Positions 1 through 35,484 of a stretch of 35,484 nucleotides of DNA are shown here, piece by piece. The translations under genes and the position numbers were made by a program. The stretch lies in assembly GCA_030950185.1 (NCBI GenBank), contig JAUZRU010000014.1, positions 1-35,484 on the forward strand, read 5' to 3'. Source of the stretch: Paracoccaceae bacterium (GTDB lineage Bacteria > Pseudomonadota > Alphaproteobacteria > Rhodobacterales > Rhodobacteraceae). The notes under the pieces were generated by a model. The model saw only the letters and a list, made by a program, of their open reading frames with translations, did no database searches and was not told the DNA's origin. The stretch's first letter is position 1; each line of letters begins with the position of its first letter.

Positions 1-1
1 G

Positions 2-976
2 CTCTGGCGGGAATCGCCCGAGCACCAGCGTGTGGAGGTCTATGTCAGCTTCGGCGACTCCTCGCTTGTCATCCGTGACAAACACGAAGAACCCCTGTCG
101 CACTGGTCCCTGCCCGCCATTCACCGCGTCAACCCCGGCAAAACCCCCGCTGTGTTTTCGCCAACGGCCGAAATGGTCGAAACGCTGGAACTTGACGACG
201 AGATCATGGTCGATGCGATCGAGACCGTGCGCCGCGCCATCCGCAAGAAACGCCCGCGTCCAGGCAGGCTGCGCCTTGCGGTCTTTGCGGCAATTACCGC
301 GCTGATCCTGGCGGGCATCACGTTCTGGCTGCCGGATGCGCTGGCCCGACATACGGCACAGGTCGTGCCTTTCGAGACGCGCAAGCAGATCGGCGAGGCC
401 GCCCTTGCCCGAATGATCAGACTGACGGGGAAAACCTGTTCAACCCCCGAAGGCGAAAAGGCCCTGAGGGCGTTTGAAAAGCGGCTGCTGGGCGACCCGC
501 GGGGACGCATCGCGATCTTGCGGGACGGGATCGCACGCAGCATATCGCTTCCGGGCGGTCTGATCCTGCTGAACCGGTCCCTGGTCGAGGATTACGACCA
601 ACCCGAAGTGGCTGCCAGCTATGTGATGATCGAACTCTTGCGTCGCCAAAAGGAAGACCCGCTGTTGTATCTGCTGGAAGAGGCCGGCGTGATGGCAAGC
701 CTGCGACTGCTGACCACCGGCCATTTCCGGGCAGATACGCTTGATGAATATGTGGGCGAAATCCTGACGCGGCAACAACCGCTTCCGCCAACAGACCAGC
801 TGATCACGGCATTTGCCCAGGCGGGTTTTCCCAGCTCGCCACTGGCTTATGCGCTGGACATCACCGGCGAAACCACCCTGCCGCTGATCGAGGCCGACCC
901 GTTCAGGAACAAGACATACAAGCCAATACTCAAGGACAGCAACTGGCTGGCCCTTCAGGCAATCTGCGAAAATTGA
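2..976 (+). CDS. M48 peptidase-like membrane protein, catalytic motif lost (5' partial)
   Basis: The reading frame is open from the first bases of the window, so the true start lies upstream; the GTG at 32 is only an internal codon. Visible are an N-terminal soluble domain, one membrane segment (about 20 hydrophobic residues around LAVFAAITALILAGITFWL) and a C-terminal region that follows the layout of bacterial M48 metalloproteases of the Rhodobacteraceae, including the stretch SISLPGGLILLNRSLVEDYD and the closing part YALDITGETTLPLIEADP. Where active members have HExxH this protein reads VMIELLRR: the glutamate may remain but both zinc histidines are gone. I infer a non-catalytic homologue. 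It converges on lolD with a 19-base gap and no terminator. The family assignment is by eye and moderately sure. Confidence 0.6.
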   Translation, partial: LWRESPEHQRVEVYVSFGDSSLVIRDKHEEPLSHWSLPAIHRVNPGKTPAVFSPTAEMVETLELDDEIMVDAIETVRRAIRKKRPRPGRLRLAVFAAITALILAGITFWLPDALARHTAQVVPFETRKQIGEAALARMIRLTGKTCSTPEGEKALRAFEKRLLGDPRGRIAILRDGIARSISLPGGLILLNRSLVEDYDQPEVAASYVMIELLRRQKEDPLLYLLEEAGVMASLRLLTTGHFRADTLDEYVGEILTRQQPLPPTDQLITAFAQAGFPSSPLAYALDITGETTLPLIEADPFRNKTYKPILKDSNWLALQAICEN

Positions 977-995
977 TCTTCAACCCCCGGGATCT

Positions 996-1679
996 TCAAC
1001 CCTGGGTCAGATATCCGGCACCCAGATGCACGATCCGGTCCATCTTGGCGGCAAGCTGCATGTTGTGCGTGGCGACAAGGGCCGCCAGTCCGGTTTCCCG
1101 CACCAGGGCGGTCATGACGCCGAAAACCTGCGCAGCAGTTTCGGTGTCAAGGTTGCCCGTGGGCTCGTCTGCCAGCAACAGCCGCGGACTATTGGCAAGT
1201 GCCCGACAAAAGGCAACGCGCTGCTGTTCGCCCCCCGACATCTCGGCGGGGCGGTGATCCTCGCGCTCGGACAGGCCGACACGCTGCAACAGCGCCCGCG
1301 CACGATTCATGGCCGCTGACCTGTGCACCGCGTTGGCCAGCTGCGGCAGCATGACGTTTTCCAGCGCCGTGAATTCGGGCAGCAGGTGGTGGAACTGATA
1401 GACAAACCCGATTTCCTGACGGCGCGCCGCCGTCCGACGCCGGTCACTGCGGCGGCTCATGGCATGCCCGTTCAGCACAACCTCGCCGGAATCGGGGGTA
1501 TCCAACAGCCCGGCAATATGCAGCAAGGTCGATTTCCCCGCCCCCGACGGCGCAACCAGGGCAACCATCTCGCCCTGGGCCAAGGTCAGATCGACACCGC
1601 GCAGAACCTCGACCGCATTTGGCTGCCCCTTGTTATAGGTCTTGGCGATGGCGTTCAGTTCCAGCACGGGGTCACTCAT
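996..1679 (-). CDS. lolD: Lipoprotein-releasing ABC transporter ATPase LolD
   Basis: ATP-binding subunit that powers release of outer-membrane lipoproteins from the inner membrane to the LolA carrier. The 227-residue length is normal. Walker A is APSGAGKST at residues 43-51 (first glycine replaced by alanine), the signature is SGGEQQ, Walker B is LLLADEP followed by TGNLD, and the switch histidine lies in ATHN. The ATG start overlaps the end of the upstream permease gene by 8 bases, which points to translational coupling and to one LolCE-LolD complex. A generic MacB-type ATPase is the alternative, but pairing with a LolC/E permease makes LolD the better name. Confidence 0.9.
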
Positions 1680-2958
1680 AGCGCAAGGCCTCGACCGGGT
1701 TCATCCGTGCGGCTCGACGCGCCGGAAAGATGGTTGCGACAAAGGAAAGGGTCAGGGAAAGGGCGACGGCGCGAATGACATCCCACGCCTCAAGCCGCGC
1801 CGGAAGTTGGGAAAGATAGCGCACCGAGGGATCCCAGGCGTTGCCCCCCAGCATCCAGTTCACAAACCCGAAGATCGGATCGATATAGATGGCAAACAGG
1901 CTGCCCAGAACCACGCCCAGAATGGTGCCGATGATCCCGATCGAGGCGCCAACGATGAAAAACACCCGCAGGATCGACCCCTCGCTCAGCCCCATGGTGC
2001 GCAGGATGCCGATGGCCGGGCCCTTGTTGCGCACCAGCATGATCAGCCCGGAAACGATATTCATGGTGGCAATCAGCACAAGGATCGACAGGATGATGAA
2101 CATCACATTGTCTTCGGTCTTGAGCGCGTTCAGAAACGCCCCCGAGGAATCCCACCATGTCCAGGTGATGGCCCGCTCGCCAAAGGCCTTGCGCAGCGCC
2201 GGCAGATAGCGGTCGATCTTTTCCGGCTGGGCCACGTTGATTTCGATCTCGTCGGCAAAACCCTCGCGGTTGAAAAAGCTTTGCGCCTCGGCAAAGGGCA
2301 TGTAGATGCGCGTCCGGTCGATATCCCACCGTCCGACGCTGAAGATATAGACGACCCTGTAGCTCTTGACCCTGGGCACGGTGCCAAAGGCCGTCTTTAC
2401 CCCATCAGGGGAAATCAGCTTGATCCGGTCGCCCACCCCGACACCCAGCTCGCGCGCGACACCCGAACCGATGGAAACCCCCTTGTTGAAATCGCCAATG
2501 TCGCCAAGGCTGCTTTCGGGATGCACGAACAGGGGCAGCGTCTGCATGTCGTCAAGGCGCTCGCCGTAAACCTCGACGCCCGCGTTGCGCCCATTGGCCG
2601 AGGCCATCAGCTGTCCGCGAATGACAGGGGCCGCCCGCACGACACCGGGCACCTGCCGGATTCGCGCGACCTTGGCGGTGTAATCCCGCACCATCCGAGA
2701 CAGCTGGCCGCCTGGCGTGCGCCAACTGGCCGTCTGGATCGAGACATGCGCATTGGCACCAAGGATGGTCTTGACGAATTCATAGCGAAACCCTGATCTC
2801 ACCGCCAAGGTCGCGACAAGCGCAAACACGGCCAGTGTGACGCCAACCAGCGAAATGACCGTCATCACGCTGACCCCGCCCTCGCGGCGCCGCGCGCGCA
2901 GATAGCGCCAGGCAATCAGCCATTCAAAGGCGGCAAAGGGGATGGTGCGGTTGTTCAA
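1672..2958 (-). CDS. lolC: Lipoprotein-releasing ABC transporter permease (LolC/LolE/LolF type)
   Basis: Inner-membrane permease of the lipoprotein release system. From the proposed start it has 428 residues, normal for LolC/E. An N-terminal amphipathic part with [12 protein letters not shown] precedes a first membrane helix ([20 protein letters not shown]), then a large periplasmic domain, then three C-terminal helices (near [39 protein letters not shown] and [20 protein letters not shown]) and the typical ending [13 protein letters not shown] choose the TTG at 2958 because GGAG sits 7 bases before it and [20 protein letters not shown] is where family similarity begins; the longer open frame runs backwards through a repeat. 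Only one permease gene is present, as expected for alphaproteobacteria that use a homodimeric LolF. It probably belongs to a proS-lolC-lolD group. Confidence 0.88.
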
Positions 2959-3076
2959 GCAATTGCTCCGGTGCGAATTCTCGCGGGCAAGGTGGACGGG
3001 TTCACGCCCATCGTCAAGCGTGCTGGCTTTCAAGACCGCGCGACCGGGCACAACACCGCCGCAAAGCCGCGTTTCC

Positions 3077-3182
3077 TTCTTCTTTGCCCAAATACTCCCG
3101 CCGGAGGCGCCTGCAATATCCGCTCGCGCAGGCGGGGGCTGTCTGCCCCCGCACCCCCGAGAGTATTGTCGCAAAGAAGAAA
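3077..3182. repeat. Dispersed intergenic palindromic repeat, copy 1
   Basis: Structured element of about 106 bases filling the gap between proS and lolC. The outer arms are TTCTTCTTTGCCCAAATACT (from 3077) and its near inverted partner starting GAGTATTGTCGCAAAGAAGA (3161-3182). Next to the left arm is CCCGCCGGAGGCG. Inside is a perfect 8-bp stem, GCGGGGGC (3132-3139) and GCCCCCGC (3145-3152), with the 5-base loop TGTCT. The block from the stem to the right arm is shared with copy 2 near 10.2 kb, read there on the other strand; the middle (about 3110-3130) is not. There is no coding content; long open frames through it are artefacts. Confidence 0.85.
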
Positions 3183-3192
3183 GGCCCGAGGA

Positions 3193-4533
3193 TCACAGCC
3201 CCGAATAGAGTTCCCCAAGCCGCGCGATCGCGTCAGCGGGTTTCAGTTCCTCGCTTTGCCCGGTCTTGCGGCTGGTCAGTTCGACCACCCCAGCCTTCAG
3301 GCCGCGCGGGCCGACGGTGATACGCCAGGGCAGACCGATCAGGTCCATGGTGGCAAACTTGGCGCCGGCGCGTTCTTCGCGGTCGTCATAGAGGGGTTCC
3401 AGCCCCGCGGCAGTCAGCTCGCGATAGAGCGATTCACAGGCAGCATCGGCGGCGCTGTCACCCTGTTTCAGGTTGACGATCCCCACCCTGAAGGGGGTAA
3501 CGGATTCGGGCCAGATGATGCCGCGATCGTCGTGAAAGGCCTCGATCAGCGCGCCGACGAGACGGCTGACGCCGATGCCGTGGCTGCCCATGTGAACCGG
3601 CACATGTTCGCCCTTGTCGTTGACGACGGTGGCCTTCATCGGCTCGGAATACTTGGTGCCGAAATAGAAGATCTGCCCGACCTCGATGGCGCGCGAGCTG
3701 CGGCGGCGTTCCTCGGGCACCTGTTGGTGGAACAGGGCCTCGTCATGGGTTTCATCGGTGCGGGCATAGGGGGTTGTCCATTCTTCGCGAATGGCGGCGC
3801 ATTGGGCGCGGTCATCATAATCGATGGCGCGCTCGCCCAGTTTCAGGTCGAGGATTGCGCTGTCATAGAATACTTCGGATTCGCCGGTATCGGCCAGCAC
3901 CAGGAATTCATGGGTATCGTCGCCGCCAATCGGGCCGCTGTCGGCACGCATCGGAATGGCCTTGAGGCCCATGCGCTCGTAAGTGCGCAGATAGCTGACC
4001 ATGTGGCGGTTATAGGCATGGATGGCGCTGTCGCGGTCGATGTCGAAATTGTAGCCGTCCTTCATGTAGAATTCGCGCCCGCGCATGACGCCGAAACGGG
4101 GGCGGATCTCGTCGCGGAACTTCCACTGGATGTGATACAGCGTCAGCGGCAGATCCTTGTAGGAGCGCACCGAGTTGCGGAAGATGTCGGTGATCAGCTC
4201 TTCGTTGGTGGGGCCATACAGCATGTCGCGGCCGTGGCGGTCGGTGATGCGCAGCATCTCGGGACCGTAGGCGTCATAACGCCCGCTTTCGCGCCACAGA
4301 TCGGCCGACTGCAAGGTGGGCATCAGCATCGGGATGTGGCCTGCGCGGATCTGTTCCTCGTGGACGATGTTTTCAAGGTTTCGCAGCACCTTGAAGCCCA
4401 GCGGCAACCAGGAATAGATGCCGGCGCTGGCCTGGCGGATCATGCCGGCGCGCAGCATCAGACGGTGGCTGACAATCTGTGCTTCGGCGGGGTTTTCCTT
4501 GAGAACGGGCAGAAAATAACGGGTCAGGCGCAT
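3193..4533 (-). CDS. proS: Proline--tRNA ligase, short alphaproteobacterial form
   Basis: Class II aminoacyl-tRNA synthetase that attaches proline to tRNA(Pro). At 446 residues it is much shorter than the E. coli type (about 570) because the editing (INS) domain between motifs 2 and 3 is missing. Seen in order: an N-terminal catalytic part with GPTNEE (about 107-112), motif 2 in [20 protein letters not shown] (about 137-156), a short linker, motif 3 in [17 protein letters not shown], and an anticodon-binding C-terminal domain starting near [11 protein letters not shown]. This short form is known for alphaproteobacteria, where clearing of mischarged tRNA depends on a separate protein. The ATG at 4533 has GGAG 10 bases upstream. 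lolC follows after the repeat. Confidence 0.95.
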
Positions 4534-4620
4534 GTGATGCGGGCTCCGGTCAAATGGTTGCTTGGCTGGCCATTCGTCTAGGGCATCATTGCCGCTTGGG
4601 CAAGCGTGCAGGGCCGCCAG

Positions 4621-5268
4621 TTACCACAAGACACCAAAGGTGATCAGCGCCTGTGCCTGCCAGTACAGTGCCCAGACGACAAAGGGTGTGACCCGGCGCA
4701 GGGGCGCATCCGGCGCAAGGCGGAATTTTTCAAGCGCCAAGATGCTGTCGGACAGGATAAACAGCGCCGCCCCAAGGGGGATGACCGCGTTGACGCCAGC
4801 CGGAGGCAAGGCGATCGCCGCCGCCCCCATTGCCAGCAGTGCCAGCATGTAAGCCGCCACCGGCAGGCGAAAAGACCCCAGGCCCGACCACAGCACGCGC
4901 ATCATCGCTAGGCCGAACAGCACCAACACCGCCAGCACCGGCCACCGCGCCCCGATCAGGGATGAATCCCCCAGATTCACGAAAAGCGGAATATAGGCCA
5001 GATGAGCCGCCAGAAAGGCGATCATTCCGCCCAGAAAGGCACGGTCGCCGTCACGCGACAAAAGCAGATCGCCCAGTGCCGACAGGGCCAGTGCCAGCAC
5101 CAGCAGGGGCGGGCCATTTACGCCATAGGCGAAAAGGGCCAACGCCCCGACCGCCAGTGTCTTGGTTGCACTCCGCAAACCGCTTGTGCCGGGGTGGCGG
5201 ATCATCCAGCCATAGGCCAGCGCCGCGCCAAGGGATACTGTCAGCAAAATGAAAAGAAAGCGCATCAT
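4621..5268 (-). CDS. YhhN/TMEM86-family integral membrane protein
   Basis: About 215 residues, almost all in hydrophobic helices (I count roughly eight), for example FLFILLTVSLGAALAYGWM, LLVLALALSALGDLLLS and VAAYMLALLAMGAAAIALP. The motif ALGDLLLS and a later LFILSDSILA carry the spaced acidic residues typical of the YhhN family, whose animal relatives are lysoplasmalogenases; the bacterial role is unsettled. The start is either ATG of ATGATG at 5268-5263; the first overlaps the stop of the upstream NuoE-NuoF gene as ATGA. No ribosome binding site is visible, so translation probably depends on the upstream gene. No link in function between the two proteins is obvious. Confidence 0.8.
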   Translation of the reverse strand: MMRFLFILLTVSLGAALAYGWMIRHPGTSGLRSATKTLAVGALALFAYGVNGPPLLVLALALSALGDLLLSRDGDRAFLGGMIAFLAAHLAYIPLFVNLGDSSLIGARWPVLAVLVLFGLAMMRVLWSGLGSFRLPVAAYMLALLAMGAAAIALPPAGVNAVIPLGAALFILSDSILALEKFRLAPDAPLRRVTPFVVWALYWQAQALITFGVLW

Positions 5269-6968
5269 CGGGTATCCGGGAAATGTTTCATCACAAGCCG
5301 AATCGGATTGGGCGCCGCCTGCCCCAACCCGCAGATCGAGGCGTCCTGCATCGCCTGACAAAGATCTTCCAGCAACTCCTGATCCCACGCTTCGGCCTGC
5401 ATCAGCTTGACGGCCTTTTCACAGCCCACCCTGCATGGGGTGCACTGGCCACAGCTTTCGCGTTCGAAAAACCGCAGCATGTTCAGCGCCGCAAGTCGCG
5501 GGTTGTCGTGATCCGACAACACCACCACCGCGGCCGAGCCGATGAATGTACCATGCGGCTGAAGCGTGTCGAAATCCAGCGGAATGTCGTCCATGCAGGC
5601 AGGCAACAGGCCCGAACTGGGGCCGCCGGGCTGATATGCGGTAAATTGGTGGCCCTCGATCATGCCGCCAGCGCGCGCAACAAGCTGGCGGATTGTCTGG
5701 CCAGCGGGCGCGATGACGACGCCGGGCTTGCGCACGCGCCCCGACACCGAATAGGCGCGCATCCCCTTGCGGCCGTTGGCGCCCTGGCCCGCAAAGACCT
5801 GTGCGCCTTCGCGCAGGATGCGGGCAACCCAGTGGAGCGTCTCGACATTGTGGACCAGCGTCGGACGGCCGAACAGCCCGACCTCGGCCACATAGGGCGG
5901 GCGGTGGCGGGGAAGGCCGCGCTTGCCCTCGATGCTTTCGATCATGGCGCTTTCCTCGCCACAGATATAGGCACCGGCCCCGCGGCGAAGCTCGATATGG
6001 CCGGGGGCGGTGATGCCGGCATCTTCGATCGCTGCGATCTCGGCCAGAAGTATCTCGCGCACGGCCGCATATTCATCGCGCAGATAGATGAAACACCTAT
6101 CCGCCTCGATCACGTGGGCCGCAATCAGCATCCCCTCCAGAAACAGATGCGGTTGGGTTTCCATGAAATGGCGATCCTTGAAGGTGCCCGGCTCGCCCTC
6201 GTCGGCATTGACCGCCAGATAGCGCGGCGCCGGGTTCGCGCGCACATATTCCCATTTTCGCCCGGTCGGGAAACCAGCGCCACCCATGCCACGCAGCCCG
6301 CTGTTCAGGATTTCCTCCTGCACCTCATCGCGTGTCCTTTCACCCACCCGCAACGCCTCCAGAACCCTGTAACCGCCTCCGGCACGATAGGACTCCAGCG
6401 TTTCATACCGGGGGATCACCGGGCGGGTCTGGCCGGCGCGCGCCGCGGCAAGCACCCCGTCGGCGGTGGCATGATCGATCTGGTTGTGACCGACCTCGGC
6501 AACCGGGGCCTTGTCGCAACCCCCCATGCAAGGCGCACGAACGATACGCATTTGCGCCGGGTCAGCCCCCTTCATCAGCGCGTCGATCAGCGCCTGCGCA
6601 CCCGCCATTTCACATGACAGGCTGTCACATACGCGTATTGTCACCGGCGGTGGCGGGGTCTCGCCCTCTTTCACGATATCGAAATGGGCGTAAAAGCTGG
6701 CGACCTCATACAGCTCGACCTGGCTGAGGCGCAGTTCCTCGGCAAGGGCGCGCAGATGGGCGGCCGACAGGTGGCCATGGCGGTCTTGAATCAGATGCAG
6801 ATATTCGATCACCAGGTCCCGCCTGCGGGGGCGATCCCCCAGCAGCGCACGGATATCGGCCAGCGCCTCGTCAACAAGCTGGCGCCCCTTGGGAAAAGCC
6901 CGCCCCTTGCCGCGGCCCTGTTTCCAGGCGGTAGTTGTCGTCTTGCCCTGATCGTTGTCAGCCATCAT
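5265..6968 (-). CDS. NuoE-NuoF fusion: NADH-binding diaphorase subunit of a formate dehydrogenase-like or related enzyme
   Basis: A 567-residue flavoprotein joining two modules that are separate in complex I. Residues 1-180 are NuoE-like (thioredoxin fold) with four [2Fe-2S] cysteines: C114 and C119 (CDSLSC), C147 and C151 (CMGGC). Residues 190-567 are NuoF-like: FMN/NADH region GLRGMGGAGFPTGRKW, acidic motif ADEGEPGTFKDR, GAGAYICGEESAM, an SLBB part, and a [4Fe-4S] site with C506, C509, C512 (SCGQCTPC) and C546. Such fusions serve as beta subunits of NAD-dependent formate dehydrogenases or hydrogenases. No molybdenum or catalytic subunit lies downstream here; the next gene is the coupled YhhN protein. 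The ATG at 6968 follows AGGA by 5 bases; ATG 6965 is equally possible. Confidence 0.85.
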   Translation of the reverse strand: MMADNDQGKTTTTAWKQGRGKGRAFPKGRQLVDEALADIRALLGDRPRRRDLVIEYLHLIQDRHGHLSAAHLRALAEELRLSQVELYEVASFYAHFDIVKEGETPPPPVTIRVCDSLSCEMAGAQALIDALMKGADPAQMRIVRAPCMGGCDKAPVAEVGHNQIDHATADGVLAAARAGQTRPVIPRYETLESYRAGGGYRVLEALRVGERTRDEVQEEILNSGLRGMGGAGFPTGRKWEYVRANPAPRYLAVNADEGEPGTFKDRHFMETQPHLFLEGMLIAAHVIEADRCFIYLRDEYAAVREILLAEIAAIEDAGITAPGHIELRRGAGAYICGEESAMIESIEGKRGLPRHRPPYVAEVGLFGRPTLVHNVETLHWVARILREGAQVFAGQGANGRKGMRAYSVSGRVRKPGVVIAPAGQTIRQLVARAGGMIEGHQFTAYQPGGPSSGLLPACMDDIPLDFDTLQPHGTFIGSAAVVVLSDHDNPRLAALNMLRFFERESCGQCTPCRVGCEKAVKLMQAEAWDQELLEDLCQAMQDASICGLGQAAPNPIRLVMKHFPDTR

Positions 6969-7160
6969 TCCGTTCCTGCACGATGCCACATCTCTTCCAA
7001 CCGATACCCCTGAACGCACCCATCGCCCCGCAAGAATGCGACCCCTGAACCGCGCCCAGCGCACATGGTTGCCCGAGTATCGGAAGATTTAGCATCCATT
7101 GCCAGCGATCCGTCAGAGAATTTCCACGATTAGGCCCCAATACCCGTATATATTTGAAGA

Positions 7161-8228
7161 ATGACACAAGAGGTGGAAACAACCCACACCGCATTGCGAC
7201 TGTTTCTGGGAATCACGCCGCTGCTTGCACTGCCCCTGCTGGTGGCGGCTGCACTATGGGGCGGTGTGTGGACATGCGCGCCGCTGCTCTATCTGACCGC
7301 TTTTGCCGCCCTGCTGGACAGGGTGTTCCCGACCAGCGGTGAAGCCCCGGTTTCCCATGTTTTCGGCCTTTCGGTGCCGATGCTCCTTGGGCTTGCGCAT
7401 TTTGTCATTCTGCCTTTGGCGACGGTTTCCGTTGCATCATGGCCTATGGCGCCGTGGGAACGCGCCTTTCTGTTCCTGTCCTTTGCGGTCTTCTTCGGCA
7501 AGGTCGGCATGGCCAATGCGCATGAGCTGATCCACCGCAAGGGGGTGCTGCGCCCCGCCCTCGGCCGCTGGATCCTTGTGTCGATGCTGTTCGGCCATCA
7601 TGCCAGCGCCCATCCGGCCGTGCACCACCGATATGTCGCTACCCCGCGCGACCCCAATTCCGCGCGCCTGAACGAAGGCTTCTGGCACTTTTTCCTTCGC
7701 GCCTGGCAGGGCTCTTTTCGCGCGGGGCTGAAAGTCGAAATCGCGCGCCTTTCACAGCGGGGAAAGCCCGCATTGCACCCGTCCAACCCCTATGTGACCT
7801 ACATCCTCGGGGCGATTGCCACGCTTGCGCTGGCCGGCCAGCTTGCCGGCATTCGTGGTATGGCCGTCCTGCTGGGCTATGCCGGTTTTGCGCAGAGCTT
7901 TCTGTTGCTCAGCGATTATGTGCAGCACTACGGGTTGCGCCGCAGGCAGTTTGAGGACGGCTCGTTCGAGGCGGTATCGGATCGTCATTCATGGAACGCC
8001 CGACAGGCCTTTTCCGGCGCCATGATGCTGAACGCCCCACTGCATTCGATGCATCACACGCGCCCGTCGCTCAGCCATGACCAGCTCGGTCTGCCCGATC
8101 GTTCTCAGGCCCCCTTTCTGCCTGCGTCCCTGCCGGTGATGTCAGGCATCGCCCTGTTCCCGCCGCTGTGGAAACGCATCATGAACCCACGGGTTGCCGC
8201 CTGGGAAAAACGGGCGCGGGTTCATTGA
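7161..8228 (+). CDS. Divergent AlkB-like membrane diiron hydroxylase
   Basis: A 355-residue membrane protein of the alkane 1-monooxygenase/fatty-acid desaturase superfamily. All nine iron-ligand histidines of AlkB can be placed: H121 and H125 (HELIH), H151, H155 and H156 (HPAVHH), H256 (QHYGL), H295, H298 and H299 (HSMHH). The surroundings differ from true AlkB: DYVQHYGL replaces NYxEHYGL, and LNAPLHSMHH replaces LQRHxDHH. Four to six hydrophobic segments flank these boxes. Electrons would come from a rubredoxin or ferredoxin. The substrate is unknown; terminal hydroxylation of an alkyl chain or of a membrane lipid is an inference. The gene diverges from the NuoEF unit across 192 bases. The ATG is weakly supported, with only GAAGA in front. 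Confidence 0.82.
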   Translation: MTQEVETTHTALRLFLGITPLLALPLLVAAALWGGVWTCAPLLYLTAFAALLDRVFPTSGEAPVSHVFGLSVPMLLGLAHFVILPLATVSVASWPMAPWERAFLFLSFAVFFGKVGMANAHELIHRKGVLRPALGRWILVSMLFGHHASAHPAVHHRYVATPRDPNSARLNEGFWHFFLRAWQGSFRAGLKVEIARLSQRGKPALHPSNPYVTYILGAIATLALAGQLAGIRGMAVLLGYAGFAQSFLLLSDYVQHYGLRRRQFEDGSFEAVSDRHSWNARQAFSGAMMLNAPLHSMHHTRPSLSHDQLGLPDRSQAPFLPASLPVMSGIALFPPLWKRIMNPRVAAWEKRARVH

Positions 8229-8282
8229 ACGCACAAGTCGTGTTGCCGGAAAACCTGGCGACCATGCTATCATTTGCAGATC

Positions 8283-8693
8283 ATGAAAGCATATGCAGTG
8301 ATTCCTCTTTTGGCCTTTGCACTTTCACCGCCGGCGATTGCGGGTGAGGTCGAAACCGTCATGTCGCCCGGACAATTCCGCGCCTATGCCGAAAACCGAA
8401 CCCTTTACTTCGCCCAATCGGGCAAGCCCTACGGGGCCGAACAGTATCTGCCGGGCGACAGGTCGATATGGCGCTATGCCGATGGAAGCTGCAGCAAGGG
8501 GGTGTGGCATGCACGCGGTATGCAGATATGCTTTGTTTATGAGGGGGAGTCCGATGAACAATGCTGGATTTTCCTGAAAAAACCCGATGGCATTGCGGCG
8601 CGGGCAATGGGCCGCGAACCCGTAGAGGATCTGACGGTCATATGGAAAGACACCAGACCACTCCGGTGCAGCGCCCCCGATGTGGGGTCGTGA
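8283..8693 (+). CDS. Small secreted cysteine-containing protein of unknown function
   Basis: A 136-residue protein starting with a Sec signal peptide (MKAYAVIPLLAFALSPPAIA, probable cleavage after AIA). The mature part has four cysteines in two neighbourhoods (GSCSKGVW with MQICFVYE, and EQCWIFLK with LRCSAPD), which suggests two periplasmic disulfides, and many aromatic residues (YADGSC, CFVYEGE, CWIF). I do not recognise a named family with confidence. I use the ATG at 8283, since the signal peptide begins there; a TTG at 8274 would add three residues. No clear ribosome binding site. It follows the AlkB-like gene by 54 bases on the same strand and converges on xseA with a 27-base gap without hairpin. 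Confidence 0.65.
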   Translation: MKAYAVIPLLAFALSPPAIAGEVETVMSPGQFRAYAENRTLYFAQSGKPYGAEQYLPGDRSIWRYADGSCSKGVWHARGMQICFVYEGESDEQCWIFLKKPDGIAARAMGREPVEDLTVIWKDTRPLRCSAPDVGS

Positions 8694-8720
8694 TTTTTCG
8701 ACCCTGATGGCAGCATTGGC

Positions 8721-10148
8721 TCAGAACAGGCTGCCCTGACCGCTGGGCCCGCTCTTGCTGCTCTTGCCCGGCCGACCTGACGGCCTGCCTCCGGGAATTG
8801 CCGGCACACGGCCGTCGTGAAACTCGATTTCCAGGGCCGAGGCCGCGCGTGCGGTTGCAGATTCGGCCACCAACCTGCCGCCATCGTCCCGCACCACCGC
8901 ATAACCGCGGGCAAGTGTGGCCTGATAGCCCAGGGTCAGACGCAGGCGCTCCAGCGAATCCAGGCGTGCGCGGCGCGTTTCGACCCCGGTTTTCGCGGCG
9001 CGGCAGAACTTTTCCCAGACCGCGTGCAATTTATCACGCCTCTGGCTGACCATCTGGCGCAACAGCGGCAAACGCAGCCCCGCCGCATGCCGCGTAAATT
9101 CGGTGCGGCGCGCCTGGGCCAACGCCTGCAGCGCGCGCGGCAGGCGATCCGAAAGATGGTCCAACTTTTGCCGATGGGCGGCGACGATATCGGCCGGGCG
9201 CGGCAAGGCGCGCGCCAGATCGCGCAACCTCTGACGCCGGTTCTGCAGCTGGGTCGCTAGCGCCCGGCGGCGGCGTTCCTCAAGCTGCGCCAGATGTGCC
9301 ATCAGATCGGCGCGCACGGGCACGGCGATTTCCGCCGCCGCCGTAGGCGTGGGGGCGCGCTGGTCGGCGACATAGTCGATCAGCGTGGTATCGGTTTCAT
9401 GTCCGATTGCCGAAATCAGGGGAATGTCGCTTTCGGCGGCAGCGCGCGCGACGATTTCCTCGTTGAAACCCCAGAGATCCTCGATCGAGCCCCCGCCGCG
9501 TGCCACGATCAGGACATCGGGGCGCGGCAGCGGGCCGCCGGGCGCCAGACGGTTGAACCCCCTGATTGCGGCGGCGACCTCGGGCGCGCATTTCTCCCCC
9601 TGCACGGCGACCGGCCAGACCAGAACCTTGCGCGGAAAGCGATCGCGCAGCCGGTGCAGGATATCGCGAATCACCGCCCCCGAAGGCGAGGTCACGACCC
9701 CGATCACCTCGGGCAGATAGGGCAAGGTTTTCTTGCGCGCCGCATCGAACAGCCCCTCGGCCGCCAGCTGTTTCTTGCGCTTTTCCAGCATCGCCATCAA
9801 CGCGCCCACACCTGCGGGCGCCATGGTCTCGATCACGATCTGATAGCGCGACTGCCCCGGAAAGGTGGTCAGACGGCCGGTAACGACGACCTCCATCCCC
9901 TCTTCGGGCTGCATGGCAAGGCGCGCTGCAACCCCTTTCCAGATGACGCCCGCCAGGACCGCCCGATCATCCTTGAGATCCAGATAGACATGGCCCGAAC
10001 GCGGGCGCGCGATGCGGCCCAGCTCGCCGCGCACGCGGACATGGGAAAACTCGCCCTCGACCACACGCTTGATGGCGCCCGAGATCTCGGAAACCGTGAA
10101 TTCGGGCGCGTTGCCCTGTGTGCCTTCGTCTTCGATCAGATCCGTCAT
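8721..10148 (-). CDS. xseA: Exodeoxyribonuclease VII large subunit
   Basis: Large subunit of the single-strand DNA exonuclease ExoVII, which works with several copies of XseB. The 475 residues show the family order: an N-terminal OB-fold (TVSEISGAIKRVVEGEF through GHVYLDLKD), the catalytic region with VTSPSGAVIRDI, ARGGGSIEDLWGFNEE and GHETDTTLIDYVADQRAPTP, a long arginine-rich helical region (about 270-400), and a C-terminal domain with LARGYAVVRD. The tail (RPSGRPGKSSKSGPSGQGSL) is lysine/serine-rich and low in complexity. The ATG at 10148 is preceded by a GGGGGA stretch about 12 bases upstream. xseB is not adjacent. purD lies divergently, with a repeat element between. Confidence 0.95.
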   Translation of the reverse strand: MTDLIEDEGTQGNAPEFTVSEISGAIKRVVEGEFSHVRVRGELGRIARPRSGHVYLDLKDDRAVLAGVIWKGVAARLAMQPEEGMEVVVTGRLTTFPGQSRYQIVIETMAPAGVGALMAMLEKRKKQLAAEGLFDAARKKTLPYLPEVIGVVTSPSGAVIRDILHRLRDRFPRKVLVWPVAVQGEKCAPEVAAAIRGFNRLAPGGPLPRPDVLIVARGGGSIEDLWGFNEEIVARAAAESDIPLISAIGHETDTTLIDYVADQRAPTPTAAAEIAVPVRADLMAHLAQLEERRRRALATQLQNRRQRLRDLARALPRPADIVAAHRQKLDHLSDRLPRALQALAQARRTEFTRHAAGLRLPLLRQMVSQRRDKLHAVWEKFCRAAKTGVETRRARLDSLERLRLTLGYQATLARGYAVVRDDGGRLVAESATARAASALEIEFHDGRVPAIPGGRPSGRPGKSSKSGPSGQGSLF

Positions 10149-10196
10149 GGCCCACTTTTCCCCCGTGAAAGGGTCAAATGCAAGTGGGGCAATCGG

Positions 10197-10304
10197 CTTC
10201 TTCTTTGCGAAAATACTCTCGGGGGTGCGGGGGCGGACAGCCCCCGCCGATGCTGCCGGAAATTGCGGGCCGCCTCCGGCGGGAGTATTTGGACAAAGAA
10301 GAAG
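10197..10304. repeat. Dispersed intergenic palindromic repeat, copy 2
   Basis: Same element as at 3.1 kb but in opposite orientation, filling nearly half of the 242-base divergent gap between xseA and purD. The left arm is CTTCTTCTTTGCGAAAATAC (from 10197), the right arm GAGTATTTGGACAAAGAAGA (from 10283). On the minus strand it reads CAAATACTCCCGCCGGAGGC, a variable centre, the stem GGCGGGGGCTGTCCGCCCCC and then GCACCCCCGAGAGTATTTTC, closely matching copy 1 position by position outside the centre. Because both genes start outward from here, their promoters must sit beside or inside the repeat. Confidence 0.85.
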
Positions 10305-10390
10305 CGGGGCAAGTCAAGTCCTCCTCTGGCCCCCACCGCCCCGTTGCGCTAGAAGCCCGTCAACAGGGGCAGTTGGCAGCGGGGGCTTGC

Positions 10391-11659
10391 ATGAACATTC
10401 TCATCCTTGGCGGCGGCGGACGCGAACACAGCCTGGCCTGGGCGATAAAACAGAACCCGAAATGCGACAGGTTGATCTGTGCGCCGGGCAATGCGGGGAT
10501 GGATCTGATCGCGGATTGTGCAGACCTAGACATTCTGGATGGGGGCGCGGTCAGGGATTTCTGTATCGAGAACGCGGTGGATTTCGTGGTGATCGGCCCC
10601 GAGGCCCCGCTGGCCGCCGGAGTTGCCGACAAGCTGCGGGCGGCGGGCATCCTGTGTTTCGGGCCATCACAGGCGGCGGCGCGGCTGGAATCGTCGAAAT
10701 CCTTTACCAAGGATATCTGTGACGCGGCCGGCGCGCCGACTGCGGCCTGGGCGCGTTTCGACAATGCCCGGGCCGCGCGCGCCCATATCCGCGCCCATGG
10801 CGCCCCGATCGTGGTCAAGGCTGATGGGCTGGCCGCCGGCAAGGGGGTGATCGTTGCCATGACAGAACAGCAGGCGCTGGAGGCCATTGACCACATGTTT
10901 TCCGGCCAGTTCGGGGATGCGGGCGCCGCAGTTGTGATCGAGGAATTCATGGCAGGGGAAGAGGCCTCGTTCTTTGTGCTGTGCAATGGCGAAACCTGCC
11001 TGCCCATGGGCACCGCGCAGGATCACAAACGCGCATATGAAGGCGACAAGGGCCCGAATACCGGCGGCATGGGGGCCTATTCGCCGGCGCCGATCCTGAC
11101 GGATGCGTTGCAGGAACAGGTGATGGCGCAGATCATTCGCCCCACCCTGCGGGAAATGGTGCGGCGCGGCACCCCTTATCAGGGGGTACTCTATGCCGGG
11201 CTGATGATTGCCGACGGGCAGGCGCGGCTGGTCGAATACAATGTGCGCTTTGGCGACCCGGAATGTCAGGTGCTGATGATGCGGCTGGGGGCGCAGGTGC
11301 TGGATCTGCTGCTGGCCTGCGCCGAGGACCGGCTGGATGAGCTGCGCGCACGCTTTGCCGATGACCATGCGCTGACTGTGGTCATGGCGGCAAAGGGGTA
11401 TCCGGGGGCCTATGAGAAGGGGGCCGAAATTCGCGGGCTTGACGATCTGCCATCGACCTCGTCGCAGCAGGTGTTTCACGCCGGCACAAAACTGGCTGAT
11501 GGGCGCTTGCAGGCGGTTGGCGGGCGGGTGCTGAATGTGACCGCGCGCGCCTCCAGCCTGCGCAAGGCCCGCGATCTGGCCTATGGAATGGTAGATGCCA
11601 TCGACTGGCCCGAGGGGTTCTGCCGGCGCGACATCGGCTGGCGGGCGTTGGGCGAATAG
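10391..11659 (+). CDS. purD: Phosphoribosylamine--glycine ligase
   Basis: ATP-grasp enzyme of the second step of purine synthesis, joining glycine to phosphoribosylamine (GAR synthetase). The length of 422 residues is normal. Seen: N-terminal MNILILGGGGREHSLAW, FVVIGPEAPLAAG, the ATP-grasp core with VVKADGLAAGKGVIVA and AAVVIEEFMAGEEASFF, then AQDHKRAYEGDKGPNTGGMG and VEYNVRFGDPECQ with metal-binding acids, and a C-terminal domain. The start at 10391 fits the family exactly; the frame stays open upstream through the repeat, but that part is not protein-like. The 3' end lies 3 bases from the end of a converging gene, so the two transcripts must run into each other. Confidence 0.96.
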   Translation: MNILILGGGGREHSLAWAIKQNPKCDRLICAPGNAGMDLIADCADLDILDGGAVRDFCIENAVDFVVIGPEAPLAAGVADKLRAAGILCFGPSQAAARLESSKSFTKDICDAAGAPTAAWARFDNARAARAHIRAHGAPIVVKADGLAAGKGVIVAMTEQQALEAIDHMFSGQFGDAGAAVVIEEFMAGEEASFFVLCNGETCLPMGTAQDHKRAYEGDKGPNTGGMGAYSPAPILTDALQEQVMAQIIRPTLREMVRRGTPYQGVLYAGLMIADGQARLVEYNVRFGDPECQVLMMRLGAQVLDLLLACAEDRLDELRARFADDHALTVVMAAKGYPGAYEKGAEIRGLDDLPSTSSQQVFHAGTKLADGRLQAVGGRVLNVTARASSLRKARDLAYGMVDAIDWPEGFCRRDIGWRALGE

Positions 11660-11662
11660 GCC

Positions 11663-12360
11663 CTAGAATTCACAGGCAAGCGCACGCCGGAAGCTGGCCG
11701 TACTTTTCACCGGGCCAAGGCGACGGGCAGTCAACTGCCGGCGTTTGAGGCGGGTCGCCATGACGCTTTTCCAGTTGGCATCGGCGGTGATGATTTCGGG
11801 GCCATCGCCACAATCGCGAATGCCGCCAACAATGAAATCCCAGCCGATCTGGTGATTGGTCAGGCCTGACTGGCTGGCCAGCTGCGTCAGCTTGCCGTTC
11901 GTGAACCGCCAGACTTTCAGGATCTTCCTGAGATGCGGCTTTTCCACATAGGCGATTTCGGGGCGCCCGTCGCCGTCAAGATCGGCCACACCGACCGGGG
12001 CCAGCCATCTGTGGGGGCGACCAAGGAACGGGGTTGCGGCAATCTTGCCGCTTTCGTCATAGATCGCCAGCTGCGCCCCCAGTTCAAGCGAGGTCTCGAC
12101 AACGAGCACCTCGTTATTGCCGTCGCCATCGACATCGGCCAGGCGCGGCTTGATATCCTCGAACACCCTGCTTTCTGGCAGGATGATCCTTATCTGCCGC
12201 AGATCGCGGGTAATGATGCGCAGCATGCCCCATTCGATCGCATCGCCAAGGATGCCATGATCATAGCGCGTCGTGGGGCGATCAAAGCGGGCGTCAACTA
12301 TGTCTGCCTGGGCGGGAGCAGCCAGCAGGGCGGCAAGGGAAAAGATCGCCGCCCGGAACA

Positions 12361-12361
<1 letters not shown>
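11663..12361 (-). CDS. Secreted FG-GAP/VCBS-type repeat protein
   Basis: A 232-residue protein with a signal peptide (MFRAAIFSLAALLAAPAQA, cleavage before DIVDARF). It carries two clear calcium-loop repeats of the FG-GAP/VCBS kind, ADVDGDGNNEVLVVE and ADLDGDGRPEIAYVE, and a third degenerate one near GGIRDCGDGPEIITADANW, spaced as in a small beta-propeller. This suggests a periplasmic calcium-binding protein; the partner or ligand is unknown. Its ATG shares one base with the stop of the ferredoxin gene (TGATG), so translation is probably coupled. The C-terminus is basic (RLKRRQLTARRLGPVK). Confidence 0.75.
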
Positions 12362-13184
<823 letters not shown>

Positions 13185-13246
13185 GCATTTTTCTTTGTTG
13201 CCTGCGGTTTTTCAGGATAACATGGTGAAAAATGGGGACGAGCAGA

Positions 13247-13798
13247 ATGAATTTCCCATCCAGATACCGTGCCCTTGCGGGCATGATCCTGCTTGCAGGC
13301 TGTTCCGGGATGCAAATCTCGGGCATTACGGACATGTCTGCCTCGTTGACCGAACAAGAGGTCATCGTAGCCCCTCCCTGGGCAAAACCGGGTGAATGCT
13401 ACAAGAAAACGACCTCTCCCGCGCTGATCGAGACGATCACCAAGCACATCCTTGTGCGCGCGCCCAGTTACGATACCGATGGCAAGCTCAAACAGCCGGC
13501 TGCCTACCGGACGGAAACCAGCCAGCAGATCCTGCGAGAACGACAGGCCGAGTGGATCAGGATCCCCTGCCGCAAGGACATGGTCGAGGATTTCACCGCA
13601 TCCCTGCAGCGCGCATTGCAGGTGCGGGGGCTGTACAAGGGGCCAATCAACGGCCTGTACGACAAACACACGCAAAAGGCGGTACGGCGTTTCCAGCGGG
13701 CCATGGGCATGGATACCGATATCCTGTCACTGGCCGCCGCGCGCAAGCTGGGGCTGGTTGCCTATGATCGTGACCAGCTGACAGCCCAGTCAAAGTAG
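13247..13798 (+). CDS. Lipoprotein with C-terminal peptidoglycan-binding domain
   Basis: A 183-residue exported lipoprotein. The N-terminus MNFPSRYRALAGMILLAGC ends in a lipobox (LAGC), so the cysteine at residue 19 should be lipidated. The middle has no recognised fold and two cysteines (GECYKKTT and RIPCRKDM). The C-terminal 70 residues look like a PG_binding_1 domain: LQRALQVRGLYKGPINGLYD then TQKAVRRFQRAMGM, the usual 'x-x-LQ..L...G.Y.G..dG.yg..T..AV..FQ' pattern. It probably anchors the envelope to the murein. I prefer the ATG at 13247 to that at 13232 because GGGGA/GAG lies just before it and the signal peptide begins there. Confidence 0.8.
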   Translation: MNFPSRYRALAGMILLAGCSGMQISGITDMSASLTEQEVIVAPPWAKPGECYKKTTSPALIETITKHILVRAPSYDTDGKLKQPAAYRTETSQQILRERQAEWIRIPCRKDMVEDFTASLQRALQVRGLYKGPINGLYDKHTQKAVRRFQRAMGMDTDILSLAAARKLGLVAYDRDQLTAQSK

Positions 13799-13806
13799 CC
13801 CCGACA

Positions 13807-13834
13807 AGAAAAGAGGCGCCCCATGGGGCGCCTC
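13807..13834 (-). terminator. Rho-independent terminator of the hflKC-degP unit
   Basis: A perfect 22-base palindrome at 13813-13834 (arms GAGGCGCCC and GGGCGCCTC, loop CATG) lies between the converging lipoprotein and degP genes. On the minus strand it is followed by TTTTCTTGT, a good U-tract, so it serves degP. On the plus strand only CTGCTTG follows, so it may block the lipoprotein transcript less efficiently. Confidence 0.85.
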
Positions 13835-13868
13835 CTGCTTGCGTTGGAAGGGTCAACCTTCAGCAGTG

Positions 13869-15344
13869 CTATTTTTCGATGCCAAGCGCCACAAAACGTG
13901 GATCACCATTGCGGCGCACCAGCAACAGGATGGATTTGCGGCCTGCGGCACGCGCCGCATCGACCCGCGCGGCCAGATCCTTGGCCGAAGCAACCGGTTG
14001 TTGACCGGCTTCAACGATCAGGTCGCCTGCACGCAGACCCTTTTCATAGGCCTGGCTGGTCTGGTCAACATCCATCACGACCACGCCCTTGGCCTCGGCC
14101 CCAAGGCCAAGCTGATCCCTCAGATTGGCGTCAAGCCCTCTGACGGTCATGCCCAGTACCGTCTTTTCAGACGGGGTTTCCGGCTGTGCCTTGGTGCTGG
14201 ATGCCAGTTTCTTTTCGGCCTCTTCCCGCCGTCCCAGAACCACCTTGAGCGTAACCGTCTTGCCCCCGCGGAACACGACGATGCGGACGGTCTTGCCAAC
14301 CTCGGCGTCAGCCACCATGCGCACAAGCTCGCGGGTATTGGCGACATGCTTGCCGTCGAATGTCACAATCACATCGCCCTGCTTCATGCCCGCCTTCTTG
14401 GCCGGGCCATCGGGAACGTCGGTCACCAGTGCGCCGGCAACATCCTCAAGGCCCAGCGCGTCGGCCATGTCCTTGGTCACGTCCTGAATATGGACACCCA
14501 GCCAGCCGCGGCGGGTTTCGCCATATTTGCGCAGCTGTTCGACGACCTTGGACACCACATTTGACGACATCGAAAAACCGATGCCGATCGACCCGCCGCC
14601 ATTGGGGGAAAGAATCGCCGTATTCACACCGATCACTTCGCCCTTCATGTTGAACAGCGGCCCGCCCGAATTGCCCCGGTTGATGGCGGCATCGGTCTGT
14701 ATGAAATCGTCATATGTGCCGCGCAGCGAACGGTTGCGCGCCGAGATGATGCCCGCGGAAACCGAAAACCCCTGCCCAAGCGGGTTGCCAACGGCAAGCA
14801 CCCAGTCACCAACCCGCGCGGTGTCGCTGTCGCCAAACGAAACGAACGGCAGCGGTTTCTTGGCATCGACCTTGAGCAACGCGATGTCGGTCTTGGGGTC
14901 GGTGCCGACAACCTTGGCCTTCATCACATCGCCATTCTTGAACTCGATCTGGATCGAATCCGCCTCGGCGATGACGTGGTTGTTGGTCACGATATAACCA
15001 TCTTCGGAAATCACGAAACCGGAACCGAGCGCCTGCGCGCGACGCAGGGATTTGCCGCCCTTCTGGCGGTCGAGAAAGTTCTTGAACAGGTCTTCAAAAG
15101 GCGATCCCGGCGGAACCACCGGAAACGGGTTGGTACTGGTCGCAACGGTGGTTGTTGTCGTGATATCGACAACAGCTGGGCTGACCCTTTCGACAATGTC
15201 GGCAAAGCTCGACGGCGCCGAGCGCGCGTACGAGGCAAGGCCCTGAACCAGGACCAGCGTCACTGCGACCAGGAATGTCAGCCACAACTGCGGCCCGCGT
15301 GCATGCGCACGATCGGGCGTAAGAGCCAGAGCTCTGGTGAACAT
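13869..15344 (-). CDS. degP: DegP/HtrA-family periplasmic serine protease
   Basis: A 491-residue periplasmic protease/chaperone of the Do family. An N-terminal membrane segment/signal (LWLTFLVAVTLVLVQGLASYA, about 21-40) is followed by the trypsin-like domain with the complete triad: H123 (TNNHVIAEAD), D153 (KTDIALLKV), S226 (NRGNSGGPL). Two PDZ domains follow, the first with RRGWLGVHIQDVTKD, the second with VVVMDVDQTSQAYEKGLRAG. The ATG at 15344 is preceded by GGAGGAG at ideal distance; the frame extends 133 codons further upstream without protein-like content. It is the last gene of hflK-hflC-DUF2065-degP, separated from the previous gene by 191 bases that contain alternative hairpins. Its job is removal of misfolded envelope proteins. 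Confidence 0.95.
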   Translation of the reverse strand: MFTRALALTPDRAHARGPQLWLTFLVAVTLVLVQGLASYARSAPSSFADIVERVSPAVVDITTTTTVATSTNPFPVVPPGSPFEDLFKNFLDRQKGGKSLRRAQALGSGFVISEDGYIVTNNHVIAEADSIQIEFKNGDVMKAKVVGTDPKTDIALLKVDAKKPLPFVSFGDSDTARVGDWVLAVGNPLGQGFSVSAGIISARNRSLRGTYDDFIQTDAAINRGNSGGPLFNMKGEVIGVNTAILSPNGGGSIGIGFSMSSNVVSKVVEQLRKYGETRRGWLGVHIQDVTKDMADALGLEDVAGALVTDVPDGPAKKAGMKQGDVIVTFDGKHVANTRELVRMVADAEVGKTVRIVVFRGGKTVTLKVVLGRREEAEKKLASSTKAQPETPSEKTVLGMTVRGLDANLRDQLGLGAEAKGVVVMDVDQTSQAYEKGLRAGDLIVEAGQQPVASAKDLAARVDAARAAGRKSILLLVRRNGDPRFVALGIEK

Positions 15345-15471
15345 GGAATTCTCCTCCATACTGCTTGATTTCGGCCGGTTGTTGCGCGCCCCGCCACTGT
15401 GGCCAAAATCGGCGTTTCCCGCGGCCATTGCAACCACCTGGCAATCGTTTTTCGTCAAATGCGCGTGAAAC

Positions 15472-15511
15472 CGCCCGTTACTGTCAGACGGGCGAAAATG
15501 GCGATTCGCCC
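15472..15511 (-). promoter_or_regulatory. Mutually exclusive hairpins in the degP leader
   Basis: In the 191-base gap before degP, the segment 15488-15496 can pair with either of two neighbours. CGCCCGT (15472-15478) is complementary to ACGGGCG (15488-15494), 7 bp, loop 9. GGGCGAA (15490-15496) is complementary to TTCGCCC (15505-15511), 7 bp, loop 8. The overlap makes the two stems exclusive. No U-tract follows on the minus strand, so it is not a standard terminator. A leader switch or mRNA processing site is possible; chance in GC-rich DNA is not excluded. Confidence 0.35.
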
Positions 15512-15535
15512 TGCATGACCTGGCGCGCACGGGCA

Positions 15536-15733
15536 TTACCCAATCACGCGGCGGCCAAACCATATCAACGCCACGCCCACTGCCACTGCGAACAGCCCCA
15601 GCCTCCGGCGGGTCTGCACGTCCATCCTGCGGAACATTTCCAGCGCATCCTCGAATCGCAAAGGGGCCAGTGCAAGCACCAGCCCCTCGATGACTGCAAC
15701 AAGGCCAAGCCCCGTCAGCAGATCCTTGATCAC
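15536..15733 (-). CDS. DUF2065 (YjeT-like) small membrane protein
   Basis: A 65-residue protein with two membrane helices (about 5-24, LLTGLGLVAVIEGLVLALAP, and 46-60, LGLFAVAVGVALIWFGRR) joined by a charged turn with ALEMFRRMDVQTRRRLG. This is the DUF2065/YjeT pattern; the family is often found beside hflC, as it is in E. coli. Its ATG overlaps the hflC stop by 4 bases (ATGA), so it is co-translated. Its role is not established; the position suggests an accessory to the HflKC complex. Confidence 0.85.
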   Translation of the reverse strand: MIKDLLTGLGLVAVIEGLVLALAPLRFEDALEMFRRMDVQTRRRLGLFAVAVGVALIWFGRRVIG

Positions 15734-16641
15734 TGCGAAACACCCCCAGTTGACGGTACAGCCGCCTTTGGTACCACGCGGTTCGTCTTGAGATACGAGA
15801 AAAATTCGCTGTCAGGGTTCAATACGAATGTCGTGTTGTCACCCTTCAGAGATGTCTCATACGCACGAAGCGAGCGGTAGAAGGCAAAGAATTCGGGATC
15901 GCGCCCGAAAGCCTGTGCAAAGATAGCGTTCCGCTTTGCATCGGCTTCACCCCGGGTGATGTCCGCGTTTTTCTGAGCTTCCGAGGTCAGCTCGACCACC
16001 GTCCGGTCGGCTTCGGCGCGCACTTTCTGTGCCGCTTCCTTGCCGCGCGCGATTTCGTCGGCGGCCTCGCGTTCACGCTCGGCCCGCATCCGGGCGAATG
16101 TGGCCGACAGGTTCTGCTCGGGCAGATCGGTCCGTTTGAGACGCACATCGATCACCAGCACACCAAGGGCCTCGGCCTCGTTTCTGGCCGTGTCGCGGAT
16201 CCGGTTCATCAACTTGACCCGGTCAGCCGAAAGGATGTCGCCGGAATTGACCGAACCCAGCACCTCGCGCGTAGAGGCGGTAAGGATACGCTTGAGCCGG
16301 CGTTCGGCCAACGGGATCCCACCGACACCGACCGCCTTACGGAAACGCACCACGTCCTGGACGCGCCAGCGGGCAAAAGCGTCAACCACCAAGCGACGAT
16401 CGTCAAGCGGCGTAACCTCAAGCGATTCTGTATCAAGGGACAGAATCCGACCGTCATATTTCACGACGTTCTGGATGAATGGCACCTTGAAGAAAAGCCC
16501 CGGCTCAAGCTTGACGCCCTTGACCTGGCCAAACTGCAGAACCAGTGCCTTCTTGCGCGCATCAACGATGTAGAAGGAATTTATCAGGATGAACAGGCCG
16601 GCAGCGAGAACGGCCAGCAGGATTGTTGAGCGTTTCATCAT
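15730..16641 (-). CDS. hflC: HflC, SPFH-family modulator of FtsH
   Basis: A 303-residue SPFH/prohibitin-type membrane protein that forms the HflKC cage around the FtsH protease. One N-terminal membrane helix (STILLAVLAAGLFILINSFY, about 5-24) is followed by the band-7 domain (VDARKKALVLQFGQVKGV, LEPGLFFKVPFIQNV) and a long coiled coil (about 185-240, with MRAEREREAADEIARGKEA and EAQKNADITRGEADAKRNAI). The C-terminal part has FFAFYRSLRAYETSLKGDNT and LNPDSEFF, typical for HflC. The ATG overlaps the hflK stop by 4 bases, matching the need for equal amounts of both subunits. Confidence 0.95.
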   Translation of the reverse strand: MMKRSTILLAVLAAGLFILINSFYIVDARKKALVLQFGQVKGVKLEPGLFFKVPFIQNVVKYDGRILSLDTESLEVTPLDDRRLVVDAFARWRVQDVVRFRKAVGVGGIPLAERRLKRILTASTREVLGSVNSGDILSADRVKLMNRIRDTARNEAEALGVLVIDVRLKRTDLPEQNLSATFARMRAEREREAADEIARGKEAAQKVRAEADRTVVELTSEAQKNADITRGEADAKRNAIFAQAFGRDPEFFAFYRSLRAYETSLKGDNTTFVLNPDSEFFSYLKTNRVVPKAAVPSTGGVSQ

Positions 16642-17771
16642 TTCGCTCCTTTCCCGGTTGCGCCAAGCTGATCAAGCGGCAGATAGGGAACGACCCCGCT
16701 CTTGCTGACATTGTCGTCGATGATGACCTTGTTGACCCCGCCGAAAACCTTTTCCATGGTTTCGAGATACAGTCGTTTACGCGTGACCTCGGGTGCCTTG
16801 GCGTATTCGGCATAGACCGCGTTGAAGCGGCTGGCTTCGCCTTCGGCTTCGTTGATGACCTGCGCGCGATAGGCCTCGGCCTCTTGCAGGATCTGCGCGG
16901 CCTTGCCTCGGGCACCGGCCACGACCTTGTTGGCATAGGCATCGGCCTGCTTCTGCAAGGTATCGCGGGTCTGTTCGGCAGCCTGAACCTCGCGGAAAGC
17001 GTCGATCACCTCGGTGGGCGGGTCGGCCTTTTCAAAGTTTATCCGCACGATGTTGATCCCGGATTCATAGCTGTCCAGCGTCTTTTGCACCAACTGTTGC
17101 AGCTCGATGCTGATGACCCGGCGGTCCCGGTTCAGGATCGGTGCAAGTTCCGAGCGCGCGATGATTTCACGCATCGCCGACTCGGCAACCGCGTTGATCG
17201 TGCCCACCGGATCGGCCAGGTTGAACAGGTAATCCTTGGCATTGCTGATGGTCCAGACGACCTGGAAATCGATGTCCACGATATTTTCGTCACCGGTCAG
17301 CATCAGCCCCTGCGAGGCCCGCGTGCCGCCACGTCCGGTACCGATATCTTCGGTCCGCTCGCGGGTCACTGCGATGATGTCCTTGGTGACAATCGGCCAG
17401 GGGGCAAAATTCAATCCCGGCTCGCCAGTGCGATAATATTTGCCGAACAACAGTTCTACAGACTGTTCCTCGGGCTTGACGGAATAGACCGACATCCACA
17501 GCCAGAAGCCAAACAAGGCCAGAATGATCAGGCCGATGGTGCCACGCCCGAAACCGGGTGCGCCGCTACCGCCGCCGGGAAAACCGGAACCGCCACCCTT
17601 GCCGCCCATCAGAACGCGCAGCTGTTCCTGACCCTTGCGAACGATTTCGTCTATCTCGGGGATCTGGGGCCCTTGCCCACCACCGCCGCGATTTCCGCCA
17701 CCACCCTGATCGCCGCCGCCGCGGTTTCCACCGCCGCCGCCCCAGGGGCCCCCATTATTGTTGCCGGTCAT
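16638..17771 (-). CDS. hflK: HflK, SPFH-family modulator of FtsH
   Basis: A 377-residue partner of HflC. The N-terminal 35 residues are extremely rich in glycine and asparagine (MTGNNNGGPWGGGGGNRGGG), then comes PQIPEIDEIVRKGQEQLRVL, which is standard for HflK, a second glycine-rich stretch, a membrane helix (about 77-96, TIGLIILALFGFWLWMSVYS), the band-7 domain (VKPEEQSVELLFGKYYRTGE, GLNFAPWPI) and a coiled coil (about 260-320). The glycine-rich tip faces the cytoplasm. First gene of the hflK-hflC-DUF2065-degP group; 77 bases separate it from gor. AGGAAGGA lies about 10 bases before the ATG. Confidence 0.95.
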   Translation of the reverse strand: MTGNNNGGPWGGGGGNRGGGDQGGGGNRGGGGQGPQIPEIDEIVRKGQEQLRVLMGGKGGGSGFPGGGSGAPGFGRGTIGLIILALFGFWLWMSVYSVKPEEQSVELLFGKYYRTGEPGLNFAPWPIVTKDIIAVTRERTEDIGTGRGGTRASQGLMLTGDENIVDIDFQVVWTISNAKDYLFNLADPVGTINAVAESAMREIIARSELAPILNRDRRVISIELQQLVQKTLDSYESGINIVRINFEKADPPTEVIDAFREVQAAEQTRDTLQKQADAYANKVVAGARGKAAQILQEAEAYRAQVINEAEGEASRFNAVYAEYAKAPEVTRKRLYLETMEKVFGGVNKVIIDDNVSKSGVVPYLPLDQLGATGKGAK

Positions 17772-17848
17772 GTGACTTGTCGTCCTTCCTGTTTTCCATT
17801 CATGTCATCCGTACGCTTTACAGCCAATTGGGGGCGAACAGCGATAAT

Positions 17849-19204
17849 TCAAGCCGTGCGCACCGGTTCTTTCATTGTCACCAGCTCTTCGGCGGCCGAC
17901 GGGTGCAACGCCATGGTGCGGTCAAAGTCCTCTTTGGTTGCGCCCATCTTCATTGCGATGCCGACCATCTGAATCATTTCGGCCGCGGCTTCGCCAACAA
18001 TATGCACCCCAAGAACACGCCGGGTTTCACGGCTGACGATCATCTTCATCATCATGCGTTCCTGCTTGCCGGCAAGTATGTGCTTCATCGGCCGGAACGC
18101 CGTGAAATAGACCTCGATCGGTTCCTGGTCGCGGGCGTCTTCTTCGGAAAGACCGACCGTGCCAATCTCGGGCTGGGTGAAGACAGCCGTCGGAATGATC
18201 TTGTGATCCACAGTTGTGGGATTACCACGAAATACCGTTTCGACAAAGGCTGCGCCTTCGCGGATGGCAACCGGGGTCAGGGCCACGCGGTCTGTGACAT
18301 CACCCACGGCAAAGACAGAGGGGATGTTGGTCTGCGAATACTCATCTACCAGGATCTGCCCCTTGCGGCCCGTTTTCACACCCGCAGCTTCCAGCCCCAG
18401 ATCGTCGGTATTGGGGATCCGGCCGGTTGCATAAAGCACCTGGTCGAATTCATTGACCGAGCCATTGGTGCATTTCACCCGCAAGCCGGTTTCCGTCTTT
18501 TCGATCGACATGACATCTGTGCCCACATGCAGGTTGATCCCCTTGGCGATCATCTCGTCGGCAACATGGCCGCGCACCTCGTCATCAAAACCGCGCAGGA
18601 TCTGTGCACCCCGATAGAATTGCGTGACCTCCGAACCCAGCCCGTTGAGAATGCCGGCAAATTCACAGGCAATATACCCGCCGCCCACGATCAGAATGCG
18701 CCGCGGCTGCTGTTCAAGCAGGAAGATGTCGTTCGAGGTGATGACCAGATCGGACCCCGGAAAATCGGGCACATAGGGCCGGCCGCCGACGGCAACAAGA
18801 ATGTGCTTGGCGGTCAGCGTCTCGCCCGAGGACAGCCGCACCGTATGCGCATCTTCGATGACCGCGCGTGCGTCGAACAGCTTGACCCCAGCGTTTTCCA
18901 GGTTGCGCCGATAGATACCTTCAAGGCGCGTCACCTCGTCACCGATGGCACCGATCAGCCGCCCCCAGTCAAAACTGGTCGCGCCCACATTCCAGCCGAA
19001 ACCGGCGGCGTCGTTGAATGCCTCGGAAAAACCGGCGGCAAAAACCATCAGCTTTTTCGGCACACAGCCACGAATCACGCAGGTGCCGCCCATGCGGTAT
19101 TCTTCGGCAAGGCCCACCCTGTAGCCATCCGAAGCAGTCAGCCGCGCGGCCCGGACACCGCCGGAGCCCCCGCCGATGACGAAAAGGTCAAGGTCAAAAG
19201 TCAT
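17849..19204 (-). CDS. gor: Glutathione-disulfide reductase
   Basis: A 451-residue homodimeric flavoenzyme reducing GSSG with NADPH. Seen: FAD-binding GGGSGG (11-16), redox-active disulfide C42/C47 in GTCVIRGCVPKK, NADPH-binding GGGYIACEFAG with the downstream arginines (YRGAQILRGF) that favour NADPH over NADH, second FAD motif FAVGDVTDRV, and the C-terminal active-site HPSAAEE with H434 and E439 of the partner subunit. The CVIRGC disulfide separates it from lipoamide dehydrogenase. It starts 3 bases after rpiA, so rpiA and gor form one unit; the pentose-phosphate pathway provides the NADPH that gor consumes. Confidence 0.93.
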   Translation of the reverse strand: MTFDLDLFVIGGGSGGVRAARLTASDGYRVGLAEEYRMGGTCVIRGCVPKKLMVFAAGFSEAFNDAAGFGWNVGATSFDWGRLIGAIGDEVTRLEGIYRRNLENAGVKLFDARAVIEDAHTVRLSSGETLTAKHILVAVGGRPYVPDFPGSDLVITSNDIFLLEQQPRRILIVGGGYIACEFAGILNGLGSEVTQFYRGAQILRGFDDEVRGHVADEMIAKGINLHVGTDVMSIEKTETGLRVKCTNGSVNEFDQVLYATGRIPNTDDLGLEAAGVKTGRKGQILVDEYSQTNIPSVFAVGDVTDRVALTPVAIREGAAFVETVFRGNPTTVDHKIIPTAVFTQPEIGTVGLSEEDARDQEPIEVYFTAFRPMKHILAGKQERMMMKMIVSRETRRVLGVHIVGEAAAEMIQMVGIAMKMGATKEDFDRTMALHPSAAEELVTMKEPVRTA

Positions 19205-19207
19205 ATG

Positions 19208-19996
19208 TCAGTCCGCTATATCGACGAAAAGGTTGTCGCGCTCGATCACGTCGATCTGTTCATGCTGGATCGTGCCCATGTTGATGTCACGCACCTCGAC
19301 ATGGCCATCGCCATGGCCGATTACAACGGTGTCGCAGATATCAAGGAACAGCCCGTTTTCCACCACGCCCGGAATCTGGTTCATGATGAGCGACAGTTTT
19401 CTGGGCTCGGCAATGCGCCGCAGGTGGAAATCGAGAATATAATGCCCCTCGTCGGTGACGAAGGGCCGGTCGCCATTCATGCGCAGCGTGCCCGAACGGC
19501 CCAGGACATCGACATTCATCAGCGCCTCTTCGATCAGGGCCTTGGTAGTTTCCCAGCCGAAACAGACGATTTCGACAGGCAGCGGGAAAGCACCCAGATT
19601 TTCGACCTGTTTCGAGGCATCGGTAATGACCACCATGCGATCGGATGCCGTGGCAACGATCTTTTCCTGCAGCAAAGCGCCGCCGCCGCCCTTGATCAGG
19701 TTGAGGTTGTGATCGAATTCATCCGCGCCATCAATGGTCAGGTCCAGCCATTTGACCTCTTCCAGGGTCGAGATCGGCACGCCGACATCCTCGGCCAGCT
19801 GCGCGGTGCGGTCCGAGGTCGGAACCCCGATGACCTTGAGTCCCTCTTCACGGACCATCTCGCCCAGGATACGAACCATCCAGGCGGCGGTAGAGCCCGT
19901 CCCCAAACCAAGCCGCATGCCGGATTCAACGTAATCCAGCGCACGTTTGGCAGAAACGAATTTTGCCGTGTCAATCGGTGACAGATCTGAAACCAT
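19208..19996 (-). CDS. rpiA: Ribose-5-phosphate isomerase A
   Basis: A 262-residue enzyme interconverting ribose 5-phosphate and ribulose 5-phosphate. The family motifs are all present: LGTGSTAAWMV (phosphate loop), TIDGADEFDHN with catalytic acids, and LIKGGGGALLQEKIVA with the catalytic lysine. The C-terminal part (IERDNLFVDIAD) is typical of alphaproteobacterial forms, slightly longer than E. coli RpiA (219). I use the ATG at 19996, with GGGGGA 8 bases upstream; the frame extends 26 codons further through a promoter-like region. gor follows 3 bases later. Confidence 0.94.
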   Translation of the reverse strand: MVSDLSPIDTAKFVSAKRALDYVESGMRLGLGTGSTAAWMVRILGEMVREEGLKVIGVPTSDRTAQLAEDVGVPISTLEEVKWLDLTIDGADEFDHNLNLIKGGGGALLQEKIVATASDRMVVITDASKQVENLGAFPLPVEIVCFGWETTKALIEEALMNVDVLGRSGTLRMNGDRPFVTDEGHYILDFHLRRIAEPRKLSLIMNQIPGVVENGLFLDICDTVVIGHGDGHVEVRDINMGTIQHEQIDVIERDNLFVDIAD

Positions 19997-20029
19997 CTGA
20001 CGATTCCCCCAAAGGCCTGTTTGGCGACG

Positions 20030-20035
20030 ATTATA
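20030..20035 (-). promoter_or_regulatory. Candidate -10 element of the rpiA-gor promoter
   Basis: Read on the minus strand, 20035-20030 is a perfect TATAAT, 33 bases before the rpiA ATG, giving a leader of about 26 bases that contains the ribosome binding site. The hexamer 17 bases further upstream (TCGCCG) is a poor -35, so the assignment rests on the -10 and position. Confidence 0.4.
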
Positions 20036-20089
20036 CGGCCATATACCCCTGCCGGCGAGAAGGAAATACGACAAAAGCGGCGCTGTCCG

Positions 20090-21724
20090 TCAGGGGGTGC
20101 CACTGATTCGCGCCAGAATACCGCTGACATCTCCCAGCGCCACGGCCCCGACGACATCGCCGCGGTCGCGGCTGATACGGGTGGCAACAAAGGCATCGGC
20201 AACCGCCTCGGGCGCGTGACGCAGCAGGATCGAGGCCTGAAGCAGCACCGCCATGCGCTCGGCATACCAGCGGGCCTCGGCCTCGGGCGGGGAAGCCGGC
20301 CAGCGCGCAAGCGTTGCAGCAAGTTCGGCATCATAACGGGGATCGGCCCCGCGCGCGGTTTCCAGCTCGGCCAGCAGAACCTGGCCGGCAAGCGGTTCGC
20401 GCCCCAGTGCACGCAGAACATCCAGCGCGATCACATTGCCAGAGCCCTCCCAGATCGAGTTGAGCGGCGCCTCGCGATACAACAGCGGCATGGGGCTTTC
20501 CTCGACATAGCCGACACCGCCCAGGATCTCCATCGTTTCGAAAACGAAGTTGGGGCAGCGCTTGTTCGACAGGAATTTCGCGATCGCCACCCCGATGCGG
20601 GCAAATGCGCGGTCGGTTTCGCTGTCGCCGTCAAAGGAATGGGCAACCCGCAAGGCCAGCGCGGTGGTGGCCTCCCACTCCAGCACCAGATCGGCCAGCA
20701 CGGCGCGCATCAGGGGCTGGTCGATCAGGCGCCGCTGAAAGGCGCTGCGGCCCTGCACCCACCAATGGGCCTCGGACAGAGCTGCGCGCATCAGGCCGGC
20801 AGGCGCCATGGCAGTATCGAGGCGCGTGTGATGTACCATCTCGACAATAGTCTTGACCCCGCGCCCCTCGTCGCCCAGCTGCCAGGCAAACGCGTCGTGA
20901 TATTCGATTTCCGAGCTGGCATTTGCACGATTGCCCAGCTTGTCCTTGAGGCGCATGATCTGAATCGTGTTGCGCTCGCCATCGGGGGTCCAGCGCGGCA
21001 CCAGAAAACATGTCAGCCCGCCCGGCGCCTGTGCCAGCGTCAGGAACGCATCGCACATGGGCGCGGAACAGAACCATTTGTGCCCGCGCAGACGCCAGGC
21101 ATCGCCATCGGGGGTCGCGACCGTGCTGTTTGCGCGCACGTCCGAACCACCCTGCTTTTCGGTCATCGCCATGCCGATGGTGGCGCCGGCCTTTTCACTG
21201 GCCGGTCGCGAGGCCTTGTCATAACGGCGCGACATCAGGCGCGGCGTCCATTCGGCCGCAAGCGTCGGGTTGTGACGCAGCGCCGGCACGGCGGCATAGG
21301 TCATCGTCATCGGGCAGGCAACGCCGGGTTCGACCTGGCTCTGCATATACACCATGCCGGCATGGGTGGTGTGTCCGCCAGGGCGGTCTTCCCACGGTCG
21401 GGCGGCATATCCGGCGGCAAGACCCTCTTGCATCAGCTGGTGATAAGCAGGATGAAAATGCACCTCGTCAATGCGACGGCCCGAACGATCAAACACATGC
21501 AGTTCGGGCAGGCAGCGATTTGCGGTGCGGCCGGCCTCGCGCATCTCTTCACGGCCCATCGTGACGCCGTAGGACGAAAGATCACCCTGATCGGCGCCAT
21601 ATATACCGGCGTAGTGCTGCAAGACCGGATCGTCATTCCACAGATCCAGATCGCCGCGCGCCTCGGGCTGGTTGGTCACCTCGTGGGTTTCGAGAATCGT
21701 GCGGGGCTTGAGGGGGTGTGTCAT
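20090..21724 (-). CDS. aidB: AidB-like acyl-CoA dehydrogenase homologue
   Basis: A 544-residue flavoprotein close in length to E. coli AidB (about 541), far longer than ordinary acyl-CoA dehydrogenases (about 380-400). The extended N-terminal domain (TILETHEVTNQPEARGDLDL) and the FAD-domain motif MTEKQGGSDVRANST with KWFCSAP are AidB hallmarks; later motifs are LEILGG-type METMEILGGVGYVEESPMP and EGSGNVIALDVLRAL. AidB is linked to the adaptive response to alkylation, and the C-terminal domain of the E. coli protein binds DNA; whether this one does is unknown. I choose the ATG at 21724, with GGAGG 5 bases upstream, over the GTG at 21736. No ada/alk genes are nearby. Confidence 0.87.
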   Translation of the reverse strand: MTHPLKPRTILETHEVTNQPEARGDLDLWNDDPVLQHYAGIYGADQGDLSSYGVTMGREEMREAGRTANRCLPELHVFDRSGRRIDEVHFHPAYHQLMQEGLAAGYAARPWEDRPGGHTTHAGMVYMQSQVEPGVACPMTMTYAAVPALRHNPTLAAEWTPRLMSRRYDKASRPASEKAGATIGMAMTEKQGGSDVRANSTVATPDGDAWRLRGHKWFCSAPMCDAFLTLAQAPGGLTCFLVPRWTPDGERNTIQIMRLKDKLGNRANASSEIEYHDAFAWQLGDEGRGVKTIVEMVHHTRLDTAMAPAGLMRAALSEAHWWVQGRSAFQRRLIDQPLMRAVLADLVLEWEATTALALRVAHSFDGDSETDRAFARIGVAIAKFLSNKRCPNFVFETMEILGGVGYVEESPMPLLYREAPLNSIWEGSGNVIALDVLRALGREPLAGQVLLAELETARGADPRYDAELAATLARWPASPPEAEARWYAERMAVLLQASILLRHAPEAVADAFVATRISRDRGDVVGAVALGDVSGILARISGTP

Positions 21725-21837
21725 GTCGGCCTCCACGCTGTTTTTCGCTCCGGCGACACAATAGCACGGAATCCCGCCCGCCGAAGGCCGCCGCGCAGGG
21801 CTGACGCCGCGTCTTGCGTGACGTGAACGTAACGACG

Positions 21838-21866
21838 AAAAGGGCCCGGCGATGTCCGCCAGGCCC
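21838..21866 (-). terminator. Rho-independent terminator of sqr
   Basis: GGGCCCGGCG (21842-21851) and CGCCAGGCCC (21857-21866) form a 10-position stem with one mismatch and a 5-base loop. On the minus strand it is followed by TTTTCGTCGTT. It lies 22 bases past the sqr stop and separates sqr from aidB, which is therefore transcribed from its own promoter. Confidence 0.8.
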
Positions 21867-21887
21867 CGGATCAGGTAACAGGTCGGC

Positions 21888-23156
21888 CTATTTGAGGCGC
21901 GTGACCTTGATCATGTTCATGATCGCACGCTCGAAGTAAGGCTCGGACTGGCCCTTGCGGATCTTGCGCATGAAATATTTCTCGAACGCGATCTTGGCCA
22001 GATGCACCCATTTGCCTTCGCCCGCCCAGTTCATGTTGCGCGGCGGGTTCTGGGGCTGCGCCAGGAAGGCAACGCCCTTGTCACCGAAATCGGCCAGGCA
22101 GAAGGCGTTCCAGGTGCCTTCATGGGTCGGCTCCTTGCCACGCAGCATCTGCCCGATATTGGCGGCTGCGGCAGCAACCATCGATTCGATCATGTAGCCG
22201 GTCTTGGGCACGCCCACCGGCACATTGGTCTTTTCAAGCGGCGGAATGGCAATACACACCCCGACGGCAAAGACGTTGTTGTATTTCGGGTTCTGCTGGC
22301 GCTCGTTCACAAGGATAAAGCCCATCGGGTTCACCAACCCGTCGATACCCTGCACCGCCGGGATCCCGCGGAAGCTGGGCAGCATCATGGAATACTTGAA
22401 CGGCAGCTCGTGGCTTTTCACCGGCTTGCCGTCATCGCCGATCTCGCTGACATGCATTGTCCCGTCTTCGACCTTGTCGACCTGCGCATTGCAGATCCAC
22501 TTGATGTGGCGGTCGCGCATTTCGGATTCCAGCAGGCCCTTGGTATCGCCAACCCCGCCAAGGCCGAGATGGCCGACATAGGGCTCGGCAGTGACAAAGG
22601 TCATCGGCACCTTGTCGCGGATCTTGCGGCGGCGCAGATCGGTGTCCATGATCATGGCGTATTCATAGGCCGGGCCATAGCACGAGGCCCCCTGAACGGC
22701 GCCAACGACGATCGGGCCGGGATCCTTGCAGAAATCTTCCCACGCCTGGTTGGCGTTCACGGCATGGTTCACGTCACAGACCGACTGGGTATAGCCCTCG
22801 GGGCCAAGCCCCTCGATCTTGTCAAAGGCGAGCTCGGGGCCCGTCGCGATGACCAGATAGTCATAGGTCACCTCGCGCCCGCTTTCGAGGACCAGCTTGT
22901 TTTCGTCGGGTACAACCTTGACGCAGGCGTCGCAGATGAAATCGATCTTTTGCCGCGTCAGCACGGGTTCCAGGTCGATGGTGATGTCTTCCTTCGAGCG
23001 CCAGCCGACACCGGCCCAGGGATTCGACGGGGTGAACTGAAAATAGGGGTTGTTGGAAATCACGGTGATCTTGTCTTCACGCCGCTTTTCCTTTTTCATG
23101 TCGTAGGCCATCGGCAAACCACCGATACCAGCCCCGAGAATGACAATATGGGCCAT
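21888..23156 (-). CDS. sqr: Sulfide:quinone oxidoreductase
   Basis: A 422-residue peripheral membrane flavoprotein oxidising sulfide and passing electrons to quinone. The FAD motif GAGIGGLPMAYDMKK opens the protein; further motifs are FTPSNPWAGVGWR and LVIATGPELAFD. Three cysteines lie at C127 (SVCDVNH), C159 (GASCYGP) and C353 (NAFCLAD), the numbers I recall as essential in the R. capsulatus enzyme. The amphipathic C-terminus (KIAFEKYFMRKIRKGQSEPY) fits membrane association. The ATG at 23156 has AAGGAGG 6 bases upstream; a start 9 codons earlier lacks one. It stands as a single gene between its terminator and an upstream inverted repeat. No sox genes are visible, so sulfide detoxification or auxiliary energy gain is likely. 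Confidence 0.93.
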   Translation of the reverse strand: MAHIVILGAGIGGLPMAYDMKKEKRREDKITVISNNPYFQFTPSNPWAGVGWRSKEDITIDLEPVLTRQKIDFICDACVKVVPDENKLVLESGREVTYDYLVIATGPELAFDKIEGLGPEGYTQSVCDVNHAVNANQAWEDFCKDPGPIVVGAVQGASCYGPAYEYAMIMDTDLRRRKIRDKVPMTFVTAEPYVGHLGLGGVGDTKGLLESEMRDRHIKWICNAQVDKVEDGTMHVSEIGDDGKPVKSHELPFKYSMMLPSFRGIPAVQGIDGLVNPMGFILVNERQQNPKYNNVFAVGVCIAIPPLEKTNVPVGVPKTGYMIESMVAAAAANIGQMLRGKEPTHEGTWNAFCLADFGDKGVAFLAQPQNPPRNMNWAGEGKWVHLAKIAFEKYFMRKIRKGQSEPYFERAIMNMIKVTRLK

Positions 23157-23212
23157 GTTCTTCCTCCTTGTGGCCGCGGACACTTCCCGCCTTGGTCGCT
23201 TTTGTTGTATTC

Positions 23213-23231
23213 AGATTATCTAATATAATCT
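23213..23231. promoter_or_regulatory. AT-rich inverted repeat upstream of sqr, candidate repressor operator
   Basis: AGATTAT (23213-23219), spacer CTAAT, ATAATCT (23225-23231): a perfect 7-5-7 inverted repeat about 57 bases before the sqr start, in the promoter region. Small ArsR-type sulfide sensors (SqrR, BigR) are known to repress sqr-type genes from AT-rich palindromes in this place. The regulator gene is not in the window. The match to the family is an inference; the palindrome itself is directly visible. Confidence 0.6.
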
Positions 23232-23362
23232 ATCGCCGATTGCCGTGTGGTGCGGTGCCGCACATTTAATGACCGCCCCTGACATGATGGTTTGTTTGAA
23301 ATTTGCGAAATTTTGGCAAAAATCGCAAGTATTGTTTCCCGTTGGTGGAAGCTGGGAGTGTT

Positions 23363-24211
23363 TTATGTCGGCACCACGGTCAGGCCCAGTATTTCACGGG
23401 CCTGCCCCGCATCGGCCACGGGCCGCCCGTAGCGCGCGCAGATTTCAACCGCCCGCTGGACAAGCGCCGCATTCGAGGGCGCAAGGGTATCGCGGTCAAG
23501 CCGCACATTGTCTTCAAGCCCCGTGCGCGTGTGCCCCCCGGCAGCAATGGACCATTCGTTCAGCAGGATCTGGCCGGCTCCTACCCCGGCACCACACCAG
23601 GTTGCGTCCGGGGCCAGACGCCGCAATGTGCTCACATAGAAATCGAACACCTCTCGATCGACGGGCATCGCGTTCTTTACACCCATGACGAACTGCACAT
23701 GCAAGGGCGCTTTCAGCCGACCGTCACGCTGCATCATTACCGCCTGAAAGATATGGGACAGGTCAAATGCCTCGATCTCGGGCTTGACGTCGTACTTCAA
23801 CATCTCGGCCGCCAACCAATCAACCAGTTCAGGGGGGTTCTCATATACCCTGGTCGGAAAGTTGTTCGAGCCGACCGAAAGCGAGGCCATGTCGGGGCGC
23901 AGCGACAGCATAGCCCCGCGCTCGCGCCCCGCGCCAGAGCGCCCGCCTGTCGAAAGCTGGATGATCATTCCGGGGCAGTGCTTGCGGATACCCTCGATCA
24001 GGCGCGCAAATCTGTCGGGATCCGATGTCGGGCTCTGGTCATCATTGCGCACATGGCAGTGGGCGATGGTCGCACCTGCCTCGAATGATTCGTGGACGCT
24101 TTCGATCTGCTCGACAACGGTAATCGGCACCGCCGGATTGTTTTCCTTGCGCGCGACAGAACCGGTGATTGCAACACAGATGATGCAGGGCGTTTTCATC
24201 TGATCCGTCAT
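23363..24211 (-). CDS. BKACE-family enzyme (beta-keto acid cleavage, DUF849)
   Basis: A 282-residue TIM-barrel protein of the beta-keto acid cleavage enzyme family, which condenses a beta-keto acid with acetyl-CoA to give acetoacetate and a new CoA ester. The zinc ligands are seen as H51 and H53 (IAHCHVRND) and E233 (GLEDNVRLD); QLSTGG (about 85-90) and GGHTRTGLEDN are family motifs. The substrate cannot be read from the sequence; members use 3-keto-5-aminohexanoate, dehydrocarnitine and others. I choose the ATG at 24211, with ATG 24199 possible. An aminotransferase gene lies 115 bases upstream on the same strand and probably works in the same pathway. Confidence 0.85.
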   Translation of the reverse strand: MTDQMKTPCIICVAITGSVARKENNPAVPITVVEQIESVHESFEAGATIAHCHVRNDDQSPTSDPDRFARLIEGIRKHCPGMIIQLSTGGRSGAGRERGAMLSLRPDMASLSVGSNNFPTRVYENPPELVDWLAAEMLKYDVKPEIEAFDLSHIFQAVMMQRDGRLKAPLHVQFVMGVKNAMPVDREVFDFYVSTLRRLAPDATWCGAGVGAGQILLNEWSIAAGGHTRTGLEDNVRLDRDTLAPSNAALVQRAVEICARYGRPVADAGQAREILGLTVVPT

Positions 24212-24326
24212 TGAAGCACCCCAATTCGCCTGACCGGCCCTGCTTGACCCCACTTGCCCCCATGACATGCCAGATCCGGCGGTCGGCGGTCCAGTAGCGA
24301 ATTCGCCGGCCGTGTGCACGAATCCG

Positions 24327-25526
24327 TCACACGCCGGCAATCAATTCGGCGGCCCTTTCCACGGCGCCCGACCCGTGAGGAATGCCCAGCGCCTTCAAAC
24401 CCGCATCGATGACACCAAGAACCCCCAGCACCATATGCGCGTTCACATGCCCCATATGCGCGATGCGGAACACGCCCTCGCTACCCGGGTCTTCGTCAGT
24501 CGCCATCCCGAGGCCGATACCAAGTGTCACCCCGGCATTTTCCTCGGCCCATCGGCGTAATGCCGGGCCGTGGTCAACCCCGATCCTGACCGTCGTCACC
24601 GCGTGCGAGCGTATTGCGGGATCGGCAATATTCATCTCGACCAAACCACCCTGCCCCCACGACTCGAGCGCGGCCCAGACAGCGTTTGCAAGGGCTTGGT
24701 GGCGCTGCCAGACATTTTCCAGCCCCTCTTCATGCAGGATCATGTCGAGGGATTCCCGCAGGCCGTAAAGCTGCTGCGCCGGCGGTGTGCCGTGAAACTT
24801 GCGCCAGAAATCACCGCCATCGGTGCGCGAGGTCCAGTCCCAGTAGGGCGTCACCATGTCGGCATTGCGGTGTTGCGCATCCGCGCGATCATTGAACCAG
24901 ACAAAACCCAGCCCCGGCGGCATCATCAGCCCCTTCTGGCTGGCCGAGATCATCACGTCTGCACCCCAGGAATCCATTTCGAAACGGTCGCAGGCAAGCG
25001 AAGCTATACAGTCCACAACCAGAAGCGCCGGATGCCCCAGCGCATCAAGAACCCTCCGCATCGCCGCAATATCGTTTCTGACACTGGTCGCGGTGTCGGT
25101 ATGCACGGCCAGCACCGCCTTGATCTGGTGACCGCGGTCCTTTTTCAGCGCGTATTCCAGCCGATTCACGTCAACGGCCTGGCGGCGACCGAAATCGATA
25201 ACGGACACATCCGCCCCCAGCCCCTGCGCCGCTTCGGCAAAGCCAAGGCCGAAATTCCCCGTTGCCGGGACAAGAACCCTGTCGCCCCGGCTCAGGATAT
25301 TGGAAAGCGAGGCCTCCCACACGGCGTGCCCATTGCCGATATAGATCGCGACCTTGCCGCTGCTGCGCGCCACCGCGTTGAGATCCGGATAAATGGTTTC
25401 GGCCATCTCGACCAGCGCGCCCCCATAGATATTGGGAGAGGCCCTGTGCATCGCCCTCAATACCCGATCGGGCACGACCGACGGGCCGGGAATGGCAAGA
25501 TAGCTGCGACCGAAACCAAGATTCAT
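24327..25526 (-). CDS. Class V aminotransferase, alanine/serine--glyoxylate type
   Basis: A 399-residue PLP enzyme. The phosphate/PLP region has GNGHAVWEASLSN, the aspartate is in LLVVDCIASLAC and the Schiff-base lysine is K198 (ISASQKGLMMPPG). The N-terminus YLAIPGPSVVPDRVLRAM is the IPGP motif shared by alanine-glyoxylate, serine-glyoxylate and related aminotransferases. Glyoxylate or pyruvate as amino acceptor is likely, the amino donor is open. The ATG at 25526 has AGGAG 8 bases upstream. The BKACE gene follows after 115 bases without terminator, so co-transcription is plausible. It diverges from the phosphatase gene across 188 bases. Confidence 0.85.
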   Translation of the reverse strand: MNLGFGRSYLAIPGPSVVPDRVLRAMHRASPNIYGGALVEMAETIYPDLNAVARSSGKVAIYIGNGHAVWEASLSNILSRGDRVLVPATGNFGLGFAEAAQGLGADVSVIDFGRRQAVDVNRLEYALKKDRGHQIKAVLAVHTDTATSVRNDIAAMRRVLDALGHPALLVVDCIASLACDRFEMDSWGADVMISASQKGLMMPPGLGFVWFNDRADAQHRNADMVTPYWDWTSRTDGGDFWRKFHGTPPAQQLYGLRESLDMILHEEGLENVWQRHQALANAVWAALESWGQGGLVEMNIADPAIRSHAVTTVRIGVDHGPALRRWAEENAGVTLGIGLGMATDEDPGSEGVFRIAHMGHVNAHMVLGVLGVIDAGLKALGIPHGSGAVERAAELIAGV

Positions 25527-25641
25527 GGGCCTTACTCCTGTAGCGAATGCCGAAAACACCTACGACTGACGAAATTGGCGGTCAATCGGCAAGACCCCGC
25601 CGCCAGCCACGACGCTACGACGCTTGTGCCGGCAAAACTGA

Positions 25642-25667
25642 TCGGATAAGCCCTGTCCGATATCCGA
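25642..25667. promoter_or_regulatory. Inverted repeat in the aminotransferase/phosphatase divergent region
   Basis: TCGGATA (25642-25648) and TATCCGA (25661-25667) form a perfect 7-12-7 inverted repeat; a nested ATCGGA...TCCGAT pair (25641-25646 and 25656-25661) shares part of it. It lies in the 188-base space between two divergently transcribed genes, a typical operator position. The bound protein is unknown and no regulator gene is adjacent. Confidence 0.3.
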
Positions 25668-25714
25668 ACCCGTCCCGCGACGGACCCCATCCCCGGAGGC
25701 CGGCCCGGCTGATC

Positions 25715-26404
25715 ATGCTGCGAAAAATCTGGAAATATCTGGAAGACAAGGAGCGCGCCTGGAGATATTCCTTCGGCAATGATCTCTCGACACCGGCCGC
25801 ACGCAGGCAGGCCCGTCGTCATTTCAACTGGGTCGATCACGGCGTCTTGCGGGTTTACTGGACAAATTTCGCCCCCGTGGCCGAAGGTGTGTTCCGTTCA
25901 AATCAGCCGTCGCCGGAACGGTTGCGCCGATATCGTGACAAGGGAATCCGCTCGGTTCTCAACCTGCGGGGAACCAGCCCCCTCAGCCAATACCTGTTCG
26001 AAAAGGAAGCCTGTGATAATCTTGGGCTGAAGCTCGTGAACATCAATCTGTCAGCCACACAGCTGCCAACACTCGACACCATTCACGAACTCGAACAGCA
26101 TTTCCGCACCTTGGAAAAGCCCTTTGTCATGCATTGCAAATCGGGTGCCGACCGTGCCGGATTTGCGTCCGCACTTTACCAGCTGCTGATCGAGGACATG
26201 CCCATCGAGATTGCGCAAAGGCAACTGAGCCTGCGTTTTCTACACCTGAAAAGCTCGTCCAAGGGGATCCTCGACTATTGCCTTGAAAAATATCGCCAAA
26301 GAACCGAGTCTGACCCCATCCCGTTCAGGGACTGGTTGGAAAGCGAGTATGATCCGGTGAAACTGCAACAGGAATTCGACGCCCGGCGGCGAAAGGGCGG
26401 CTGA
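25715..26404 (+). CDS. PTP-like (dual-specificity type) phosphatase
   Basis: A 229-residue protein with the cysteine-phosphatase signature HCKSGADRAG: C141 is the nucleophile and R147 binds phosphate. Upstream, VAEGVFRSNQPSPERLRRYR and IRSVLNLRG are the usual N-terminal strands of this alphaproteobacterial family. There is no signal peptide. The basic, aromatic N-terminus (MLRKIWKYLEDKERAWRYSF) could lie on a membrane. It ends 3 bases before an MsbA-type exporter, so the two are one operon. In Caulobacter a related phosphatase (CtpA) is tied to lipid A; a lipid or lipid A substrate is therefore my inference. The start is uncertain: the only GGAGG is 15 bases upstream of the ATG. Confidence 0.78.
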   Translation: MLRKIWKYLEDKERAWRYSFGNDLSTPAARRQARRHFNWVDHGVLRVYWTNFAPVAEGVFRSNQPSPERLRRYRDKGIRSVLNLRGTSPLSQYLFEKEACDNLGLKLVNINLSATQLPTLDTIHELEQHFRTLEKPFVMHCKSGADRAGFASALYQLLIEDMPIEIAQRQLSLRFLHLKSSSKGILDYCLEKYRQRTESDPIPFRDWLESEYDPVKLQQEFDARRRKGG

Positions 26405-26407
26405 GGC

Positions 26408-28174
26408 ATGGCGCGACTTCTTGACATCACGCCCGCAAGCAAGGGGCTGAAGCTGCCGCTGTGGCTGTGGGACAACTATTTCCGGCCACGTTTGTGGTTC
26501 ATCATCGCCGCCTTTGTGCTGATGGCGGTCGAGGGTTCGATGCTGGGGCTGATCAGCTACATGGTCGGCCCGATGTTCGACCGGGTCTTTGTCGCCAAGA
26601 ATGCCGCGGCGATCTATGCCGTGGGCGGCCTCATGTTTGTCGTGTTTCTGGCGCGTGCGCTCAGCGGTTTCGGCCAGCGGGTGCTGATGAGCGTGATCGG
26701 GCAAAAGGCCATAGCGGACATGCAGGCCGATCTGGTGCGGCACATGATGCGGCTGGACAGCCTGTTCTTTCAGGACAACGCCCCCGGCGCGTTGATAGAA
26801 CGCGTGCGCGGCGACACCCAGGCGATACAGGTCGCGTGGTCCGCGGTGTTTACCTCGCTTGGGCGTGACATCATTTCGCTTGTCGCGCTTCTGGGGGTGG
26901 CCATTTCGATCGACTGGGTCTGGACACTTGTCGCGGTGGCCGGTGTGCCTTTGCTGATTGTCCCGGTCTTCCTGTTGCAGAAGATGATCCATGCCACCAC
27001 CCGCCACGCCCGGCAGATGGCGGCGCTGATCTCGACCCGGCTTGACGAGATCTTTCACGGCATCAACCCGATCAAGCTGAACAATCTCGAAAACCAGCAG
27101 GACCGGCGTTTCACCGAGACGCTGAAAAGCTATGTCCGCGCGCAGATCCGTTCCGAGGCGGGCCAGGCTGGCGTGCCCGCAATGATGGATATCGTTGCCG
27201 GGCTGGGGTTCATGGGCGTGCTCGTCTATGGCGGTTTCCAGATCATCGACGGCACCAAGACCATCGGGCAGTTCATGTCGTTCTTTACCTCGATGGCGCT
27301 GATCTTCGAACCTTTGCGCCGGCTGGGCAACATTTCCGGCCTGTGGCAGGCGGCCGTTGCCAGTATCGAGCGCCTGCATGCCATATTCGATCAACAGCCC
27401 GGCATCACCTCACCACCCGCGCCTGTTGCCATCACCTCTGACACGGGCCGCAAGGATATCGAGCTGCGGGACATCTGCTTTGCCTATGGCGACAATCCGG
27501 TGCTGGATCACCTGACGCTGACCGCACAGGCGGGCAAGACAACCGCGCTGGTCGGGGCATCGGGCGCGGGTAAAAGCACGCTGTTCAACGTGCTGACCCG
27601 CCTTGTCGAACCCCAGTCCGGGCTGGCCACGATTGGCGGAATCGATATCCGCGACATGGCGCTGGGCGACCTGCGGGGGCTGTTTTCGGTGGTAACGCAA
27701 GACGCCGCCCTGTTCGACGAAACCCTGCGCGACAACATCATGCTCAGCCGCCCCGACGCCAGCGAAGAGGAATTCCGCCGCGCCGCCGATGCGGCATTCG
27801 TGACCGACTTTGTGCAACACCTGCCGCAGGGTTTCGACACCCCTGCCGGGCCGCGGGGGTCGAACCTGTCGGGCGGGCAGCGCCAGCGGGTTGCAATTGC
27901 GCGCGCCGTGTTGCGGGACGCCCCCATCCTGCTGCTGGACGAACCGACCTCGGCGCTGGACGCGCAATCCGAGGCAGCCGTGCAAAAGGCGCTGGACGCG
28001 CTGTCAAAGGGGCGCACGACGCTGGTGATCGCCCATCGCCTGGCGACCATCCTGCATGCCGACAAGATCGTGGTGATGGACAAGGGGCGCGTGGTCGATG
28101 AGGGCACGCATGAGGAATTGCTGGCGCACGACGGGCTGTATGCCAGCCTCTACCGCCTTCAGTTCGAGGGCTGA
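26408..28174 (+). CDS. MsbA-type ABC exporter (fused permease and ATPase)
   Basis: A 588-residue half-transporter that works as a homodimer. Six membrane helices occupy about residues 30-320 (for example LWFIIAAFVLMAVEGSMLGL, IISLVALLGVAISI). The ATPase domain has Walker A GASGAGKST (383-391), signature LSGGQ (487-491), Walker B ILLLDEP (507-513) and switch H543 (IAHRLAT). Architecture and coupling helices fit lipid A or other lipid flippases such as MsbA. Being directly behind the phosphatase gene supports an envelope-lipid role. The last 16 bases overlap the end of the converging glycosyltransferase gene, so no terminator separates them. Confidence 0.88.
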   Translation: MARLLDITPASKGLKLPLWLWDNYFRPRLWFIIAAFVLMAVEGSMLGLISYMVGPMFDRVFVAKNAAAIYAVGGLMFVVFLARALSGFGQRVLMSVIGQKAIADMQADLVRHMMRLDSLFFQDNAPGALIERVRGDTQAIQVAWSAVFTSLGRDIISLVALLGVAISIDWVWTLVAVAGVPLLIVPVFLLQKMIHATTRHARQMAALISTRLDEIFHGINPIKLNNLENQQDRRFTETLKSYVRAQIRSEAGQAGVPAMMDIVAGLGFMGVLVYGGFQIIDGTKTIGQFMSFFTSMALIFEPLRRLGNISGLWQAAVASIERLHAIFDQQPGITSPPAPVAITSDTGRKDIELRDICFAYGDNPVLDHLTLTAQAGKTTALVGASGAGKSTLFNVLTRLVEPQSGLATIGGIDIRDMALGDLRGLFSVVTQDAALFDETLRDNIMLSRPDASEEEFRRAADAAFVTDFVQHLPQGFDTPAGPRGSNLSGGQRQRVAIARAVLRDAPILLLDEPTSALDAQSEAAVQKALDALSKGRTTLVIAHRLATILHADKIVVMDKGRVVDEGTHEELLAHDGLYASLYRLQFEG

Positions 28175-28911
28175 CCCCCTTCATACCCGCGCACCAGACG
28201 TTCAGGCGGCACCCCTGCGAAATAGCGCGCCAACGTCCACAGATTGCGCCCTCCCCGGCGCAACCATCCCTCGCGCTGGTAACGGCCGGCATCGGTGATC
28301 GCATGGGCCGGCAGCAGGTCGATCCGGCCCCGCAGGGCGCAGGCCATGGCGACATCCTCCATCAAGGGGATATCAGGGAACCCGCCCACCGCATCATATA
28401 GCGCGCGCGAAACCAGCAGGCCCTGATCGCCATAAGGCAGACCGAACAGGCGCGTGCGCAGATTGGCCCAGCCGGCCACAAGGCGCCCCGGCATCCCCGC
28501 GCTGTCAAAGCCCAAGCGAAAGACGGCTGCGCGGCCCATATCTGCCACGGTATCATCAGCTGCATCCATGCCCGGCCGACGGGTCGGGCAGCGCCCGCCC
28601 TGTACATGTCCCGCGACAACACCCTCCCACCCCGGCGCCAGCACCGTGTCGGCATGCAGGAACAACAGCCAGGGCGCGCGCGCAACCTCGGCCCCGCGCC
28701 TCAGCTGCCCGCCCCTGCCCTGCGGGCCGGAAACAAATCGCGCACCCAACTCATCGGCCATCTTTTCGATATCGTCGCTGCTGCCGCCATCCGACAGGAT
28801 CAGCTCATGAATCAGGCCGGCATCCAGCCCCGCGAACAGCGCATGCAGGCAAGGGCCAATCCGGTCGGCCACATTCAGGGTGGGGATGATGACACTGACA
28901 GGGGCGGGCAT
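28159..28911 (-). CDS. Family 2 glycosyltransferase (TIGR04283-like)
   Basis: A 250-residue soluble GT-A enzyme. The N-terminal SVIIPTLNVADRIGPCLHAL, the ILSDGGSSDD nucleotide site, the DXD-like LHADTVLAPGWE and the acceptor region YGDQGLLVSRALYDAVGGFP with PLMEDVAMA follow the family usually named 'arsenosugar-type' glycosyltransferase TIGR04283. The name does not prove an arsenic role; no ars gene is seen. Compared with my memory of the family there are about 20 extra residues after VVAGHVQ (GGRCPTRRPGMDAADDTVAD). Its 3' end overlaps the ABC exporter by 16 bases, tail to tail. Confidence 0.8.
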   Translation of the reverse strand: MPAPVSVIIPTLNVADRIGPCLHALFAGLDAGLIHELILSDGGSSDDIEKMADELGARFVSGPQGRGGQLRRGAEVARAPWLLFLHADTVLAPGWEGVVAGHVQGGRCPTRRPGMDAADDTVADMGRAAVFRLGFDSAGMPGRLVAGWANLRTRLFGLPYGDQGLLVSRALYDAVGGFPDIPLMEDVAMACALRGRIDLLPAHAITDAGRYQREGWLRRGGRNLWTLARYFAGVPPERLVRGYEGGQPSN

Positions 28912-29007
28912 TTGACCTCGGACATATCTGCTTGCGCCCTTATAGCCCCTGTCATGGAGACAGGCGACCGCCTATATTGGGTGGGTGAACAGGCAAGGAG
29001 GGATCAC

Positions 29008-29778
29008 ATGCAGGCCGACCACGCGACAGACCGAACAGTTCTCAGGATCACCGGCAGCGACCGTATGGATTTTCTGCAAGGGCTGATCACCAACGACATC
29101 AAGGCGCTGGGCGACGGGCTGCTTTATGCGGCTCTGCTGTCGCCGCAGGGGAAATACCTGTTCGATTTCCTGCTGCGCGCCGATGACGCTGCCATCCTGC
29201 TTGACGTCAAGACCGACGCCGCGCCCGCGCTGGCCGGGCGGCTGAACATGTACAAGCTGCGGGCAGATGTGGCAATCGAGGCAACCGACCTGCCGGTCTG
29301 GCTGGGCACGGGCGAGCCCCCCGACGGTGCGCTTGCCGACCCCCGCCACGCCGCCCTTGGCTGGCGCTATTATGGCGACCTCGCGGCAACGCCGGGCGGG
29401 ATCGACCGCGATGCAATTCGCGTCGAACATGTCATTCCCGAAACCGGGATCGAGCTGATCCACAACGAAAGCTACATCCTGGAAATGGGGTTCGAGCGGC
29501 TGAACGGCGTCAGCTTTCGCAAGGGGTGTTATGTCGGACAAGAGGTCACCGCCCGCATGAAACACAAGACCGAGCTGCGCAAGGGCCTGGCGCGGGTCGA
29601 AATCGCGGGCAAACCCACCCCCGGCACATCCATCACGCGTGAGGGCAAACAGATCGGCACCCTGCATACCGTGGCGGGCGGCCATGCAATCGCCTATCTG
29701 CGTTTTGACCAGGCCACGGGTGAAATGCAGGCGGGCGACGCCCTCGTCACCTGGGACGGCCAGCGACCGGACGGCTGA
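29008..29778 (+). CDS. ygfZ: YgfZ/GcvT-like folate-binding protein
   Basis: A 256-residue tetrahydrofolate-binding protein related to the T protein of glycine cleavage and used in maintenance of certain iron-sulfur enzymes. The family signature KGCYVGQE is at 172-179 (C174), with MDFLQGLITNDIKAL near the N-terminus and the usual SPQGKYLFDFLL. The ATG at 29008 is preceded by AAGGAGGG at ideal distance; the frame extends far upstream without protein features. Separated from the P450 gene by 108 bases that hold an FNR-type box, so a new unit probably begins after it. Confidence 0.88.
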   Translation: MQADHATDRTVLRITGSDRMDFLQGLITNDIKALGDGLLYAALLSPQGKYLFDFLLRADDAAILLDVKTDAAPALAGRLNMYKLRADVAIEATDLPVWLGTGEPPDGALADPRHAALGWRYYGDLAATPGGIDRDAIRVEHVIPETGIELIHNESYILEMGFERLNGVSFRKGCYVGQEVTARMKHKTELRKGLARVEIAGKPTPGTSITREGKQIGTLHTVAGGHAIAYLRFDQATGEMQAGDALVTWDGQRPDG

Positions 29779-29803
29779 ATCCCCGCAACCGGTTTGAAAA
29801 GCC

Positions 29804-29817
29804 TTGACCGGCGTCAA
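29804..29817. promoter_or_regulatory. FNR/FnrL-type box upstream of the P450-alkB unit
   Basis: TTGACCGGCGTCAA is a perfect inverted repeat of the form TTGAC-N4-GTCAA, the consensus layout of FNR/FnrL/FixK-family sites in Rhodobacteraceae. Its centre is 76 bases before the P450 ATG, inside the only gap (29779-29886) where the promoter can be. No good -10 could be placed. Regulation by oxygen of two oxygen-consuming enzymes would make sense but is inferred. Confidence 0.55.
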
Positions 29818-29886
29818 TGACAGCGGCCTTCTGTTTGGAAACTGTCGCGCAAGTTTGCCAGCACAGCAGGGGACAACACCAACCAC

Positions 29887-31326
29887 ATGCCGGATTCTTC
29901 CATGCCAGAGGGGCCTGTGACCTGCCCACATATACCGCCCAAACCCCAATCGCGCGATGGCAAGGTTTCACTGTGGCGATATGCACGCCTGTTCCGGCAA
30001 GACATATTGTCGGCCCAGCCCGCGCGGCTGTATCGGGCCTGGATGGCAGAATTCAGAACACCCTTCTTTCATTCCTACCTGTGCAACGACCCCGCGCTTG
30101 TCGATCTGGTGCTGAAGGAACGGCCGCAGGATTTCCCGAAATCCGAGCGTATCCGCGTGGGGCTGAAACCGCTGTTGGGGGATTCGGTATTCATCACCAA
30201 TGGCGAACAATGGGCGCGCCAGCGCCGCATCATCGACCCGGCATTCGAGGGCGGGCGCCTGCGCACCGTCTTTCCCGCAATGTGGGATGCGGGTGTTGCA
30301 GCGGTCGACCGGCTGCGCCCGCTGGCCGACGGCAAGACCCCCGTCGAGATCGAGGAACAGGCCAGCCATGCCGCCATGGACGTGATCTTTCGCACCCTGT
30401 TTTCGGTGCCTATCGAACATGAAATTGCCAGCGCCGCCTTTGCCGCATTCAAGGCCCATCAAAAGGCGCAGCCACTGGTCAATCTGGGTTCGCTCATCCC
30501 CCTGCCCAACTGGTTCCCCCGTTTCCACAGCCGCAGCGCGCGCGAAACCGCCCGCCAGATCCGCGCACTTATCGGCCAGCTGACCGCCCAGCGCGCGCAA
30601 GAGCTGCGCGAGGGCCGCGCCCCCGATGATCTGGCCACCAAGATCATGACCACCCCCGATCCCGAAACAGGCGAAACATTCGCCGAGGGCGAAATGACCG
30701 ATCAGGTCGCGATATTCTTCCTGGCCGGGCATGAAACATCGGCCTCGGCGCTGGGCTGGGCGCTGTATCTGCTGGCGCTCTATCCCGAATGGCAGGAGCG
30801 CGTCGCGGCCGAGGCCACAAAGGCGTTCGACCCCGACAAGATCTATTTCTCGACGCTTTCCAAGCTGAAACTTGCGCGGGCCGTGTTTCGCGAAACCATG
30901 CGCCTGTACCCGCCCGTGCCGATGTATGTGCGCGAGGCATCCCGGCACGAGACCTTCCGCAAGCGCCGCGTGCGCAAGGGCGCACAGATCATCATCAGCC
31001 CATGGCATCTGCATCGCCATACCCGGCTGTGGGAGCGCCCCGATGAATTCGACCCCGCCCGATGGGACACCCCCAATGGCAAGGAATGCCAGCGCAAGGC
31101 CTATATCCCCTTTTCCGCAGGTCCACGCGTCTGCCCCGGATCAGCCTTTGCCATGGCCGAAGGGCCGCTGCTGCTGGCCATGCTGATGCGCGCCTATCGG
31201 TTCGAACGTGTTAAAGGGCGCGACCCGGTTCCGGTTGCGCATCTGACGGTGCGCACCAAGGACGGGATCTTCCTGCGCGTCAGCCCGCGTGATACAATGC
31301 TGAAAACGCCCGAGGTGGAAAGATGA
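29887..31326 (+). CDS. Cytochrome P450 monooxygenase
   Basis: A 479-residue P450. Marks in order: C-helix WARQRR (W109, R113), oxygen-binding I-helix AGHETSAS (280-287), ExxR in the K-helix (E336, R339), the PERF-like PDEFDPARWD (385-394) and the heme loop FSAGPRVCPG (409-418) with C416 as the axial thiolate. No membrane anchor and no fused reductase, so separate redox partners are needed. The sequence style (PFSAGPRVCPGSAFAMAE) is nearer to fatty-acid-type P450s than to camphor-type ones; I cannot give a CYP number. The stop overlaps the alkB start by 4 bases (ATGA), implying joint production with an alkane-hydroxylase-like enzyme. Confidence 0.93.
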   Translation: MPDSSMPEGPVTCPHIPPKPQSRDGKVSLWRYARLFRQDILSAQPARLYRAWMAEFRTPFFHSYLCNDPALVDLVLKERPQDFPKSERIRVGLKPLLGDSVFITNGEQWARQRRIIDPAFEGGRLRTVFPAMWDAGVAAVDRLRPLADGKTPVEIEEQASHAAMDVIFRTLFSVPIEHEIASAAFAAFKAHQKAQPLVNLGSLIPLPNWFPRFHSRSARETARQIRALIGQLTAQRAQELREGRAPDDLATKIMTTPDPETGETFAEGEMTDQVAIFFLAGHETSASALGWALYLLALYPEWQERVAAEATKAFDPDKIYFSTLSKLKLARAVFRETMRLYPPVPMYVREASRHETFRKRRVRKGAQIIISPWHLHRHTRLWERPDEFDPARWDTPNGKECQRKAYIPFSAGPRVCPGSAFAMAEGPLLLAMLMRAYRFERVKGRDPVPVAHLTVRTKDGIFLRVSPRDTMLKTPEVER

Positions 31327-32459
31327 GCCAAGCACAGCCCGCCCCGCCCCCGGCCTGGCCTTTCTGGCTGACGCTGACATTCGTGCCGCTGGTGGCAATA
31401 TCGGTGCTGCAAGGCGGCTGGTGGATCGCCTTCGTCCCCGTCTATGGCTGGGTTCTGACACCGATCGCCGACAGGTTCTTCGGCCGCAACCTGCGCAATC
31501 CCGACCCAAACACCCCGGATGAACAACTGTTCTGGCATCGGCTGCTGACCTGGATCTGGTTTCCCATCCAGCTGGTGCTGGTCTACTGGTCGATCTGGTA
31601 TCTGACCCACCGCGCCGATCACACCACCGCCGAGAACATCGGCATCATGTTCGGCATCGGCCTGACGACCGGCATGGTCGGCATCGTCTATGCGCATGAG
31701 CTGATGCACAAATCTTCGAGATTCGAGCGCATGCTTGCCGATCTTCTGATGGCGCTGGTGCTGTATTCGCATTTCCGCACCGAACACCTGCTGGTGCATC
31801 ACCCCTGGGTCGGTACGCCGCGCGACACGGTGACAGCACGCTACAATGAGGGGTTTCACCGCTATTTTCCGCGGGTCCTGATTCGCGGCCCCGGTTCTGC
31901 CTGGCGGGCGGAACGGGCCAGGCTGAGGCGCGCCGGCCTGCCCGTCTGGCACCGACGCAACCCGTTCTGGCGTTATGCGTTCCTGCAAGCCCTGTTTCTG
32001 GCAATATCCTTTGTCATCGGCGGATGGGCGGGCATCGGGATGTTCGCCTTTCAGGCCTTCATCGCCATCTGGCTGCTGGAGCTGACAAATTATGTCGAAC
32101 ATTACGGCCTGACCCGCAAATATCTTGGCGACGGAAAATATGAACCCGTCCGCCCCCATCATTCATGGGATTCGACGCATCTTGTCACCAATCTGGTGCT
32201 GATCAACCTGCAACGCCATGCCGACCATCACGTCAACCCGATGCGCCGCTTTCCGCTGTTGCAGGCCTACGGGCCGGGGCAGGTGCCGCAACTGCCCACC
32301 GGCTATCCGCCAATGACCGCGCTGGCCATGATCCCGCCGCTGTGGCGGCGCCGCTTCAACCCGCGGGTCCGCGCCTGGCGAAAACAGTTCTACCCGGAAA
32401 TCACCGACTGGACGCCCTACAAGAAATGGGAATACCCCGCCCCCAAAGGGGCGGGATGA
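31323..32459 (+). CDS. alkB: Alkane 1-monooxygenase family protein (AlkB-type)
   Basis: A 378-residue integral membrane diiron enzyme. All histidine boxes are canonical: HELMHK (H125, H129), EHLLVHH (H155, H159, H160), NYVEHYGL (H260) and LQRHADHH (H299, H302, H303). Six hydrophobic helices surround them. AlkB enzymes hydroxylate terminal carbons of alkanes with electrons from rubredoxin; here neither rubredoxin nor its reductase is adjacent, and the partner gene is a P450, so the natural substrate may be different. The start is the ATG inside the P450 stop region, with GAGGTGGAAAG just before it. A stem-loop overlaps its last codons before the converging gcvP. Confidence 0.9.
   Translation: MSQAQPAPPPAWPFWLTLTFVPLVAISVLQGGWWIAFVPVYGWVLTPIADRFFGRNLRNPDPNTPDEQLFWHRLLTWIWFPIQLVLVYWSIWYLTHRADHTTAENIGIMFGIGLTTGMVGIVYAHELMHKSSRFERMLADLLMALVLYSHFRTEHLLVHHPWVGTPRDTVTARYNEGFHRYFPRVLIRGPGSAWRAERARLRRAGLPVWHRRNPFWRYAFLQALFLAISFVIGGWAGIGMFAFQAFIAIWLLELTNYVEHYGLTRKYLGDGKYEPVRPHHSWDSTHLVTNLVLINLQRHADHHVNPMRRFPLLQAYGPGQVPQLPTGYPPMTALAMIPPLWRRRFNPRVRAWRKQFYPEITDWTPYKKWEYPAPKGAG
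32436..32455. terminator. Stem-loop between converging alkB and gcvP
   Basis: CCCGCCCC (32436-32443) and GGGGCGGG (32448-32455) make a perfect 8-bp stem with loop CAAA. It lies inside the last codons of alkB and 15 bases from the gcvP stop. On either strand the following sequence is only partly T-rich (TATTCCCATTTCTTG on minus), so termination may be weak or may need Rho. Confidence 0.5.
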
Positions 32460-32469
32460 AAGATGCGAC

Positions 32470-35316
32470 CTATTCGGCAGCCTCGCCGAAATCCTCCATC
32501 GGCGGGCAGACGCAGAACAGATGCCGGTCGCCCCAGACATTATCGACCCGGTTGACCGGCGACCAGTACTTGTCCACCCGAAAGGCCCCCGGCGGGAAGC
32601 AGGCCTGCTCGCGCGTATAGGGCCGATCCCATTCACCGACCAGATCCTCGACCGTGTGCGGGGCATTCTTCAGCGGGTTGTTTTCGGGGTCGATCCGGCC
32701 CTCTTCGATATCCTTCGCCTCGGCCGCAATTGCCAGCATGGCGTCGCAGAAACGATCGAGCTCGGCCTTTGTTTCGCTTTCGGTCGGCTCGACCATCAAG
32801 GTACCCGGCACCGGAAAGCTCATCGTCGGGGCGTGAAATCCGCAGTCAATCAGGCGCTTGGCCACATCATCAACCGTCACACCCGCCCGATCTTTCAGAG
32901 GCCGCGTGTCGATGATGCATTCATGGGCAACCCGCCCGTTCGGCCCCTTGTACAGCACATCATAGGCCCCCGACAGGCGCGAGGCGATATAGTTGGCGTT
33001 CAGGATGGCCACCTTGGTGGCCTGTGTCAGCCCGGCGCCGCCCATCAGCATTACATAGGCCCAGGAAATCGCCAGAATGCTGGCCGAACCATAGGGCGCC
33101 GCCGAAACCGCCCCCTCACCGGCCAGCGGATCGCCCGGCAGATAGGGGATGAGATGCGCCTTGACCCCGATCGGCCCCATGCCGGGGCCCCCGCCACCAT
33201 GAGGGATGGCAAATGTCTTGTGCAGGTTCAGATGGCTGACGTCCGAGCCGATCTCGCCCGGCTTGGCCAGCCCGACCATCGCGTTCATGTTGGCGCCGTC
33301 CATATAAACCTGCCCGCCAAGGTCATGGGTGATCTCGCAGATCTCGCGCACGCTTTCCTCGAACACGCCGTGGGTCGAAGGGTAGGTGATCATGCAGGCG
33401 GCAAGGTTTTCCGCATGCTGCTCGGCCTTGGCGCGGAAATCGGCAACATCGATATCGCCGTTTTCAGCCGTCTTGACCGCAACCACCTTCATCCCCGCCA
33501 TATGCGCGCTTGCCGGGTTGGTGCCATGGGCCGACATCGGGATCAGGCAAATGTCGCGGTGCCCCTCGCCGCGCGCCTCGTGATAGCTGCGAATTGTCAT
33601 CAGGCCGGCAAACTCGCCCTGCGCCCCCGAATTGGGCTGCATCGAGATCGCGTCATAGCCGGTGATCTGGCACAGCTTGTCGGAAAGGTCGCGGATCAGT
33701 TCCTGATACCCCTGCGCCTGCTCCAGCGGCACATAGGGGTGGATCTGTGAAAATTCCGGCCAGGTCAGCGGAATCATCTCGGCCGCAGCGTTCAATTTCA
33801 TGGTGCAGCTGCCCAGCGGGATCATCGCACGATCAAGTGCCAGATCGCGATCGGCCAGACGCCGCATATAGCGGGTCATCTCGCTTTCGGCCCGGTTCAT
33901 GTGGAATACCGGATGCGTCAGATATTCGCTGGTGCGCACCAGATCATCGGGGATGCGGTATTCCGGCGTCAGATCGTCATCCTTGCGCGTGATGCCAAAG
34001 GCCCGCCAGACGGCCTCGATGGTGGCAGAACGGGTGCGCTCGTCCAGCGAGATGCCGATGCGATCATCCCCGATCCGGCGCAGGTTGATCCCCTCCTCGC
34101 GGGCGGATTTCAGAACCACCTCCTGCAAGGGGCCGACCTCGACCGTGATCGTGTCGAAAAACTGCGCCGGCGACACCTTGAGCCCGGCCTCTTCCAGCCC
34201 CCGGGCCAGACGGACGGTCTTGCGATGGATACGCTGGGCAATGGCCCTGAGCCCCTCGGGTCCATGCATCACCGCATAAAAGCTGGCCATCACCGCCAAC
34301 AGCGCCTGCGCGGTGCAGACATTGGACGTCGCCTTTTCGCGCCGGATATGCTGCTCGCGCGTCTGCAGCGCCAGGCGATAGGCCCGGTTGCCGCGGGCAT
34401 CCACCGACACGCCGACTATCCGCCCCGGCATAGACCGCTTGTAGGCGTCCTTGGTGGCCATATAGGCCGCATGCGGCCCGCCATAACCCTCGGGCACACC
34501 GAACCTCTGGGTCGAGCCGACGGCAATATCGGCGCCCATTGCGCCGGGCTCTTTCAGCAGGGTCAGCGCCAGAGGGTCGGCCACCACGACACCAACGGCC
34601 CTGGCGGCGTGCAGCGCGGCAATGGGATCGGTAAAATCATGCAGATCGCCATAGGTGCCCGGATACTGAAAAATCGCGCCAAACACCTGATCGGGATCCA
34701 GATCGACCAGCGGATCGCCGATGATCAGCTCTATACCCACAGGTTCGGCGCGTGTCTTCATCACCGCGATGTTCTGCGGATGGCAATGATGGTCGATGAA
34801 AAACGCCCTGGCCTTCGATTTGGCCACCCGTTGCGCCATGGTCATGGCCTCGGCACAGGCGGTGGCCTCATCCAGCAGTGACGCATTGGCGATCTCGAGC
34901 CCGGTCAGATCGCTGACCATGGTCTGAAAATTCAGCAACGCCTCAAGCCGGCCCTGGCTGATCTCGGGCTGATAGGGGGTATAGGCCGTATACCATGCGG
35001 GATTTTCCAGAATGTTGCGCTGAATGGCCGGCGGCGTGACGGTGCCGTAATAGCCCTGCCCGATCAGGCTGGTCATATGGGCGTTCTTGCGCGCAATCTC
35101 GCGCATGTGAAACAACACCTCGCGCTCGGATTTTGCCCGCCCCCAGTCCAGCTCGTCGTGCTGGCGAATACCCGCAGGCACGGTCTGGTCGATCAACTCG
35201 TCCAGGCTGGATACGCCCAGCTCGGCGAACATGTCCTCCATCTCGGCAGGCGACGGACCGATGTGACGCCGGTTGGCAAAATCATAGGGCAGGTAATCTG
35301 TGGGCTTGAAGGTCAT
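32470..35316 (-). CDS. gcvP: Glycine dehydrogenase (decarboxylating), P protein of glycine cleavage
   Basis: A 948-residue PLP enzyme that decarboxylates glycine and hands the aminomethyl group to the lipoyl arm of GcvH. It has the fused two-half form of proteobacteria: N-terminal half with [18 protein letters not shown] and [19 protein letters not shown]-terminal half with [21 protein letters not shown] and the PLP lysine K700 in [18 protein letters not shown]. The ATG at 35316 has GGAG 6 bases upstream and begins exactly where family similarity does; the open frame further upstream runs through a repeat. gcvT and gcvH are probably to the right, outside the window. A terminator and a repeat precede gcvP, suggesting that it is at least partly expressed on its own. 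Confidence 0.97.
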
Positions 35317-35377
35317 GGCAGACTCCATTCGACAACGGCCACCCGCATCGGCAGCATGTTCACTCTGACATCCCCGA

Positions 35378-35450
35378 TTTCTTCTTTGCACAAATACTCC
35401 GGGGGGGTCGCGGCCCCCCGGCGGGGGCCGGGGCCCCCCACCCGGGCAAA
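35378..35450. repeat. Dispersed intergenic repeat, copy 3 (half-conserved)
   Basis: The left arm TTTCTTCTTTGCACAAATAC (from 35378) matches the arms of copies 1 and 2. The rest is a very GC-rich run of nested complementary blocks (GGGGGGG, GGCCCCCC, GGCGGGGGCCGGGGCCCCCC) ending at CCCGGGCAAAATAAAAAC; the opposite GAGTATT arm is missing. It lies in the leader of gcvP. It is either a degenerate copy or a second subtype of the element. Confidence 0.65.
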
Positions 35451-35484
35451 ATAAAAACATAAAAGCCGGGGATGGAGCCCCGGC
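35448..35484 (-). terminator. Rho-independent terminator of the gene to the right
   Basis: GCCGGGG (35465-35471) and CCCCGGC (35478-35484) form a 7-bp stem with loop ATGGAG, possibly extending past the window edge. On the minus strand it is followed by TTTTATGTTTTTATTTTG, a strong U-tract. It would end a minus-strand transcript coming from the right (probably gcvH) before gcvP. Confidence 0.75.

Follow-up and report, generated by a model that had tools for sequence, protein, structure and literature searches.

A P450–AlkB gene pair behind an FNR-type box in a Paracoccaceae bacterium: a candidate low-oxygen isozyme operon

Introduction

What is served when two unrelated oxygenases, both dependent on O2, are encoded as one overlapping unit behind an anaerobic switch? 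The question is raised by a locus of a Paracoccaceae bacterium (assembly GCA_030950185.1, contig JAUZRU010000014.1), where a cytochrome P450 gene and an AlkB gene share four bases; the whole stretch of DNA analysed, 35,484 nucleotides long, is called the window below. Such a switch over two O2-requiring enzymes, often near genes of oxygen-independent ubiquinone synthesis, is the opposite of what one would expect. The first-pass annotation of this DNA had described the overlap and proposed a joint pathway; it made no mention of the FNR box, the anaerobic-respiration surroundings, the stand-alone core enzymes, the hydrolase-like partner or the apparent status of the pair as divergent isozymes.

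Two oxygenase genes in one unit

The principal features of the pair are the following ("core" denotes the AlkBs and P450s that most relatives encode at separate loci).

29887..31326, + strand: P450 gene, 479 aa (PF00067, 256 bits; I-helix, ExxR and heme-Cys motifs; in the pair clade of the tree)
31323..32459, + strand: AlkB-type membrane diiron oxygenase gene, 378 aa (PF00487, 115 bits; related to 8f6t/8sbb by sequence and predicted fold; clade support 100/100)
31323..31326, + strand: four shared bases, ATGA, in which the AlkB start codon overlaps the P450 stop codon (found in exactly this form at 17 of 21 pair loci)
31710..31712, + strand: codon of AlkB K130 in HELMHK (K in 23/23 pair-clade proteins; Q in 86/87 core proteins, the other being X; K in 5/5 plasmid-borne canonical AlkBs)
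32169..32171, + strand: codon of AlkB D283 in HHSWD (D in 23/23 pair-clade proteins; N in 87/87 core and 5/5 canonical AlkBs)
32220..32222, + strand: codon of AlkB A300 in QRHADHH (A in 23/23 pair-clade proteins; S in 87/87 core and 5/5 canonical AlkBs)

Both reading frames, their coordinates and the 4-base overlap are as first annotated. The upstream protein carries the sequence hallmarks of a cytochrome P450, namely AGHET in the I-helix, ETMR as its ExxR motif, and FSAGPRVCPG; by sequence comparison with the PDB, its solved relatives include CYP4B1 and P450 BM3, which are fatty-chain hydroxylases. In the downstream protein, HELMHK, EHLLVHH, NYVEHYGL and LQRHADHH conform to the AlkB family motifs HExxH, EHxxxHH, NYxEHYG and RHxDHH. 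Its predicted fold, obtained from a 20-row alignment of 20 AlkBs (a single-sequence model was poor, pLDDT 48.6), superimposes on 8f6t and 8sbb with TM scores of 0.81 and 0.78, at 33–34% identity in the fold alignment. The initial statement that both enzymes contain every catalytic residue holds for the histidine motifs, which are intact, and needs amendment at two positions inside them, N283D and S300A, at which 87 core AlkBs are invariant.

In the window the pair is flanked by CAF17-like and gcvP-like genes, and ubi genes do not adjoin it; tRNA and Rfam searches gave no match in the window. A plasmid search found no AlkB at 60% identity or above. Two other PF00487 matches were considered as core AlkBs and rejected: one, on contig C50, looks like an ordinary desaturase and gave no tblastn match to the AlkB, and the other, at 7161–8228 of the window, is 36% identical over 239 residues and is not a core copy.

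An FNR-type box before the pair

29804..29817, strand unassigned: FNR/FnrL-type box TTGACCGGCGTCAA, a perfect match, with its end 69 bp upstream of the P450 start codon

With a perfect box defined as TTGAY-N4-RTCAA, this is the only one in the 35 kb window; the 2.55 Mb genome has 15 in all, and the reversed-pattern control gave none there. Nine of the 14 other boxes lie at ccoN, uspA, hemN/fnrL, ubiT, two NosR-family genes together with a cd1 nitrite reductase gene (nirS), a NarK-family gene facing a Crp-family gene, a dksA-type gene, and another Crp-family gene; five of the 15 have no placeable neighbour. Among these neighbours, hemN, cd1, dksA-type and Crp-type genes score above profile cut-offs, NosR and NarK fall below them (the stretch truncates the NosR frames), and ccoN and uspA were identified by eye. 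FnrL itself is encoded in the genome (NF045989, 420.7 bits against a cut-off of 300), as are UbiU and UbiV, also above cut-offs. At the level of sequence, then, the operon has what FnrL/Dnr regulon members have, a box close upstream and FnrL in the genome, and the host bacterium appears able to respire nitrogen oxides.

The box recurs with the pair. The FnrL consensus stands 54–100 bp upstream of the (extrapolated) P450 start in 12 of 21 pairs, 11 of them with a perfect box, versus 1 of 34 stand-alone P450s (none perfect) and 3 of 89 non-paired AlkBs; short G-loci that duplicate L114–L120, and loci with less than 200 bp upstream, were excluded from this count. Two of the three boxed non-paired AlkBs (L046 and L059) are themselves members of the pair clade and sit next to ubi genes. 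Four pair loci (L043, L044, L045 and L047) have no near box, but carry a perfect one farther upstream at ubi genes; none was found before the pair at L118–L120, and at L042 the contig ends too early to show presence or absence. The spacer letters vary among pairs, yet the box is kept, including at loci that lack an adjacent ubi gene, such as the window.

In the literature, titles and abstract openings (with subscription journals thinly covered) yielded no P450–AlkB operon and no FNR control of either gene. RegA is a redox regulator. According to the accessible part of PMC5359404, the R. capsulatus "alkane 1-monooxygenase" rcc02390, matched here by annotation name rather than by position in the AlkB tree, is down 7.46-fold and 3.51-fold without RegA, in air. 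The term "P450" does not occur in the D. shibae FnrL/Dnr paper (PMC5398030).

Distribution and neighbourhoods

The first-pass annotation had counted confinement of the pair to one or two genomes against its proposal, and had suggested a search across Rhodobacteraceae. In a sample of 149 genomes representing genera of the Rhodobacteraceae group, adjacent pairs, picked by eye from the matches listed (E to about 1e-48 and 1e-66), occur in at least eight, more than that objection allows. Shimia gijangensis and Maritimibacter fusiformis are among the named species that carry the pair. Ubi genes lie near 11 of 21 pair loci. Adjacent ubiU and ubiV, scored as two neighbouring PF01136 matches, are present in 8/8 pair genomes (among the matches listed) versus 31/149 overall (P=1.6e-6, kinship ignored); at least one such match occurs in 36 genomes. 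Other neighbours of the pair include a yjjW-type activase gene and, at one locus each, narGH-like and qNOR-like genes.

These surroundings, with ubiUV, the activase gene and the nitrogen-oxide genes close by, lend some colour to a protective role, by which the oxygenases would use up leftover O2, or react with NO, and so shield oxygen-sensitive enzymes produced under the same regulon (UbiU/V, a glycyl radical enzyme). We consider it improbable: scavenging would not call for two distinct oxygenases co-occurring with a hydrolase-like gene, haem-copper oxidase genes are already present in the genome, and core homologues occur outside such neighbourhoods.

The qNOR-like gene, which lies next to the pair at L117, brings up a further idea, namely that an NO dismutase-like enzyme feeds the pair with oxygen made from NO at anoxia. 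Putative NO dismutases have been reported with one metal-binding His replaced by Asn (PMC3413370, as far as that source was accessible), and the L117 protein, aligned to 3ayf, has just such an Asn at the second His of HH (GIAHNFYW versus GIGHHYYY). Against this, the arrangement is seen at one of 21 loci, and in the window genome the end of a norC gene and, after it, the start of a norB gene can be read by eye. The L117 protein also retains the Glu of HxWVE (as HMWVE), which we take to be the catalytic Glu that NO dismutases replace by Gln, together with a His aligned to the quinol-site His; its residue aligned to Asp746 is Gly, so that the features of the site are mixed. This source of oxygen is very improbable.

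Core enzymes and their co-occurrence

Where do the pair proteins come from? They form one clade in each tree, and the P450 and AlkB trees (the latter of 83 AlkBs, with the even-numbered solo loci L060–L112 left out) are broadly congruent; the deepest order inside the pair clade differs between them, at weak support. Most relatives encode the two enzymes at separate loci, and in 141 of 149 genomes they are not adjacent among the matches listed. The core AlkB usually lies beside mutY, and the core P450 is usually coupled to a hydrolase-like gene in a ccdA-hydrolase locus. The pair proteins look like divergent isozymes of these two enzymes.

Though unlinked, the two families travel together: among the matches listed, 118 of the 149 genomes have both, six the P450 only, seven the AlkB only and 18 neither. 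The hydrolase-like gene and the P450 are tied more closely still, with 124 genomes having both, two the hydrolase only, none the P450 only and 23 neither, again among the matches listed; three of these 23 (G125, G130 and G136) were assigned as the sole genomes listed neither way. In all these sets, homologues at 39% identity or less, or outside the matches listed, count as absent, and phylogeny is ignored. The hydrolase-like gene is kept with no intact P450 beside it in G000, G064 and G087, of which G064 has a broken remnant there. The hydrolase-like protein found no match in Pfam, NCBIfam or PDB sequences, and is so named for its GHSSG motif.

Neither the core P450 nor the core AlkB was found in three pair genomes, that of the window included. 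Together with the apparent inheritance of the pair as one unit and the co-occurrence of the usually unlinked families, this gives partial, indirect support to the joint pathway first proposed. It also bears on whether a mobile two-gene cassette merely landed in anaerobic islands, its box irrelevant to the chemistry. The patchy spread (at least 8 of 149 genomes, among the matches listed) and the varied neighbours would suit such hitch-hiking, to which we give little credence: the box persists although its spacer letters vary, even away from ubi genes, and three pair genomes yielded no core copies.

Rubredoxin and the electron donor

The first-pass annotation was right that neither rubredoxin nor reductase adjoins the pair, and the lack extends further, as PF00301 is unmatched in the whole genome at E 0.001 (a control search was positive in 7 of 14 genomes). 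Completeness of this genome is given as 100%; it is in 167 contigs, so that a rubredoxin or a core copy could be hidden. Across the sample, with AlkB calls taken from the matches listed, rubredoxin is missing in 106 of 125 AlkB genomes and shows no association with AlkB (19/125 with AlkB, 3/24 without). With rubredoxin neither adjacent nor elsewhere in the genome, and no association in 149 genomes, the reading as an AlkB–rubredoxin alkane operon is set back.

A broader form of it is ordinary hydrocarbon or fatty-acid catabolism, in which two hydroxylases with overlapping chain ranges are merely tuned by the FNR box. The AlkB fold and motifs and the fatty-chain relatives of the P450 would fit it, and the canonical AlkB of Rhodococcus ruber is likewise without annotated rubredoxin within the surrounding 7 kb. 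It nonetheless seems unlikely, since on plasmids of Marinobacter, Sphingopyxis and Phaeobacter the genes after the canonical AlkB encode rubredoxin and aldehyde dehydrogenase, whereas this genome yielded no rubredoxin and the pair has CAF17-like and gcvP-like neighbours. Moreover, homologues of the two enzymes occur in 130 and 131 of 149 genomes, among the matches listed, which suggests a housekeeping role.

As to other donors, a Fer2 match on contig C102 near the hydrolase-like gene was dropped because it falls in what reads, by eye, as the reductase gene of a phenylacetyl-CoA epoxidase cluster. The window contains a [2Fe-2S] ferredoxin gene at 12376–12705 (- strand), a candidate donor only.

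A proposed low-oxygen operon

We put at roughly 0.6 the probability that the pair is an FNR-controlled operon of low-oxygen isozymes, two oxygenases working in one lipid or hydrocarbon-chain pathway. Falling oxygen (or NO) would cause FnrL or a related Crp/Fnr regulator to bind the box at 29804–29817, and the P450 and AlkB would then be produced together via coupled translation. Along with the hydrolase-like protein and its putative activity, they may form one pathway whose substrate is a hydrophobic chain, be it an isoprenoid, a lipid or a fatty acid. At trace O2, both oxygenases would act either on one and the same molecule or on intermediates that follow one another. Electrons would probably come from a [2Fe-2S] ferredoxin system rather than rubredoxin. 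Since both enzymes need O2, FNR control could instead mean readiness for re-oxygenation, not work at trace O2. A bolder version, which we regard as doubtful, makes the pair-clade AlkB a new functional class: rubredoxin-independent, suited by N283D and S300A to trace oxygen or to a denitrification-made oxidant, and acting with the P450 on one cellular lipid as the oxygenase module of an anaerobic regulon.

If the low-oxygen isozyme operon is real, an uncharacterised oxygenase pathway of hydrolase-like protein, P450 and AlkB would be common to most of the 149 genera sampled, and the two-gene operon would offer a tractable route to its substrate. It would also suggest that many "alkane 1-monooxygenase" genes there, in rubredoxin-less genomes, are misnamed, which would affect metagenomic counts of oil degraders.

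Comparison with known systems

The pair AlkB shares with the AlkB–rubredoxin system (FtAlkB/AlkG) its fold and histidine motifs, at about 34% identity, and differs in the rubredoxin not found, the FNR-type box, the P450 partner, and N283D with S300A. The Rhodobacteraceae core AlkB and P450 are homologous to the pair proteins, with most full-length matches 52–64% (AlkB) and 55–74% (P450) identical, whereas their loci lie apart from each other and the box is rare there. The cyanobacterial chlAII-ho2-hemN genes form a low-oxygen operon under ChlR; as would be the case here, low-oxygen isozymes of oxygen-using enzymes are placed under one low-oxygen activator, although those are tetrapyrrole enzymes and the regulator is unrelated. 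Rhizobia possess the P450 genes cyp112, cyp114 and cyp117, which have a role in gibberellin. These are up in microoxia in what was accessible of PMC6515984, and are thus P450 genes expressed at low oxygen, albeit other P450s and with no AlkB partner there. Finally, while the paper on the FnrL regulon of R. capsulatus (PMC4634722) uses neither "alkane" nor "P450" in its main text, FnrL sites are listed there for ccoN, uspA, dksA, fnrL and ubiD, and the box before the pair fits the Rhodobacter consensus, (T/C/A)TGA-N6-TCAA.

The gene pair and its proposed role

Two oxygenase genes lie together in the window and share the ATGA overlap claimed by the first-pass annotation; the motifs it reported for both proteins are likewise present in the sequence.

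29887-31326: cytochrome P450 gene (PF00067, 256 bits, and three signature motifs)
31323-32459: AlkB-type gene (PF00487, 115 bits, and histidine motifs)

In a sequence comparison with the PDB (E ≤1e-3) the AlkB matches two solved structures and no others, 8f6t and 8sbb, each bearing the name alkane 1-monooxygenase, and its predicted fold (20-row alignment model, pLDDT 82) aligns to them with TM values of 0.81 and 0.78, respectively. Since the gene 5′ of the pair carries a CAF17-type domain and that 3′ of AlkB, by eye gcvP (glycine dehydrogenase), lies on the opposite strand, the pair is a two-gene unit in the window. Elsewhere in the window, a second AlkB-like membrane protein (7161-8228, + strand; PF00487, 89 bits; no NCBIfam match) shares 36% identity with the pair AlkB across 239 residues, and has HELIHR as well as LHSMHH where QRHxDHH is expected. 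Short stretches near 3100, 10200 and 35450 resemble one another, judging by the similar peptides (YSRGCGG/QPPP) that spurious ORFs yield there, and may represent a dispersed repeat.

We favor, at roughly 60%, a reading in which low oxygen would switch on the P450-AlkB operon through FnrL or a Dnr-type factor; translation of the two enzymes would be coupled, they and a hydrolase-like protein encoded elsewhere would process one hydrophobic substrate, and the pair would stand in for the core copies, that is, the stand-alone homologues found at separate loci in most family genomes. What the operon acts on, where its electrons come from and that it works at trace O2 are all inferred. Published support comes from Rhodobacter capsulatus rcc02390, a gene named alkane 1-monooxygenase and a possible counterpart of the pair AlkB: in PMC5359404 its expression is 7.46-fold and 3.51-fold lower when a mutant lacking regA is grown in air, and the table that lists it also holds cydAB and ccoNOQP.

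An FNR-type box and its company

Upstream of the pair lies a candidate control site.

29804-29817: FNR-type box TTGACCGGCGTCAA, 69 bp before the P450 start

This box fits the R. capsulatus FnrL consensus, (T/C/A)TGA-N6-TCAA, given in PMC4634722. A pattern scan of the whole 2.55 Mb genome finds 15 perfect TTGAY-N4-RTCAA sites, and a backwards-read control pattern finds none. Nine of the other 14 boxes adjoin starts of placeable genes, and five (L238, L244, L246, L247, L248) have no placeable neighbor gene.

Boxes adjoining placeable genes in the window's genome
Two boxes: haem-copper oxidase subunit reading as ccoN, with uspA
One box: hemN with fnrL (HemN passes its cut-off)
One box: ubiT
Two boxes: two NosR-family genes, one facing cytochrome-cd1 nitrite reductase, nirS (cd1 domain passes)
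One box: NarK-family transporter facing a Crp-family regulator (Crp domains pass)
One box: dksA-type gene (dksA domains pass)
One box: another Crp-family regulator (Crp domains pass)

The NosR and NarK matches are below cut-offs, and the NosR frames are cut by the stretch examined. The genome's FnrL, UbiU and UbiV pass their NCBIfam cut-offs; its ubiTUV lies on a different contig from the pair and has its own box, and one contig end holds, by eye, the end of norC and the start of norB. Together with the box neighbors, these genes make the source organism look, from gene content, like a nirS-type denitrifier, and the P450-AlkB operon has the same box as its low-oxygen genes.

Spread and ancestry of the pair

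Of 149 family genomes, one per genus, 130 have an AlkB homologue (E ≤1e-30) and 131 a P450 homologue (E ≤1e-60). The family-wide search that the first-pass annotation had proposed finds the two adjacent, among the matches listed, in 8 of the 149, the window's own genome among them: G000, G040, G044, G064, G085, G087, G108 and G110. A scan of named genomes, of which the best 80 of 164 loci were kept, adds 13 pairs (L034-L045 and L047) to these eight, for a total of 21 pair loci. L042 is almost a copy of L043, and the window is closely related to L034 (P450s 95% identical). The exact ATGA overlap recurs in 17 of the 21. L045, on a contig filed under an Acidovorax MAG, is of Rhodobacteraceae type, closely resembles L044 and L047, and is probably mis-binned.

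All 21 pair P450s and that of L050 form one clade (support 98/93), as do the 21 pair AlkBs with L046 and L059 (100/100), whose stem is long at 0.39. The two clades sit among stand-alone sequences, and the pair would have arisen from two core enzymes. Subgroups of the two trees are broadly congruent; the deepest order differs, with weak support. In L050 (Rhodovulum bhavnagarense) the pair-clade P450 faces a core AlkB ~0.8 kb away, perhaps a second linkage of both.

P450 copies at other loci of G040, G044, G085, G108 and G110 fall outside the pair clade. Among the matches listed, G044, G108 and G110 hold both core enzymes beside the pair copy, G040 and G085 show one more P450 but no core-type AlkB, and G000, G064 and G087 have neither core P450 nor core AlkB, where for AlkB "not found" is weaker than "lost". 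In these last three the hydrolase-like gene is in place and no intact P450 adjoins it; in G064 a broken core P450 remnant in two frames (L225:110-487, − strand) lies next to it.

The hydrolase-like gene, so called because of its GHSSG motif, is ~410 codons long and usually lies behind a ccdA-type gene.

L134:5559-6803 (+): hydrolase-like gene
L223:4933-6156 (+): hydrolase-like gene of the window's genome

Of 33 stand-alone P450 loci, 25 have it ahead of the P450, with a 4-base overlap in 22; its protein has no Pfam, NCBIfam or PDB match, and in Paracoccus ferrooxidans a gene of corresponding size and position bears the annotation "hypothetical protein". Among the 80 top-scoring loci of the 164 from named genomes, 56 have a gene reading as mutY directly ahead of AlkB. 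The hydrolase-like gene is found in 126 of the 149 genomes, and co-occurrence there (both/first only/second only/neither) is 124/2/0/23 for hydrolase and P450 and 118/6/7/18 for P450 and AlkB; when the count is limited to the 132 genomes with a completeness of 90% or more, the P450-AlkB figures are 109/2/4/17. The counts are uncorrected for phylogeny, and whole lineages may lack all three genes.

Boxes and neighbors across pair loci

Within 250 bp before each gene, the FnrL consensus is found ahead of 12 of 21 pair P450s (11 perfect) and 1 of 34 stand-alone P450s (0 perfect). Three of 89 non-paired AlkBs have it (L046, L059 and L022), and L046 and L059 are pair-clade members adjoining ubi genes. 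Other loci, 1.28 Mb in all, give a background of 9 TTGA-N6-TCAA and 102 looser-consensus sites. A further pair, L116, has a box with one mismatch; L118, L119 and L120 have none before the pair. The P450 follows a yjjW-type radical-SAM activase gene in L042, L044, L045 and L047; the L045 copy of this activase gene overlaps a frame of 532 codons, read as yjjI, that itself overlaps the end of ubiV. Perfect boxes stand at ubi genes further upstream in L043, L044, L045 and L047, a position that the short L042 contig does not reach.

Eleven of the 21 pairs (L035, L036, L039, L040, L041, L043, L044, L045, L047, L114, L116) have ubiT, ubiU, ubiV or ubiD in their neighborhood, and representatives of each family from pair loci pass NCBIfam cut-offs. 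All 8 pair genomes have two ubiU/ubiV-type genes side by side, against 31 of the 149 as a whole (hypergeometric P 1.6e-6, with no correction for kinship). Crp/Fnr-type regulator genes adjoin the P450 in L035, L036, L037, L039, L041, L114, L116 and L120, and genes reading as narG, narH and ccoO lie near the L119 pair. Adjoining the L117 pair is a qNOR-like gene (10824-13199, + strand) whose product has Asn at the second histidine of the HH motif, a replacement also seen in putative NO dismutases; its other site features are mixed.

Electron donor and comparison with canonical AlkBs

The rubredoxin-less setting remarked on in the first-pass annotation extends to the whole genome, where a search finds no rubredoxin; none was found in 106 of 125 family genomes with such an AlkB. 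One possible donor would be a ferredoxin in the window.

12376-12705 (−): adrenodoxin-like [2Fe-2S] ferredoxin (fdx_isc, 65 bits, below the model cut-off)

In contrast, plasmid-borne canonical AlkBs of Phaeobacter, Marinobacter and Sphingopyxis (~35% identical) are followed by rubredoxin and aldehyde dehydrogenase genes; in Methylibium the rubredoxins lie beyond an insertion, and the Rhodococcus ruber AlkB has none annotated nearby. All 23 pair-clade AlkBs carry K130, D283 (in HHSWD) and A300 (in QRHADHH), where core AlkBs have Q (86 of 87, the remaining one X), N (87 of 87) and S (87 of 87), respectively. The canonical AlkBs of the five genera above read K, N and S at these positions, so that D283 and A300 are peculiar to the pair clade within the sample.
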